From an uncultured Solirubrobacterales bacterium (GTDB lineage Bacteria > Actinomycetota > Thermoleophilia > Solirubrobacterales > JACPNS01), in NCBI GenBank assembly GCA_937128795.1, contig CAKZMQ010000015.1, positions 62,001 through 126,000 on the forward strand: DNA of 64,000 nt, given 5' to 3'. The notes beneath the pieces were generated by a model. That model was not told where the DNA came from and did no database searches. It worked only from the letters and a program-made list of their open reading frames with translations. Shown piece by piece: positions 1-64,000 of the stretch. A program made the translations under genes and the position numbers. How positions within the stretch are numbered: position 1 is the first letter of the stretch; every line of letters starts with the position of its first letter.

Positions 1-54
1 AGGTCCGAGGTTGCAAGGGGGATTCGCGCCCCGGCCCCTTGCAACCTCGGACCT
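1..54. repeat. Perfect inverted repeat, 20-bp arms, 14-nt loop
   Basis: aggtccgaggttgcaagggg (1-20) is the exact reverse complement of ccccttgcaacctcggacct (35-54); may extend past the window edge. Confidence 0.9.
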
Positions 55-114
55 TGCAAGCGCGTTTTCGGTCTTGCCCTCGTCCACGGGGCGACGGTAA
101 CGAGCTCTTGCCGC

Positions 115-564
115 ATGGGAATGGCTTGCGGAAGCTGGGTGGTAGGTTGCCGAGTCGGAATGAGCGTGTGCCAAAGATCGGCGATCGTGGGCTCTGTCGT
201 GGTGCTCGCGTGGAGCTTTGCGGGATTGGTCGTCAATCCCGATTTCGCGGTCGGTAGCGCGGCTACGTCCGAGCTGGTGCTGGGCGTTGACATGAATGGA
301 TGGCACGCCGTGTCTGGCTTTCTGGTCGCGATTCCCGTGCTGGCGGGGCTGAAGAATGGTCAGCTGCTGCCTTGGGTGATGGTCGCCGCGTCTGCGGGCC
401 TATTGGCGACGGCCGGCTGGGCATTGCTGAGTGAGTATCCGGTCGGCGGGCTTTTCTACTTTCCGAACCGCGCCGGCGACGTAGTGCTGCACATTGCGAC
501 CGCTTCGATCTTTGCTTTTGGTGCCTGGTCGGGGCTCAGACGCGATTCGCCTGCCAGTGCCTGA
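115..564 (+). CDS. DUF4383-like small membrane protein
   Basis: Four hydrophobic segments; 'MNGWHAVSGFLVAIPVLAGL' and 'NRAGDVVLHIATASIF' resemble DUF4383; start codon uncertain. Confidence 0.6.
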   Translation: MGMACGSWVVGCRVGMSVCQRSAIVGSVVVLAWSFAGLVVNPDFAVGSAATSELVLGVDMNGWHAVSGFLVAIPVLAGLKNGQLLPWVMVAASAGLLATAGWALLSEYPVGGLFYFPNRAGDVVLHIATASIFAFGAWSGLRRDSPASA

Positions 565-569
565 TCGCC

Positions 570-2048
570 TCACTCGCCGCGCAACTCGGCGCGCTTGATC
601 TTGCCGCTCGCCGTCTTGGGCAGTGCGTCAGCGAACTCGACGACGCGCGGGTACTTGTACGGCGCGGTGATTTCCTTGACGTGGTTCTGCAACTCGGTCG
701 CGAGCGCGTCCGAGCCTTCGTAGCCATCCTTCAACACGAGCACGGCGCGAACCACGGCGCCCCGTTCATCGTCGGCCGCTGCGACCGCCGCAGCCTCGGC
801 GACGGCGGGATGACTGATCAACGCGCTCTCGACCTCGAACGGCCCTATGCGGTATCCGGCCGAGAGGATGATGTCGTCGCCGCGCGAGTCGAACCAGATG
901 TAATCGTCCTCGTCCTGTGAGACGAGGTCGCCGGTGCGCCACCAGGCGCGGCCTTCGGCGTCGGTGGTCAGTTCGGGCGCGCTGAGCTGGCCAGGGGTGC
1001 CGTAGCCAGCAAAGAACGTCGGCACGGTTGCCGGATCGACCCAGAGTTCGCCGTCGACGATCTGAGTCTCGATCCCCGGCATCGGTCGACCCATCGAACC
1101 GGGTTTGATCGGGTCACCCGGGCGAACGGCCGTGATCGCACCGGTCTCGGTCTGCCCGTAGCCGTCGCGGATGTCGACTCCGAGGCCGTCGTGCCAGTTC
1201 TTGAAGATCTCCGCGTTTAGTGCCTCGCCGGCGCTGACGCATTGGCGGAGCGAGGGGATGGGGGAAAGTTCAGTTCTGCGCGCGATCACGCGGTACTCGG
1301 TCGGTGCCATGCAGAGCACGCCGACGTTCTCGGCGGCAATCGTCGCCATCCGTTCCTCGGGGTCGAAGCGCTGGTCGTGCAGCACGGCGGCGGCGCCGCA
1401 GAGCCACGGAGTCAGGAAGACGTTGCGCGCGGACTTCGACCACCCGCTCGCGGCAGTACACCAGGCGACCTCGCCGGGGCGGGCGCCGAACCAGTTGTCG
1501 GCTTGCAGTCGCTGGCCTGGCAAACAACCATGGGTGTGGACGACGGGCTTTGCCTCGCCGGTTGTGCCGGAGGTGAAGATCATCAGGGCCGGGTCGTTTG
1601 GTTCGACAGCTGCAGCTGGAGCGGGGGAGTGCGTTGCCAGCGAGGAGTCAGGCACGAGGATCGTCTCGCCATCCCAGCCGCTTGCCGCCAGCTCGGCGCG
1701 GTTGCGCTCGTCGCAGACGACGAGCTTCGGCGCCGCCTTCTCGACGCGCAGCGCCAAATCCTTCGCGCGCAGCATTTCGTTGCACGGGAGCACCACTGCG
1801 CCCATCCGCCAGCAGGCGAGCATCGAGAACACCCACTCCGGGCGATTACCAACGAGGGTGAGGACTACATCGCCACGCGCGACGCCGCGGGCTGCGAAGG
1901 CCCCGGCGTAGGCGGCAGAGGCATCGACAACTTCGGCAAACGAAAATACGCGGCGATCGCCTGCGCGCGAAAGCTCGATCAACGCGTCACCCGGAGGATC
2001 GGCAGCGAGACGATCGACGATCGCCGGAAAGCTGGTGAATGAAGCCAC
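570..2048 (-). CDS. AMP-binding acyl-CoA synthetase
   Basis: MIFTSGTTGEAKPVVHTHG (A3), YGQTETG, WWRTGDL, C-terminal PKTASGKIKRAELR. Confidence 0.93.
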   Translation of the reverse strand: MASFTSFPAIVDRLAADPPGDALIELSRAGDRRVFSFAEVVDASAAYAGAFAARGVARGDVVLTLVGNRPEWVFSMLACWRMGAVVLPCNEMLRAKDLALRVEKAAPKLVVCDERNRAELAASGWDGETILVPDSSLATHSPAPAAAVEPNDPALMIFTSGTTGEAKPVVHTHGCLPGQRLQADNWFGARPGEVAWCTAASGWSKSARNVFLTPWLCGAAAVLHDQRFDPEERMATIAAENVGVLCMAPTEYRVIARRTELSPIPSLRQCVSAGEALNAEIFKNWHDGLGVDIRDGYGQTETGAITAVRPGDPIKPGSMGRPMPGIETQIVDGELWVDPATVPTFFAGYGTPGQLSAPELTTDAEGRAWWRTGDLVSQDEDDYIWFDSRGDDIILSAGYRIGPFEVESALISHPAVAEAAAVAAADDERGAVVRAVLVLKDGYEGSDALATELQNHVKEITAPYKYPRVVEFADALPKTASGKIKRAELRGE

Positions 2049-2090
2049 GGCGGGAGACTAATGCGCCGCGCAAGCCATGGGAATCACGAG

Positions 2091-2133
2091 TTTTGGTCCA
2101 GGACTCTCCTCGAGGGGGAGTCCTGGACCAAAA
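2091..2133. repeat. Perfect inverted repeat, 16-bp arms, loop tcctcgagggg
   Basis: ttttggtccaggactc (2091-2106) / gagtcctggaccaaaa (2118-2133). Confidence 0.9.
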
Positions 2134-2163
2134 AACCGCTTGCGAATCAACTTCGGTTGGCGG

Positions 2164-2394
2164 TTACTCGTAAAGCTTGACGACTTCGACGGTGCCTGCC
2201 GGCGCTGCGTCTACGCAGAGGTTGCACAGCACGCACTCGTCGAGGTTCTTCGTGACGATCTCCAGCGACCCACTTTCGCCAGCGGCGAAGATGTCCACCG
2301 GGCAGGCGTCGACCAGCTTGGTCGTGATCGCTGGGTCGTTCTTGATCGAGTCATCGACTTTGACGTCGATGAACAGGTTCTCTGCGACGGTCAT
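2164..2394 (-). CDS. Ferredoxin / FixX-like 4Fe-4S protein
   Basis: ACPVDIF plus CVLCNLC cysteine motifs; immediately downstream of the ligase alpha subunit. Confidence 0.75.
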   Translation of the reverse strand: MTVAENLFIDVKVDDSIKNDPAITTKLVDACPVDIFAAGESGSLEIVTKNLDECVLCNLCVDAAPAGTVEVVKLYE

Positions 2395-3320
2395 GCCGTC
2401 ACCTCCTGCTTCTTAGAAATTTGAGCCTTCACGAGGTCCGGAATCTCGGCGATCTCTTCGGCGACCTCGATGCCAGCTTCCTTCAGGCGCGCGATCTTCT
2501 CGGTCGCGGTGTCGGCTTTACCCTCGACGATCGTTCCGGCGTGGCCAAAGCTCATGCCGGGCATCTCGTCCATGAATTTGCCGGCCATAAATGCCACGAT
2601 CGGCAAACGAGAATTGTTTTCAGTGACCCACTCGGCCAGCTCTGCCTCCATGCGGCCGCCGGGCTCTGTGTAGATCACGATCGCTTCGGTCTGCTCGTCG
2701 GCCTCGAACATCGGCATCAGCTCGGTGTAGGTCGAGCCGATGATCGCGTCGCCGCCGATCGACACTGCCGTGGACTGACCGAGGCCAGCGGCAGTCAGCG
2801 TCGATGAGATCTCCGTGGTCATACCACCGGAGCGCGACATCACGCCGATCGATCCGGGGGTGTAGGCCTTGGCGGCGTCCTTTGCAGGGCCACCGATTCC
2901 GCCCATCTTGATGACATCCGGAACAATGGCGCCCAAGCAGTTCGGGCCGATGATGCGTGCGTCGCATTCGTTGGCGAACTCGACCATCTGCGCGACGTCC
3001 TGGCGCGGAATGCGCTCGGTGACGATCACGATGATCTTGATGCCGTTGGCGAGAGCCTCCATCACTGCGTCCTTGGTGAAGGCCGGCGGGACGGTCACGA
3101 CAGAGCCGTCGATCGGCCCCCCGTGGTGCTTGACGGCCTGCTCGACGGTGTCGAACACCGGCACGCCGTGGACCTCACGACCGAGGCGGCCCGGAGTGAC
3201 TCCGCCGACGACCTTGGCGCCCTTGCCGTACTCCAGGCATTCCTTCGTCAGGTTCACGGCCTCGCGACCGGTGATTCCCTGGACGATGAATGTCGTGTCT
3301 TCGTTCAGGAGGATGCTCAT
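2391..3320 (-). CDS. Succinate/malate-CoA ligase alpha subunit
   Basis: SucD-like: FIVQGITGREAVNLTKECLEYG..VVGGVTPGR; GPNCLGAIVPD; GVMSRSGGMTTE; SFGHAGTIVEG. Confidence 0.92.
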   Translation of the reverse strand: MSILLNEDTTFIVQGITGREAVNLTKECLEYGKGAKVVGGVTPGRLGREVHGVPVFDTVEQAVKHHGGPIDGSVVTVPPAFTKDAVMEALANGIKIIVIVTERIPRQDVAQMVEFANECDARIIGPNCLGAIVPDVIKMGGIGGPAKDAAKAYTPGSIGVMSRSGGMTTEISSTLTAAGLGQSTAVSIGGDAIIGSTYTELMPMFEADEQTEAIVIYTEPGGRMEAELAEWVTENNSRLPIVAFMAGKFMDEMPGMSFGHAGTIVEGKADTATEKIARLKEAGIEVAEEIAEIPDLVKAQISKKQEVTA

Positions 3321-4525
3321 GCTGCTGCTCCAATCTTGTCGACTGCGCGTTTTGCCGCTTGGTGCATCGAGACAGAGCGGTCGCAGTACTCAACTCCGTA
3401 CTTGTCGAGGATCTTGTAGCCCTCGTCCTCCCAGGCGCCCGGGATGCGGAAGATCGCGATCTTCTCGGCCGGGTCGTAGCCCAGTTCCAGGCAGGCCTTG
3501 ATCACGCCACGCGCGACGATGTCCACACGCGTATTCGAGACAATGCTCATCATCACGGCGATCTTGTCAACGCCCGGCTTCTGCAACACGAGCTTGGCCA
3601 GTCCACAGGCCTTGGCGACTGACGGGTTGCCGCCGATCTCGCAGTAGTTGGCGGGCTCGCCGCCGAACTTGCGGACCGCGTCGAACAGCGTAAGCGAACC
3701 GCCGCCGGCGCCGATCACGAGGCCGAGGTTGCCGTCGAACTCGGTGACGTTGCCGGCCACACCGCGGTGATCCATGCCGTCGACCTCTTCACCGGCGATC
3801 TCGAACTCGGTGGCCTCGCGGGCTTCGCGGGTCTCCTCGTCGCCGATCTCCAGGTCCTTCAAAAGAGCCTTCTGACGCGGACGCGCCTCGTTCTCCATGT
3901 CCATGTGCGCGTCGAGCGCCACGAACGAGCCGTCCTTGAGCTCGCCCAGCGGGTTGATCTCGGCGAGCGTCATGTCGCGCTCGAGGAACAGCTTGGCCAG
4001 ACGCGAGAGGATCGGCGTGATGCGCTGAAGCGCGCGGCCGGTCACGCCGGTCTGCGCAATGCATTCCTTGGCGAGGTAGTCGAGCGGCTCAGTACGGCTC
4101 GAGAAGTGCATCCGACCGACGTGGTCAGGGTGCTGCTCGGCGACTTCCTCGATGTCGATTCCGCCCATGTCAGAAAACAGCATCACTGGCTTTTTTCTCA
4201 CTCCGTCCCAGACAACTCCCAGGTAGTACTCCTGCTTGAGGTCGGCCTTCGGGTCGACGAGGATGCCGCGGGGCATGTGGCCATTGATCTCCAGCTTCAA
4301 TACGGTTTCGGCGTGGGCCTTGGCCTCATCCGCGGTGTCCGCGAACTGGACTCCGCCTGCCTTCATGCGGCCACCAGAAAGCACCTGCGACTTGATCACG
4401 GTTGGACCCGCAATGCGCTCGGCGATCTCACGCGCCTCGTCGGCCGATCGGGTGAACCCGTAATCGGTCACCGGGATTCCGGCGCGTTTGACGATCTCAC
4501 GCGCCTCGTACTCGAAAAATCTCAC
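3317..4525 (-). CDS. Succinate/malate-CoA ligase beta subunit (ATP-grasp)
   Basis: SucC-like: N-term MRFFEYEAREIVKRAGIPV, AEINPLGELKDGSFVALDAHMDMEN, C-term GGGSLTLFDAVRKFGGEPANYCEIGGNPS; 4-nt overlap with the alpha subunit. Confidence 0.92.
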   Translation of the reverse strand: MRFFEYEAREIVKRAGIPVTDYGFTRSADEAREIAERIAGPTVIKSQVLSGGRMKAGGVQFADTADEAKAHAETVLKLEINGHMPRGILVDPKADLKQEYYLGVVWDGVRKKPVMLFSDMGGIDIEEVAEQHPDHVGRMHFSSRTEPLDYLAKECIAQTGVTGRALQRITPILSRLAKLFLERDMTLAEINPLGELKDGSFVALDAHMDMENEARPRQKALLKDLEIGDEETREAREATEFEIAGEEVDGMDHRGVAGNVTEFDGNLGLVIGAGGGSLTLFDAVRKFGGEPANYCEIGGNPSVAKACGLAKLVLQKPGVDKIAVMMSIVSNTRVDIVARGVIKACLELGYDPAEKIAIFRIPGAWEDEGYKILDKYGVEYCDRSVSMHQAAKRAVDKIGAAA

Positions 4526-4567
4526 GTCTAATACTCCTCGGGGGTCGTTTACCCAGGCCGAACGGGC

Positions 4568-5632
4568 CTAGGCGTTGGCGGGCGTCAGGCCATAGGCCTC
4601 CGCCAGCTCTGGGTCGTTCTTCGCAAGCATCTCGGCGAGGTTCACCATCACCTTGCACTGCTTCCAGGTTGCGTCGTCCTGCATCTTGCCGTCGATCATG
4701 TGCACACCGCGGCCGTCGGGAATCGCCTCGATCACCTTCAGGGCCCACTTGACCTCGTCCGGGTCGGGCGAGAACACCTTCTTGGCGATCGCGATCTGGC
4801 GCGGGTGCAGCGACCACGTTCCAACGCAGCCCATCAGGAATGCGGCGCGGAATTGGGCCTCGCAGCCGACATCGTCACCGATGTCGCCGAACGGACCGTA
4901 GAACGGCAGGATTCCGTTCCCGGCGCAGGCGTCGACCATGCGGCCGATCGAGTAGTGCCAGAGGTCCTGCTGGAAGGATGGGCGAGCTGCCTCGGGGTCG
5001 TCGGTATTTGGGTCTTCGACGACGCGGTAGCCGGGGTGGCCACCGCCGACGCGGGTTGTCTTCATGCGACGCGAGGCGGCAAGGTCGGCCGGGCCGAAGC
5101 TCATGCCCTGCATGCGCGGGCTGGCGGCGGCGATCTCCTCGACGTTCGTCACGCCCTGCGCGGTCTCAAGGATCGCGTGAACGAGAATCGGACGTTCAAG
5201 ACCGGCCTTGGCCTCGAGCTGCGCGAGCAAGCGGTCCACGTAGTGGATGTCCCATGCGCCTTCGACCTTCGGCACCATGATCACTTCGAGCTTGTCGCCG
5301 ATCTCCGTCACCAACTCGGTCAGATCGTCGAGCACCCACGGGCTGTCGAGGCTGTTGACGCGCACCCAGAGAGCTGTGTCGCCGAGATCAACCTCTTTGC
5401 CGATCTTGATCAGGCCAGCACGAGCAGGGAGTTTGCGGTCGACCGGAACGGCGTCTTCGAGGTTGCCGAGCAGGATGTCCGTCTTCGTGGCGATGTCGGG
5501 CAGTTTGTCCAACATCTTTTCGTTCGACGGGTCGAAAAAGTGGATCATTCGCGACGGCTTGATGGGGATCTCTTTGAGCGGATCCGGGGCGCCGATCGCC
5601 TGTGGTTGAAGGAAGTCTCGTGGGTTGCGCAT
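4568..5632 (-). CDS. mcl: HpcH/HpaI aldolase/citrate lyase family; candidate L-malyl-CoA/beta-methylmalyl-CoA lyase
   Basis: CitE-like fold signatures ([54 protein letters not shown]); EMC pathway context. Confidence 0.85.
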
Positions 5633-5742
5633 GGCGCGGCATGATAGCCGAAGGGCAATCGCCGGCAAGGGCGCGAAGGCCGATCACTACGGGGGTTTCA
5701 GGGTGCCCGGAGCAGCATCCGTGACGGTCTATCCTTTGCGCC

Positions 5743-6957
5743 ATGACTACTACTGCAACGCACTTTCTTGACAAGACCGACGAGCAGCAGGCGATCACCG
5801 AGATGGTGCGCCAGTTCGTCGATGAGCAGGTTCTACCCGTCGCCGAAAAGCACGACCACGAGGATTCCTTCCCCGATGAGGTCGTGGAGCAGATGAACGA
5901 ACTCGGTCTCTTCGGAGTGACGATCCCCGAGGAGTACGGCGGAATGGGTCTCGACCTGACCACCTACGCGATGATCGTTGAGGAGCTTTCGCGCGGCTGG
6001 ATCAGCGTCGCCGGCATCGTCAACACCCACTTCATCGGTTCGTACCTGCTGATGAAGTTCGGCAGCGACGAGCAGAAGGACAAGTACCTCCCGCGCATGG
6101 CGACCGGCGAAATTCGCGCCGCATTCAGCATGAGCGAGCCCGAGCTCGGCTCGGACGTGCAGGCGATCAAGACCGCCGCCACCAAGACCGCCGACGGCGA
6201 CTACGAGATCAACGGACAGAAGATGTGGGTTACCAACGGTCTGCGAAGCGCACTCGTCTTCCTGCTCGTCAAGACCGACCCAGAGGCATCGCCTCCGTTC
6301 AAGGGCATGACCTGCTTCATCACCGAGAAGGAGCCGGGCGCCCACGAAAACACCGGTGACTACGCCGGATTGACCGTCCCTCCGCAGCTCAAGAAGATGG
6401 GATACAAGGGCGTCGAGAGCACCGAACTCGTCTACGACGGCTACCGCTGCCCGGCCGAGAACATCCTCGGCGGCGAGGAAGTCGGCCTCAACACCGGCTT
6501 CATCCAGATGATGGACGCGCTCGAAGTTGGCCGCGTGAACGTCGCCGCGCGCGGAGTCGGCATCGCCCAGCGCGCATTCGAACTCGGCATCAAGTACGCC
6601 CAGGAGCGCAAGACCTTTGGCAAGCCGATCGCGCAGCACCAGGCGATCCAGTTCAAGTTGGCCGACATGGGTACCAAGCTCGAGGCCGCGCACCTGAGGG
6701 TGCTCAAAGCCACCCGCCTCAAGGACGCCGGCGTGCGTTCAGAGGTCGAGGCCGGTATGGCCAAGCTGTTCGCTTCGGAAGTCGGCAAAGAGGTCGTCGA
6801 GGACGCGTTCCGCATCCACGGCGGCTACGGCTACTCCAAGGAGTACGAGATCGAGCGCCTCTACCGCGACGCGCCACTGCTGTTGATTGGCGAGGGCACG
6901 AGCGAGATCCAGCGCATGGTGATCGGCCGCAAGCTGATCGAAAAGCACAAGATCTAG
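5743..6957 (+). CDS. Acyl-CoA dehydrogenase; candidate methylsuccinyl-CoA dehydrogenase
   Basis: FSMSEPELGSD, QMWVTNG-type motif, RIHGGYGYSKEYEIERLYRDAPLLLIGEGTSEIQ. Confidence 0.9.
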   Translation: MTTTATHFLDKTDEQQAITEMVRQFVDEQVLPVAEKHDHEDSFPDEVVEQMNELGLFGVTIPEEYGGMGLDLTTYAMIVEELSRGWISVAGIVNTHFIGSYLLMKFGSDEQKDKYLPRMATGEIRAAFSMSEPELGSDVQAIKTAATKTADGDYEINGQKMWVTNGLRSALVFLLVKTDPEASPPFKGMTCFITEKEPGAHENTGDYAGLTVPPQLKKMGYKGVESTELVYDGYRCPAENILGGEEVGLNTGFIQMMDALEVGRVNVAARGVGIAQRAFELGIKYAQERKTFGKPIAQHQAIQFKLADMGTKLEAAHLRVLKATRLKDAGVRSEVEAGMAKLFASEVGKEVVEDAFRIHGGYGYSKEYEIERLYRDAPLLLIGEGTSEIQRMVIGRKLIEKHKI

Positions 6958-6969
6958 GCGCGGCGGCTC

Positions 6970-7329
6970 TTGAGTCAAACCGACACCAAGTCGCAGTTGG
7001 AAGACGCCGGTCGCCGCTTCATCGAGGCGGTACCGGCACTTGCGCCGCTGGCGCTGTCGGTTCGGGTCGACCTTCAGGCGAAGGGCGACCACCAGCAGTA
7101 CCGGCTCGATTTTCCCGGGCCGGAGGTTTCCAAAGACGGTGGGAAGCCGGCGATGATCGACGTTCTGGTCATGCGCCAAGACTTCAACGACATCATCGAT
7201 CCGCGCAACGGGATGACCGAATGGATCGAAGCTTTTGACCTCGGCAAGATCAAGATCAGCGGCGAAGGCGGCATGGTCAAGTTGGTCGCCAAGGTGATTG
7301 AAAAACAACAAAGGAGACACGGTGGCTGA
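6970..7329 (+). CDS. Small SCP2-like/hypothetical protein (TTG start)
   Basis: 119-aa ORF between dehydrogenase and hydratase genes; overlaps the next GTG start by 8 nt. Confidence 0.6.
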   Translation: MSQTDTKSQLEDAGRRFIEAVPALAPLALSVRVDLQAKGDHQQYRLDFPGPEVSKDGGKPAMIDVLVMRQDFNDIIDPRNGMTEWIEAFDLGKIKISGEGGMVKLVAKVIEKQQRRHGG

Positions 7330-7861
7330 GACCGCTGAAGCGCAGGGCAGTTCCGAACAGACGGGCACAACTTTCGACCTACGGAGCCGCGAGGATTCCG
7401 GCTCGGTCCCATTTGGTCGGTACTTCGAAGAGTTCGAACTGGGTGCGACCTACAAGCACGTTCCCGGTAAGACCATCACCGAGAGCGAAGACCACCTCTT
7501 TTGCCTGATGACGATGAACCACCACCCGTTGCACCTCGACGATCGCTACGCCAAGGAGAGCCAGCAGGGTCGCAACGTCGTAGTCGGCAGCTACGTCTAC
7601 TCGCTCGCGCTCGGCATGAGCGTTCGAGACGTTTCGGGCAAGGCAATCGCCAACCTCGCGACCGACGGCCTCAAACACACCAAGCCGGTGTTTCACGGCG
7701 ACACGCTCTACACGGAGTCGGAAGTGCTTGAGAAGACGCCGTCGTCGACCAAGAATGACCGTGGTGTCGTGAAGGTGCGCACGGACGTCTTCAATCAGCA
7801 CAATGAGCTGGTGACGACGTTCGAGCGCAAGGTCCTTGTTCCGAAAAAGAATCCTTCGTAG
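7322..7861 (+). CDS. MaoC-family dehydratase; candidate mesaconyl-CoA hydratase
   Basis: GTG start preceded by aaaggag; MaoC/hot-dog features FGRYFEEFELGATYKHVPGKTITESEDHLFCLMTMNHHPLHLDD. Confidence 0.88.
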   Translation: MAETAEAQGSSEQTGTTFDLRSREDSGSVPFGRYFEEFELGATYKHVPGKTITESEDHLFCLMTMNHHPLHLDDRYAKESQQGRNVVVGSYVYSLALGMSVRDVSGKAIANLATDGLKHTKPVFHGDTLYTESEVLEKTPSSTKNDRGVVKVRTDVFNQHNELVTTFERKVLVPKKNPS

Positions 7862-7876
7862 CAACGCATGTGGAAT

Positions 7877-7947
7877 AGGGCTCTGTCCGTTGTTTGTCTC
7901 CTCGACTGGTTCCAACGTCTGCGGGGACAAACAACGGACAGAGCCCT
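7877..7947. repeat. Perfect inverted repeat, 22-bp arms, 27-nt loop (conserved-loop family, copy A)
   Basis: agggctctgtccgttgtttgtc / gacaaacaacggacagagccct; loop tcctcgactggttccaacgtctgcggg. Confidence 0.95.
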
Positions 7948-7966
7948 CTTCGACGCGGATTGACTC

Positions 7967-8353
7967 ATGAGAGACGTTTCTTGGATTACTCAAGCTGGGG
8001 CGATCGAGCTGGCGCTTGGGGCGCTTAGTGGATGGGTCGTTTGGATCTCCACTGATACGGATTGGTTGAAAAAGGTTGGGGTGATTCGGCCTGGGCGGTT
8101 GTTGCAGGCTCATATTGACTTGATCATGATGGGGACGATTTTGATCGCCATCGGGTTGGCGGCGCCGGATCTGCCCAAGCCCTGGTCGATTTTCTTGGTC
8201 GTTGGCGCGTATTCGAACGCGCTGTTGTTCGTTCCGCTTGCCTGGATGGAGAAAAAGCCGAAGGATCTGAAAGCGATTCTTGCTCAGATCGTTTCGTTCA
8301 GCTTGGTCAGCGCGGGTACGGTTGCCACGGCCATCTACTTGCTGACCGACTAA
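7967..8353 (+). CDS. Small integral membrane protein, hypothetical
   Basis: 128 aa, about four hydrophobic helices. Confidence 0.65.
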   Translation: MRDVSWITQAGAIELALGALSGWVVWISTDTDWLKKVGVIRPGRLLQAHIDLIMMGTILIAIGLAAPDLPKPWSIFLVVGAYSNALLFVPLAWMEKKPKDLKAILAQIVSFSLVSAGTVATAIYLLTD

Positions 8354-8787
8354 TCGAGATTTTCGACATAGGCCTTGAAGTCGTCGCCCATATTTTCGGC
8401 GAGTTCGCGCATCGCGCCGCCGAGGATCGGCGCCAGAGCCTTCTGCAGGAGGCTCAACTTCACTTCGATCTCGGCGTGCCATTGCGTTGAGTTGTCGCCT
8501 GCTTCGCTGAATGTGCTTGACAACACGAACGGCAGTTGCATGCCCTCGTAGCGCGCAACTATGTGGCCAGCGTCGTCGTTCTCGAGCACGGTCACGGTCA
8601 ACTCGGTGTCGCCGCTGTCGCGGGTGAACACCACCGTCTGCACGGCACCTTTGGCGTTTCCTTTGCCCTTGACCTGCTTGAACGACTTCATCATCTCCAG
8701 CCACTCTGGCTGTAGCGCGGGTTCGTTGAAGATCGCCCAGACTTCATCGAAGGGGCGATCGATCACGACAGAGTGCTCAACGACCAT
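8350..8787 (-). CDS. SRPBCC family protein
   Basis: HSVVIDRPFDEVWAIFNEPALQPEW START/SRPBCC N-terminus. Confidence 0.75.
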   Translation of the reverse strand: MVVEHSVVIDRPFDEVWAIFNEPALQPEWLEMMKSFKQVKGKGNAKGAVQTVVFTRDSGDTELTVTVLENDDAGHIVARYEGMQLPFVLSSTFSEAGDNSTQWHAEIEVKLSLLQKALAPILGGAMRELAENMGDDFKAYVENLD

Positions 8788-9269
8788 CAGACCGGGTTCT
8801 CCAGGGCACCGCTCATCTCCTTCAGTGCCATTGCCTCGACGTACTCGATAAATCCGGTCATCGAGTTCTGGAGCATGACTTTGGCTGCAATCTTTTGCGC
8901 CGGTCGCTTCCAGAACGAAACGTCCGACAGGTCTGTCTCGAGTGTGCAGCGCAATTTCGTCACGTCAAAACCGAATGCCTCGACGTCGGTCACACTGCTG
9001 ACAATCTGACCGTCGGTCTCTGCTGTCTGCGCCAGGCGCTCAAACTCGCGTCGCTCGGTCGTCGTCATGCGACACGTCAGCGATTGCTTGCCGATCGTGT
9101 AGTCGATGTCGACGACCGATCCAACCGTGCCCGGTTCGCCCGACACGGCCGTGTACCCAGTCATGTATTCCTCCCACTCCAGTGTGGAATCCAGGTCGAT
9201 GAAGTGCTTCCAGGCGATCGCGATCGGAGCCTCGATCACGTATTCCTTGCTGTAGGTCCAAATCCCCAA
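8787..9269 (-). CDS. SRPBCC family protein
   Basis: YVIEAPIAIAWKHFIDLDSTLEWEEYM; paralogous and adjacent to the previous ORF. Confidence 0.75.
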   Translation of the reverse strand: MGIWTYSKEYVIEAPIAIAWKHFIDLDSTLEWEEYMTGYTAVSGEPGTVGSVVDIDYTIGKQSLTCRMTTTERREFERLAQTAETDGQIVSSVTDVEAFGFDVTKLRCTLETDLSDVSFWKRPAQKIAAKVMLQNSMTGFIEYVEAMALKEMSGALENPV

Positions 9270-9288
9270 AGCGCTGACGTCGGGCGGA

Positions 9289-9861
9289 TCAGTGCGGGCC
9301 GTGTGGAGTCGTCGCTGGCGGGCGCGATTCTTCTGCCAGCGATGCGATCGTCAAGTTTCCGCGCGAGGCGTCTTCGAGCACGCCGGCGGCCTCGTCGGCG
9401 TTTCGGGCGTAGAGCTCGACCAGCATATGAATGACGATCTGGCCGTCCTCGTGCTTGTGAAAGCGCACGTGTGCGAAGAACTCGCGAATTCCAGAATCGC
9501 CGAACGCTGCGTGGGTGAGGGATTCGGCGGCCTCTGGGCCTGCGCAGACCTCGACTGCCTCTTCCGGTACGGCGACGATCACCGATGCGACCCACGGCGT
9601 TCCGGTGACCATCCGCTCCCAGCGATCCTCCACCGGTGCGATTCGACCATCGATCAACGTCAGGTGTGGCTGATCATGAAGGCAATCGACGCATTGGATG
9701 ACCGCCTCGTGCAGTTCATCGACGGTTTCGGCGCGTTCGGCGGTGTCCGGGTCGACCTTGTAGATCCCTTCGACGTGCAGTTGAACCTCGAGGCTGCGTG
9801 ACCAGCAGCGGTAGCAACGAAGCCAAGCGCCGACTTCTTCTGGTTGTCCAAATGCTTCCAT
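9289..9861 (-). CDS. Hypothetical protein with paired cysteines
   Basis: LRCYRCWS and IQCVDC CxxC motifs; start at ATG 9861 inferred. Confidence 0.55.
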   Translation of the reverse strand: MEAFGQPEEVGAWLRCYRCWSRSLEVQLHVEGIYKVDPDTAERAETVDELHEAVIQCVDCLHDQPHLTLIDGRIAPVEDRWERMVTGTPWVASVIVAVPEEAVEVCAGPEAAESLTHAAFGDSGIREFFAHVRFHKHEDGQIVIHMLVELYARNADEAAGVLEDASRGNLTIASLAEESRPPATTPHGPH

Positions 9862-10044
9862 CGCGCCACAGTCTACGAGCAGTCGCGCCCTGATGAATGA
9901 GCGAGTCGATGGCGGTTGGATGGGCGCCGTTCGCGATGCAATACGGTATGAAACCTTGGTTAAGGGGAACCGGTGGCCGTAAGGAACCGGGCATGACATG
10001 CCGAAGAGAACTTTGGTATTTCGCAGATTGAAAGGAAATTTTTA

Positions 10045-10563
10045 ATGAAGCAGTTTGGAGTTGTGGCGCGTTTGCTCGCGATCGTGGCCGTTCTGTCGCT
10101 TGGCGCGTTCGTTATCTCGGGCTGCGGTGACGACGACAACGGCGGAAACGCGTCGGGCGGCGGAGATGGCAAAACATTCGAATCGGATCAGACACTTGGT
10201 GACGAGGGCAAGGTCGTGGTTGAGTCCGAGGACTCATTCGACGCCCAACAGCAAGAAGTGATCACGCAGATCACGGCCTTCGGGGATGCGACGGCGAACA
10301 AGGACTACAAGGCGCTGTGCAACGAACTGCTTTCGAAGGAAGCCAGCAACATTGGTGGCGACTGCGAAAAGACCTTTTCGCGGACCGGGGAGGCGTTGAA
10401 GGACTTCAAGTTGACGATCAAGGATGTCAAGGTGAACGAGGACGGCAAGACCGCCACAGCAAACGTCAGCGTGACCTCAAATGTCTCGCCGGACCCGCAA
10501 ACCCAGCAGCTCTCGCTCGTCAAAGAGGGCAACGAATGGAAGATTCAGATTCTCGGGCAGTAG
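10045..10563 (+). CDS. Putative lipoprotein with DUF4878-like domain
   Basis: N-terminal signal with lipobox VISGC; C-terminal KEGNEWKIQILGQ. Confidence 0.75.
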   Translation: MKQFGVVARLLAIVAVLSLGAFVISGCGDDDNGGNASGGGDGKTFESDQTLGDEGKVVVESEDSFDAQQQEVITQITAFGDATANKDYKALCNELLSKEASNIGGDCEKTFSRTGEALKDFKLTIKDVKVNEDGKTATANVSVTSNVSPDPQTQQLSLVKEGNEWKIQILGQ

Positions 10564-10587
10564 GTCTGAAATCCAGAGTTTGAACTT

Positions 10588-10618
10588 GCCCGGTCCGCGC
10601 TTGCGGGTCGGGCTTTTT
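10588..10618 (+). terminator. Rho-independent terminator
   Basis: gcccggtccgc gctt gcgggtcgggc followed by ttttt, just after the stop of 10045..10563. Confidence 0.85.
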
Positions 10619-10634
10619 CATGCTCGCGATGAGT

Positions 10635-11603
10635 TCAGGCGTTCGCGAGGGCGCGATCCAGCATTTGTCGAAGTTCGCGGTGCCCGAGCTGCTCATCCTG
10701 CTGCGCCAGGAGCTTCTCTGCGGCACGCCGCCCGCCCAAAGCGCGGACGCCGCGCTCTCCATGCTCAAACGTGAATGAATCCAAGGCGGCCAGTCTGCGA
10801 GCGCGCGCACGGTGTTTGGTCAGGTCCAACGCGGAGAAATGCTCCTCGACCGCATCGATCAACTCGTCGACTCCGACAGCGGGCGGCAGCGACGAAACCT
10901 GGAGGACGGCCGTGTTCGAGCCGAGCGACTTGACCGCAGCCTCGAGATCGCGTGCAGCACGTTTGGCGACGACGCCGAGGTCGGACTTGGTGACGACGAG
11001 GACGTCGGGAATCTCCATCACCCCGGACTTGATGAACTGCAGAACGTCTCCGCTGGCGGGCTGAACGATGACGACGATTGTGTCGGCCAATTCGGCGATG
11101 TCGGTTTCGGACTGTCCGACGCCGACCGTCTCGACGATCACCACGTCGAACGCCGACGCCAGGGCGATCGCGGCCTCGCGCGTCGCGGGAGCCAAACCGC
11201 CGAGTCGCGTGGCGGTGGCGGTTGATCGAACCAGTACGTCTGCATCGCGCGAGTCGACGGCCATGCGCGCACGGTCGCCGAGCAGTGAGCCACCGGAGCG
11301 CTTCGACGACGGATCGATCGCCAGCACCGCGACCGACTTGTCACGGGCGCGCCAACGCGCGATCAGTTCGCTCAGCAGCGTCGATTTACCCGCGCCGGGT
11401 GGTCCGGTTATGCCGACGATCACGCCCGGCGCTTCGCTGCCGACATTTGCCGGCGCGATCTCGCGCAACATCGCGTCGGCGCCCTCGGCGCTGGCCGCGC
11501 CGCGTTCTTCCAAGAGGTTCAGGGCCGCTGGGGCTGCGGATCGATCGCGCGCAGCCAGCCGCTTTCCTAACTCAACTGCCTGTTCGATGCTGGTTGGGCC
11601 CAC
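10635..11603 (-). CDS. meaB: MeaB/ArgK-type GTPase chaperone of B12-dependent acyl-CoA mutase
   Basis: GITGPPGAGKSTLLSELI Walker A; VLAIDPSSKRSGGSLLGDRARM; VVTKSDLG. Confidence 0.93.
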   Translation of the reverse strand: MGPTSIEQAVELGKRLAARDRSAAPAALNLLEERGAASAEGADAMLREIAPANVGSEAPGVIVGITGPPGAGKSTLLSELIARWRARDKSVAVLAIDPSSKRSGGSLLGDRARMAVDSRDADVLVRSTATATRLGGLAPATREAAIALASAFDVVIVETVGVGQSETDIAELADTIVVIVQPASGDVLQFIKSGVMEIPDVLVVTKSDLGVVAKRAARDLEAAVKSLGSNTAVLQVSSLPPAVGVDELIDAVEEHFSALDLTKHRARARRLAALDSFTFEHGERGVRALGGRRAAEKLLAQQDEQLGHRELRQMLDRALANA

Positions 11604-11649
11604 GCGAGGGGAGTCTAGGCGCGAGAGCGGTGGCTAATCTGCGCCAGCA

Positions 11650-12303
11650 GTGAACGAGGGCACCACATTCGACATCGCGCCGATCGAGCATTTGACGACG
11701 GTCTCGTCGACCACCGAGACGCTTGCCGCAATGGTTCTTGCGTTGCTGATCGGCGCGCTGGTATCGCTTGCCGCCGCGCACCTGCTTGATCGTGGCGTGA
11801 ATCCGATCAGCGATGCCGTCTCCGACTATGGCGCGCGCGAATACAGGGTGCTCTACCGCCTGACGGCCTTCTGGATGGGGTTTGCTGGATTGCTGACTGC
11901 CGTGATGCTCGGCGACGCGCTCTTCCCGAAGCCAACTCTGGTGATCCTCCTCCTGTTGGTGTTCGCTGCGACACGCGGCGCGATCACGCTCTTTCCGGTT
12001 GATCTGCCGGGAACGGATGAAACCCAGACCGGCCGCTCGCACACCGTGCTGGCCACCATCGCCTTCGCGAGTTTCGCGTTCGCGGCGGCGCTGTTGCCGC
12101 GCGAATTGAGTGACGATCCGTTTTGGACAGACCATCTCCAGACGATGCGAGGCCTCGGCATCATCGTCGTCGTGACCGCGATCGGCACCGCGATTACACA
12201 CCGCGTCGCCCTCAAGCAGTACTTCGGCCTTGTCGAGCGCCTCTATTACGCAGCGATGTTCGCCTGGATGGCCACACCCTGCATCATTTTCCTAACCACC
12301 TAA
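11650..12303 (+). CDS. DUF998-like membrane protein
   Basis: NPISDAVSDYGAREYRVLYRLTAFWMGFAGLLTA pattern, multiple TM segments. Confidence 0.65.
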   Translation: MNEGTTFDIAPIEHLTTVSSTTETLAAMVLALLIGALVSLAAAHLLDRGVNPISDAVSDYGAREYRVLYRLTAFWMGFAGLLTAVMLGDALFPKPTLVILLLLVFAATRGAITLFPVDLPGTDETQTGRSHTVLATIAFASFAFAAALLPRELSDDPFWTDHLQTMRGLGIIVVVTAIGTAITHRVALKQYFGLVERLYYAAMFAWMATPCIIFLTT

Positions 12304-12322
12304 AACCACGCAAATTCCGACC

Positions 12323-12349
12323 AACCTGTGGCACCAGGTGCCACAGGTT
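12323..12349. repeat. Near-perfect palindrome, 13-bp arms
   Basis: aacctgtggcacc a ggtgccacaggtt, between convergent genes. Confidence 0.9.
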
Positions 12350-12368
12350 GCATGCAAATTGCGAGGAT

Positions 12369-14372
12369 TTAGGCGGGGACGGCGGCGTTGGCGCGATTGG
12401 CCACCAGGTCGACTATGTCGCCCATGATGCGGTTGAGCTCGAAGTCCTTGGGGGTGTAGACGCGAGCCACACCGGCGTCGAGCAGTGGCTGGACGTCGTG
12501 GTCGGGGATGATTCCACCGCAGACGACCGGCACGTCGACGCCCGCTTCGCGCAGGTTCTCGATCACGCTGGGAATCAGCTCGCGATGCGAACCGGAGAGG
12601 ATTGACAGGCCGACGACGTGAACGCCTTCCTGAACTGCGCTGGTCGCGATCTGCGACGGCGTCAAGCGAATGCCCTCGTAGACGACGTCCATGCCGCAGT
12701 CACGGGCACGCACGGCTATCTGCTCGGCGCCATTGCTGTGACCGTCGAGACCGGGCTTGCCGATCAGAATCTTCAGGCGGCGGCCGAGCGTTTCCGAGAC
12801 GTCTTCGACGCGCTCGCGAATCTTCTCGAGTACCTCGGTGTCGCCGCCCATGGCGGCGTCGCCGATCCCGGTGGGCCCGCGGTACTCGCCGAACACGCTG
12901 CGCAGCGTCTGTGACCACTCACCGGTCGTGGCACCGGCCTTGGCCGCAGCGATCGAGGCCGGCATCAAGTTGGTGGACTCATCGGCCGCGGCGGCCGCGA
13001 GGTCGGCGAGGGCCGCATCGACGGCGGTCTGGTCGCGTGTGCTGCGCCACTTGACCACTTCGTCGATGATCTCCTGCTCGACGGCGGGGTCGACGACCAT
13101 GATGCCGCCCTCGGCGTCGGCCGTCAGAGGCGACTCCTCGGTGCTGGTGAATTTGTTCTGGCCAACAACGGTCAAGTCGCCGGACTCGATGTTGCTGACC
13201 CGCTTGCTGTGGCTCTCGACCAAAGCGGCCTTCATGTAAGACACCGCTTCGACTGCGCCGCCGTGCTCGGCGACAATCGCCATCTCGGCTTTCGCGCCGT
13301 CGACGAGTTCATCGACCAATCCGTCCATCACGATCGAGCCCTCGAAGATGTCCGGGTAGTCGAGCAGGTCAGTCTCGAATGCCAGCACCTGCTGAATACG
13401 CAACGCCCACTGCTGGTCCCAGGCGCGCGGTAGTCCGAGCGCCTCATTCCAGGCCGGCAGCTGCAGCGCACGCGCACGCGCATCGCGACCGATCGTCACC
13501 GCCAGCGCCTCAAGCACGATTCGCTGGATGTTGTTCTCCGGCTGCGCCTCGGTCAGACCCAGCGAGTTGACCTGCACGCCGTAGCGGAAGCGACGCAGCT
13601 TCTCGTCCTCAACTCCATAACGGTCGGCCAGCTCCTGCCAGAGCTTGTTCATCGCCCGCAGCTTCGCGTGTTCCTCGACGAAGCGGATGCCGGCGTTGAC
13701 GAAGAAGCTGATGCGTCCAAAGACCTTCGGGAAGTCTTCGTCAGAGACCTGACCGCGCGACTTCACCGCGTCGAGCACGGCGATCGCGTTGCTCATCGAG
13801 TAGGCGATCTCCTGAACGGGCGTCGCGCCTGCCTCTTGCAGGTGGTAACTGCAGATGTTGATCGGGTTCCACTTGGGAACGTTGTTCACGGTGTAACTCA
13901 CCGTGTCGGCGATCAGGCGCATCGACGGCCCGGGCGGGAACGAGTAGGTGCCGCGAGAGAGGTACTCCTTGAGAATGTCGTTCTGCGTCGTGCCCGAAAG
14001 CTCGGCCTGATCCACACCCGTCTCGTCGGCCGTCGCGATGTAGAGACTGAGCAGCCACATCGCCGTCGCGTTGATGGTCATCGAGGTGTTCATTCCGCCA
14101 AGCGGAATCTGATCGAGCAGCGTCTGCATGTCGCCCTTGTGTGCCACGGACACACCGACCTTGCCGACCTCTCCCTTCGAAAGTTCATGGTCCGGGTCGT
14201 ACCCGGTCTGCGTCGGAAGGTCGAAGGCGATCGAGAGCCCGGTCTGGCCCTTCTCGATGTTCTTGCGATAGAGCTCGTTCGACTTCTTTGCGTTGCTGTG
14301 ACCGGAGTAGGTGCGCATGACCCACGGGCGATCAGGCTGATCAAGGCGATGGGGGAGTTCGTGGTTACTCAT
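12369..14372 (-). CDS. ecm: Ethylmalonyl-CoA mutase-type B12-dependent mutase (MeaA-like)
   Basis: RTYSGHSNAKKSNELYRKNIEKGQTGLSIAFDLPTQTGYDPDHELSKGEVGKVGVSVAHKGDM (MeaA/Ecm signature); C-terminal B12-binding GKPGLDGHSNGAEQIAVRARDCGMDVVYEGIR. Confidence 0.93.
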   Translation of the reverse strand: MSNHELPHRLDQPDRPWVMRTYSGHSNAKKSNELYRKNIEKGQTGLSIAFDLPTQTGYDPDHELSKGEVGKVGVSVAHKGDMQTLLDQIPLGGMNTSMTINATAMWLLSLYIATADETGVDQAELSGTTQNDILKEYLSRGTYSFPPGPSMRLIADTVSYTVNNVPKWNPINICSYHLQEAGATPVQEIAYSMSNAIAVLDAVKSRGQVSDEDFPKVFGRISFFVNAGIRFVEEHAKLRAMNKLWQELADRYGVEDEKLRRFRYGVQVNSLGLTEAQPENNIQRIVLEALAVTIGRDARARALQLPAWNEALGLPRAWDQQWALRIQQVLAFETDLLDYPDIFEGSIVMDGLVDELVDGAKAEMAIVAEHGGAVEAVSYMKAALVESHSKRVSNIESGDLTVVGQNKFTSTEESPLTADAEGGIMVVDPAVEQEIIDEVVKWRSTRDQTAVDAALADLAAAAADESTNLMPASIAAAKAGATTGEWSQTLRSVFGEYRGPTGIGDAAMGGDTEVLEKIRERVEDVSETLGRRLKILIGKPGLDGHSNGAEQIAVRARDCGMDVVYEGIRLTPSQIATSAVQEGVHVVGLSILSGSHRELIPSVIENLREAGVDVPVVCGGIIPDHDVQPLLDAGVARVYTPKDFELNRIMGDIVDLVANRANAAVPA

Positions 14373-14460
14373 ATGTGACAAATTGTACGGCCCAGCCGCG
14401 CGCGCGGCCAGGTTCGGCCCACACCAAGGGGTATCGTCTTGCCCGAATGGGGAGACCTGA

Positions 14461-15390
14461 ATGAGACCGCGCAAGATAATTCGACGCCTGCTGCTCGCCG
14501 CGATCATCGTCGTGGTCGTGCTCAACTGGACGTGGGGCAAGCTCCCCGCCGAGCCGCCGGCGCCGTCGGGCAGCAAGTTTGCCCAGGTCGGCGACACACG
14601 AATTCACTACGTCGAGAAGCCGGGCCGCGAACCGGCGGTCGTGATGGTTCACGGTCTGCCGGGCACGTGGGCCGACTGGGATGCGGTGACCGAGGCGCTG
14701 CCGGGTCGCAGGACGATCGCGATCGATCGACCGGGTTTCGGATACTCAACCGGCGGATACGTCGAGTTCGACGATCAAGTGCGTGCGATCTACGCCTTCT
14801 CCAAGGAAATCGGTGTTGAGAATCCTGTGATCGCAGGGCATTCGTACGGCGGAGCGCTGGCGCTCGCGTACGCAAAGCGATATCCCAACGAGACCAAAGG
14901 CGTAGTCGCCGTGGACCCCGCCGTTAGCGGCTCCGACATCTCAGTGTTGGAACGCATCCAGGCTCGCACGGTCGGCTTGTTGCAGCTTCCGGTCATCGAA
15001 CCGATCGCGAATGCCACGTTTTCGCAGGCGATGCGCACCGCGGCCGCCAATCGCGGCGATGAGGAGGCGTTCGCGCCTGATCCAGTCGATGAGGGCCACA
15101 GGCAGCGGCTTCTGGAGTTCAACATGAAGTCGGAGGATCTCAAGGCGTTCAGCGACGAGCTCCCCGCGTTCAGCGAGATCGCAGACCGTCTCTCGCGGCA
15201 GTACTCGTCGATTCGTGTGCCGGTTTGGATCATCCAGGGCAAGGACGACAAGCTCGTGTCCACGTCGCAGGTCGAGGCGGTGTCGCGTCAGATCCCCGGA
15301 GCCAAGCTGCAGATCGTCAGCGGCGGCCACATGGCGACTTATACGCACCCGGCGGCCGTCGCCCGCGCCATCAGCGCTGCAGCACGCTGA
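14461..15390 (+). CDS. Alpha/beta hydrolase
   Basis: MVHGLPGTWADWD oxyanion region; GHSYGGALALA nucleophile elbow. Confidence 0.9.
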   Translation: MRPRKIIRRLLLAAIIVVVVLNWTWGKLPAEPPAPSGSKFAQVGDTRIHYVEKPGREPAVVMVHGLPGTWADWDAVTEALPGRRTIAIDRPGFGYSTGGYVEFDDQVRAIYAFSKEIGVENPVIAGHSYGGALALAYAKRYPNETKGVVAVDPAVSGSDISVLERIQARTVGLLQLPVIEPIANATFSQAMRTAAANRGDEEAFAPDPVDEGHRQRLLEFNMKSEDLKAFSDELPAFSEIADRLSRQYSSIRVPVWIIQGKDDKLVSTSQVEAVSRQIPGAKLQIVSGGHMATYTHPAAVARAISAAAR

Positions 15391-15434
15391 ACCGACCGGC
15401 ACCTAGGCTTCGTAACTACTGACGAGGCAAATCC

Positions 15435-16352
15435 TTGACCACGGTTCTCACAATCTTTTTGGCGATCTTCGTCGTCCTCGCTCTGATCAACTTGATCGCG
15501 GGGCGCCTGCCGAAACGCCCACCGGCGGGGGGCGGCATCGTCGCGACCAAACGCGGCGAGTTGCACTACCTCGAGACAGTTGGCGAGGGGCCGCCGATCG
15601 TCTTCATTCACGGCATGCCCGGTCTTGCCAACGAATTCGACCCGGTGCGCAAGACAATCGGCAATCGGCACATGATTGCCTTCGATCGACCCGGCTACGC
15701 GTGGTCCCAGGGCAAGCCACTGCCGTTCGCTGAACAGCTCGACGCGATCGTCGAAGCATCCAACACGCTCGGTATCGAACGCGCGATGGTCGTCGGTCAT
15801 TCCTTCGGTGGTCTGGCGACGCTCGGTCTGGCGATCAGGCACCCCGAGTTCGTCGACCGGATGCTGCTGCTGGCACCGGCGGCGGGTGGAACGCGAATCG
15901 GCCAACCGCGGATGCGCCAGGCACGATTGATCCAGTTCTTTGAGTTGCCAGTAGTCAGACAGATCGCCGATCTTGTCTTCCTCCGGTTGTTGCGTCGCAG
16001 CGCCTCGCGGCAGGGTGCCGCAGCGTCGTACGGCGAAAACCCCGAGACCGAGAAGCAGCGCTACTTGGCAGAATCCGTGCTCGCCAGCCACAACAGCATC
16101 GCGGCGCTGGCGAACGACCGGCTGATCTTCAACGACGCCGAGCGACTCGTCTCGGGCAATCTCCAGCGCATCGCGGTTCCATCGATAATCGTCCACGGCG
16201 AGCACGACGAGACTGTGCCACTTCGCAACGGAAAGCGTCTTGCCGATGCATTGCCGAACAGCAGCCTGATCGTCGTTGATGGCGACCACCAGCTGCCGTC
16301 GAAGAACACCGCGGAGGTCGTTGCCGCCGCAAACGCGTTGCTCGCCGTGTAG
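15435..16352 (+). CDS. Alpha/beta hydrolase (paralogue of previous)
   Basis: FIHGMPGLANEFD; GHSFGGLATLGLA; C-terminal GDHQLPSKN. Confidence 0.9.
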   Translation: MTTVLTIFLAIFVVLALINLIAGRLPKRPPAGGGIVATKRGELHYLETVGEGPPIVFIHGMPGLANEFDPVRKTIGNRHMIAFDRPGYAWSQGKPLPFAEQLDAIVEASNTLGIERAMVVGHSFGGLATLGLAIRHPEFVDRMLLLAPAAGGTRIGQPRMRQARLIQFFELPVVRQIADLVFLRLLRRSASRQGAAASYGENPETEKQRYLAESVLASHNSIAALANDRLIFNDAERLVSGNLQRIAVPSIIVHGEHDETVPLRNGKRLADALPNSSLIVVDGDHQLPSKNTAEVVAAANALLAV

Positions 16353-16365
16353 GTTCTTGCGTCAG

Positions 16366-17214
16366 ATGAGCGTCGAAGTAATTGACACCCGCTTCATGGG
16401 CATCGAGAACGCGATCGCCTGCCACCGCGCTGGCGACGTGCTCGTCGACCCCGGTCCGGCAAGCTCGATCCACAACGTGATCGAGGCGCTGGGCGACATC
16501 GTGCCGACGGCCGTACTGCTTACGCATGTCCACCTCGATCATGCAGGGGGGATCGGCAAGCTGGTCGAGCACTACCCACTCACGCAGGTCTACATCCATG
16601 AGGTCGGCGCGCCGCACATCATCGATCCAACCCGTTTGCTGGCCAGCGCCGAGCGCGTTTACGGCGAGGACATAGCCAAGTTCGGCGAGACGATCGGCGT
16701 TCCCGAGGCCAACGTCCACACGATTTCTGATGGCGACGTCGTCGGCGGCTTTGAGGCGATCCACACGCCCGGCCACTCCGGACATCACATGGCCTACTTC
16801 CATCTCGAAACCGAGTTCGTTTGCATCGGTGACCTCGTCGGGCAGACCGTTCATCCGTTCGAGGCCCTGATGGTTTCGACGCCGCCACCCGAGGTGAACA
16901 TCGAGCTCTGGATCGAATCGATCGACAAGCTCGCCGAGCGATCGCCATCCCCGTCAACCTTCGGCCTGACCCATTTCGGCCGCGTCCCGAATGTGATCGA
17001 CCAAATGGAAGCCGCCAAGCGCGAGCTTCGTCGCGTCGCCGAACTCGCAAAACAGGTCGACGAAGCGACGTTTGTGCGCGACAGCGAGCAGATTCTCGAA
17101 GGCGTCCCGGCTGACATCGCCGAATCGCTCGTCACGGCGCTGCCGCCGCTGGGGCAGAACCACGCTGGATTGACCCGCTACTGGAACAAGCTCGAAGCCG
17201 GCGAACTGGCATGA
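16366..17214 (+). CDS. MBL-fold metallo-hydrolase
   Basis: LLTHVHLDHAGGIGKL; IHTPGHSGHHMAYFHLE. Confidence 0.9.
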   Translation: MSVEVIDTRFMGIENAIACHRAGDVLVDPGPASSIHNVIEALGDIVPTAVLLTHVHLDHAGGIGKLVEHYPLTQVYIHEVGAPHIIDPTRLLASAERVYGEDIAKFGETIGVPEANVHTISDGDVVGGFEAIHTPGHSGHHMAYFHLETEFVCIGDLVGQTVHPFEALMVSTPPPEVNIELWIESIDKLAERSPSPSTFGLTHFGRVPNVIDQMEAAKRELRRVAELAKQVDEATFVRDSEQILEGVPADIAESLVTALPPLGQNHAGLTRYWNKLEAGELA

Positions 17215-17233
17215 GCCAGATCTAGGTTTTAGA

Positions 17234-17560
17234 ATGTTCGGTATGACTCCGGCAACGCTTCCCGCGAGGATGTCGTCCGAGACGATCGAGCGGCCGCGCA
17301 CCAGAGGCCCCGGCTCCGGCTTCGGCAGCCTCTGGCACATCATCGTCAAGAACGACGACCACAACACCTTCGACGGCGTAGCCCACGCCCTCTCACGCAC
17401 ACTCCCCGGCGTCACGCTCGACGGCGGCTACAAGTTCGCTGACGAGATCCACGGCCAGGGCAGCGCCACCGTCTGGTCAGGCCAGCTAGAACCCGCTGAG
17501 CTCTACTGGGAACAGCTCGCCGATCAAGGCCTGACAATGGCCCCGCTCGCGCAGAGCTGA
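17234..17560 (+). CDS. clpS: ATP-dependent Clp protease adaptor ClpS
   Basis: WHIIVKNDDHNTFDGVAHAL..., C-terminal AELYWEQLADQGLTMAPL. Confidence 0.82.
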   Translation: MFGMTPATLPARMSSETIERPRTRGPGSGFGSLWHIIVKNDDHNTFDGVAHALSRTLPGVTLDGGYKFADEIHGQGSATVWSGQLEPAELYWEQLADQGLTMAPLAQS

Positions 17561-17576
17561 ATCGGCTTTGGAGGGC

Positions 17577-17643
17577 GCCGCCGGGGAGAAGTTGTCTCCT
17601 CGACTGGTGCCAACGTCTGCGGGGACAACTTCTCCCCGGCGGC
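17577..17643. repeat. Perfect inverted repeat, 20-bp arms, 27-nt loop (conserved-loop family, copy B)
   Basis: gccgccggggagaagttgtc / gacaacttctccccggcggc; loop tcctcgactggtgccaacgtctgcggg. Confidence 0.95.
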
Positions 17644-17657
17644 TCACAACAGGCGTA

Positions 17658-18515
17658 CTAATCGGGTTCGACAACTTCGCGCGTGGCTGCGGTGCTTACT
17701 TCAAGAATCGTTTGAGAAACGAGCGCTGGATCGTCGCTCATTGGGACGTGGCCCAGGCCCTCCAGGCGCACCCAGTCGGCGTCCGGAAGTACTGCCTTCC
17801 AGCCTGGGGAGTAGCCCTTGAACGGGAGGATCCGGTCTTTTGAGCCCCATGCGACGCGGACTGGGCCTTCCAGACCCTCCATCGTCGCCGGTGCGTTTAC
17901 CTTCGGGGCGTATTCGATCATCATCCGCCATGCCGGGGTGTTGGCGGCGGCGCGGATCCACTGGGTGGCGAGGGGGCCGGGGAGGCGCTCCGGGTAGGCG
18001 ACGGCGTCACGCATGGTTAGCTTGCGACCACGGGGGCGCTTGGAGAGCTCGTAGGCGATCGGTTCAAAAAGGGCAAGCTGGGCTTGGATCGTCTTGAAAA
18101 TGCGTACGGCACGTTTCGATTCGGCGCTGTCGAGCCCCCAGCCGCCAGCCGGGGAGATCGCGACCGTCGAGAGCGCCCGGCGGCGTTGCGCGAGCAGGAG
18201 GACGGCCCAGCCGCCGAGCGAGTTGCCTACAAGGTGGGCGCGGTCCCAGCCGAGCTCGTCCATCTGTGTTTCGAGCATGTCGGTCAGCGTGTCGGCGATG
18301 TGGTCGCCGGGATCGGTGAACGGAATGCCGCCGTAGTGACCGGGGAGATTGATCGCCGCGACGTCGTGGTGCTCCTCGAGGTACGGCAGCAGCGGATCCC
18401 ACATCACCGGGGTACCGGTGAAGCCGTGCACAAGCAGCATCGGTGACTTTCCGCTTGACGCGCCGTTGCGGCGGTTGCCGTTCGAGCTGGCACCCTTTCC
18501 ATTCGATCCGGCCAT
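17658..18515 (-). CDS. Alpha/beta hydrolase
   Basis: LLVHGFTGTPVMWDPL; LVGNSLGGWAVLLLAQ. Confidence 0.88.
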   Translation of the reverse strand: MAGSNGKGASSNGNRRNGASSGKSPMLLVHGFTGTPVMWDPLLPYLEEHHDVAAINLPGHYGGIPFTDPGDHIADTLTDMLETQMDELGWDRAHLVGNSLGGWAVLLLAQRRRALSTVAISPAGGWGLDSAESKRAVRIFKTIQAQLALFEPIAYELSKRPRGRKLTMRDAVAYPERLPGPLATQWIRAAANTPAWRMMIEYAPKVNAPATMEGLEGPVRVAWGSKDRILPFKGYSPGWKAVLPDADWVRLEGLGHVPMSDDPALVSQTILEVSTAATREVVEPD

Positions 18516-18550
18516 CTTGACGCTCCCCAGAGTCTCTTTCGATTAGTTGT

Positions 18551-18898
18551 TCAACCTACGTCGGCACTGGCGGCCACTGCCGCCTCTTCGCCGTCGCCGG
18601 TGACGTGACCATGCGTGATCACTTCTTGCCAGGTATAGAGCACCGGTACCGCGAAGTGACCGGTCAACTTGGCGCGGCATTCGGACATCAGGTCGGAATT
18701 CCAGTAGCGATCCCAGTCCGACTTGTTCTCGAAGAACGCGAACTGCTTGACGATCAACTCGTCGTCGGCCTGTCGAACGATCAGGTATCCCTTGGCGCCG
18801 TAGTTGATCGCGCGCTCGGCATATGGCTTGAGCGCCTCGACGAACTCGTCACTCCTGAAGGGCGTGAGGTTCCACGCGATTTCAACTGCCTTTGCCAT
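18551..18898 (-). CDS. Antibiotic biosynthesis monooxygenase-like (dimeric alpha-beta barrel) protein
   Basis: FAFFENKSDWDRYWNSDLMSECRAKL pattern; directly downstream of ccr. Confidence 0.55.
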   Translation of the reverse strand: MAKAVEIAWNLTPFRSDEFVEALKPYAERAINYGAKGYLIVRQADDELIVKQFAFFENKSDWDRYWNSDLMSECRAKLTGHFAVPVLYTWQEVITHGHVTGDGEEAAVAASADVG

Positions 18899-18902
18899 CG
18901 TC

Positions 18903-20165
18903 CTAGCCTCCAACTTCCGCGCGAATCGCCGCGGGACCGTCGGCCGTCTTGCCCTGGCCTTCCTCGGTCGCACCAACGAGAATCGCAATTTTTCCAAGGT
19001 GTTTGTTGTCGCGCAGCATCTGGTGTGACTCCGGCACCGCCTCGAAGCCCATCGTCTTCCAGAGCACCGGGCTGATCTGACCGTTGTCGATCAGGTCGTT
19101 GGCCTTCTTCGCCTCCCAGGCGTTGGCGAAGTGGCTGCCGAGAATCTCCTTCTGACGCATCCACAGGTATCGGACGTCGAAGTCGAGGTTGTAGCCGGAC
19201 GTCGCACCGCAGATCACGACCTTGCCGAACGTCTTGACGCACAGGACCGACGTCGGAAAGGTCGCCTTGCCGACGTGTTCGAAGACAATGTCGGGAGCGC
19301 CGCCGAGGATTTCGGCGACGTCGTTCGAGAAGCGACGCGACTCTTTGAATCGGGCCTTCTCTTCTTCGGGAGTCTCACCGCCGACTCGCTGAAGTTTGTA
19401 GTCGCCTCGGTTGATGTAGTCCTCGGCGCCGAGCTGTTTGACCAACTCGCCCTTCTCATCCGAAGAGACGACGCCGACCGACTTACCGCCGGCCATCTTG
19501 ACGAGCTGCGTCGCGAATACGCCGAGTCCGCCGGCCGCACCCCAGATCAGGACCTTGTCGCCGCCCTGAATCTTTGCGCGGTCGAGCAGCATCCGGTACG
19601 CGGTGAAGTAGGTCAGCCCGTAGCTGGCAGCCTCTTCCCAGCTGAGGTGCTTGGGCTTGGGCAGCAACTGCTGCGCCTGCACCTTGCAGTACTGCGCGAA
19701 GCTGCCCCAGGTTGTCTCGTATGCCCAGATCTGCTGGCTCGGCGCGGCGAGCGGGTCGAGCCCGTGGACTTCAACGTCCTCGTAGGAAGCCTGGTTGCAG
19801 TGCATCACGACTTCGTCGCCGGGCTTCCAGCGCGTTACGCCTTCACCGACCTTCCAGACGATTCCCGAGGCGTCGGAGCCGCCGATGTGGTGGTCCTCCG
19901 GGTGATAGCGAAAGACCGAAACGGGCTCGCCGAGCGCCGCCCAGACGTTGTTGAAGTTGACGCCGGCGGCCATCACTTTGACGACGACCTCGAACGGTCC
20001 GGGCTCCGGGCACTCGATCTCTTCGAGCTGGATCGCGTCTTCCGGCTCGCCAAGACGGTCTTCGCGGATCACCCACGCGAGCATCGTCGTGGGCAGTTCT
20101 CCCAGCGGCTGCGAGTCGTCGGCCAGCTGGGTCAGGTCGGCTTCGTTGAGTTCCAAAACGGGCAT
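18903..20165 (-). CDS. ccr: Crotonyl-CoA carboxylase/reductase
   Basis: Ccr-specific: FNNVWAALGEPVSVF..YHPEDHHIGGSDASGIVWKVGEGV, IWAYETTWGSFAQYCKVQAQQLLPKPKHLSWEEAASYGLTYFTAYRML. Confidence 0.95.
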   Translation of the reverse strand: MPVLELNEADLTQLADDSQPLGELPTTMLAWVIREDRLGEPEDAIQLEEIECPEPGPFEVVVKVMAAGVNFNNVWAALGEPVSVFRYHPEDHHIGGSDASGIVWKVGEGVTRWKPGDEVVMHCNQASYEDVEVHGLDPLAAPSQQIWAYETTWGSFAQYCKVQAQQLLPKPKHLSWEEAASYGLTYFTAYRMLLDRAKIQGGDKVLIWGAAGGLGVFATQLVKMAGGKSVGVVSSDEKGELVKQLGAEDYINRGDYKLQRVGGETPEEEKARFKESRRFSNDVAEILGGAPDIVFEHVGKATFPTSVLCVKTFGKVVICGATSGYNLDFDVRYLWMRQKEILGSHFANAWEAKKANDLIDNGQISPVLWKTMGFEAVPESHQMLRDNKHLGKIAILVGATEEGQGKTADGPAAIRAEVGG

Positions 20166-20275
20166 GGTGCTCCTGGGGTCTTAAGTCGTGTTTTCAGGAC
20201 TTGAGTTGCGGCAGAAAATTCAGTCGCGAATCGTATCGCTGATCGCGCGGATAACCTCTTGAGCCGGTGAGGGGG

Positions 20276-20704
20276 ATGCTCAAACCACTGAGTCGTTCAG
20301 GCGGCGCGCGGATGATCGCGTTCGCCGCAATTGTCGCTGCCTGCGCGGTGCTCGCCGGTTGCGCCGGGAACGAGAGCTACAACAACGATCCCAAGCCGCC
20401 GGCGACACGCACCGTGTCGGTGATCGTCCACGAGGATGAGATCGCCGCGTCGCCGAATCCGTTCGGGGCCGGTCCCACGCGCTTCATTGTCACCAATCAG
20501 ACCGGTGCCAAGCAGCTCGTCACATTTTCAACGGATCGCGTCGATCGCGATGTCCTGGTCGATGTCCAGCAGACCGCCAACTTCAAGATGACGCTCGAAG
20601 AGGGTTTTCTTGGCATCAGCGCCGACAATTCGGCGGCGAACACGCTCGAAATAGCTGTCGGCCCCGAGCGCCCCTCGGCCCAGCAAGACCTCAACCAGCC
20701 GTAG
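20276..20704 (+). CDS. Putative lipoprotein
   Basis: Signal peptide with lipobox VLAGC. Confidence 0.65.
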   Translation: MLKPLSRSGGARMIAFAAIVAACAVLAGCAGNESYNNDPKPPATRTVSVIVHEDEIAASPNPFGAGPTRFIVTNQTGAKQLVTFSTDRVDRDVLVDVQQTANFKMTLEEGFLGISADNSAANTLEIAVGPERPSAQQDLNQP

Positions 20705-21668
20705 CGGCCGGCTCGAACTCCGACGACTGCTCGACGCGCGGCGATCGCTTCAGCACGCCTGCGGCGCAGCAGAACCACAGCACGTACACCCACGAGATTG
20801 TGGCGAACACGACGTGCAGCCAGACCAAGAACTCCGGTAGCTGCTCCTGCCATTGGATCGAACCGATCAGGCCCTGGACGCCGATCAGAACGGCAAATAT
20901 TGCTGACTTCATTCGGAGCTCGCGCGGTGCGTGTCTGCGCCACAAAATCACGAATACTGCGATCGCGGCGATTCCCAGAACGTCCGCCACGCGTCCGTGA
21001 CGATTGACGACCCACTCGAGCGACTCGCCTCCCCGAGGTTCCCAGCGCGCCACCTCGCCCGGCTCACCCCCTGCGTGAGGGCCTGCCGCCGTCGTGAAAA
21101 CTCCAGTCAGCAAAGCCGCAAAGGTCAGCGGCACCAGAGCACGGATCGACCAGGTGCTTACGGCGTCGGTCGATGCCGTCCGCGAGCCGGGCTCGTACTT
21201 GGCGCGCCAGACCAGCGCAACCGCGGCGATCATCATCACCATCGACAACCCGAAGTGCGCCATCACCCAGCCGTACTGCAGCTCGCTCTCGACTGTGAAC
21301 ATGCCGAGAACGGCCTGCGACAGCGCACCGATCGGCAGTAGCCATGCCCAAACCGCGAGGTCGCGGCGATATGGCCTGCGGCGCATGGCACCGATTGCGG
21401 CGGCGAAAACGGCGATTACCACGAGGCCCGACAGGGCGCGGTTGCCGAACTCGATCATCGCGTGCGACTGCAGCGGGGGATAGACCTTGCCGTAGCAACG
21501 CGGCCAGTCCGGGCAACCGAGGCCGGAGGATGTAAGGCGAACGGCGGCACCGCTGAAAACGATCACCGTGAGCGCGCCGAGCGCGAACCACGCGAACTTT
21601 GTGTACTGCTCTGGCGTGAGCGTGAAGCGCTGTTTGCGCGCGGGAGCTTCGTTTGTCGGCGTAGACAT
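20691..21668 (-). CDS. ctaA: COX15/CtaA heme A synthase
   Basis: AVRLTSSGLGCPDWPRCYGKVYPPLQSHAMIEFGNRALSG; multiple TM. Confidence 0.92.
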   Translation of the reverse strand: MSTPTNEAPARKQRFTLTPEQYTKFAWFALGALTVIVFSGAAVRLTSSGLGCPDWPRCYGKVYPPLQSHAMIEFGNRALSGLVVIAVFAAAIGAMRRRPYRRDLAVWAWLLPIGALSQAVLGMFTVESELQYGWVMAHFGLSMVMMIAAVALVWRAKYEPGSRTASTDAVSTWSIRALVPLTFAALLTGVFTTAAGPHAGGEPGEVARWEPRGGESLEWVVNRHGRVADVLGIAAIAVFVILWRRHAPRELRMKSAIFAVLIGVQGLIGSIQWQEQLPEFLVWLHVVFATISWVYVLWFCCAAGVLKRSPRVEQSSEFEPAATAG

Positions 21669-21707
21669 CGCTGCAAACACTAGACCGGCGCTCGCCGCCG
21701 GAACGCG

Positions 21708-22046
21708 TCAGTTGATCGAACTACTGCCGACGATGAATGCCGCGACGGCATCGATCTGTTCGGGAGTCAGGTCACCTTCGAAGCCGGGCATCCCGCCACC
21801 GCCGCTCTTGATTTGTGCGGCAATTTGCTCGGCCGAGAGCGTTGTTCCGTCGAGCGCTGGGCCGCTCTTGCCGCCGGATCCGGCGGGCGCGAACGTGTGG
21901 CAGCCGCCACAGCCCGCGTCGCTGAAAATCTGCTTGCCGTCGCCGGGGTTGGTGCCGGTGGCGTCAGTGTTGGTACCGCCGCAGGCGGTCACGCCGGCAA
22001 TTGCCACGCAGGCGAGGACCAGCAGAAAGAAGCGCGACGCGGCCAA
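21708..22046 (-). CDS. c-type cytochrome
   Basis: GCGGCHTFAP (CxxCH); MPGF axial Met region. Confidence 0.88.
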   Translation of the reverse strand: MAASRFFLLVLACVAIAGVTACGGTNTDATGTNPGDGKQIFSDAGCGGCHTFAPAGSGGKSGPALDGTTLSAEQIAAQIKSGGGGMPGFEGDLTPEQIDAVAAFIVGSSSIN

Positions 22047-22051
22047 GTTGG

Positions 22052-22285
22052 CTATTTGCCGCCGGTGCTGTTCTGGCTGTGCGTCGAGTCGCCGAGCTCT
22101 TCACGGCGAGTTTCGATCTGACCAAGCTTGCGTTGGAGGCGATCCCAGGAGCGACCCTCGGCTTCGTCATACGCGGATCCCGCGAGACCTTCGAGGCTTT
22201 TAGAGTAAATGCGCCATGCCTTGGCCTCTGATTCCTCGAGCCGGGCGAGTTCCGTACCTACGGGCTGTTCACTCACTGCTGCCAT
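22052..22285 (-). CDS. Hypothetical protein
   Basis: 77-aa ORF abutting the cytochrome gene. Confidence 0.5.
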   Translation of the reverse strand: MAAVSEQPVGTELARLEESEAKAWRIYSKSLEGLAGSAYDEAEGRSWDRLQRKLGQIETRREELGDSTHSQNSTGGK

Positions 22286-22498
22286 GTCGGACCTCCATTC
22301 TCGCTGTTGTCGCCGATTCGGATCAATCCTGCTGTGCTGCAGTAATGCAGTTGTTGCAGTGTCCTTGTCTGCCTCGGCGGCACTTACCGGTTCCAAACAG
22401 GGTACCTGTCCGCATGACGGATGAATGCCAATTGCTGACGTCGGCCCGTGCTCGGTATCACTACCTACATAACAGTTCGACCGGGAACGGGTTTCGGT

Positions 22499-23470
22499 TT
22501 AGTTTGTGTTGAGGCTGGCCGTATCTACGACCCGCGCCGTTAGGCCAGAAACCGTCACATCGTCACCGATCTCTGCCTCTCGGCGCAGCACCGCCAGGGC
22601 AATTGGACCGTGCTCGGGCGAGACGACGGCCGTTCCGACCGAGCCCAGCTCGCGTCCGTCTTTGGCGATCACCGGTGCGCCGTCTTCCATCGGAAGCTCC
22701 GCCAACAATGCGCGCAGGTTTCGATTCGGCTTGCCCTTGTAGTGCATCCGTGCGACCGTCTCCTGGCCCACGTAACAACCCTTCTCGAAACTGACCGCGC
22801 GGTCGTTCAGTCCTGCCTCGCCCGGGATCGTGTTTTCGTCGAGCTCCTTGCCAAACGCCGGAACGCCCGATTCGACGCGGACCAGTTCGGCCAGCGGTTC
22901 GTCGGCCCTGCGCATCTCGGCCTCGAGTCGATCGATCACGGCGTCGACGACCGAAGTCGGCACCAGCAAGTCGAGTTGGTTTTGACCAACGACCACTGCC
23001 GTGACCTCAACGTCGGTCACTTCGAAACCTACGTGGTCGTTTTCGGCCGTGCCGAGCTGCGGCGCGGAATCGGCGAATGTGGCCAGTGCCGCGTGCGCCG
23101 ACGGACCGATCAACGTGATGCGGTCGAAATCGCCGCTCAGATCTTCGGTCGTGAAGAAATAGCCGATCCGGAAGGTGTCGATCGTGTGGCGAATCACTGG
23201 CAGCAATGCGCGTTCGGCGACCACCATCACACCGCGTTCGGTGCGCAGAATGCGCATGTCGGCACGCATCTTGCCCTTCGGCGTGAGCAGCGCTGCGTAC
23301 GCGCCCTGACCCGGGGTCAGCGACTCAATGTCATTCGTCACCTGGCCCTGCAGAAACTCGGCCGCGTCGTCGCCGAGTAGCGCAAGCACCCCTGGTTGGT
23401 CGCGTTTGACAAACACCGCGGATTCCCGCGCCGCGGCGTATTCGATCTCGAGTTGCTCGGTCAGCTGCAT
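22499..23470 (-). CDS. ygfZ: Folate-binding YgfZ/GcvT-like protein
   Basis: FLQGQVTNDIESL; KGCYVGQETVARMHYKG signature. Confidence 0.9.
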   Translation of the reverse strand: MQLTEQLEIEYAAARESAVFVKRDQPGVLALLGDDAAEFLQGQVTNDIESLTPGQGAYAALLTPKGKMRADMRILRTERGVMVVAERALLPVIRHTIDTFRIGYFFTTEDLSGDFDRITLIGPSAHAALATFADSAPQLGTAENDHVGFEVTDVEVTAVVVGQNQLDLLVPTSVVDAVIDRLEAEMRRADEPLAELVRVESGVPAFGKELDENTIPGEAGLNDRAVSFEKGCYVGQETVARMHYKGKPNRNLRALLAELPMEDGAPVIAKDGRELGSVGTAVVSPEHGPIALAVLRREAEIGDDVTVSGLTARVVDTASLNTN

Positions 23471-23516
23471 AACCGCGATCCTAACGTCGCTCCCGATCGG
23501 CCCGGTAGCTTGAGCG

Positions 23517-24455
23517 GTGATGCACGGACCAGGGGGACACACCCACTCGCACAGCGATAGTGACGGCGGCTCGCGGGCCGAAAACACGCGTCGCATGATT
23601 TGGGCGCTGCTGATCAACGTTGCGATGATCGTGCTCGGCATCGTCGGCGCCGTGCTGACGGGATCGCTGGCCCTATGGGCCGACGCCGGGCACGTCCTTT
23701 CGGATGTCCTGGCGATCGCGCTTGGTATCGCCGCCGCCAAGGTGGCGGCGCGGCCGGCCACCGGACGTGGCACGTTCGGGCTCGGTCGGGTCGAGATCCT
23801 CGCTGCGTTGGTGAATGGTCTGGCGTTGGTCGCGGTGTCCGTCTGGATCGCGTTCGAAGCGATCGGGCGATTCGGTGATCCGCCGGAGATCGATGGAACA
23901 GGCGTGCTGATCTTCGGATTCTTCGGGCTGCTCGGCAACGCCGTTGCCACCTGGGTGCTCGTGCGCGGCGATCGAAGCGACATCAATCTTGAGGGTGTGC
24001 TTCGGCATTCGGTGGCCGACGCGCTTGGTTCGATCGGCGTGGTGATCGCGGGCGTCGGCATCATCGCCACCGGCTGGAACGAGCTCGACCCGATCATCGG
24101 GCTGTTGATCGCGTTGTTGATTCTGCTTTCGTCCTGGCGTTTGATCCGCGAACCGGTCGAGGTGTTGCTCGAACGCGCTCCCGAAGGTGTCGACGTCGAG
24201 GCCGTCGGCATGGGGATTGCGCGGGTGAACGGAGTTCGCGAGGTCCATGATCTGCACGTCTGGTCGATCACATCGGGATTTCCGGCGCTCGCGGCACACG
24301 TCACGGTCGACGCGACGTGCGAGGTCGACGCCACGCGCGAGGGCATCGAAGAATTGCTCGAGCGCGAGTTTTCGATCACGCACACGACACTGCAGGTGAC
24401 GGCGGAGCGGCTGCTGCAGATCGACGACGCCGACGACACCGTGAGCCCTGAGTAA
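23517..24455 (+). CDS. Cation diffusion facilitator (CzcD-like)
   Basis: His-rich N-term GPGGHTHSHSDSDGG; SLALWADAGHVLSDVLAIALG; HSVADALGSIGV. Confidence 0.93.
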   Translation: MMHGPGGHTHSHSDSDGGSRAENTRRMIWALLINVAMIVLGIVGAVLTGSLALWADAGHVLSDVLAIALGIAAAKVAARPATGRGTFGLGRVEILAALVNGLALVAVSVWIAFEAIGRFGDPPEIDGTGVLIFGFFGLLGNAVATWVLVRGDRSDINLEGVLRHSVADALGSIGVVIAGVGIIATGWNELDPIIGLLIALLILLSSWRLIREPVEVLLERAPEGVDVEAVGMGIARVNGVREVHDLHVWSITSGFPALAAHVTVDATCEVDATREGIEELLEREFSITHTTLQVTAERLLQIDDADDTVSPE

Positions 24456-24467
24456 GATCGATTCCCA

Positions 24468-24830
24468 ATGGCTCTCGCGTCCGAATTCAACGAAGTGGTC
24501 GATGCTCTGCCCGACGATTGGACGGATCTCGAATTCGACCTACGCATCAGCGACGAGGACGACTACGTCGAAGCCGCAACGTTGTTGACCCAGTGCAACG
24601 CACAGCCCTACTCGCGCGCCGAATGGCACTGGCGCGTGCTGGTGGCTCATCGCTTTGGTCACGGCGCGGCTCCGGAGGCTGTGCACGCCACGCTTGGACT
24701 TCTCGACCAGAACGGCATCGAGGGCGAATTCGAAGTTCGCGAGATCCGCTCCGGAAGGGCCGAAACCGTGCAGATGTGGGGACAGCCCGAGGCCGTGCGT
24801 CGCGAATTCCGCGCGCGACGCGGCCTGTAG
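24468..24830 (+). CDS. Hypothetical protein
   Basis: 120-aa ORF, codon usage consistent with coding. Confidence 0.55.
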   Translation: MALASEFNEVVDALPDDWTDLEFDLRISDEDDYVEAATLLTQCNAQPYSRAEWHWRVLVAHRFGHGAAPEAVHATLGLLDQNGIEGEFEVREIRSGRAETVQMWGQPEAVRREFRARRGL

Positions 24831-24853
24831 CTGCGTCTGATGGGCACCGCCTG

Positions 24854-25195
24854 ATGGGTAGCGGCGAAATCGTCCTGCTCGGCAATGATCTGATGTTCGG
24901 GTCGAAGGTGGAGGCGATGATTCGCGAGGCGGGGTTTCAGCCGGTGCTCGCCGGCGACGCGGACGAGGCGTTGGATCGCGCGGCCACTGCGAAACTGCTG
25001 ATCGTCGACCTGACGGACGGCTCCTTCGACGGAGCATCGATCGTGGCGAACGGAACGCCGACCTTCGGCTTCTACGCCCACACAGACGACGAGACCCGGC
25101 GCCGGGCGCTTGCAGCCGGATTCGCAATAGTCGTGCCTCGCTCGCGCATGATGCGCGAGGGTGCTGAATTGATCGCGACCACGGCCGCCAACTAG
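24854..25195 (+). CDS. Receiver-like (pseudo-response-regulator) protein
   Basis: IVLLGNDLMFGSKVEAMIREAGFQPVLAGDADEALDR..LLIVDLT..ALAAGFAIVVPRS. Confidence 0.6.
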   Translation: MGSGEIVLLGNDLMFGSKVEAMIREAGFQPVLAGDADEALDRAATAKLLIVDLTDGSFDGASIVANGTPTFGFYAHTDDETRRRALAAGFAIVVPRSRMMREGAELIATTAAN

Positions 25196-25331
25196 CTACC
25201 GCCGCGTCGCGACGCAGTCTGCAAGAACCAGTCCGCTTTGCAGGATGGAAAACGCTGTGCGCGAACGAAACCACGTCGAAGCACTTCCGTGTCCGCGCTC
25301 AGCGCAATTCACTTCACTAGGAGCTTTAGTC

Positions 25332-26102
25332 GTGGAAAACTCATCAAAATCGAAGGCTCTGATCGCCGAACTGATCGGTACCTACGCCCTCGTCCTGTCG
25401 ATCATCATGGCCGTCTCGATCTATGTCGGCGTAGCCACTGAGGCGGGCGGCCAGCTGCTGCCGAACGTGGTTGTGCCGTTCATCGCGTTCGTCCACGGTT
25501 TCGTGCTGTTCGTGATGATCCAGACGCTGGGCGCAGTCTCAGGCGGTCACTTCAATCCGGCCGTGACGCTCGGGTTGCTCTCGATCGGCAAGATCAAAGG
25601 TGCCGATGCTGCCAAATACGTAACCGTCCAAGTGATCGGCGGAACGCTCGCCGGTGTGACGTTGGCGTTGGTGCTCAACGATCTCGGAACGTCGGTCAAG
25701 TTTGGTTCGCCGTCGATCGATCCTTCGATCTCGCTCGCGAGCGGGATCGTGCTTGAGGCGATCTTCACGTTCCTCCTGGTCTGGACGGTCGTCGCGACCG
25801 CCGTCAATCCGAACGGCCCGAAAGAGTGGGCGCCGGTCGCGATCGCCACATCGCTTGCGCTCGGAGTCTTTCTGATCGGATCGCTCACCGGTGCAAGTCT
25901 CAACCCGGCGCGCGCGTTCGGTCCGGACTTCACGAACATGCTTTTCGGTGACGGTGGATTTGGCTCGGTCCGCGACTTCGTACTTGCCTACGTCGTCGGC
26001 CCGATCGCGGGTGGCGTGCTCGCGGCGACGCTCTACAACGCGCTCTACATCGAGAAGCCTGCGCCGACCGCCCCCGCACCGTCGGAAGCTTCGCCGCTCT
26101 AG
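25332..26102 (+). CDS. MIP/aquaporin family channel
   Basis: GTG start after aggag; NPA motifs SGGHFNPAVTLG and GASLNPARAFGPD. Confidence 0.93.
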   Translation: MENSSKSKALIAELIGTYALVLSIIMAVSIYVGVATEAGGQLLPNVVVPFIAFVHGFVLFVMIQTLGAVSGGHFNPAVTLGLLSIGKIKGADAAKYVTVQVIGGTLAGVTLALVLNDLGTSVKFGSPSIDPSISLASGIVLEAIFTFLLVWTVVATAVNPNGPKEWAPVAIATSLALGVFLIGSLTGASLNPARAFGPDFTNMLFGDGGFGSVRDFVLAYVVGPIAGGVLAATLYNALYIEKPAPTAPAPSEASPL

Positions 26103-26129
26103 ACATCGCCATTCCTGGTTGACGGTTTC

Positions 26130-26155
26130 CGGGCGCCGCGACATCGCGGCGCCCG
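26130..26155. terminator. Strong GC hairpin, possible terminator
   Basis: cgggcgccgcg acat cgcggcgcccg perfect 11-bp stem with flanking cggtt/aaccg. Confidence 0.6.
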
Positions 26156-26210
26156 AACCGGCAAAATGGAGATCGAATCGCAATCGCATCCACCCGAATG
26201 AGGAGGAAGC

Positions 26211-26660
26211 ATGAAATTCGATCGAATCCTCGTAATCGCAAACGAAACGATCGCCGGAAAACCACTGCACAGGCAGATCGCCGAGATGGCGTCGGATCGG
26301 GCCGAGGTGATGGTCGTCGCACCGGCGCTCAGTTCGCGACTGAAGTATGCGTTCTCCGATGTCGATGGCCCGCGCGAGGAGGCGCGTGGTCGGCTCGATG
26401 AGTCGCTCGCGTTGATGGCAGAGAGCGGCATCCGCGCGACCGGCGAAGTGGGCGACGCGAACCCGACACTCGCATTCGAAGACGCATCGGCGGTTTTCAA
26501 CCCCGACACAGTGATCGTCTCGACGCACCCCGAGGGTCGCTCGAATTGGCTCGAGAACGGCGTGGTCGAGGAGATTCGCGAGCGCACGCAGATCCCCGTC
26601 ACGCACGTCGTCGTCGATCTCGACGCCGTCGAGCACACACCGCGAACGGCGACCGCCTGA
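26211..26660 (+). CDS. Universal stress-like/Rossmann small protein
   Basis: FDRILVIANETIAGKPLHRQIAEMA; preceded by aggagg. Confidence 0.65.
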   Translation: MKFDRILVIANETIAGKPLHRQIAEMASDRAEVMVVAPALSSRLKYAFSDVDGPREEARGRLDESLALMAESGIRATGEVGDANPTLAFEDASAVFNPDTVIVSTHPEGRSNWLENGVVEEIRERTQIPVTHVVVDLDAVEHTPRTATA

Positions 26661-26718
26661 CGGCGACACCTGCACGTAGAACACGAGGGCGCGCTGCACC
26701 GGGAGATAAAGTGGCCCG

Positions 26719-28968
26719 ATGCAACGCGTCACCTATTCGCGCAACTACACGATTTCGTTGTCGCGCACCTGCCGTTGCTATTGCAAGTACTGCGCCTTCG
26801 CCACTCACCAGGCGCATCTTCGGGGACCGAAGGAGGTCGAGAACCTGCTCGGGCTGGCCGAGCGCAAGCGCGCCAAGGAGCTGCTGATCCTGACGGGCGA
26901 GGCTCCCGACGAACATCCCGAGGTCAAGCAAAAACTCGCCGCGATCGGCCACGACAGTTTCATCGATTACGTCGTCTGGGTCTGCGAACGCGCGTTGGAG
27001 CGCGGGATCCTGCCGCACACCAATCTGGGTGTGATGACGCGCGCCGAGATGGCGAAGCTTCGTGAGGTCACTGCCTCGCAGGGGTTGATGCTCGAATCCA
27101 CGTCGGAGCAGTTGATGGAAACCGTGCACGCGGGCTCGCCCACCAAGCATCCAGAAGAGCGCCTACGAACGATCGAACTCGCCGGCGAGCTTCGCGTTCC
27201 ATATACGACCGGCATCCTCGTCGGTATCGGCGAGACCGCGGCCGATCGAATCGACAGTCTGCAGGCGATTGCCGATTTGCACGAGCAGTACGGCCACATC
27301 CAGGAAGTAATTCTGCAGAATTTTGTGCCGCATCCGCGCTACCACGGCCAGGACGTAGGGGCAATCGCCGAGGAGGCCGCCGACGACCTCTGGCGCACCG
27401 GTATGGCGGCGGATGGCGACCATGTCGACGCGACGCGCTTGCCCGAGTGGGCCAATCCCGTGTCGATCGACGAGATGCGTGAGCTGGTGCGTGCGACGCG
27501 GCAGCTGATGCCCGACGTCGGTATCCAGATTCCGCCGAACCTCGCCGACTGGTGGCCCGATCTGGTTGAGGCCGGAGCGACAGATCTCGGCGGGCTGTCA
27601 GCGAACGGCGACCACATATCGCCCGAGTTGCCGTTTCCGTCGCCGAAGCAGGTTCGCGAGCGATTGGCGGACGACGGCTACGCGCTCGGCGAACGGCTCT
27701 GCGTCTACCCGCAATACATCAGCGACGACTGGGTCGCTCCGGCGGTGCTCGACACCATCAAGCTGAACTACTGGACGTTCATCCCGCGTGGCGAACGCAG
27801 CCGGTCGGTCAGTCGTGAGGTTGCTGACGAGGGCTACGTGCTCGACGCAATCGCCAAAGGCCGCGAGGGCCTTCGGCTCGATCCACCTGAATTGACAGCG
27901 CTGTTCAGCGAACGGCGTCCCGAGCTGATTGAGAATCTGCGCGCCGCCGCTGACGATCTGCGGCACGAACTCGTCGGCGACGACGTCAGTTTCATCGTCA
28001 ATCGCAACGTCAACTTCACGAACATCTGCACCGTCGGCTGCGCCTTCTGCGGGTTCGGTCAGAGTCGCCGCTCGCCCGATGCCTACCTCGCCGACGAAGG
28101 CGAATTTCGCGAAAAGGTCGCCGAAGCGATCGAGTTCGGCGCGACCGAGCTGTGCATGCAGGGCGGGATCCATCCGGACTACGAACTTGAGGACTACGGC
28201 CGATGGCTTGAGATCGCCCGCGACGAAGCTCCCGAGATCCACTTGCACGCCTACTCGCCGATGGAAATCGCAAACATGATCGATCGGTCCGGGCTCACGG
28301 CGATGGAGGTTTTCACGTACTTGAAGGAGCGCGGTCTCGGGTCAACACCCGGTACCGCCGCCGAGGTGCTCGACGATGCCGTCCGCGAGCGAATCTCTCC
28401 GAACAAACTGCCCGCTGCGCGCTGGGTGGAAATCATCGAGGCGGCGCATGCGGCAGGGGTTTCGACGACCTCAACGGTGATGTTCGGCCATATCGAAGAG
28501 GCGTGGGAGCTGGCGCGTCACATGATCGTCATTCGCGACCTCCAGGAGCGTTCGCTCGCTGGGGGAGGCGCAGCGATCACGGAGTTTGTGCCGCTGTCCT
28601 TCATCCCGTACCAGACGATGCTTGGTCGCACGCATGGCATCAGTGAGCTGAGCCGCGAAGAAAACCTCAAGCACACCGCGGTCTTTCGCCTCGCGCTGGG
28701 GCACACGATCAAGAACGTCCAAGCCAGCTGGGTGAAGATGGGCCTCGATGCAGCCACGGAGGCACTGCGTTGGGGCGTCAACGACCTCGGTGGAACTCTG
28801 ATGGAGGAATCGATTTCGCGTGCCGCCGGATCGCTCCATGGCTCGCGGCTGGATCCGATCGACTTGGTCGGCGCTGCGCATGCTGCGAATCGCGCGGCCT
28901 ACCAGCGCGACACGCTCTACACCGGACGCCTGGCCGAGTACCCGTTGCCGGTGGCGACGGCGGCCTGA
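26719..28968 (+). CDS. fbiC: FO synthase (fused CofG/CofH)
   Basis: Two radical-SAM motifs: SRTCRCYCKYCAF and NICTVGCAFCGF; GLGSTPGTAAEVL. Confidence 0.96.
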   Translation: MQRVTYSRNYTISLSRTCRCYCKYCAFATHQAHLRGPKEVENLLGLAERKRAKELLILTGEAPDEHPEVKQKLAAIGHDSFIDYVVWVCERALERGILPHTNLGVMTRAEMAKLREVTASQGLMLESTSEQLMETVHAGSPTKHPEERLRTIELAGELRVPYTTGILVGIGETAADRIDSLQAIADLHEQYGHIQEVILQNFVPHPRYHGQDVGAIAEEAADDLWRTGMAADGDHVDATRLPEWANPVSIDEMRELVRATRQLMPDVGIQIPPNLADWWPDLVEAGATDLGGLSANGDHISPELPFPSPKQVRERLADDGYALGERLCVYPQYISDDWVAPAVLDTIKLNYWTFIPRGERSRSVSREVADEGYVLDAIAKGREGLRLDPPELTALFSERRPELIENLRAAADDLRHELVGDDVSFIVNRNVNFTNICTVGCAFCGFGQSRRSPDAYLADEGEFREKVAEAIEFGATELCMQGGIHPDYELEDYGRWLEIARDEAPEIHLHAYSPMEIANMIDRSGLTAMEVFTYLKERGLGSTPGTAAEVLDDAVRERISPNKLPAARWVEIIEAAHAAGVSTTSTVMFGHIEEAWELARHMIVIRDLQERSLAGGGAAITEFVPLSFIPYQTMLGRTHGISELSREENLKHTAVFRLALGHTIKNVQASWVKMGLDAATEALRWGVNDLGGTLMEESISRAAGSLHGSRLDPIDLVGAAHAANRAAYQRDTLYTGRLAEYPLPVATAA

Positions 28969-28992
28969 CCGCCTTTTCCGAACCGGCCGGGA

Positions 28993-30087
28993 CTATTCCT
29001 CTTCCGAGCGCAGCGCGCGCGACTGTTTCGGGTCACCGGTCGTTGGCGCAATCACGTTGCGCAGTGATGCGCCGCCGATCTTGCTCGCGAGATCTGTGCC
29101 TCGCGGGAGCCGTCCACCGCGCTGACGCTTTTGCCAGTACATCGCCTGGTCCGCCAGCTCCATGGCGCGAACCGGCGAGGGAGCTTCTGCCAGCGACTGG
29201 TGTCCTGCCGAGAAGCTCACGCGGGCGTCTTCACCCTTGAGGTAGCGCTCGAGCGTTTCCCGCGCTCGCTCGCGGAACAAAGTTGCCTCTTCACTGTTGG
29301 CGCAGCCGACGAGGATCGCGGCGAATTCGTCGCCACCGATGCGGCCGACCACGTCGGTTTCGCGCGCGGCCTCCTGCAGCGCCTGGGCGCAGAGCTGGAG
29401 TACGCGGTCTCCCGATGCGTGACCAAAGCGGTCGTTCACGGATTTGAAGCCGTCGAGGTCGACGAGCACCAGATAGGACTCGACCGTCCCGCGGCGGCTC
29501 AGCTTCCATTCGCGAGCCAGCGCGCGCTCGAAGCCACGGCGGTTGGCAACGGCGGTCAAAGCATCGGTGAAGGCATCGCTGCGCAGCTTCTGGTTGTGCT
29601 CCACGAGATCGTCGTGCTTCTGGCGCAGTTCCTGTTCCTTCATCTCACGATCGAGTTCGTTGACGATCACACGTCCGAGCACCGTCATCAGTTCGGTCTC
29701 GTTGCGCGTGAAGCGTTTGACCGTGTCGGAGATCGCACAAAGCGTGCCGAAGTGGCTGCCGTCATGGAGTTCGAGTGGGATTCCGACGAAACTGTTCGAA
29801 TTCTTCACTTCTGGATTCGCCAGGATCGCCGGCGCGGGATCGACTATGCCCGAGGCAACCGAGTTGGGCATCAGTGCCATCGTCTGGCCGTTGCTGATCC
29901 CAAACGTGTCGGAGCCGCGAAAGTCCACGATCCGCAGCAGCTGGGATTCCTCGTCGTGGTAGGCGACGAAAACGGCGCAGTCGGGCAGTTGGCGCTCGAG
30001 CAGATCGAGCACCGTCGCCGTCGCTTCCGTGAAGTCATAGAAACTGCGCGCAGTTTCGTGGTTCGTACCGTTCACTGTCCTGCTCAA
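28993..30087 (-). CDS. GAF-GGDEF diguanylate cyclase
   Basis: VDLDGFKSVNDRFGHASGDRVL; GRIGGDEFAAILVG; N-terminal GAF-like segment. Confidence 0.92.
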   Translation of the reverse strand: MSRTVNGTNHETARSFYDFTEATATVLDLLERQLPDCAVFVAYHDEESQLLRIVDFRGSDTFGISNGQTMALMPNSVASGIVDPAPAILANPEVKNSNSFVGIPLELHDGSHFGTLCAISDTVKRFTRNETELMTVLGRVIVNELDREMKEQELRQKHDDLVEHNQKLRSDAFTDALTAVANRRGFERALAREWKLSRRGTVESYLVLVDLDGFKSVNDRFGHASGDRVLQLCAQALQEAARETDVVGRIGGDEFAAILVGCANSEEATLFRERARETLERYLKGEDARVSFSAGHQSLAEAPSPVRAMELADQAMYWQKRQRGGRLPRGTDLASKIGGASLRNVIAPTTGDPKQSRALRSEEE

Positions 30088-30381
30088 TTGCTCATGAGAC
30101 TGGATCGGCGATGGGGTCGCCGATCAGGTCATCTGGGGATCGCCGAGTTTTTGCGCTCGCGGCCGACTCAAGACCTGCCGTCGCGCGCATCTTCACAAGG
30201 CCACGCACGATCAATATGCCAGAAAATCCTCGAAGTTCATTCTCATCCATGAAATATCCATAATATCGAGTAGCTCGTTTCCATGCTACTAGCTATTTTT
30301 GGTGTAGTCAAGGGGTATTCCTGCATGTTGAGCTACCTCAAACTCACAAAACTCGTGGGTAAGTCAGCTTTTTATTGACGC

Positions 30382-30423
30382 CGTGTCGATTAGCGGAAGA
30401 GGCGTGTCGACTAACGGAAGAGG
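30382..30423. repeat. 21-bp imperfect tandem duplication overlapping the fbiB 3' end
   Basis: cgtgtcgattagcggaagagg / cgtgtcgactaacggaagagg. Confidence 0.85.
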
Positions 30424-31154
30424 TCTTGCGAACGCTCGCGCAGGCCCGCCACCGCACCGCTGCCGTCGATGTCGCGCACGAGGTCGCCGCGTCCGCGCAC
30501 GATCACGACTGGATGGCCGCTCGCCTTGGCACGCGCGAGGTCTGCTGCCGCGGCGATCTCATCGGCCACGGCAGTGACTGTTGCCGCGAGGTCGCGGCCG
30601 TTGGAATCGGCGCTACCGCGCAGATCCAGCAGCGGTTCGATACCTGCGCAGCCGATCGCCACATCGGCCTGGCCAGAGCGCCATGCTCGTCCGAAGCTGT
30701 CGGTGATGATCACGGCCGGTGCGACCCCGAGTCGCTCTCTGAATCCGTCGCGGATTCGCCTCGCAGACGAGTCTGGGTCGATCGGCAGCAAAAGCACGCG
30801 GTCGCCGGACACGTTCGACGAATCGATGCCCGCGTTGGCGCACACAAATCCGTGTTGCGACTCGACGATCAGTACGCCCGGAACCGCACGCAGCACCGCT
30901 CGGCTCTCGTCGAGGATCAGCTGCACGATCGCCGGGTCTTTTTCGGTTTCGGCGGCCAACTCGCGAGCGCGGTCCGTGGGCTCGACCGCCGTGAGATCAC
31001 AGAACCGACCCTCTGACTTGCTGACGATCTTCTGGGCGATCACGACGACGTCGTCGTCACCGATCGGTTCGGCGCTGCCAACGATCAATTCGACGAGATC
31101 GTCACCGGGTGCGACCTCGGGAATGCCCTCCAGCGCGACTGCCTCGACCTTCAC
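30411..31154 (-). CDS. cofE: Coenzyme F420:L-glutamate ligase (CofE-type, single domain)
   Basis: DDVVVIAQKIVSKSEGR; HGFVCANAGIDSSNV; DSFGRAWRSGQADVAIG. Confidence 0.93.
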   Translation of the reverse strand: MKVEAVALEGIPEVAPGDDLVELIVGSAEPIGDDDVVVIAQKIVSKSEGRFCDLTAVEPTDRARELAAETEKDPAIVQLILDESRAVLRAVPGVLIVESQHGFVCANAGIDSSNVSGDRVLLLPIDPDSSARRIRDGFRERLGVAPAVIITDSFGRAWRSGQADVAIGCAGIEPLLDLRGSADSNGRDLAATVTAVADEIAAAADLARAKASGHPVVIVRGRGDLVRDIDGSGAVAGLRERSQDLFR

Positions 31155-31879
31155 CTGGCGTAGCCCCCGGGCAACCGTCGACGGTCGGTCATCAGCGTTG
31201 CTACAACCGCTTCCGTGTTGATCGCGTTGTGATCCGACTCGGCGAGTTGCTCGGCGAGTTCGAGCAGATCGTCGGACGTGTCGAGGTCGAGCGCCAACGT
31301 CGGCACTTCCACTGCGATCGTCCTCAGGCTCGCAGCGAGGCCGAGCGCAAGATGACGCTGTCGGCTGTCGGGTCCGAAGGACGGCGCGATCGCGTCCGGT
31401 GGCGAAATCACAAGCGCGTTGGTGCCGGAGCCCATGCGGTCTGGGACAACGGCGAGTTGCATTCGGTCGAGATGAAAACGTTCGAGGGTGGCGTCGAGTT
31501 CGACCGGGTCGAGCAGGGGGCAGTCTCCGGGCAGCATCACGACGGTGTCGAAACCGTGTTCGATCGCCCATGCCGCCCCGAGTTTGGCGGCCTCGCTGTG
31601 ACCGCTCAAGTCGTCTTCCAGGATCGCGTCGGCCACGCCGCCGGCCAGCTCGGCGATTCGTGGCTCGGCGCTGACGACGACCAAGGCGTCGAGCGCTTGC
31701 GAGTTCGCGAGCGCAGCGAGCACGTCGCGCACCATCGCTTCGGCGATCATCCTGCGCTGGTCACTTCCCAGTCCGGTGGCGAGGCGCTCCTTTGCGTCGC
31801 CGAACGGCTTGACCGGCAGCACGGCGCAGGTCGTCTTGCCACGCCGCGATGGGTTGCGAGGTCGGGGGTCGTTGCTCAC
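31151..31879 (-). CDS. fbiD: 2-phospho-L-lactate/phosphoenolpyruvate guanylyltransferase
   Basis: AVLPVKPFGDAKERLA; VVMLPGDCPLLDP; operon context. Confidence 0.88.
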   Translation of the reverse strand: MSNDPRPRNPSRRGKTTCAVLPVKPFGDAKERLATGLGSDQRRMIAEAMVRDVLAALANSQALDALVVVSAEPRIAELAGGVADAILEDDLSGHSEAAKLGAAWAIEHGFDTVVMLPGDCPLLDPVELDATLERFHLDRMQLAVVPDRMGSGTNALVISPPDAIAPSFGPDSRQRHLALGLAASLRTIAVEVPTLALDLDTSDDLLELAEQLAESDHNAINTEAVVATLMTDRRRLPGGYAR

Positions 31880-32823
31880 AGTGAAGCTCCGTAGCGGAGT
31901 ATCTCTGCAGCAACGGCGCGTGTGCTCTGACGGTCGGGCATTGAAACGGAAGCGAGGTGGTGTGGTCGTCCGATCACTGGCTCATCCGCGACCCACGCAT
32001 CCACGAGATCGCCGTAATAGGCGGCGACGCCGGCCACCTCCGGCTCGTGACCCGCGGCAACCAAGAACTTCTCAGTCGGGCCCTTCATCACGGCGCCTTC
32101 CACGAATGGGCTCACCGCGAGTACGGGCGCTCGGGAGTCCTCGATCGCTTCGCGAATACCGGGAACCGCGAGGATCGGACCGATGCTGATGATCGGGTTT
32201 GAGGGTCCGACGATGATCAGGTCTGCAGTGTCGACTGCGGCGAGTACCGATGCGGTCGCGCGAGCGTGCTCCGCTCCGCCGAACTCGACCCGAACGATTT
32301 CCGGTTCGCTCTGGTCCTGAATCAAGAACTGTTGAATTCCCCGCGAACCGGACCTCGTTTCGACGACCGTACGGACCGGCTCGTCGCACATCGGCAGCAC
32401 CGTCGCTCCTCCGGTCGGGTAGTCGGCCATCGCCAGTCGGTGAGCCTCGGTCAGCGATTTGCCGTCCGCAAGCGCGGCGCCGCGCCGCGAGCAGACTGCC
32501 AGATCGTCGTCGCCCAGCTCGAACCAGATTTCTTCACCGGCTTTCCGGCGACGGTCCATCGTCTCGTGCGTTTCGCCGCGAACGCCGAACCCGCGCTCAT
32601 CGAGCGCGTCGGCCAGACGAAAGCTGATCAGGTCGGGATCGGGGGATACGTGAACGTCGTAGATCTCGATGTCGTCTCCGGTGTTGGCGATCACGTTCAG
32701 CTGACCGGGTCGTTCGGCCGGTTCGCCATCGAAGCCGTGCAGGATGTCGCGCAGGCCCACTGCCAACTTGGCACCGCCGGTACCGCCGGCGAGCAGGGCG
32801 CAGTTCAGCTCGGCGTTTGCCAT
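31876..32823 (-). CDS. fbiA: 2-phospho-L-lactate transferase (CofD/FbiA)
   Basis: LLAGGTGGAKLAVGLRDI; VIANTGDDIEIYDVHVSPDPD; GPSNPIISIGPILAVPG. Confidence 0.94.
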   Translation of the reverse strand: MANAELNCALLAGGTGGAKLAVGLRDILHGFDGEPAERPGQLNVIANTGDDIEIYDVHVSPDPDLISFRLADALDERGFGVRGETHETMDRRRKAGEEIWFELGDDDLAVCSRRGAALADGKSLTEAHRLAMADYPTGGATVLPMCDEPVRTVVETRSGSRGIQQFLIQDQSEPEIVRVEFGGAEHARATASVLAAVDTADLIIVGPSNPIISIGPILAVPGIREAIEDSRAPVLAVSPFVEGAVMKGPTEKFLVAAGHEPEVAGVAAYYGDLVDAWVADEPVIGRPHHLASVSMPDRQSTRAVAAEILRYGASL

Positions 32824-33512
32824 TCACGGTCCGGCAACTGCGTGAACTGAATGCCGGCGTGTGTCTTGTAGCGAATGTTCACACCGATCAGCAGTGCGGT
32901 GATCTGTTCGGCGATTCGCGCTGCCTCGAGCGGACCTCCGTCGACCGCGCGCAACCCGGGGATCAATTCGATCAATCCTGCGACACGGGCCTTGGCGGCC
33001 TTCTTGTTGCCGCAGACCAGGACGTCTTCTTCGTGAACGTTTTCGAGATCTCCGAGTGTGACGGCGCTGACGGTGTGCAGTGCCGAAACCACGGTCACGC
33101 CATCCGCTGCCATCTCCTGTGCCTGTTGCGCCGCGGAACCCTGCCAGACGCCAATCGTGCGCGTCGCCTTTCCGCTTACGGCCGCCGCGAGTGGCACGGT
33201 TGCGTCGACGAGGATCTGCCCCTCGGTCATCGCGTTCTTCAGATTCGTGAGGTTTTCCGATTGCGCCCGGAACGGCACGGTCAGAAAAACCACCTCGCAG
33301 CCGCTTACGGCGTCCTCGTTCACGTGGCCGCTGACCGGCGCATTTGCATCGTCGAGGCGGCTCTGGACCCGGCCTGCTGCCTCCTCTGCCGACTCAAGCT
33401 TGCGCGAGCCGATGCGTACGTTCACGCCGGCCTTGGCCAACTGCAACGCAAGTGCGGACCCCAGGGCTCCGGTGCCACCGACGATCGCGACGGGTGAGGT
33501 CTGGTCGGACAT
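32805..33512 (-). CDS. npdG: NADPH-dependent F420 reductase
   Basis: VAIVGGTGALGSALALQLAKAGVNVRIGSRK; VVSALHTVSA. Confidence 0.92.
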   Translation of the reverse strand: MSDQTSPVAIVGGTGALGSALALQLAKAGVNVRIGSRKLESAEEAAGRVQSRLDDANAPVSGHVNEDAVSGCEVVFLTVPFRAQSENLTNLKNAMTEGQILVDATVPLAAAVSGKATRTIGVWQGSAAQQAQEMAADGVTVVSALHTVSAVTLGDLENVHEEDVLVCGNKKAAKARVAGLIELIPGLRAVDGGPLEAARIAEQITALLIGVNIRYKTHAGIQFTQLPDREWQTPS

Positions 33513-33554
33513 CGCGGGCGATCCTAGCCGTCGCGCGCGGTTAGGCTTCACGGC

Positions 33555-33986
33555 GTGACGCCTGCCCCGCAACTCTCACCGGGACTTTCGTACGACCACG
33601 AGTTCTCCGTGACCGACGACCTCGCGACCGATGTCGGCGGAAGCGTCGCGAATCGAGTGCTTGCGACGCCGCGGATGATCGGTGTTATGGAGGGGACTTC
33701 GATGCGCGCCGTCTGGCCTGCATTGCCCGAAGGGGCGACTTGCGTGGGTTACGAAGTCTGCGTTAAACACGTCTCCTCGGCACCGCTCGGCGGCGATTGC
33801 GTTTGCAGCGCCGTGTTGACCGACGTGATCGATGGTCGCAAGCTGCGCTTCGACGTCAAGGTCACCTACGACGGCCGCACCGTCGGTGTTGGCACGCACG
33901 AGCGGCGCATCATCAACGCTGGCAAATTCGACGGCCGCAATGCGGCTGCAGATGCGGTGACCGGGTCCGCTGGGAGTGTTTCGTGA
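33555..33986 (+). CDS. Thioesterase, fluoroacetyl-CoA thioesterase-like hot-dog fold
   Basis: VTDDLATDVGGSVANRVLATPRMIGVME..SMRAVWPALPEGATCVGYEV. Confidence 0.82.
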   Translation: MTPAPQLSPGLSYDHEFSVTDDLATDVGGSVANRVLATPRMIGVMEGTSMRAVWPALPEGATCVGYEVCVKHVSSAPLGGDCVCSAVLTDVIDGRKLRFDVKVTYDGRTVGVGTHERRIINAGKFDGRNAAADAVTGSAGSVS

Positions 33987-34906
33987 CCGATCTTCCGAAA
34001 CGGGCAAAGATTCGCGAGGTCGGTCCGCGCGACGGTTTTCAGAACGAACCCGAGGTGGTCGCAACAGACGACAAAGTGCGGATCATCGACCAGCTGACGA
34101 AGACCGGGCTGACGCATTTGGAGGTCACTTCGTTCGTGCGCCCCGATGTGATCCCGCAGCTGGCCGATGGGGCGGAGGTGCTTGCGCGAATCGAGCGACG
34201 CGCCGACGTGAAATTCGGAGTTCTCATACCCAACCGCCGGGGACTCGAGAACGCGCTGAAGCTGCGCGACCATTTTGACGAGGCGAGCTTCTTTCTCTCG
34301 TCTTCGGAGACGCACAACATGAAGAATGTCAATCGTACGGTCGGGCAATCGCTGGCCGAACTGTCGGGTGTGGCCGAGGACGCACGCGCCGAGGGACTGC
34401 GCTGCGTGGCTGTGATCTCGACCGTGTTCGGCTGCCCCTACGAGGGCAAGATCGAGCCTGAACGCGTATTCGAGATCACCGAGCAGTTGGTCGAATTCGG
34501 CTGCGCCGAGATCGGATTTGCCGACACAACGGGTATGGCCAATCCGCTGCAGGTCGGGGAGTTCTTCGGCGACGCGTTCGAGCGATTTCCGAACGTCGAG
34601 CTGACCGCGCACTTCCACAACACCAGAGGCCAAGGACTCGCGAACGTACTGGCAGCCGTTCAGTCTGGCTGCGCATCGTTCGAGTCGTCGTTCGGCGAAA
34701 TGGGCGGCTGCCCGTTCCCGCCCGGCTCGACCGGCAACGTCGCGACCGAGGACGTCGTCTCGATGCTTCATGAGATGGGGATTGAGACGGGGATTGACCT
34801 TCCCGCCCTGATCGAATGCTCGCGCGCGATGCAGGAGGCGCTGGGCCGCAATCTGACCAGCCATGTGCTGACCGCCGGACCCGTCGACTGGGCTGGAGAG
34901 GCTTAG
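33983..34906 (+). CDS. Hydroxymethylglutaryl-CoA lyase-like
   Basis: IREVGPRDGFQNEP; ELTAHFHNTRGQGLANVLAA; GGCPFPPGSTGNVATEDVV; GTG start. Confidence 0.92.
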   Translation: MTDLPKRAKIREVGPRDGFQNEPEVVATDDKVRIIDQLTKTGLTHLEVTSFVRPDVIPQLADGAEVLARIERRADVKFGVLIPNRRGLENALKLRDHFDEASFFLSSSETHNMKNVNRTVGQSLAELSGVAEDARAEGLRCVAVISTVFGCPYEGKIEPERVFEITEQLVEFGCAEIGFADTTGMANPLQVGEFFGDAFERFPNVELTAHFHNTRGQGLANVLAAVQSGCASFESSFGEMGGCPFPPGSTGNVATEDVVSMLHEMGIETGIDLPALIECSRAMQEALGRNLTSHVLTAGPVDWAGEA

Positions 34907-34977
34907 CCGAGCGTTTCCCGCGGTGACGCCAAGCAGTTTGTCGGATTGATCCCGATGCCGTTGCCAAGCGAGTTTCT

Positions 34978-35025
34978 GCCGCATGCCCTGTCCATGCGGC
35001 GTGCTGCACGGACAGGGCATGCGGC
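34978..35025. repeat. Perfect inverted repeat, 16-bp arms
   Basis: gccgcatgccctgtcc / ggacagggcatgcggc, loop atgcggcgtgctgcac. Confidence 0.92.
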
Positions 35026-35244
35026 GAAAAAGCCTTTGTCCATCGGGTTCTTGGTTTTTGGCGTTTGGACCGCACCTGGAATTCCGCGCACCAGATCGTT
35101 TGCCGCCGAACAGCCGCGAAACCGCAAATATCCCCGAATTAGTTCGATAAATACCTAAGATAGGGTATAAAGTAGCCCCTCGAATCGGCCGACAACTCAA
35201 TCACCGACAGGCCTTTAACAGGCCCTAGTCCAGATCGAATGCGC

Positions 35245-35307
35245 CTTGGGGGCCGAGCCCAAGACGTTTTCCGGAAACGCGTTGGGGGCCGAGCCCGACG
35301 CGTTTCC
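35245..35307. repeat. Two hairpins sharing ttgggggccgagccc; second arm can pair alternatively upstream
   Basis: cttgggggccgagcccaag and ggaaacgcgttgggggccgagcccgacgcgtttcc; acgttttccggaaacg competes. Confidence 0.75.
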
Positions 35308-35404
35308 CATTTAAACACCCCCTCTCCCCAGCCCGCCCAGAACACGGTTTGCCAAAAGGCAATCCTTGTGGAAGTGTTGCGGGATTGACTTAGACTGCGC
35401 GGGG

Positions 35405-37366
35405 ATGAGGGAGGATGGGGAAACGGTCGCTTGGACTCCGACCGCTGAGTATGTGGATCAAGCCAACGTTTCTCGCTTGATGCGCGAGTACGGAGTTGAC
35501 TCGATCTCCGAATTACGTGCGGCGACCACCGAGGATATTGCGAAGTACTGGCAAACCGTCGTCGACGATCTCGCGATTCCATTTGCCAAACCGTTTGATC
35601 GCGTGATGGATGATTCCGAAGGAATCAAATGGACCAAGTGGTTCACCGGTGGCGAGATCAACATGACGTCTGTCTGCGTCGACCGTTGGGCGGACGACGC
35701 CGAGGCCGCCGTTCAACCAGCTGTGATCTGTCAGCGCGAGGACGAATCCGTTGAACAACTGACGTTCGCCGACCTGCGCCGTGAAATCGATGCGCTCGTC
35801 ATCGGTATGCGCGAGATCGGGATCGGACCCGGCGACAACGTCGGCGTCTTCATGCCGATGACTCCGCGCGCGGTGATCGCCAGCTACGCGGTCGCCAAAC
35901 TCGGTGCCGTCTACCTGCCGATCTTCTCCGGATTCGCGGCGTCGGCAGTTGCCGCGCGACTGAACGACGCGCACGCGAAGCTGCTGATCACCGCGGACGG
36001 TGGAGCGCGGCGGGGCAATGCGGCGCCGATCAAACCGGTCGCCGATGAAGTCGCAGGGCTGGTGCCGAGCCTGCAACACATGGTCGTCGCGCGCGAACAG
36101 GGCAATGAGATCTCGATGACCGACGGTCGCGATCTTGAATGGGAAGACGTAGTGGGACCGCATCGCGGCGAATCGGCCAAGGCTGCCGTGACCGGCAGTG
36201 AAGACCCGGTGATGGTCGGCTACACATCCGGGACAACCGGAAAGCCCAAGGGTGCCGTCCATGTTCACGGCGGCTTCACCGTGAAGATGATCTCCGAGGT
36301 TGCCTACCAACTCGACGTCCACGCCGGTGACAGATTCATGTGGGTAACGGACATGGGCTGGATCATGGGCCCCGTCAACATGCTCGGCGCGCACGGCCTG
36401 GGGGCGACGATGGTGATGATGGAGGGTGCCCCCGACTGGCCCGACGCATCGCGGCTCTGGAAGTTCGTGGAACAGCAGAAAATCAATGTGCTCGGAATCT
36501 CGCCGACACTGATCCGTGCCCTGCAGTCACGCGGTGACGGCTTCACCGAAGGATTCGACCTGTCCAGCCTGAGAATCCTCGGTTCGACCGGCGAACCCTG
36601 GAACGAAGAGCCATACCGCTGGCTGATGAAGGTCACCGGCGAGCGCGTGCCGATCATCAACATCAGCGGCGGTACCGAAGTCGGCGCGTGCTTCCTCACG
36701 CCGTTTCCGGTCGAACCGATCAAGGCCTGCTCGTTGGGCGGCGCGTCGCTGGGGATGGATGTCGACGTCTTCGACGCCGATGGCAATCCCGTTCGCGGCA
36801 AGGTCGGCGAGCTTGTCTGCAAGCAGCCCTGGCCGAGCATGACGCGCGGCGTGCTCGGTGATCCGGAACGCTACGAATCGAGCTACTGGAGCACATACCC
36901 GGACATTTGGCGTCACGGCGACTGGGCGATGGTCGACGACGACGGAGACTGGTTTTTGTTCGGACGTTCCGACGAGGCAATAAACGTCGCCGGCAAGCGG
37001 CTCGGGCCGGCCGAGGTCGAAGGCATCCTCGTCGCGGACGCACGCGTGGCAGAGGCGGCGGCGATCGGCGTGCCGGACGAGACGAAGGGTGAGACTGTGT
37101 GGTGCTTCGCCGTTCCGAATCCGGGCTCCGAACATGACTACGACGAGCTGTCGGCGGACCTCGCACAGGCAGTTGCAAACGAACTCGGTCGCCCATTCAA
37201 ACCGTCGAAGGTGCTGATCGTGCCGGCATTGCCAAAGACCCGCTCGGCGAAGATCCTCCGCCGCGCGGTACGCGCTGCCGCTTTGGGTGAGGACCCCGGC
37301 GATCTGTCGAGCGCCGAGAACCCCGAGGCGCTCGACGCGATTCGCGAGGCGATCAACCAGTCGTGA
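35405..37366 (+). CDS. AMP-binding acyl/acetyl-CoA synthetase
   Basis: GYTSGTTGKPKGAVHVHGG; WVTDMGWIMGP; HGDWAMVDDDGDWFLFGRSDEAINVAGKRLGPAEVE; TRSAKILRR. Confidence 0.93.
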   Translation: MREDGETVAWTPTAEYVDQANVSRLMREYGVDSISELRAATTEDIAKYWQTVVDDLAIPFAKPFDRVMDDSEGIKWTKWFTGGEINMTSVCVDRWADDAEAAVQPAVICQREDESVEQLTFADLRREIDALVIGMREIGIGPGDNVGVFMPMTPRAVIASYAVAKLGAVYLPIFSGFAASAVAARLNDAHAKLLITADGGARRGNAAPIKPVADEVAGLVPSLQHMVVAREQGNEISMTDGRDLEWEDVVGPHRGESAKAAVTGSEDPVMVGYTSGTTGKPKGAVHVHGGFTVKMISEVAYQLDVHAGDRFMWVTDMGWIMGPVNMLGAHGLGATMVMMEGAPDWPDASRLWKFVEQQKINVLGISPTLIRALQSRGDGFTEGFDLSSLRILGSTGEPWNEEPYRWLMKVTGERVPIINISGGTEVGACFLTPFPVEPIKACSLGGASLGMDVDVFDADGNPVRGKVGELVCKQPWPSMTRGVLGDPERYESSYWSTYPDIWRHGDWAMVDDDGDWFLFGRSDEAINVAGKRLGPAEVEGILVADARVAEAAAIGVPDETKGETVWCFAVPNPGSEHDYDELSADLAQAVANELGRPFKPSKVLIVPALPKTRSAKILRRAVRAAALGEDPGDLSSAENPEALDAIREAINQS

Positions 37367-37634
37367 AGCCGCTGGCGCCGGTCGGGTCGAGCCAGCTGAC
37401 TTCGACCATGTCGACTTGCGACATCCGCGAGCCTTCGCGGGCGACCCCGACCATTTGTTCGACGGCATCCTTCGATCCCTCGAAGTAGCACTCGACGGTT
37501 CCATCCGGCATGTTGACTGCGCTGCCGGCAACGTCGCGCTCGAGCGCCGCGCGCCGGATCGTGTCGCGGTAGAACACGCCCTGTACGCGGCCGCTCGCCA
37601 CGACGCGCGCTCGAACGTACCGATCAGAATGCAT
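37353..37634 (-). CDS. acyP: Acylphosphatase
   Basis: ARVVASGRVQGVFYRDTIRRAALERDVAGSAVNMPDGTVECYFEG. Confidence 0.93.
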   Translation of the reverse strand: MHSDRYVRARVVASGRVQGVFYRDTIRRAALERDVAGSAVNMPDGTVECYFEGSKDAVEQMVGVAREGSRMSQVDMVEVSWLDPTGASGFTTG

Positions 37635-37635
37635 A

Positions 37636-37719
37636 TGCCCGGGGAGAGACTCGAACTCTCACGCCCAAAGGACACGGCATTTTGAGTGCCGCGCGTCTAC
37701 CGATTCCGCCACCCGGGCT
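37636..37719 (-). tRNA. tRNA-Leu (CAA)
   Basis: gcccgggtggcggaatcggtagacgcgcggcactcaaaatgccgtgtcctttgggcgtgagagttcgagtctctccccgggca; anticodon loop ctcaaaa. Confidence 0.95.
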
Positions 37720-37830
37720 TGGGTGAAAAACTTACAGCCCCGGTCGCGGAATCGGAAAGACGCGCGAAGCGTCTGTACAGATTGTCCGCCACCCGGGCAG
37801 GGCCGCCGAAAAACTTCTAGCGGGACAAAT

Positions 37831-38379
37831 CTAGCTGGCCGGCGCAGCGTTGGCTGGCGGCGCGGGCGGCGGCGCCGTTGCCGATTCGAGCGGAGGGCCA
37901 CCGGGCTCGCCGGGCTTGATCTCTTCCTCAACGCTCCACTGCTGGCTGAAACCCCACATCGCGACAACGATCAACAGCATCTGAACGGGGATCAGCGAGA
38001 GCGTGATGATGCCGAGCACCGCGTCGGGAAGCGTTGGGTCGGTGTAGCCGGTCTTGTCGCGCGCAAACCAGGCCGGGCCGGCGACGAGCGCGAACACGCC
38101 CAGCATCACTGCCATTGCTGCGATTACCGGCAGCACGCCGCGATTCCACCTGTAGACGTAGCCGGCGAAGATTCCGTACATCACGATGAAACCGATGTGC
38201 AAGGCCTTGGCGCCGACGAGCGTCGCCCATCCGCCCAGCGCAACGACAACCAGCATGAAGATCGTGATCGCCAATAAAGCGAGCACTCCCAATCGCGCGG
38301 TCTGCGATTCCGGCAGGTCCCTGTTCGGGTGCCGGACAGGCGGCTTCTCCTCGGCCGCTGCTACATCCTCCCACAGCAT
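37831..38379 (-). CDS. Integral membrane protein, hypothetical
   Basis: About four TM segments, Ala/Pro-rich C-terminus. Confidence 0.65.
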   Translation of the reverse strand: MLWEDVAAAEEKPPVRHPNRDLPESQTARLGVLALLAITIFMLVVVALGGWATLVGAKALHIGFIVMYGIFAGYVYRWNRGVLPVIAAMAVMLGVFALVAGPAWFARDKTGYTDPTLPDAVLGIITLSLIPVQMLLIVVAMWGFSQQWSVEEEIKPGEPGGPPLESATAPPPAPPANAAPAS

Positions 38380-38467
38380 CGAGCGAAGTCTAGACTCTCG
38401 CACGGGCGTGCGCCAACATCCCTCGACGGATGCACATGATCGCCCGATAGAAAGAAGCGAACTACCT

Positions 38468-38551
38468 GCGGATGTGGCGGAATTGGTAGACGCGCTGGCC
38501 TTAGGAGCCAGTGGGCGAAAGCTCGTGGGGGTTCAAGTCCCTCCATCCGCA
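38468..38551 (+). tRNA. tRNA-Leu (TAG)
   Basis: gcggatgtggcggaattggtagacgcgctggccttaggagccag...ccatccgca; loop cttagga. Confidence 0.95.
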
Positions 38552-38581
38552 CTGTTGTCGCTGGTGACGACCGACTCCCTC

Positions 38582-39358
38582 ATGGGTGCCTTGAAAAAAT
38601 CACTCGCAGTAGTCGCGCCGGTGCGGGCGGCGATTGCGCGCGCAACGAGCAGCCCGGAGCGTGCGTTGTATTTGGCGGCGGCGACTGCATTGACGGTCGC
38701 CGGAGCGAAGAGTTCGCGACGCACCGAGGTCGTCGTCAAGCCGCTGATCATGGTGTCGCTGCAGCTCGGGTTGGCTCGCACACGATTCAGCAGATCGGAC
38801 GCCGACAACGCGTTGCTGTTCGGCGCGACAGGTGCATCGCTGATCGGCGATTGGTACATGCTCCAAGAGGAGTTCGCATCGACGCAGGCAGAATCCGATC
38901 GTTGGCTCAAGCGCGGTGCCTTGTGCTTTGCCGTAAATCATGCGCTGATGATTGCGCTGGCACTCAAGCACGGCGCCCGCCCGACCAAACGCGATGCGCT
39001 GATGCGATTGGGATCGCTGGCCGAGGCCAAGCTCGTGCTCTACGCCAGCAACCGTGAGATCTTCGTGCCGATCGCCTGGTATTCGGCGGCGTTGACCGCG
39101 ATGTCGACGGTGATGGCCAGTCCATCGCTGATTCCGGCCGAAACGCCCGCTGACGATCCGCGGCGCGGCCTCGAACTCGGCGGCCTCAGCTTCGTCGCGT
39201 CAGACGGCATGATCCTGCATCGCAGGACCTTCTTCAAGGACACCGTTGCGGGCTCCGCAGCCGAGGCCTTTGTCCTGGCCAGCTACGCGCTCGCGCAGAT
39301 GCTGTTGGTCGACGGCTTGGAGAGGCTCGCGCAGTTGCCGCAAACCGAGGCCAGATAA
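38582..39358 (+). CDS. YhhN-like (lysoplasmalogenase-type) membrane protein
   Basis: VVKPLIMVSLQLGL..LLFGATGASLIGDWYMLQ..FAVNHALMIAL. Confidence 0.7.
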   Translation: MGALKKSLAVVAPVRAAIARATSSPERALYLAAATALTVAGAKSSRRTEVVVKPLIMVSLQLGLARTRFSRSDADNALLFGATGASLIGDWYMLQEEFASTQAESDRWLKRGALCFAVNHALMIALALKHGARPTKRDALMRLGSLAEAKLVLYASNREIFVPIAWYSAALTAMSTVMASPSLIPAETPADDPRRGLELGGLSFVASDGMILHRRTFFKDTVAGSAAEAFVLASYALAQMLLVDGLERLAQLPQTEAR

Positions 39359-39372
39359 ACTCGCCCGCGCAT

Positions 39373-39446
39373 GGGCCAGTGGCCAAATTGGCTAAGGCAC
39401 CGGTCTCCAAAACCGGGGATTCCAGGTTCGAGTCCTGGCTGGCCCG
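39373..39446 (+). tRNA. tRNA-Trp (CCA)
   Basis: gggccagtggccaaattggctaaggcaccggtctccaaaaccggggattccaggttcgagtcctggctggcccg. Confidence 0.95.
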
Positions 39447-39464
39447 TCTCTCTTTTCGCTCTGT

Positions 39465-39920
39465 TTGAATTTGCCTGTGCGCCCAAACATCTTCAGCGGT
39501 GATTTCGATCAGGAGCGCGACGGCGACGGAGCCGTCAAGCGGCAGAACTTTGTCGCGCGCAAGGCGGGCTCGAATTGGATCGGGGCGACTGTCTGGGAGT
39601 TGGAGCCAGGGGCGACCGCGTACAAGTACCACTTCCACTACGGGGAAGAGGAGTTGCTGATCGTGCTTGACGGCAGTCCGACTCTGCGCACTCCGGAGGG
39701 CACGAGCGAGCTGTCGGCCGGGGACGTCGTGAGTTTTCTCGTTGGACCCGACGGTGCTCATCAAGTCGTCAACAACTCGGACACGGTCGTTCGGTTTTTG
39801 GCGGTGAGCGCCGGGGAGGACGCGGACATCGTGAAGTATCCGGAGACGGGGGAGACGCTGGTCAGCTACCGGCGCAGCCATCCGGATGGTTTCAAGGAGA
39901 TTCTCAGGGGCGACGCTTGA
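39465..39920 (+). CDS. Cupin-domain protein
   Basis: ATVWELEPGATAYKYHFHYGEEELLIVLDGSPTLRTPEGTSELSAGDVVSF. Confidence 0.88.
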   Translation: MNLPVRPNIFSGDFDQERDGDGAVKRQNFVARKAGSNWIGATVWELEPGATAYKYHFHYGEEELLIVLDGSPTLRTPEGTSELSAGDVVSFLVGPDGAHQVVNNSDTVVRFLAVSAGEDADIVKYPETGETLVSYRRSHPDGFKEILRGDA

Positions 39921-39985
39921 GCCTCGTCCGAGATTCCGTGGAAATCACCTAGACGTTGCGACGCCCGGCTCTTTACGGTGGAGTC

Positions 39986-40702
39986 ATGGAAATCTCATCC
40001 GCTCCGACCAACGGGGCATATTCAAATATCAAGACTTACTCACCGGCGAATCAGGTCGCCTGGTTCGGGTTCGGTTCGCTGGTTGCTTTCGCATTGCCGT
40101 TCGTGGGGAGCAGTGTGCTCGAGCTCCAGCACGACCTCTACCTGTTGTTCTACGGAGTTGGTGTGACCGCGTTGCTTTATTCGTACGTGCGCGCAACCGA
40201 CGTTGACGTAGGTGCGTTGTTCAGGCGAAACTGGATTCCGAGTCTCGCGATTGGAGTGGTCCTTGCAGTACTGCTGATCTTCAATGTGCTCTCCGAGGAT
40301 GCAACCGAGCGTCCGGACGGGATCTATTTCGCGTTTGAGCTGTTCTGGCGCGGCGCGGTCTACGGGTCGATCGACGCGCTGCTGTTGACCGTGTTCCCGT
40401 GCGTCGTCGTACTGTCGATTCTGGGCGGGCGGTTGCTCACGGTCAGGAGAAAGCTCTTGTACTTCTTCGTTTCGCTTGCCCTCGTGCTGACGATCACCGC
40501 GATTTACCACCTTGGGTATGACCAATACCGCCAAGACGGGGTTCGAGGGCCTGAGATCGGCAACACGTTGATTTCCTTGCCGATGCTCCTGACTGCCAAC
40601 CCGGTGGGTTCTGTGGTGGATCACGCGGCCATGCACATGGCGGCGGTCGCGCATGAGTATGAGACCGAATTGAGGCTGCCGCCGCAGGTCGAAGTCGAGT
40701 GA
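39986..40702 (+). CDS. Multi-pass membrane protein, hypothetical
   Basis: Several hydrophobic helices. Confidence 0.6.
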   Translation: MEISSAPTNGAYSNIKTYSPANQVAWFGFGSLVAFALPFVGSSVLELQHDLYLLFYGVGVTALLYSYVRATDVDVGALFRRNWIPSLAIGVVLAVLLIFNVLSEDATERPDGIYFAFELFWRGAVYGSIDALLLTVFPCVVVLSILGGRLLTVRRKLLYFFVSLALVLTITAIYHLGYDQYRQDGVRGPEIGNTLISLPMLLTANPVGSVVDHAAMHMAAVAHEYETELRLPPQVEVE

Positions 40703-40733
40703 GTCCTCTCCTCCGCGTAGAATCGTGACTCCT

Positions 40734-40826
40734 GCGGGCGCTGCACGTATGCTTCGCCCACTACGCGGGCGCTGCACCTATGCTTCGCCCACTACGCGGG
40801 CGCTGCACCTATGCTTCGCCCACTAC
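40734..40826. repeat. Three tandem 31-bp repeats abutting tRNA-Gly
   Basis: gcgggcgctgcac(g/c)tatgcttcgcccactac x3 at 40734, 40765, 40796; each starts with the tRNA 5' acceptor sequence gcgggcg. Confidence 0.95.
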
Positions 40827-40897
40827 GCGGGCGAAGTGTTGTGGTTGCACAGGAGCCTTCCAAGCTCTTAGGGCGGGTTCGATTCCCGTCGCCCGCT
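40827..40897 (+). tRNA. tRNA-Gly (TCC)
   Basis: gcgggcgaagtgttgtggttgcacaggagccttccaagctcttagggcgggttcgattcccgtcgcccgct; loop cttccaa. Confidence 0.9.
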
Positions 40898-41016
40898 TGG
40901 GACGGTGGGGACGATTCTGAGCGGCGTCCTCCGCGGCTCACGACCGGATGGTCGCTTCGCCTTGTGCGTCCTTGTCAGAATCGGCCCCAACGCACAAAGC
41001 TAAGGAATCGGAGAAG

Positions 41017-41499
41017 ATGAAGAAGCCATTTTTCAAAGCCGAGCCAGTGGATGCATCGTTCTTTGACTCAGCACCTGAGAGGCTTGTTGGCACCTTCGAG
41101 ATCGCTCGGCCAGCGGCTGACGTGTGGGCGGAGCTGGTCAGTGATTCGCCGCTCTCTTGGTGCCGAATCCTCGGCGATGGGATCGAGTGGACCTCGGACC
41201 GCCCGTTCGGCGTCGGCACCACGCGCACGGTCAAGGCGCTGAAGGGCTTGAGCGAACTGCATGAGTACTACTTCCGTTGGGAAGAAGGCCGCCAGCACTC
41301 CTTTTACGCAATCGAGGGCAGCGCACCGCTCTTCAAACGCTTTGCCGAGGACTATCTCGTCGAGCCGACCGGTGAGAACTCATGCCGCTTCACCTGGACG
41401 TTCGCCTGGGAGCCGACGTTGATGGGCAAGGGTCCAGCCAATAAGTGGATCCTCGGCACGCTGATCAAGGACACGCGCGAGCACTTCAACGCCGCCTAG
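41017..41499 (+). CDS. SRPBCC family protein
   Basis: GTFEIARPAADVWAELVSDSPLSWCRIL..WTSDRPFGVGTTRTV. Confidence 0.75.
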   Translation: MKKPFFKAEPVDASFFDSAPERLVGTFEIARPAADVWAELVSDSPLSWCRILGDGIEWTSDRPFGVGTTRTVKALKGLSELHEYYFRWEEGRQHSFYAIEGSAPLFKRFAEDYLVEPTGENSCRFTWTFAWEPTLMGKGPANKWILGTLIKDTREHFNAA

Positions 41500-41966
41500 C
41501 TCTTCGCGGCGAAGTGCCGTTGCAGCCGGTGATGGCGGTAGCGGAAGACTGCCCTGAAGATCGGTTTTAGCAGCGCGCCCGGGATCGGCAGGCGCGGCTC
41601 CCACGCGACGTGGTCGGTGACAGAACAGCCGGCTTCGGTGTTCACGACCACACGGTCGTGGTGCCAAAGGCGCTGCGTGAGCATCGTCGATCGCTCGTGA
41701 AACTCCGTGCCCGGTCCGATCGATTCGAGCACGAGATCGTCGTAGTCGATCGGGATCAATCCGAACAACAACAGCCAGCTGCGGCAGATTCGCTCGCCTG
41801 GAGTGACCGCAGCGAGTCCGGCCTCGCGCACCGCAGCGGGCGCGGTCATTTTCAGGAGCGGCCGAAACTCGTCGTTGATTCCCTCAAACGTCGTCATCCG
41901 TGCCCATGCTGCGTCGGCGCCGCACGGAAGCTCACTGGTCAGCTCGAATTCGGCGCGCCGATTCAC
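41496..41966 (-). CDS. SRPBCC family protein
   Basis: AEFELTSELPCGADAAWARMTTFEGINDEFRPLLKM; start inferred so as not to cover tRNA-Pro. Confidence 0.7.
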   Translation of the reverse strand: MNRRAEFELTSELPCGADAAWARMTTFEGINDEFRPLLKMTAPAAVREAGLAAVTPGERICRSWLLLFGLIPIDYDDLVLESIGPGTEFHERSTMLTQRLWHHDRVVVNTEAGCSVTDHVAWEPRLPIPGALLKPIFRAVFRYRHHRLQRHFAAKS

Positions 41967-42025
41967 GCGACGGACACTACTGGCAACGCGGGCTCTGCTC
42001 GCGAGCGAATACCATGCCTGCCGAC

Positions 42026-42099
42026 CGGGGAGTGGCGCAGTCTGGTAGCGCACTCGGCTGGGGGCCGAGCGGTCGCAGGTTCAAATCCTGTCTCCCCGA
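42026..42099 (+). tRNA. tRNA-Pro (GGG)
   Basis: cggggagtggcgcagtctggtagcgcactcggctgggggccgagcggtcgcaggttcaaatcctgtctccccga. Confidence 0.95.
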
Positions 42100-42100
42100 T

Positions 42101-43510
42101 TTGTCGTCCGCAACACCAGTCGAAGAGAGCGTCCAACGTGGCAAATTAGCCCGCGAGACGGTCCCGCGCACGTCCCACGCCGCCTACGAACCGCTCGACG
42201 ACCGCCGTGATCCGGTGGCGATCGTCTCCGCCGACGACGCGACGCGCGTGCCCGAACTCGTGCCGATTCGCTACGGCCGCATGCTCACCTCGTCATTCGC
42301 GTTCTACCGCGGAGCCGCAGGGTTGATGGCGCACGATCTCGCGCAGGCCGCCAACAGCGGACTCGATGCTCAGCTTTGTGGCGACGCGCACCTCTCTAAC
42401 TTTGGCCTCTTCGCGGCGCCCGACCGCCGCCTCGTCTTCGATGCCAACGATTTCGACGAGACGCTGCCAGGACCATTCGAATGGGATCTCAAGCGGCTGG
42501 TCGCGAGCCTCGCGATCGCCGCGCGCTCGGTCGGCGCCGACGATGCTCAGGCCGGCGAGATCGCCCAGGCGAGCGCGCAGGCCTATCGCCTGCGGTTACG
42601 CGAGTTGGCCGACATGGGCCACCTGCAGCTTTGGTACACGCGCATGGAGATCGACTCGGCGCGCGAGTTGCTCACGGCGCAAAACGAGAAGGCCACGCTC
42701 AAGCGCCTCGACAAGACTGTGGCAAAGGCGCAGACTCACGACAGTCTTCGCGAGTTCAACAAACTCACCGAGATCGTCGACGGTAGGCGCAGGATCATCG
42801 CCGATCCGCCACTGATCACCCCGATCGAAGATGTCGTCGCTGACTTCCACCACGGCACGGTCGACCCGGCGCAGATCCACATTCAGATGCAGGCATGGCT
42901 GGACGACTACGCCTCTCGTCTGGAGACCGACCGCCGCCATCTGCTTGAGCAATACGAGTTGGTACATATGGCCCGCAAGGTCGTGGGGGTCGGCAGCGTC
43001 GGCACACGCGTCTGGATCCTGTTGATGATTGGCAGGGACGAAACCGACCCGCTCTTCCTCCAGGTGAAAGAGGCCGGTCGGTCGGTGCTTGAGCCTTACT
43101 TGGGCAGGAGCGAGTTCGAGTTTCCCGGCCAGCGCGTGATCGCCGGGCAGCGCCTGATGCAGGCAGCGACCGACGTGTTGATCGGTTGGCTGAACGCAGT
43201 CGGCGCCGATGACGTACCACGCCACTTCTACGTGCGTCAGCTGAAGGACTGGAAGGGCTCGGCCAAGATCGAGACGATGAGTCCGCAGCTGCTGAAGATG
43301 TACGGAGAGCTCTGTGCGCGAGCGCTGGCTCGTGGCCACGCGCGCTCCGGCGACCGCTTCGCGATTTCGGCGTACCTCGGCAAGAGCGACAAGTTCGATG
43401 TCGCGATCTCGCAGTTCGCGATTCACTACGCCGAACAGAACGAGCGCGACTACGCGCGATTGATGCAGGCCGTCGACGACGGTTTGATCGAAGGCCGCAG
43501 CGGCCTGTAA
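42101..43510 (+). CDS. DUF2252 family protein (start uncertain, TTG 42101 possible)
   Basis: LVPIRYGRMLTSSFAFYRGAAGLMAHDLA..CGDAHLSNFGLFAAPDRRLVFDANDFDETLPGPFEWDLKRL. Confidence 0.9.
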   Translation: MSSATPVEESVQRGKLARETVPRTSHAAYEPLDDRRDPVAIVSADDATRVPELVPIRYGRMLTSSFAFYRGAAGLMAHDLAQAANSGLDAQLCGDAHLSNFGLFAAPDRRLVFDANDFDETLPGPFEWDLKRLVASLAIAARSVGADDAQAGEIAQASAQAYRLRLRELADMGHLQLWYTRMEIDSARELLTAQNEKATLKRLDKTVAKAQTHDSLREFNKLTEIVDGRRRIIADPPLITPIEDVVADFHHGTVDPAQIHIQMQAWLDDYASRLETDRRHLLEQYELVHMARKVVGVGSVGTRVWILLMIGRDETDPLFLQVKEAGRSVLEPYLGRSEFEFPGQRVIAGQRLMQAATDVLIGWLNAVGADDVPRHFYVRQLKDWKGSAKIETMSPQLLKMYGELCARALARGHARSGDRFAISAYLGKSDKFDVAISQFAIHYAEQNERDYARLMQAVDDGLIEGRSGL

Positions 43511-43545
43511 AAACGGCCAGCGCAAAACAATCGAAGGGGAGAGGC

Positions 43546-44523
43546 ATGCGCGCAGTAACGATTCACCACACGAAGGGGCCAGAGCACGTTCAGCTCGAAG
43601 AGGTCCCCGCGCCCGAGCAAAACGAGCACATGGCGATCATCGATGTTCGCGCCGCCGGGGTGTCGTTCCCTGATCTGTTGCTGACCAAGGGGGAGTACCA
43701 AGTCAAGCCCGAGACGCCGTTCACGCTGGGCTCCGAGGGTGCAGGTCGGATCGCCTTCGCGCCTGCAGGCAGCGGCTTCGACGTGGGCGACCGCGTGGCG
43801 TTCCTCACTCTCGGTGCCTACGCCGACCAAGCGGCCGCGCCGCCGCAGATGATCTTCCCCTTGCCCGATGAGGTCAGCTACGAAGCCGGAGCCGCCCTGA
43901 TCATCAACTACCACACGGCGCTGTTCGCGCTGCGCGATCGCGGTGAGCTGCAGGTCGGCGAGACCGTGCTCGTCCAAGGTGCGGCTGGTGGCGTCGGCAC
44001 CGCATCAATACAGGTCGCCAAGGCGCTCGGCGCGCGCGTGATCTCTGTCGTTTCGTCGGATGAGAAGGCTGAAGTGGCGCTGCAGGCCGGAACCGACGAA
44101 GTGGTGTTCGCGGGCGACGAGATGCGCGATCGCGTGAAGGCGTTGACAGACGGTAAGGGCGTCCAGGTGGTGCTCGACCCGGTCGGCGGAAAACGCTTCA
44201 CCGACGCGCTTCGCTGCCTGGCCGAGGGCGGTCGCCTGCTCGTGGTCGGATTCGCCGAGGGTTCGATCCCCGAGGTGAAGGTCAACCGTCTGCTGCTGCG
44301 CAACATCTCGGTGGTCGGCGTCGCCTGGGGCGCGTACGTTGCGACCCGCCCGGCTCTCACCAAAGAGATCGGCGAGACCGTGAACGCGATGGCCGTGAAC
44401 GGTGAAATCGAGCCGATCATCGGTGCGGTCTTCAATCTCGAGGACGCCGAAGCCGCGTTGACGTCGCTCGAGAACCGCACCGCAACCGGCAAGGTGGTGC
44501 TGCGGGTGTCCGCCGATGAGTAG
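43546..44523 (+). CDS. NADPH:quinone oxidoreductase (zinc-independent MDR)
   Basis: VLVQGAAGGVGTASIQVAKALGARVISVVSSDEK; PFTLGSEGAGRI. Confidence 0.92.
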   Translation: MRAVTIHHTKGPEHVQLEEVPAPEQNEHMAIIDVRAAGVSFPDLLLTKGEYQVKPETPFTLGSEGAGRIAFAPAGSGFDVGDRVAFLTLGAYADQAAAPPQMIFPLPDEVSYEAGAALIINYHTALFALRDRGELQVGETVLVQGAAGGVGTASIQVAKALGARVISVVSSDEKAEVALQAGTDEVVFAGDEMRDRVKALTDGKGVQVVLDPVGGKRFTDALRCLAEGGRLLVVGFAEGSIPEVKVNRLLLRNISVVGVAWGAYVATRPALTKEIGETVNAMAVNGEIEPIIGAVFNLEDAEAALTSLENRTATGKVVLRVSADE

Positions 44524-44568
44524 CGTCTACCCAACCGATTTCTCGCTCGAACACGGAAAGCAGTTGTG

Positions 44569-45081
44569 ATGGCCGCAAAACTTCTCAGCAAGCCGCTCGC
44601 CGACGGCGAGAAAGCTCCGGACTTCACGCTGCCCGATCAGGACGGCAACCCAGTTCGCCTCTACGACCTGCTCCAGAGCGGCCCGGTGGTCGTCTACTTC
44701 TATCCGAAGGCCTTCACGACCGTCTGCACCGCCGAGGCCTGCTCGTTTCGCGACAACTTCGAGACCTTCGCCGACGCCGGTGCACAGATCGTTGGCATCA
44801 GTGCTGACGACGTAGAGACCCAGAAGAAGTTCCACACGCGTAATCGCTTGAGCTATCCAGTGCTCAGCGACGTCGACCGCGAGGCCTACGCCAAGTTCGG
44901 TCTGCGCAGCGGCGGCGGATTCAAATTCGGCTGGGCGCTAAACGACCGCGTGACTTTTGTGATCGATCAGGACGGCATCGTGCGGCACCACTCGACCGGC
45001 ATGTTCGAGGCCGAAGGCCACGTGGAAGAATCGCTGCGCACGGTCAAGGATTTGATCGCGCGTTCGCCGCTGGCCAAGTAG
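44569..45081 (+). CDS. Peroxiredoxin (BCP/AhpC-TSA)
   Basis: APDFTLPDQDGNPVRLYDLL..VVYFYPKAFTTVCTAEACSFRDNF. Confidence 0.92.
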   Translation: MAAKLLSKPLADGEKAPDFTLPDQDGNPVRLYDLLQSGPVVVYFYPKAFTTVCTAEACSFRDNFETFADAGAQIVGISADDVETQKKFHTRNRLSYPVLSDVDREAYAKFGLRSGGGFKFGWALNDRVTFVIDQDGIVRHHSTGMFEAEGHVEESLRTVKDLIARSPLAK

Positions 45082-45150
45082 CTCGCCGGGGTCGGTCGTT
45101 TGCCCATTCAAGGCTTGACGCGAGCCGATTCAGCGTCAATACTTGAAGTC

Positions 45151-46203
45151 ATGCCGTCCTCCGCCAAACGGGTGCGCAAGGTCTATGTGGCCGGGCGACC
45201 ATTGCCACAACATGCCAATGCGACGCGCTGGCAGCACATCCGCGCGCTGCTCGGCTCGCGCAGGTACATCTGGCGCTTCGCGATCTTTGGCGGCATCGCC
45301 TTTTTGGCTGCAGCGGCGACGGGTCGCGCGGTACTAGCGGCAATAGCACTGGCGATCGCAGTCGCGTCCGTCGGCACGCTGTTGGTTCGCGAGGCCACGC
45401 GCCGCGCACACAAGGATTACTTCGCGGGATTCGCGCTGCACCACGGGCTCACGTACAGCGACCGCATGTCGCTCGCCGAGACGACACCGTTGCTTTCTGC
45501 GGGCGATCGCCGCCACTGCGAGCACTACATGGAGGGGCCGCTCGGCGTTGCCGACGCCGACAACGGCGGCACTATTGCCGGTCTGGCGCACTACGTCTAC
45601 GAAACGCGCGAGCAGCGCAACGACCGGCGCAACCGCGCGGTCCACGTCTTCACGCCTCACTGGTTCACGGTCTGCGTGGTCGATCTGCCTCGTGCGAAGG
45701 CGGCATTCCCGGGGGTTTTTCTCTCGCGACGCACCGGGCTGCTCAGCGGCGACGGCTGGCTGGATCGCCCGGGGTTGCAATCGGTCGAACTGGAGCGTGC
45801 GATGACGGATCAGAAGTACGAGCTATTCGCGCGATCCGGACACGATCGGGACCTGCTGCTCGAGTTGTTTCAACCGTCGTTTCAGTCGTGGATCGTCGGG
45901 CAAGATTTTCAGGTGTTGTTCGAGTACGACCAGGGCACTTTGGTCGTGTACGCGCCGCGGCGTCTTCGCAAGGGGGCAGAACTCGAGGCGATGTTGCACG
46001 CCACCGAACGCATCGCAACGCAGATCACCCGCACCGGCGAACCGCTGCACGCGGTTGCCGACAGCGTCGCGCCGCCGCTCGGAGTCGATCGCTTCCCGCC
46101 ACCGCCGCCGGCGACCAAACCGGTGATCGAGGCGGTACCAACACCACCGATCGATTCGCGCGCGGGTAGCGCTTCGGTACCGCCGCCCGGTGTTCAGCTT
46201 TGA
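45151..46203 (+). CDS. Membrane-associated hypothetical protein
   Basis: Two TM segments then a soluble domain; Pro-rich C-terminus; start could be 45100. Confidence 0.6.
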   Translation: MPSSAKRVRKVYVAGRPLPQHANATRWQHIRALLGSRRYIWRFAIFGGIAFLAAAATGRAVLAAIALAIAVASVGTLLVREATRRAHKDYFAGFALHHGLTYSDRMSLAETTPLLSAGDRRHCEHYMEGPLGVADADNGGTIAGLAHYVYETREQRNDRRNRAVHVFTPHWFTVCVVDLPRAKAAFPGVFLSRRTGLLSGDGWLDRPGLQSVELERAMTDQKYELFARSGHDRDLLLELFQPSFQSWIVGQDFQVLFEYDQGTLVVYAPRRLRKGAELEAMLHATERIATQITRTGEPLHAVADSVAPPLGVDRFPPPPPATKPVIEAVPTPPIDSRAGSASVPPPGVQL

Positions 46204-46215
46204 ACCGAGCGATGG

Positions 46216-46260
46216 TCGCCCACTAAGTTCCTCGCCCACTAAGTTGCCAGCCCACTAAGA
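46216..46260. repeat. Three short tandem repeats (tcgcccactaagtt) upstream of tRNA-Leu
   Basis: tcgcccactaagtt at 46216 and 46232, degenerate copy cagcccactaaga at 46248. Confidence 0.9.
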
Positions 46261-46299
46261 TCACCGCCGCGCTGGTTGTACAGCGTGTTCGCACACCTC

Positions 46300-46383
46300 G
46301 CGGATGTGGCGGAATTGGTAGACGCGCGGCGTTCAGGTCGCCGTGGGGGCAACCCCGTGGAGGTTCGAGTCCTCTCATCCGCA
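46300..46383 (+). tRNA. tRNA-Leu (CAG)
   Basis: gcggatgtggcggaattggtagacgcgcggcgttcaggtcgccg...tcatccgca; loop ttcaggt. Confidence 0.95.
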
Positions 46384-46474
46384 CTCGTCGCCGGGGGCGA
46401 CCAATTCGATTCCGACGGTAAATCCGCCGGAGGCGTGGTCAAGCGCGTCCATAACCGGTGCAAGTATCTGGTCG

Positions 46475-47779
46475 ATGGTCAACCGCGTCAAAGGCCTCTG
46501 GCCCAATCTCTCTCAGAGTCTCGGATTCATTCCGGGAGCCATCGCCCTGATGTTTGCCGTCCTTGGGATCGTGCTGGTCGAGGTCGATGGGAGCGTCAAT
46601 TTCGACGGGGTGGAGGTGCTCTTCAGAGGCGACGGTCCGGCTGCTCGCACAGTGCTTTCAGTTGTCGCTGGCTCATTGATCACCGTCGCCGGGCTGACGT
46701 TCTCGATCACGATGGTGGTGCTGCAGCTTGCCTCGACCCAGTTCAGTCCACGGATCCTTCGCACGTTCTTCGGCGACCGTGTGGTGCAGATCACGATCGG
46801 AACCTACGTGGGCACGTTCGTGTATTCGCTGCTTGTTCTGCGCGCGGTCGGTTCATACGGAGACGCCGATTTTGTTCCACGACTGAGCGTCACAATCGCG
46901 TCATTGCTCGGCATATTTGCCGTGGTGCTCTTGATCGTGTTCCTTCACCACGTCTCGCAGATGGTTCAGGTGTCGCAGGTCGTCGCGAACATCGCCAACG
47001 CGACGCTTGCGCGCATCGACATCATCTATCCCGAGCGTTACGGAACGACATCGGGGACCGACAGCAGCTCGGACCTGCGCGACCAGTGGCGATTGCAGGA
47101 GCCCGGTCGAGTGCTCGCGCCGCACGCCGGCTATGTGCAACGCATCGTCCTCGATGACCTCGTCAAGGGAGCCGCTCCCCACGCTGAAAGGATGGCGATT
47201 CTCGTTTGCCCGGGCGACTTCGTAACCGCCGAGGCGCCCGTTGCCGAGATCTGGCCCGTTGACGCCGCCGACGATTGCGAGCGCGCAATACTCGGCGTCA
47301 TGGTGATCGCCAGCGAACGTGACCTCCGGCAGGACATCGACTTCGGCGTGCGACAACTTGCCGACATCGCGATCAAGTCCATGTCGCCGGGCATCAACGA
47401 TCCCGCGACCGTCGTCCTATGCATCGGGTATCTGGGCGCGATTTTTGTTCGTCTAACCGAGAGGGCATCGGCGTCTCCTGTGCGCGAGTACCCCGATCAG
47501 GACCTGACGCTGATAGTTCGAGAGCGACAATTCGATGAGTACCTCGACGCGATGCTGCAGATCAACCGGTACGTCGCCGGCGACGCATGGGTGATCGCCG
47601 AGATGTTGAAGGCGCTGGACGAATGCAAGCTCGCGGCTCGTCGCTGCGGTGCCGATGAGCGAGCGCAATCGATTCGTTCAGTAGCGCTGTCGATCGCCGA
47701 GCAGGCCGAAAAAGAGGTCAAGAATGACCGGGATCTACAACTCGTCAGCGAACTGGGACGAACTGTTCGCGAGCTTTAG
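46475..47779 (+). CDS. DUF2254 membrane protein
   Basis: GSLITVAGLTFSITMVVLQLASTQFSPRILRTFFGDRVVQITIGTYVGTFVYSLLVLR. Confidence 0.92.
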   Translation: MVNRVKGLWPNLSQSLGFIPGAIALMFAVLGIVLVEVDGSVNFDGVEVLFRGDGPAARTVLSVVAGSLITVAGLTFSITMVVLQLASTQFSPRILRTFFGDRVVQITIGTYVGTFVYSLLVLRAVGSYGDADFVPRLSVTIASLLGIFAVVLLIVFLHHVSQMVQVSQVVANIANATLARIDIIYPERYGTTSGTDSSSDLRDQWRLQEPGRVLAPHAGYVQRIVLDDLVKGAAPHAERMAILVCPGDFVTAEAPVAEIWPVDAADDCERAILGVMVIASERDLRQDIDFGVRQLADIAIKSMSPGINDPATVVLCIGYLGAIFVRLTERASASPVREYPDQDLTLIVRERQFDEYLDAMLQINRYVAGDAWVIAEMLKALDECKLAARRCGADERAQSIRSVALSIAEQAEKEVKNDRDLQLVSELGRTVREL

Positions 47780-49302
47780 CGCGCAACCGCTCGATGTCGT
47801 CGCGGCGAGAGACCGACAATGGGATCACCGATTCGGCCACGCGTGCCACTGCAGCAGTGTCCGGCTGCACACGCGACTGGAGGGCGTCGAGCATTGTTGT
47901 AACGACCACGTGCTCGATCTCGGCACCGCTGAATCCCTCGGTGGCGGCTGACAACGCCGTCAGGTCGAACGCGTTCGGATCCTGGCGACGAAACGACAGG
48001 TGAATACGAAAGATCTCGGCTCGTTCTTCGGGGTCGGGAAGATCGACAAAGAACACCTCGTCGAAGCGGCCTTTGCGCAGTAGCTCCGGCGGCAGCTTGC
48101 TCAGGTCGTTCGCGGTCGCGACGACGAACACGCCGGCCTCCTTTTCTTGAAGCCAGGTCAAGAACGCGCCGAACAGTCGCTGGCTGAGGCCTCCGTCGGT
48201 GTCGCCACCGTCAGAGGGGCTCATCGCCTTCTCGATCTCATCGATCCAGAGCACGGCCGGCGACAGCGATTCGGCGATCGACACGGCCTGGCGAAAGTTC
48301 TTTTCTGACTCACCGACAAACTTGTCGTACAGACGGCCTGCATCGAGGCGCAGCAGCGGCAGCTGCCAACTGTTTGCGATCGTTTTCGCGGCCAGCGATT
48401 TACCGCACCCCTGCACGCCGACCAACAGCACTCCCTTCGGGGCGGGCAGATTGAAGGCACGCGCGTCGGCGCCGAAGGCCATGCGCTGGCGCTCGAGCCA
48501 CTTGCGCATGTTCGCGAAGCCGCCGATCTCCGCATCGATCGCCTTGGCCGGCATGTATTCGAGCAGCCCGCCCTGTTCCAGCATTCCCGCCTTCAGTTCG
48601 ACGAGGTGAGCGATGTCGTCGCGCGAAAGTCGCCCGTCCTTGACGGCGGCCTGCGCGATCGCGCGCCGTGCTTGGTTCAGGGTCAGGCCACGTAGCGCGC
48701 CGGTCAACTCAGGAAAATCAGTCGGCGTCACCTCCACACGCGCCCGTCCGCTGAGCATCAGCGACTCGATCACGGAATGGATCGCGCGTTCGTATTCGGC
48801 CGTGTCCGGAAGCTTGATGTCGAGTGTCGCGACCATCGGTTTGATCTCGCCGGGCAGCGAAACCTCTGCGTCGATCAACACGATCGTCGAAAGACAAGGT
48901 GGCTTCGAGAAACGTTCGAGCAGCTCCCGCAGCGTGCGTGAAATCGCCGGCTCGCTGAGATGGCGAGCAAAGTCCTTCAGCACGAAGATGGCGTTGCCGA
49001 CGTACGCGTCGATCGCCTTCAAGGCGGCCGCTGGCTTCTGGCTGTCGGCCACGTAGTTGCCGGAGCCATGAAAGGTCATGCCCTGGGCGATTGACCATTC
49101 GATCAACGTCAGGTCCAGGTCTTTCGCCGTCTGCGCGAGCAGAGTGTCGGCGCGTTCCTCGTCCTCAGTCTCGATCGAAATCCCGGCACTTCGCGAGAGC
49201 ACAAGCGTGCGCAGATCGCGCAGCGCGGAACTTTCCGCGCCATCAAAAACGTCCGCGGCCGCGATCGGTGGAGTGGTCGGATTTGCCATTGCTTCGCTCA
49301 TG
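47745..49302 (-). CDS. Ycf46-like AAA+ ATPase
   Basis: [53 protein letters not shown]. Confidence 0.93.
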
Positions 49303-49450
49303 ATCCCATCCTCAGGTCTCAACGTGTGGCTTCGGCGGCTGGCGAAGCGAGCTTTAACTGCGGATCGGCGTTTGTGGAGGTCGGCGCATTCGGTAAGAAT
49401 TACTCGCGAGGTTCTTCTAAATAGAAATCCTGAGCGAAAGGCAAGAGGCA

Positions 49451-49834
49451 ATGGCCACTGATTCATTCGTAAAGGGCGTCGATTTCGTCTATGCCCACAC
49501 TCGAGACATCAAAGAATCCGAGCGCTTCTACAGCGAGACTCTCGGACTCCCGGTCAGCGCGCGCTACGGAAAGCTGCCAGGAGTGGAGTTCGAGACCGGA
49601 ACCGTCACGATCGCGGTTATTGAGGCCGAGGCTTTCGGGCTTGAATTTCTGCCAAACAAGCAGGGAATAGCTCTGCGCGTGGACGACGTCGGCGAGACTC
49701 GCAAATTGCTCGAGGATGCGGGTGTGAATTTCATCGCCGACACGATCGATTCCGGGGTCTGCCACATGGCCTTCTTCACTGATCCGGACGGAAACCATTT
49801 GCTTCTACATCACCGCTACGCGCCGCGGGCCTGA
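49451..49834 (+). CDS. VOC family protein
   Basis: VYAHTRDIKESERFYSETLGLPVSARYG..FFTDPDGNHLLLHHR. Confidence 0.85.
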   Translation: MATDSFVKGVDFVYAHTRDIKESERFYSETLGLPVSARYGKLPGVEFETGTVTIAVIEAEAFGLEFLPNKQGIALRVDDVGETRKLLEDAGVNFIADTIDSGVCHMAFFTDPDGNHLLLHHRYAPRA

Positions 49835-49941
49835 ACTGGATCAGCAGCGCAACCGTCGCGCGGCACCCGAAAGCCGCGATCGCTGTACTGCCCAGTAGCT
49901 CCCGTGAGTCGTCGAACGGTCATGAATGAAACAATTGGCCG

Positions 49942-51636
49942 ATGGAGGACGGCCCCCCTCGGCACTCGGATTCGGTGAGCGCTGCTGCCCAGCAAGTGCC
50001 GTTTGACGAACCGGATTTTCGGACGGTCTTTGAAAAGTCCCCTGTACTGCTGAGCGTGCTCGACGCCGACCTGACCGTCGTTGCGTCGAGCAACGCGTAT
50101 CTCGAGGCGACCATGCGCAAGCCCAGCGATCTATATGGGTTTAACGTCTTCGATGCGTTTCCCGACGATCCCGACGACTCGGATTCAACGGCCACGGCCG
50201 ACCTGCGGCGGTCGATCGAGAACGCGATACGCACGCGCAGACCCGATTGGATGGCGGTTCAGCGCTATCCGATTGCTCGGCCGCCAGAGGAAGGCGGCGG
50301 TTTCGAGGTTCGTTACTGGAGCCCGGTCAATGCTCCGATATACGACGACGACGGGAAGCTTTTGTACGTCGTCCAGATCGCTCAGGACATCACCGCATAC
50401 GTCGAGAAGACCGAGGTCGACATCGATGGTGTGACTGCCTATGCGACCGGCAACTCGATCATCGAATCCGAACTACTCGGTCGCACGCGCGACCTGCTCG
50501 ACGAGAATCGAATCCTGACCAACGCTCAGGAGGCGAAGAATGAGTTTCTCTCGAGGATGAGCCACGAGCTGCGGACGCCGCTCACCGCAATTTCTGGCTT
50601 CGCGGAGCTGCTCAGCGTCTCCGGTCTTGATGAGGAACGAACCGAGTGGTCGAGGACGATCCTCAAAGCCAGTCGCCATCTCGCGCAACTCGTGAACGAG
50701 ATTCTGGACATCTCCCGGATCGAATCGGGTGACATTTCGCTGTCGATCGAGCCCGTTTCGGTCGCGGCTGCGCTTGAGGATGCGGTCGAGCTGATGCGCC
50801 CAATGGCCGTGCGCCGCGGAATCGACTTGAGCGTGGACGGCGACCTCATGCATCTGTATGTGATGGCCGACAGCCAGCGGCTCAAGCAGGTCGTCATCAA
50901 CTTGCTCTCAAACTCCATCAAGTACAACCGCCCTGATGGCGTGGTTTCGGTCGAAGTGGGCGGCAGCGCTTCGCGCGTCACGCTTGCGATCAATGACACG
51001 GGAAACGGTCTCAGAGCCGACGAATTGAGGAAGCTTTTCACGCCGTTTGAGCGGCTGAGTGCAGCCGAAAACGGGGTTGAAGGCACCGGCCTTGGACTTG
51101 CGCTGTCGAAGAACCTCGTCGAGGCGATGCGCGGCTCGCTCACGGTGGACAGCATCGTCGGAGTGGGCTCGACATTCAGGATCGAGTTACGGCGCGTTGA
51201 GCCGGCCGTGGCGGTCAACGATGCACCCGACGATCAGTTGCTCGCCACGCGAGCGTACTCGCGCCCATCGAAACTGATCTATATCGAGGACACCGTCGCC
51301 AACGCCAACCTCGTCGAGCAGATTCTCGTTCGACGCCCGAGCGTTCGCGTGTTGCCGGCGATGCTCGGTCGACTCGGGTTCGAGCTCGCAACTGAACACC
51401 AGCCGGACATGATCCTTCTCGACCTGCACCTTCCAGACATGAACGGGGCGGACGTCCTCGCGCTACTCAAGTCCGATCCACAGACACGAAACGTCCCGGT
51501 CGTGATCCTCAGCGCAGATGCCACCGGGCGTCAGTACGACGAAGTCATGAACGCCGGAGCGCGAGAGTTTCTGACCAAGCCGATTCGAGTGAACGAATTG
51601 CTGGCGACTGTCGACCGCTATTTGGACGACGAATAG
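49942..51636 (+). CDS. PAS-histidine kinase-receiver hybrid
   Basis: KNEFLSRMSHELRTPLTAISGF; NLLSNSIKYNRPDG; GLGLALSKNLVEAMRG; MILLDLHLPDMNGADVL. Confidence 0.95.
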   Translation: MEDGPPRHSDSVSAAAQQVPFDEPDFRTVFEKSPVLLSVLDADLTVVASSNAYLEATMRKPSDLYGFNVFDAFPDDPDDSDSTATADLRRSIENAIRTRRPDWMAVQRYPIARPPEEGGGFEVRYWSPVNAPIYDDDGKLLYVVQIAQDITAYVEKTEVDIDGVTAYATGNSIIESELLGRTRDLLDENRILTNAQEAKNEFLSRMSHELRTPLTAISGFAELLSVSGLDEERTEWSRTILKASRHLAQLVNEILDISRIESGDISLSIEPVSVAAALEDAVELMRPMAVRRGIDLSVDGDLMHLYVMADSQRLKQVVINLLSNSIKYNRPDGVVSVEVGGSASRVTLAINDTGNGLRADELRKLFTPFERLSAAENGVEGTGLGLALSKNLVEAMRGSLTVDSIVGVGSTFRIELRRVEPAVAVNDAPDDQLLATRAYSRPSKLIYIEDTVANANLVEQILVRRPSVRVLPAMLGRLGFELATEHQPDMILLDLHLPDMNGADVLALLKSDPQTRNVPVVILSADATGRQYDEVMNAGAREFLTKPIRVNELLATVDRYLDDE

Positions 51637-51682
51637 GCTTCGGCAACGGCGGGCCGACCGGTACGCTGGCGAGGATCCACCG

Positions 51683-52054
51683 ATGCTCGATCACGTCAGC
51701 TACATCGTCTCGCCAAAAGACGCGGAGGCCTGCGCCGGTTTCTACTCGATCCTTGGATTTAGCCGAGTCGAACCGCCCGACGCCCTCAAGCAGCGCGCGA
51801 TCTGGCTGCGGCTCGGCGACACGTCGATTCACCTGGTCTTTCGCGATTCTGACGGGGTGGACGTGGTGCGATCCCTTCCAGGCGCGGGTCACGTCGCGTA
51901 CGTGATCGAGCAGTACGAAATGGTCGTCGGCGCGCTGGAAAGCGCGGGCCAGAAGGTTGACCATCGAACCGAGTACTGGGGCAAGCCGCGATGCCTGGTC
52001 GCCGATCCGGCTGGGAACAGCATCGAACTGATGGCCGCTCCGCCGGCGCCATGA
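51683..52054 (+). CDS. VOC/glyoxalase family protein
   Basis: LDHVSYIVSPKDAEACAGFYSILGFSRV; VADPAGNSIELMA. Confidence 0.85.
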   Translation: MLDHVSYIVSPKDAEACAGFYSILGFSRVEPPDALKQRAIWLRLGDTSIHLVFRDSDGVDVVRSLPGAGHVAYVIEQYEMVVGALESAGQKVDHRTEYWGKPRCLVADPAGNSIELMAAPPAP

Positions 52055-54195
52055 CGCGCGACGTCGGCAAAACCTCAAAGCTGCGGACCCGCGTCAGCGT
52101 CACGCTGCTAGTTCTTGCCGCGTTCGTGATCGCCGCCGCTGTCTCGGTGCAATATGTCGAATACAACGTGTTCGATTCGGCGCGATTTGCGGACAACGCG
52201 CAGGCCTCGCTCGAGATCGACGAGGTTCGAGCCGTCGTCGTCGACGACATTGGCGACCTGATCGTCAGCGAGATTTCGCAAGACGCGGTTGCCGTGCGCC
52301 CGCTGATCGACACGATCTCGAACTCGGTCATCGAAACGGCGGCTTTCCAGCGATTCTTCCGCAGCGCAGTTCTGCAGACGCACGAGGCGGCGATCAACGG
52401 CGAGACCGACAGCGCCGTGTTGACGATCGCAAACGTCGGCGTATTGATCAGCCAGGGTCTGAGGCAATTGTCGCCGCAACTTGCTGACCAGATCCCCGAT
52501 GAGTTCGACGACGTCTTGCTGCAGATCGCCGAGTTCGATTCCGTCGCCGAGTTGTCCTCCGCGGCGGAGCGCAGTGATGATTTGGCCGCGATCTTCCCGC
52601 TGCTCGCACTACTTCTCATCGCGCTTGCATTCGCCGTTTCGCCCAATCGCCTGCGCACACTCGGTCAAGTCGGATACACACTCGTTGCGTCTGGCGTATT
52701 GATCGCCATCGCATTCTTCATTTCGAAGGCGCTCGTGCTGGACGAACTCGTATCTCAGGGCGTCATCGATCGCGAGATCGGCGAGTTGATCTGGGAGACC
52801 TTCATGGGCGGCCTGTTCAGCGTCGCGGTCATCGTCGCGGCGCTGGGCGCGGTGATTGCGGCGGTCGGCGACGGCACGCTCAGTGGCATCCGACTGAAGG
52901 ATCGTCTCGCCAACTTCGCGGCACTCGGTCGCGTGCCGGAGCGTCCGCAGCTACGTGTGCTGTGGTCCGTTGGCGCGATCGCTTTGGGCGTGCTGATCGC
53001 GCTGAACCCGACCGATGCCGCTGCTGTGGCGGCGATCATCGCCGGGTTGGTCGTACTTGCGGCGGGACTGCAAGAACTTGCCTTGATGGCGGTTGACGAA
53101 TCGGCCCTTCCCGGAGGAGAGGGAAAGGCCGCCCGCAGCCGGGGCGAAAGGCGAATGATCCGAACAATCGCGATCGTTTCTGTGATCGGTGTATTTGTCG
53201 TAGTTTCGATCGGCGCCATTCGAGTCGGCGGCGGGCTGGAAGGCCTGGGCATAGTCAGTGATCCCCGGGCCTGCAACGGCAGCCGTGATCTCTGCGACCG
53301 ACCGTTGAACGAAGTCGCGATAGCTGCAACCCACAACTCGATGTCCGTTGCGGCCAAACCGAACTGGCTGTTTCCGGCGCATGAGGAGCCTGTCGCCACG
53401 CAGCTTGCCGATGGCATCCACGGCCTGCTGATCGACGTATATTTCGCCTATCCCGGCAAGCGCGTCTACACCGACACCGAACGCAGTTCTCCGAAGGCGG
53501 GCGACGTGATCCTCGAGGAGTTCGGTGCCGAGTTTGTCGGCGCAGCCAACCGAATTCGCCGCTCGATTTCGAAACCCCAGGGCATTGACCCGGAGCTGTT
53601 TCTCTGTCACGGCTTCTGTGAGCTTGGTGCCACGCCGCTTGCCGAGGTGCTGATCGAAGTGCGCGAGTACCTCGAAAAGAACCCACGCGAGGTGTTGGTG
53701 ATCGTGTTCGAGGACTACGTGCCGGTTTCGGATCTCGCCGAGTCGATCGAGGCCAATGGCCTGCGCAATTACGCATACGACGGTCCGTGGGGTCCGGAAT
53801 GGCCGACGCTCGGCGAGATGATCGACGACGGCGGGCGACTCGTGCTGTTGACCGAGAACGCTGAGCCAGACGTCCCCTGGATTCACAACGCATTCCAGTC
53901 GATCCAGGAAACGCCGTTCAACTTTCCGACGATCGAGTCGTTGCGTGCGCCCGCATCCTGCGACGAAAGCCGTGGCGCTCCCGAGAACTCGGTCTTCTTG
54001 ATCAATCACTGGGTCGACACCGCGCCAAATCCGCGACCGAGCATCGCCGCGCGCGTCAACAGCTTCGCGTTTCTGAAGAACCGCATCGAGCGCTGCCAGC
54101 GCGATCGCAATCTGCTCGGCAACCTGATCGCCGTCGATTTCTATCGCGAGGGGGATCTGTTTGCGGTGGTCGACGATCTCAACCAGGAACGGTGA
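52051..54195 (+). CDS. Membrane protein with PI-PLC X-like catalytic domain
   Basis: N-terminal TM segments; NEVAIAATHNSMS ... QLADGIHGLLIDVYFAY ... FLCHGFCELGATPLAEVLIEVREYLEKNPREVLVIVFEDYV. Confidence 0.8.
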   Translation: MTRDVGKTSKLRTRVSVTLLVLAAFVIAAAVSVQYVEYNVFDSARFADNAQASLEIDEVRAVVVDDIGDLIVSEISQDAVAVRPLIDTISNSVIETAAFQRFFRSAVLQTHEAAINGETDSAVLTIANVGVLISQGLRQLSPQLADQIPDEFDDVLLQIAEFDSVAELSSAAERSDDLAAIFPLLALLLIALAFAVSPNRLRTLGQVGYTLVASGVLIAIAFFISKALVLDELVSQGVIDREIGELIWETFMGGLFSVAVIVAALGAVIAAVGDGTLSGIRLKDRLANFAALGRVPERPQLRVLWSVGAIALGVLIALNPTDAAAVAAIIAGLVVLAAGLQELALMAVDESALPGGEGKAARSRGERRMIRTIAIVSVIGVFVVVSIGAIRVGGGLEGLGIVSDPRACNGSRDLCDRPLNEVAIAATHNSMSVAAKPNWLFPAHEEPVATQLADGIHGLLIDVYFAYPGKRVYTDTERSSPKAGDVILEEFGAEFVGAANRIRRSISKPQGIDPELFLCHGFCELGATPLAEVLIEVREYLEKNPREVLVIVFEDYVPVSDLAESIEANGLRNYAYDGPWGPEWPTLGEMIDDGGRLVLLTENAEPDVPWIHNAFQSIQETPFNFPTIESLRAPASCDESRGAPENSVFLINHWVDTAPNPRPSIAARVNSFAFLKNRIERCQRDRNLLGNLIAVDFYREGDLFAVVDDLNQER

Positions 54196-54272
54196 AGCGT
54201 CGCCAATACACTGATCGCTCTCGGCGGCCTCGTCGCTGGTGGCGGCCCGAACTACACGGAGGACTCGGACAA

Positions 54273-54773
54273 ATGGTTTTTGAAGATGTTTTGCGACGGG
54301 CGGCTGCAGTGTTCTTGGCCTGCGGTGTGATTCTCGTACTCGCGTTCTCGTCGGTTGGGCACGCGGCGAAGAAGTCAAGGATCTCAGGCACGTACAAGGG
54401 GACCGCCACGGCCACTCAGGGATCGACCAAGTACGGCTCAACCAAGTTCGTCATCTCCAAGAATCGGCTGAAGAACTTCGCGATCAACAAAGTGCCGATC
54501 GACTGCGGCGTGCGGATCGACCTGATGAATTTCGGTTTCACCGTGGCCAACAACGTCCTGAAGGCCTACGGACTCAAGACGAGGAACATCAAGCTGAGTA
54601 GGTCGGGAAGGCTGAAGTTCAACTTCGTTCAACCCGGTAGTTACGACCGCACATACGTGAACGTCAAGTTCCGCAAGAGGTCGGCATCGGGAACCGTCGT
54701 TCGCAAGCCGGGACCGGGCGAACTGAGGTCGAGCAACTGCAGCGGTTCGGCGAAGTTCAAATTGAAGCGATAG
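54273..54773 (+). CDS. Secreted hypothetical protein
   Basis: N-terminal signal-like helix, basic beta-rich remainder. Confidence 0.6.
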   Translation: MVFEDVLRRAAAVFLACGVILVLAFSSVGHAAKKSRISGTYKGTATATQGSTKYGSTKFVISKNRLKNFAINKVPIDCGVRIDLMNFGFTVANNVLKAYGLKTRNIKLSRSGRLKFNFVQPGSYDRTYVNVKFRKRSASGTVVRKPGPGELRSSNCSGSAKFKLKR

Positions 54774-54784
54774 GCGGACGCAGT

Positions 54785-55228
54785 TCAGCCCATAAACCCG
54801 TTGTCTCCCGCCTCAAGTTGCTCAATCGTTACGACGGCTTTGACGATCTGGCCGGTCGCGACGATCTGACCGTCGCATTCGCCACGCGCGGTCACAAACA
54901 GCGCGTTGCGCCCCAGCCGATCCACGTTGGCGGTCACTTTGATGCGTTTGCCGATGGGCAGGGGGCGAAGCAGCGAAACGCTGTTGCTGGCGGTGACGGC
55001 GTTTGTCCCCGGTTCGAACAGCTCGGCTGCAGCCAGGTAGGCGGCAACGTCGAGCAGCAGCGGCACGATCCCGCCGTGCAGGACTTCGTAAAGGTTGACG
55101 TTGTTCTCATCGGTGACCACGGTGACGCCGCGCGCCGGGTCGTTGGAGTCGATCAGCTCAATCCCGACGGATTTGTGTAGCGGCAGGTTCAATACGGCGG
55201 CGACGAGCTCTTCATAGGTTTGGTTCAT
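54785..55228 (-). CDS. PaaI-like hot-dog thioesterase
   Basis: NLYEVLHGGIVPLLLDVAAYLAAAE; SNSVSLLRPLPIGKRIKVTANV. Confidence 0.85.
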   Translation of the reverse strand: MNQTYEELVAAVLNLPLHKSVGIELIDSNDPARGVTVVTDENNVNLYEVLHGGIVPLLLDVAAYLAAAELFEPGTNAVTASNSVSLLRPLPIGKRIKVTANVDRLGRNALFVTARGECDGQIVATGQIVKAVVTIEQLEAGDNGFMG

Positions 55229-55265
55229 GCGCAGATAATGGCGAACCGGCGACGTGAACTTTCGA

Positions 55266-55715
55266 CTAGACGTCGAATTTGACGACCTCGACGCTGCCGG
55301 CGCGGCGCAGCCCGGCGATCAGATCGAGTGTCTCCGCCAGCAGTGATGCGCCGTCGGCGCGCTCCACCGCGGCAAGATCGAAAGCCACCGTCGTATCGGT
55401 GCGCCTTGACGTGGCCGCGCCGATGGCCTGCTGCATCGCGACATGCCACTCGGCCGGGCTGGATCCGGCGCGCGCGTGGGCGTTGCTCGGCGGAGCAGCA
55501 TTGAGCACGGCGTGTCGTGCGTTTTCGATCAGAGTGAGCGCGAACGGCTCAGCCGTCGCCAGCTCCGCCGGCATCACAAAGCTCGCCGGCAAGTCACGCT
55601 CCGCCAACAAGCGCAGTATTCGCGGAAGCGCGGGGGAAATGGCTTCATCGGGTTGGCCGCCGGAGAGATCGGCGAAGACGATTGAAATCGTCGCGGTCTT
55701 TGCTTCGCCAGGCAT
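55266..55715 (-). CDS. Polysaccharide deacetylase-like small protein
   Basis: LPRILRLLAERDLPASFVMPAELA resembles the start of a NodB-type barrel; truncated length. Confidence 0.45.
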   Translation of the reverse strand: MPGEAKTATISIVFADLSGGQPDEAISPALPRILRLLAERDLPASFVMPAELATAEPFALTLIENARHAVLNAAPPSNAHARAGSSPAEWHVAMQQAIGAATSRRTDTTVAFDLAAVERADGASLLAETLDLIAGLRRAGSVEVVKFDV

Positions 55716-55814
55716 CCGCCGAGGCTACCCGCACTCGCGACGCGAGCCGTCGCAATCTCCAAACATCGACGCGAGCGATGCGGAAACACCCGATTGCTAG
55801 ATTCACCTCATCCT

Positions 55815-55887
55815 GCCGCCATCGTCTAGGGGACTAGGACGCCGCCCTCTCACGGCGGAAACCGGGGTTCGAATCCCCGTGGCGGTA
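55815..55887 (+). tRNA. tRNA-Glu (CTC)
   Basis: gccgccatcgtctaggggactaggacgccgccctctcacggcggaaaccggggttcgaatccccgtggcggta; loop ctctcac. Confidence 0.95.
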
Positions 55888-55922
55888 CTACAGCAAGCCC
55901 CGCAGCAATGCGGGTTTGCAGG

Positions 55923-56009
55923 GGACAGAACCCCGCAAAAGTGGAATTGCGGACAGTTCTGTGGACAGTTTTTCTCGTGGAGGGTTGGATGATGCGGGGG
56001 AGGCTGTCC
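55923..56009. repeat. GGACAG repeat cluster 3' of tRNA-Glu (possible recombinase arm sites)
   Basis: ggacag at 55923, 55951, 55963 and inverted ctgtcc at 56004. Confidence 0.5.
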
Positions 56010-56043
56010 GCTCCACCCCCGCCTCGAACCAGAAGCTCATTCG

Positions 56044-56658
56044 TTAGAACTGGCTCGTGCGCCGGAGTTCCGGAGTCACAAGATCGTGATCTTGGAACCA
56101 ACCGCCGCGATCACCAATACTCGGATCCCAGCGCCAGATGCGATTGTCGAGCGCGTAGATCCAAAGTTCCACCAGTTCGCCGATACTCGCCGCAACCTGC
56201 GGACCGCGATCATTTGGATCCCACATCGGATCGGTGTTTCGGACAGCGCAGCATCCATCATCGTCCGGCGTGCAGTCAACTGCGGTCGGCGCGGTCGTGA
56301 ACGGAAGCCAGGACGGATTCCACCAGTAGTCGGGATCGTCGGGTTCGACTTCTTTGGCTAGCTCCAGTTCGTCGGCGCGCGCGGTGATGGTCTCTGCGAG
56401 AGTCCAAATTCGACGCTGCGGGCCAACAGTGCACGCGTTGCCGCCGTACGGATCGTCGCTGAGTGGAGACGCTCCGTCGTGCCATTTCCACCAAAGCCGG
56501 GCCTCGTCGGGAAGGTGGAGCCCGATCTGAGCCGAGAGTTCGTCAATCTCGGAGTCGCTTAGGCCGGGATTGAGTCTCGAAACTACCGGCGCATCCTGAG
56601 TGAGGAGCGAACTTTCGAGCCTCCCGAGGAGCTCTGTGGACAGCTTAACTTTGCTCAT
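56044..56658 (-). CDS. SMI1/KNR4 (SUKH) family protein
   Basis: NPGLSDSEIDELSAQIGLHLPDEARLWWKWHDGA. Confidence 0.82.
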   Translation of the reverse strand: MSKVKLSTELLGRLESSLLTQDAPVVSRLNPGLSDSEIDELSAQIGLHLPDEARLWWKWHDGASPLSDDPYGGNACTVGPQRRIWTLAETITARADELELAKEVEPDDPDYWWNPSWLPFTTAPTAVDCTPDDDGCCAVRNTDPMWDPNDRGPQVAASIGELVELWIYALDNRIWRWDPSIGDRGGWFQDHDLVTPELRRTSQF

Positions 56659-56759
56659 CTAGTTTCCAAGATTGCAAATCGAGGTAGTTGAGAGTTTCAT
56701 CGTCTGAGATTGAACTGGCGATTCTGATTCCTACCTACGGCCGACCGGTCGCGAAGATG

Positions 56760-58151
56760 TCACTTCGCTGTGGAGGCCTGCTGCGTCGAGACGTCGTCCG
56801 GATGACGGTCCTCAGGCCAATACTTCAAGCTCTGCATGTACTGGCTCGCCTCTGGGTGCTCCGAAAACTCCAACAGGTTTCCGACCTGTTCCAGCAGTAC
56901 ATCCCTGACTTCTGCCGGCGATGCGAAAAAGAACTCGCGCCGGAGATTTACGTGATTGACGCGTTTCTCGGCAAACGCTTGATGAAGGTCCGCTTCGACC
57001 GAGACAGCATCGTCGGCAAAGAACATCGCGTGAACGTCGAACGGGAATGGCACGGACGCGTCACTTAGTTCCCGAACTCTGTCCATCGGCTCGAGCCGTC
57101 TTGTCAAGCCGATCTTCACAACATTTGGACCCAGCGCCCCCCGGTTGCTGATTACGTATACGTAGCCAGCCCGGATATTCGCGATGCGGTAATCGTTCTT
57201 CTCGATCGCCTCATCGATCGAGTGCAGCCTTTCGTTGAGCTCGGCCATTCCCTCCTCATCACCAGCGGTCTCAAGAGCGGCGAGAGCGTTGGCATAGTGC
57301 CGTCTCTCTTTGTCGAGGCGCGCCTTCTCGGCCGCAAGTTCCTGTTCAGCCCTTCGCTCTTCTCGCAAACGCTCACGTTCGTCGCGCGCTTCCTCCTTCT
57401 CGACCTGAAGCTTCATCAGGTAGTCAGCGGTGAGTTCCAGTTCTTTCACACGGAGGGCGTGATAATCAGGGTTAATTCTCATCTCCATCATCGCGCCAAG
57501 TCGTGCGATCGATGTAACCGATGCCTCAAGGCGCTTTTTCGCAGTGAGGACGTTGCCAGATCGAAGGGCGCGAACGCAATTGTCTGCTTCGACGTTGTAA
57601 GTCCGCAACATCAATTTGGAAAACTCAGAAGTCATTCGCTTGCCCTGCGCCAACGAGTTGTTGTAGGTGAATATGTCGGACGCCAATACAGCCGTTCGCG
57701 CACGCACCATCGTTGAGATATCCGCTTCCAAGCTTTTGAGCTGCTCTTTGTATTCGGCGGCGTTCTCCAGTGGGTGGTGATAGCGATAGATGCCGACTTC
57801 CTGCAGTATGAGGTCGTCGTCAAGTTCCACTCGTCCCTCATCGGATCCGCCAGTGCTCAAACGCAAAACTTCGGCCTCTAACTCGGCCACGCGTTGCTGT
57901 AGTTCCTCGACCGACGTCGGCGGCAGGGTGGCAGTAGCCGCCGATTCCGGCTGGGGGTCTTCCCCGGCAGAATCTGACTCCGGTTGTGCCGCCACAGGTG
58001 ATGCCTCCGCCTGTTCGCGAACCCAAAACTGCCAGCCGTCGGGCGCGGCAGGCCAGCCCGGATCAGGGGTCCAGCCCGGAGGGGGTGACCAACCGTCAGT
58101 CGGAACATCCCAGCCCGGGGGTGGGTTGTACGTGTAACCGGCCGGTGTCAC
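56760..58151 (-). CDS. DUF4041 + T5orf172 (GIY-YIG-like) domain protein with PGW-rich N-terminus
   Basis: N-term NPPPGWDVPTDGWSPPPGWTPDPGWPAAPDGWQFWV; central DUF4041-like coiled coil; C-term GYVYVISNRGALGPNVVKIGLTRRLEPMDRVRELSDASVPFPFDVHAMFF..EADLHQAF. Confidence 0.85.
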   Translation of the reverse strand: MTPAGYTYNPPPGWDVPTDGWSPPPGWTPDPGWPAAPDGWQFWVREQAEASPVAAQPESDSAGEDPQPESAATATLPPTSVEELQQRVAELEAEVLRLSTGGSDEGRVELDDDLILQEVGIYRYHHPLENAAEYKEQLKSLEADISTMVRARTAVLASDIFTYNNSLAQGKRMTSEFSKLMLRTYNVEADNCVRALRSGNVLTAKKRLEASVTSIARLGAMMEMRINPDYHALRVKELELTADYLMKLQVEKEEARDERERLREERRAEQELAAEKARLDKERRHYANALAALETAGDEEGMAELNERLHSIDEAIEKNDYRIANIRAGYVYVISNRGALGPNVVKIGLTRRLEPMDRVRELSDASVPFPFDVHAMFFADDAVSVEADLHQAFAEKRVNHVNLRREFFFASPAEVRDVLLEQVGNLLEFSEHPEASQYMQSLKYWPEDRHPDDVSTQQASTAK

Positions 58152-59416
58152 GTCGCGCGAACTCCCGGTGCGCTGTCGATGCCGACTAGCTCAAACGGAT
58201 TCTTTGAAAGCGCGGCTCCGAGATGTTCCAACGTCGCGGACGGTATGACGTTTCGCAGATCAAACTCCAGGAATGCCTGACGTTCAGCCGCGACAGCGAC
58301 GAATACGATCCGCTGTTCGGAACCGGTGGCAGGATCACGGGCTTCTGTCGCAACTTGCAGCGCGATCGTCTGTATCGTCCCAGCGCGATCCGCCTCAAAG
58401 ATCTCGTGTAACACCCTCAACGCGACCTGGTGGACCACGCTCGCATAGCGATCCTTCTGCGCCTTCTTAGATAGTGCCGTTGCGGTGATTTCATCCTTCG
58501 CCTTGACGTATTTGTAGGTCTTCTCACCGGGGAGAGAGTCTGGGCGAGCTATCAGGACGGTGAGGGTCAGCTCCGAAGTCGTTGGGTCGAATTCGTACTC
58601 GTGCTCCACATCAAGCCATTCGGGGTAGACAGCGTTTCCCAGAACGATCCCCACGTATTGAGTTACCGCATCATGCTCGCCAGCCGCGAGTCCGGCGATT
58701 AGGGAATCGAGCTGCTGATTGGCATCGGCGGTTTCGAGTTCGCGCAGCTGACATTCGCTCGCGTAGGCATCTCTGGCTGCTTTCAACTCATCGAGCCTGC
58801 GTTGTTCGGCGACTTCACGCTGGCGCTGTTGCTCCTGCTCACGGGCGGGAAGCGATGCCAGCTCTGCCTGCCATGCCTCGTGCTGCTGAGCAAATGTCAA
58901 TCGCGCCGACTCGACTGCCGCTGCATGCTTTTTCTTGCCGCCAAAGATGTTTCCAATTCCTGTAGGAGGCGTGGGTTCGCTAAACACTGGCTCGGGGGGA
59001 GACGCGAGTGGCGTGACCTCAGGCGTCTCAACCTCAAGGTCGGTGCGCGGAAACGGCGGGTGGTCAGGCACGGCTCTGAGGGTTTCGAGCTCAACGTAAT
59101 CATCAACATCGAGTGTCGCGGCCAGAATCGAGGAGAGTTCTTCGTCCAGCTCGGCCAGCTGCGTATTGAGCGCATCGACCTCTGCCAACTGCGCCTCCTG
59201 ATGGAGGCGCTTGGCTTCCTTTGCTGCAGCCTTCTGCTCCGCAGCGGAGGCTCTAGCCGCCGCTGCGGCTGCGCGCTCCGCCTGACGCTGGGCGCGTTCC
59301 ATCTCACGCACGGCGGCCGCGTGCGCTCGATGCTGTTCACGCTGCTGGCGCTCCCTCGCACGTGCCGCCTGTTTATTCTGATGCTGTATCTCGGCAAAGA
59401 ACCCGCGTCGTCCCAT
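58148..59416 (-). CDS. Coiled-coil protein of unknown function, coupled upstream of the DUF4041 gene
   Basis: MGRRGFFAEIQHQNKQAARARERQQREQHRAHAAAVREMERAQRQAERAAAAAARASAAEQKAAAKEAKRLH...; 4-nt ATGA overlap with the downstream gene. Confidence 0.8.
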   Translation of the reverse strand: MGRRGFFAEIQHQNKQAARARERQQREQHRAHAAAVREMERAQRQAERAAAAAARASAAEQKAAAKEAKRLHQEAQLAEVDALNTQLAELDEELSSILAATLDVDDYVELETLRAVPDHPPFPRTDLEVETPEVTPLASPPEPVFSEPTPPTGIGNIFGGKKKHAAAVESARLTFAQQHEAWQAELASLPAREQEQQRQREVAEQRRLDELKAARDAYASECQLRELETADANQQLDSLIAGLAAGEHDAVTQYVGIVLGNAVYPEWLDVEHEYEFDPTTSELTLTVLIARPDSLPGEKTYKYVKAKDEITATALSKKAQKDRYASVVHQVALRVLHEIFEADRAGTIQTIALQVATEARDPATGSEQRIVFVAVAAERQAFLEFDLRNVIPSATLEHLGAALSKNPFELVGIDSAPGVRAT

Positions 59417-59613
59417 TCTGCACCTCACGATCGTTTCATGGCCTAGGCACCGGAGCGGCAACGATGCCCCTAACCGTGTCCCCTGCGGGGTTAGGTTATC
59501 TACCTAAATTCGCTGAGTGCAACTTCTTTCTGACCACGACGAAACAGCCTGTCCAAGTAAACCGGCGGGTTCTAACTCCCCGCTAGTTTGCGAGCCGTTG
59601 ACAAAATCAATGG

Positions 59614-60216
59614 TCACGCGCTTCCGTCTCGCGTTGTGGTGAAATCGATCAGCGAATGAAGGTCTGCGTCCGAAATGCCCATTTCGCGATCGGTTCTAAG
59701 TAGAAGTGACGGGCTCGACCATTCATGCGCAAACCTACGAGATTCGAAGTTAATGTGATCATCCACCCAGGCGAATGCTCGACCTCTGTTCGGTTCGGAC
59801 GTTAGAAATTCAGCCACCACCGGCAACTTCCGCACAATCGACGGACTTCCATAACTTCGGTCCCACTTCAAATCTTCAGGCCGAGTAAACGGATCGTGAT
59901 GCCAAAGCGGCAACCCATCGTCACCCTCGACCTCATAGTGCGCGGTGTCACCTTCCTTGCCTTCCGGGATCTCCAAGAACGGCCGCGGCGGAAGCCCATA
60001 AATCGCACCCAGCTCGTTCGCGTGCTCCATCCAGTCGGTGCACCAAATGATCTCGAACGCCGCGTCGAGCGCAGCAAGCCGCTCCTGATTCTCCGGCACG
60101 ATCGGAATGCTCGCAACAGCGACGAACTGCTTCGGCCATTCCGGACGATCACCGAACGGCGCGATCACGCCGTCGACATCAAGAAACAGGAATGGCTTGG
60201 GGGAGTTGGCAGTCAT
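59614..60216 (-). CDS. HAD-like hydrolase
   Basis: PFLFLDVDGVIAPFGD; WCTDWMEHANELGAIYGLP; AFAWVDDHI. Confidence 0.85.
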   Translation of the reverse strand: MTANSPKPFLFLDVDGVIAPFGDRPEWPKQFVAVASIPIVPENQERLAALDAAFEIIWCTDWMEHANELGAIYGLPPRPFLEIPEGKEGDTAHYEVEGDDGLPLWHHDPFTRPEDLKWDRSYGSPSIVRKLPVVAEFLTSEPNRGRAFAWVDDHINFESRRFAHEWSSPSLLLRTDREMGISDADLHSLIDFTTTRDGSA

Positions 60217-61378
60217 CGTGAGGCCTCCGCTTCCAGATACGCGTCTAGCACCTGCGTAACGACAACGATCTGATCCTCGCGGACGTGGCCGTAGATGTCC
60301 TTCGTCACGTTGACGCTGCTGTGGCCCATGATGTGCGTGAGTTCCAGATCGCCGAGTCCTGCGTAGCTGCCGAGGGTTGCGGCGGAGTGCCGAGCTTCGT
60401 GCAAAGTGATCGGCACCAGTCCGGCCTTGTCCCACGCGCGGCGAGCCGTCCGATTCACCGTCGTCGGCACAAACCGATCGACCGCCGACCTTCCGAACAC
60501 AAGATCGAACCCGCCGCGACCCGTCGCGAGCTTGTGTTTGATCAACCGCTGCCTGACTCGTTTGACGAGCGGGAACATTCGGACGCCGGCCTCGGTCTTG
60601 GTCGCGACCACGCACTTGCCTTCGTCATCCCACGCGCGCGAGCATCGGCCGATTCCGCGATCCAGTTCCAGATCCTCCCAGCGCAGCTCCTGAAGCTCAC
60701 CCCGCCGCAAACCGACGTAAAGAGCCATCGACCAAAGGGCCTGTTAAAGGGGGAGAGCGCTTCGATCAGTGCTTCAGCTTCCGCGGGTGTGACCGTGCGC
60801 TCCCGCCGCGCATTGCTCGGCGGCAGTCGCAGCTTTGCCGTCGGATCGTGCGTGAGGATTTCGTCGTCGAACGCCTTGCGGCAGATCACGCGGATCGGAT
60901 CGATGTGATTGCGTACTGAGCTTGGGCCGAATCCGTCAGCGGCGAGCTTCGCGGCGAACGACTTGATGTCGCGGCGGCTCAGGTCTGTGATCCGGACGCC
61001 GCCAAGCTCGGCCTTGATCCGCTCGGCGGAACGCGCGTAGCCACGGATCACAGAGGGCTTGTACGGACGGTGGGAGCGATTGAGAATTGCGCCCGACTTC
61101 ATCCCGTCGATGTACTCGTCCAGCGCTTGGGCGACCGTCAGGCGCGAGGCGGCCGGGAGCGCGCCGCCTTGCTTCGATGCCGTGGTTAGCTCAGCACGCC
61201 ATGACTTGGCTTGGCTGACCGTCGGGAAGACCTTCTTGAGTCGCTTGTTGTTTCGCGCAATCCAGACGCTCGCCTGGTAGCTCGGATTGCACCGACAGCT
61301 TCCGTCGGATTTGCGCCCGTTGCACTTCGAGCTGTGCTGGTAGTAGATGCCGTCGCTGTGTCGTTCGTGCCTGCTCAT
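60213..61378 (-). pseudogene. Tyrosine integrase split by a single frameshift near 60731-60743
   Basis: N-part ends ...AEALIEALSPFN then goes out of frame; C-part resumes ALWSMALYVGLRRGELQELRWEDL ... LHEARHSAATLGSYAGLGDLELTHIMGHSSVNVTKDIYGH. Confidence 0.88.
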
Positions 61379-61559
61379 CGGTGTTGCCTTCCTACTAGTA
61401 AGCACCGAAAGCACGCACGCGCAACACGCGCCGTTACTCTGCGAAGTCGCATCGGAATCCAACTTTCCGGTGCCGTGCCCCGGGACGTTCCACCGTCGCC
61501 GGGGCCTTTTATTGACCGGGCCAGCGTACTTCGACCGGCGGCTGGGTGGCCGACGCGAT

Positions 61560-61808
61560 TCATCGGGAAAGTCGGTCGGCGGGGGAGGGCTCGGTGTGGT
61601 CGTCGACGTAGCGCTCGATCTCGCGCGGGGAGTAGAGCGTCACGCGCCCGATACGGACGTGTCGCAGGTACGGGCGCACGTTGCGGTCGAAGTGATCGAC
61701 GCTGACGCCGATCGCCTGCGCGGCCTCCTCACGACGCAGCAGGATCCGATCGATCCGGGTGCGGCCGGCCTGAAGGTTGATCTGAGGTTTGTTCGCTGGT
61801 GCCGCCAT
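61560..61808 (-). CDS. Excisionase-like HTH protein
   Basis: LLRREEAAQAIGVSVDHFDRNVRPYLRHVRIGRVTLYSPREIERYV; upstream of the integrase on the same strand. Confidence 0.82.
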   Translation of the reverse strand: MAAPANKPQINLQAGRTRIDRILLRREEAAQAIGVSVDHFDRNVRPYLRHVRIGRVTLYSPREIERYVDDHTEPSPADRLSR

Positions 61809-62016
61809 CTCCAGTCCTTTGGTCGCGGTTGCGTGGAGGCACTAGGTAAAGGGCGCGAGGTGCGGGTAGCGGTACCCGTGGGCTGGGATTTATTTTGAAC
61901 TCTTGATCGAGCATCTCTAACGAGAACGCGAAGCTAGGGCAATCGATTAGTCAAGAACCAGTGCGATTTAGCTAATTGAAAAACACGACGATTTTCAGGT
62001 TCTAGAGAAGCGATTG

Positions 62017-62044
62017 ATGCTGGTTTTCTGACAAAAACCAGCAT
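62017..62044. promoter_or_regulatory. Inverted repeat in divergent promoter region, candidate operator
   Basis: atgctggtttt ctgaca aaaaccagcat. Confidence 0.5.
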
Positions 62045-62200
62045 GATGGGTTCAGGTAGTCACTTGAGAGGGATAAAACAAAAAGACACAGTTGCACAGA
62101 ATGTGCGAAACGGGGTGCTGGCAGCGTGGAATCCCTTTGCTGAAGCGGGATTCACGGCACAGAATTGTGTTTTGCGACCGTAACGAGTAAGTTACGCGAA

Positions 62201-62545
62201 ATGGACGCTGATTGGCAGCTTGAATTCGAGTACGACGAGTACACCGAGGATGATCAGGACGACGTCGGGCTGAGGCCTGCGAGCGGGCGTGAGGCTGACG
62301 AAAAAGTCAGAGATCTCGCCACTGACCTGATCCGCGAGATCGAGTCCGAACGTCGCAGGCTCGACATGTCGAAGGCTGCGCTCGCAAGGAGGATTGGCAA
62401 GCAGCCGGCAGCCGTGCGGCGGCTGCTTACGACGGAGTGCAACCCCGAGCTTTACACCTTGATCGAACTGGCCGACGCGCTCGGCCTGAACTTGACGCTC
62501 AGTCGTCGTAGGGGTCGTCCGCCGGGTAGCCGTCGAACCCACTGA
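62201..62545 (+). CDS. XRE-family HTH regulator
   Basis: ESERRRLDMSKAALARRIGKQPAAVRRLLTTECNPELYTLIELADALGLNLTL; start may be 62165. Confidence 0.8.
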   Translation: MDADWQLEFEYDEYTEDDQDDVGLRPASGREADEKVRDLATDLIREIESERRRLDMSKAALARRIGKQPAAVRRLLTTECNPELYTLIELADALGLNLTLSRRRGRPPGSRRTH

Positions 62546-62846
62546 TCGGCGGATCGGGAGGTTCGATCCCAATCGCTCGCAAGTCTCGGGCCTCGTGTTC
62601 GAGGTGCATCAACTCTCGATGGATTGCTAGGTCGGGATCAAGCTCTTCGTCGTTCTGAATCGGGTCGAGTCCGGCTTCGGCGCGCTCGCGATTCATGTAT
62701 GCGAAGTACCGCGCACGATCCAGGCCCCAGAGGGCGTCGTTGTCGTCGAGGGTGCGGGGGCTTCCGAAGATCTTCATCTTCAAGCCCCAGTAATCCATGC
62801 TTTCGTGCTTCGTTAAGGGCATTCTTTTAAACGCTATGAACCACAA
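62499..62846 (-). CDS. Hypothetical protein (start uncertain)
   Basis: Acidic C-terminus; 47-nt convergent overlap with the XRE gene. Confidence 0.5.
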   Translation of the reverse strand: MWFIAFKRMPLTKHESMDYWGLKMKIFGSPRTLDDNDALWGLDRARYFAYMNRERAEAGLDPIQNDEELDPDLAIHRELMHLEHEARDLRAIGIEPPDPPISGFDGYPADDPYDD

Positions 62847-62956
62847 CTACTCACGTTTATATCCGGCTCGCTTCGCTCTACCGATACGCCTGATAAGTAA
62901 TGAAATCACACCAAAGGCGAGTGATGAGCGGTGTGCCGAGACCGAACTAAGCATGT

Positions 62957-63865
62957 CTATGATTCTGTCGAATCGCTGCTGCTCACCGCGGCCAGGTACA
63001 CGATGAACGATCCTGTAATGTGGATCGCGAGGTCGACTATTTCGTCCGGGACACTGGCGTCCGAGCCTGGATGTCGACCGTGGGCATCGCCGAGCGTGTT
63101 TCGAACGGCGCCAACTCGCTTGAGGATCTCCGCTAGCGACGACGGCAGTGACGAAATCTGCGCATGAGGGAAGTCGGCGCGCTTGAACCCGTCGGCGAGC
63201 TGGCCGAGGTTGTTGCCACTTATCCCAGAGGCTTTAAGCGCGGACTCCAACGCCGCGTTTGCTGCGGTCAAGGCATCGTCGTTTTCATCCTTCGGGCCTC
63301 GCTGATGGTGGAGCGCCTCTCGGAACGACCGGTCGACGTGTTCCCAACCGGTTCTATTCGTCGATAGCAGTGCCGGGCCGATTACAACTTCGGAAAGGGC
63401 CGGAGAACCTACTTGTTGGATCAAACCATCTTGTAGCCGGTAGCCGAATCTATGCCGGTCAGAGAGCTGGTTGTACTTGGTCTCGAAATCCGAGAACGGC
63501 ACTCCTTTTGCGGTGCGGTAGAGGAGTGATCCGCCCGAGTGAAAAGCTTGGCGATAGTTGATCTGAATCGGCGCGATTTCAGCGACGATCTCGACGAAAT
63601 CGAGCAGTTCGTCGATCTTTGACCATTGGATCCAATTTTCAATGGATTCACTCGGCGCCCAACCAAAGTGCTCGACGCTCTTCCTGTGCAGTTCGGACTT
63701 GAACGCTTTCCCGAGGCTGTCGGTCTTGAATCTCTCAGCTAGGACGAACATAAGCGCCGTCCTCAGCGGATCGGGCACTTGGTCAAAAGTGAGCGGTCCA
63801 AGTGCGCCGGTCTCAGCAATTTGCTTTCGTTCGCTGAATCGCAACCTTGTGCCTTCAGTGCTCAT
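62957..63865 (-). CDS. Abortive infection family protein (AbiJ-like N-terminus, Abi_C-like C-terminus)
   Basis: MSTEGTRLRFSERKQ...; C-term ALESALKASGISGNNLGQLADGFK..LAEILKRVGAVRNTLGDAHGRHPGSDASVPDEIVDLAIHITGSFIVYL resembles Abi_C. Confidence 0.72.
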   Translation of the reverse strand: MSTEGTRLRFSERKQIAETGALGPLTFDQVPDPLRTALMFVLAERFKTDSLGKAFKSELHRKSVEHFGWAPSESIENWIQWSKIDELLDFVEIVAEIAPIQINYRQAFHSGGSLLYRTAKGVPFSDFETKYNQLSDRHRFGYRLQDGLIQQVGSPALSEVVIGPALLSTNRTGWEHVDRSFREALHHQRGPKDENDDALTAANAALESALKASGISGNNLGQLADGFKRADFPHAQISSLPSSLAEILKRVGAVRNTLGDAHGRHPGSDASVPDEIVDLAIHITGSFIVYLAAVSSSDSTES

Positions 63866-64000
63866 TCGGCGGTCTTCACTCCTTTTGGTTCGATTTCTTC
63901 CGATTCGATTCTGGCGAGCACTTCGACGATCCGCGGATTCGACGCCACCGAGTTCATACGCACGCGATAAGTGGCCCAACGACTAAGGAGGTCAGTCGTC

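What the first reader, a model, noticed from the sequence alone, without database searches (positions are those of the whole stretch)
56760..59416. Candidate undescribed two-gene system: coiled-coil protein coupled to a PGW-DUF4041-T5orf172 protein
Gene A (58148-59416) is a basic Ala/Arg/Glu coiled coil with a C-terminal globular domain of unknown function. Gene B starts inside A's stop (ATGA overlap), so the two are co-translated. B carries an N-terminal PGW-rich segment, a DUF4041-like coiled coil and a GIY-YIG-superfamily T5orf172 domain with GYVYVISN...VKIGLTRR...DRVREL...E..LH. A coupled coiled-coil sensor and GIY-YIG nuclease in an island next to SUKH and Abi genes would fit an anti-phage or plasmid-exclusion module. 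To my knowledge this pair is not a named defence system.
Basis: partly seen in the sequence, partly recalled or inferred. Interest (0 to 1): 0.68.

Follow-up and report, generated by a model that had tools for sequence, protein, structure and literature searches.

The report
Two-gene SNIPE-type nuclease defence variant
Two overlapping genes on a small mobile island form a conserved pair: a relative of SNIPE, a known nuclease that cuts phage DNA, travels with a partner protein that in other bacteria is fused to an unrelated restriction nuclease, so the pair looks like a DNA-cutting defence system with an interchangeable blade.

Summary
A (58148-59416 -) and B (56760-58151 -) are real, co-oriented and overlap by 4 nt (GTGA, not ATGA). 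B is not undescribed: it is a PD-λ-1/SNIPE homologue (PADLOC E 1e-103; DUF4041 + T5orf172), with SNIPE's catalytic E414 kept as E386. Unlike SNIPE it has no transmembrane segment. A matches no Pfam family. It is the nuclease-less front part of a type IV "mREase_IV" protein: in 22 of the A-homologue loci read here the same module continues into a Mrr_cat nuclease, and none has a B gene nearby. All 60 intact free-standing A genes found, the window included, have B adjacent. This holds across Actinomycetota, Nitrospirota, Pseudomonadota, Planctomycetota, Acidobacteriota and a Peribacteraceae bin. The -4 overlap recurs in 34 of 62 loci. Neighbouring genes are rich in defence families compared with random regions of the same genomes. 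The window pair sits in a 9.4-kb tRNA-Glu element with SUKH and Abi genes. I read it as a two-component variant of PD-λ-1/SNIPE: A restrains and targets B, and the nuclease is swapped between PD-(D/E)XK in cis and GIY-YIG in trans. Defence activity and mechanism are inferred. No description of the pair was found in the papers searched.

The parts
58148..59416 (-). Gene A: 422-aa protein, long coiled-coil hairpin (helices 6-95 and 160-244) + C-terminal alpha/beta domain (about 245-415); the nuclease-less part of A-Mrr 'mREase_IV' proteins
   Evidence: ORF; PADLOC PDLC03663 positions 6-380 of 544, E 3.9e-32; no Pfam hit; AlphaFold mean pLDDT 93
56760..58151 (-). Gene B: 463-aa PD-lambda-1/SNIPE-family protein: PGW-rich N-terminus, DUF4041, long helix, GIY-YIG (T5orf172/MUG113) nuclease domain; GTG start overlapping A's stop by 4 nt
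   Evidence: PADLOC PD-Lambda-1 E 9.8e-104; Pfam; catalytic E386 = PD-lambda-1 E414, invariant; structure model
56044..56658 (-). SUKH (SMI1/KNR4) protein, cargo of the same element
   Evidence: PF09346 E 2e-7; PADLOC PDC-M40A E 7e-12
55815..55888 (+). tRNA-Glu(CTC), integration target
   Evidence: ARAGORN
55863..55892 (+). attachment repeat (tRNA 3' end); second copy (28/30 bp, 24 bp exact) at 65225-65254, just outside the window, 9362 bp away
59614..60216 (-). HAD_SAK_2 protein, cargo
   Evidence: PF18143 E 4.6e-7
60213..61375 (-). tyrosine integrase of the element, split into two overlapping frames (frameshift near 60730)
   Evidence: catalytic part 60213-60728 PF00589 E 2e-16; SAM-like N-terminal part in 60542-61375
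61560..61808 (-). small HTH protein, possible excisionase
   Evidence: HTH_17 E 0.046, below the curated cut-off
62165..62545 (+). HTH_3 regulator
   Evidence: PF01381 E 8e-6
62957..63868 (-). AbiJ_NTD4 / Abi_C abortive-infection-like protein, cargo
   Evidence: PF18863 E 3.5e-9, PF14355 E 8e-6; PADLOC PDC-S32 E 7e-5

Best explanation
A and B form a two-component, nuclease-based defence module carried as cargo of a 9.4-kb integrated element. B is a soluble member of the PD-λ-1/SNIPE family that cuts DNA with its GIY-YIG domain and holds DNA or a phage component with DUF4041. A is the recognition and regulatory subunit: a long coiled-coil hairpin with an uncharacterised alpha/beta domain that holds B inactive and brings it to foreign DNA or an infection structure. 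A does the job that the membrane anchor does in SNIPE, and that the covalent fusion does in A-Mrr type IV enzymes. Shown here: homology, catalytic residues, obligatory linkage of free-standing A to B, exclusion between B and a fused Mrr nuclease, overlap and co-divergence, defence-rich surroundings. Inferred: physical A-B complex, restraint and targeting by A, DNA as target, protection against phage or plasmids.
For: B: PADLOC PD-Lambda-1 E 1e-103; E386 aligns with E414 of PD-λ-1, and E414A abolishes SNIPE defence (PMC13190303). A: PADLOC mREase_IV 6-380/544; L008 matches that model full length, E 2e-118, with Mrr_cat. All intact free-standing A genes (59 loci plus window) have B adjacent; 22 A-Mrr loci have none. 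Stop/start overlap -4 in 34 and -1 in 7 of 62 loci. A and B distances correlate r 0.85, 0 of 2000 permutations as high. 61 A-linked Bs form one clade (100/95). A separate Cellulomonas pairing has TerD fused to both A and B. Defence enrichment: 76 PADLOC families hit by 129 neighbour ORFs versus 3 by 111 control ORFs. SNIPE without its TM is toxic and sits on the nucleoid (PMC13190303); A-linked Bs have no TM, so a restraint is expected.
Against: No experiment. Solitary actinobacterial B homologues also lack a TM and exist without A, so B alone can be viable and A need not be the restraint. A's alpha/beta domain has no significant solved-structure match, so no ligand or DNA-binding role is shown. 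A is acidic overall. The distance correlation partly reflects shared host phylogeny.
Confidence: 0.55

Rival explanations
1. B is an ordinary, self-sufficient SNIPE homologue that cuts phage DNA on its own; A is an accessory, for example a scaffold that clusters B or links it to the envelope or phage injection site in place of a TM helix, without recognising DNA.
For: Solitary B homologues are common on plasmids and in phages (188 plasmid and 47 phage records). TM-less SNIPE homologues are 34% of the published set and often carry other membrane-targeting N-termini (PMC13190303). A has a ~90-residue coiled-coil hairpin.
Against: A is never found intact without a nuclease partner (B or fused Mrr), which fits a nuclease subunit better than a generic anchor. 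A has no TM or lipid-binding domain that I could detect.
Confidence: 0.2
2. Toxin-antitoxin or abortive infection: B is a toxic host-cutting nuclease and A its upstream-encoded antidote, released on infection.
For: A-first order with 4-nt overlap. Truncated, TM-less SNIPE is toxic through its nuclease (PMC13190303).
Against: A's homologue is fused in cis to an active-looking Mrr nuclease, which argues for a recognition or effector-domain role rather than a dedicated antitoxin of GIY-YIG nucleases. Solitary TM-less B genes persist without A.
Confidence: 0.15
3. The pair serves element maintenance or DNA processing (homing, exclusion of competing elements) rather than host defence.
For: It is carried on an integrated element with integrase; T5orf172 domains also occur in phage homing-type nucleases (established knowledge).
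Against: Neighbourhoods in other phyla are defence-rich without one recurring integrase family among the top hits; PD-λ-1 was isolated by phage-defence selection (PMC9519451).
Confidence: 0.1

Closest known systems
PD-λ-1 / SNIPE (DUF4041 + GIY-YIG; E. coli; PMC9519451, PMC13190303)
   Same: B has the same DUF4041-helix-GIY-YIG order, the catalytic Glu (E386 = E414) and all conserved motif residues
   Different: B has no TM (N-terminal hydropathy maximum 0.74 versus 3.37), has a PGW-rich N-terminus, is about 28% identical to PD-λ-1, and is encoded with A
PADLOC mREase_IV PDLC03663 (coiled coil + middle domain + Mrr_cat type IV enzymes)
   Same: A aligns over the whole non-nuclease part (6-380 of 544)
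   Different: A ends where the Mrr_cat domain would begin; the nuclease is a separate GIY-YIG protein
CoCoNuTs (coiled-coil nuclease tandem type IV systems, PMC11090510)
   Same: coiled coil plus nuclease; a type IV-like theme
   Different: no McrB-type GTPase in either protein
TerD-linked A-Mrr-TerD and B/A-TerD loci
   Same: same A module; Cellulomonas L085 pairs TerD-B with A-TerD
   Different: the window proteins have no TerD domain

Membership tests
PD-λ-1 / SNIPE family (gene B) | DUF4041 domain upstream of a C-terminal GIY-YIG domain | tested here: met
   Pfam DUF4041 179-234 and T5orf172 329-419; PADLOC PD-Lambda-1 E 9.8e-104
PD-λ-1 / SNIPE family (gene B) | catalytic Glu (E414) and GIY-YIG motif residues | tested here: met
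   E386 aligns with E414; G329, Y332, G348, R351, R358, E386, H390, N402 invariant in 51 sequences
PD-λ-1 / SNIPE family (gene B) | N-terminal membrane anchor | tested here: not met
   hydropathy maximum 0.74 against 3.37 in PD-λ-1; about a third of published homologues also lack a TM
PD-λ-1 / SNIPE family (gene B) | acts as a single gene | tested here: inconclusive
   encoded with A in its whole clade; whether B works alone cannot be tested here
PD-λ-1 / SNIPE family (gene B) | blocks phage by cutting injected DNA | not testable with these tools
   needs infection assays
mREase_IV A-Mrr enzymes (gene A) | coiled coil + alpha/beta middle domain | tested here: met
   PADLOC 6-380/544; alignment with 12 fused proteins
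mREase_IV A-Mrr enzymes (gene A) | C-terminal Mrr_cat PD-(D/E)XK nuclease | tested here: not met
   A ends at residue 422; no Mrr_cat hit; fused relatives have Mrr_cat from about residue 380-435
mREase_IV A-Mrr enzymes (gene A) | cleavage depends on DNA modification | not testable with these tools
   the label is PADLOC's annotation; no assay
CoCoNuT / McrBC | McrB-type AAA+ GTPase | tested here: not met
   no such domain in A or B
Toxin-antitoxin | toxin neutralised by its cognate partner | not testable with these tools
   gene order and overlap are compatible only

The most novel reading that the evidence does not exclude
A is a stand-alone foreign-DNA recognition module that works with interchangeable, unrelated nucleases: PD-(D/E)XK Mrr in cis, or a DUF4041-GIY-YIG (SNIPE-family) nuclease in trans. 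This would be an undescribed two-component restriction-like system linking the SNIPE and type IV restriction families.
Probability: 0.4. Interest if true: 0.75.

Novelty: new variant of a known kind. Interest (0 to 1): 0.6.

Why it matters
SNIPE tells self from non-self by sitting in the membrane, yet about a third of its published homologues have no TM helix, and a SNIPE without its TM attacks the host chromosome. This pair names a concrete partner gene, obligatorily linked to one large TM-less clade, that may supply the missing control. It also ties the SNIPE family to type IV restriction enzymes through a shared unnamed module, so the same recognition part could be tested with two unrelated nucleases. 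Current tools would annotate the locus as a lone PD-Lambda-1 gene and miss A.

Tried and rejected
Viral contig scan and phage collection for A: nothing, so A is not phage-borne in these sets, whereas B-like genes are. Pfam and NCBIfam for A: none. Foldseek of A against PDB: no hit at E<=0.001 (best 3ib5, E 0.004, TM 0.15); against viral models only a weak hit (E 1e-3, TM 0.2); not interpreted. Foldseek of B: dominated by coiled coils; Slx1 GIY-YIG structures appear only at E>2, so the fold assignment rests on Pfam and residues. Sequence search of solved structures: coiled-coil noise. 'TM loss is specific to A-linked Bs' rejected: solitary actinobacterial Bs also lack TM. 'PGW segment is the A-binding part' rejected as a general rule: about 15 A-linked Bs lack it and solitary L108 has it. 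Apparent free-standing A without B (L010, L011, L018, L021, L088, L094, L096, L097) are fragments, frameshifted fusions or contig ends.

Full report
OBSERVATION. Both ORFs are present as described: A at 58148-59416 (-), 422 aa; B at 56760-58151 (-), 463 aa. The stop of A and the start of B overlap by four bases, but the sequence is GTGA (B starts with GTG), not ATGA. A is acidic overall, not basic.

B IS A KNOWN FAMILY. B hits Pfam DUF4041, MUG113 and T5orf172 and PADLOC's PD-Lambda-1 models at 1e-103 and 1e-97. PD-λ-1 was found by functional selection in E. coli (PMC9519451) and renamed SNIPE in 2026: a membrane-anchored GIY-YIG nuclease that cuts phage DNA during injection, with DUF4041 needed for DNA and tape-measure-protein binding (PMC13190303). 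In my alignment window residue E386 falls on residue 414 of an annotated PD-lambda-1 protein (phage PhiR26_1), the catalytic Glu of the paper; it and the other GIY-YIG residues are invariant in 51 sequences. B lacks the TM helix: its N-terminal hydropathy maximum is 0.74 against 3.37 for PD-λ-1.

A IS HALF OF A RESTRICTION ENZYME. A has no Pfam or NCBIfam hit but matches positions 6-380 of PADLOC's 544-position mREase_IV model PDLC03663. Homologues such as L008, L009 and L003 match that model to its end, and their C-terminus is a Mrr-like nuclease, Mrr_cat by Pfam in L008 and L009. The alignment of A with fused relatives runs through the coiled-coil hairpin and the alpha/beta domain, and A stops where the linker to Mrr begins. 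AlphaFold gives a very confident model (mean pLDDT 93): helices 6-95 and 160-244, then an alpha/beta domain with no convincing solved relative.

THE PAIR IS CONSERVED. One scan of 84,980 species genomes with an alignment of three A proteins gave 73 loci. Scanning their ORFs with profiles of A, B and Mrr, together with loci from other searches, every intact free-standing A (59 loci plus the window) has B adjacent: downstream on the same strand in all but Cellulomonas L085, where B precedes A. The 22 loci with A fused to, or in frameshifted continuity with, Mrr have no B in the stretch read. The eight A-only cases are fragments, frameshifts or contig ends. Scan patterns came from free-standing A, so the ratio of the two types is biased, but the exclusion is not. 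Hosts include Actinomycetota, Nitrospirota, Acidobacteriota, Planctomycetota, Pseudomonadota and a Peribacteraceae bin (some are MAGs, where contamination is possible). B starts 4 bases inside A's stop in 34 of 62 loci and 1 base in 7. A and B distance matrices correlate at r = 0.85, 0 of 2000 permutations as high; shared host ancestry contributes. In the B tree 61 A-linked Bs form one clade (100/95); L085 is separate and its A falls among the fused forms, so the pairing probably arose twice, although L085 sits on a long branch. In L085 TerD is fused to both proteins, and TerD also caps an A-Mrr protein, L013.

CONTEXT. In the window the pair lies between a 30-bp direct repeat (28/30 identical, 24 bp exact) of the tRNA-Glu 3' end at 55863-55892 and 65225-65254. 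The 9.4-kb element carries SUKH, B, A, a HAD protein, a frameshifted integrase, HTH proteins, an AbiJ/Abi_C protein and an RNase H-like protein. Around 20 other A-B loci, 129 neighbouring ORFs hit 76 PADLOC families at E<=1e-10 (including two mREase_IV models, AbiEi, HEC-01, AriA, PbeA, SoFic, PD-Lambda-2_B), against 3 families, mostly generic enzymes, for 111 ORFs from arbitrary regions of the same 20 genomes. Several models can hit one protein, so this is a family count, not a gene count.

MECHANISM. The most economical reading is a two-subunit nuclease: A recognises and regulates, B cuts. The same A module is attached either in cis to a PD-(D/E)XK nuclease or in trans to an unrelated GIY-YIG nuclease, which is what one expects if A supplies specificity. 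SNIPE without its TM cuts the host chromosome, so a TM-less B should need restraint, and A is the candidate. This last step is weakened by solitary TM-less Bs, some of which have other N-terminal modules (DUF4429 by Pfam in L104; DUF2510-like and PGW by eye) and may be controlled differently.

NOVELTY. B alone is a known kind. I found no description of the A-B pair in the papers searched, and the SNIPE paper's text showed no partner gene for SNIPE homologues in a term search. Subscription papers and preprints were not searchable. I file it as a new two-component variant of PD-λ-1/SNIPE.

Noticed in passing
window 55863-55892 and L098:10726-10755: A 9.4-kb integrated element in tRNA-Glu(CTC) with a frameshifted integrase whose cargo is largely defence-like (SUKH, PD-lambda-1 pair, AbiJ/Abi_C).
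   Followed up: yes
L085:4118-7731: Cellulomonas locus in reversed order: TerD-DUF4041-GIY-YIG followed by A-TerD, suggesting that TerD links the two proteins.
   Followed up: partly
L004, L013, L015, L017: Streptomyces-type proteins with coiled coil + A domain + Mrr_cat + C-terminal TerD (TerD confirmed by Pfam for L013 only).
   Followed up: partly
L119:3353-5029 and L122:2746-4038: Actinobacteriophages Mask and Poushou encode DUF4041/GIY-YIG proteins close to their integrase genes, annotated hypothetical or ATPase.
   Followed up: no
L098:9363-10301 (window about 63862-64800): RNase HI-like protein (by eye) inside the element next to the attR repeat.
   Followed up: no
L103:4393-5532: A module preceded by a zinc-ribbon-like N-terminus and truncated at its C-terminus, with no nuclease found nearby.
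   Followed up: no
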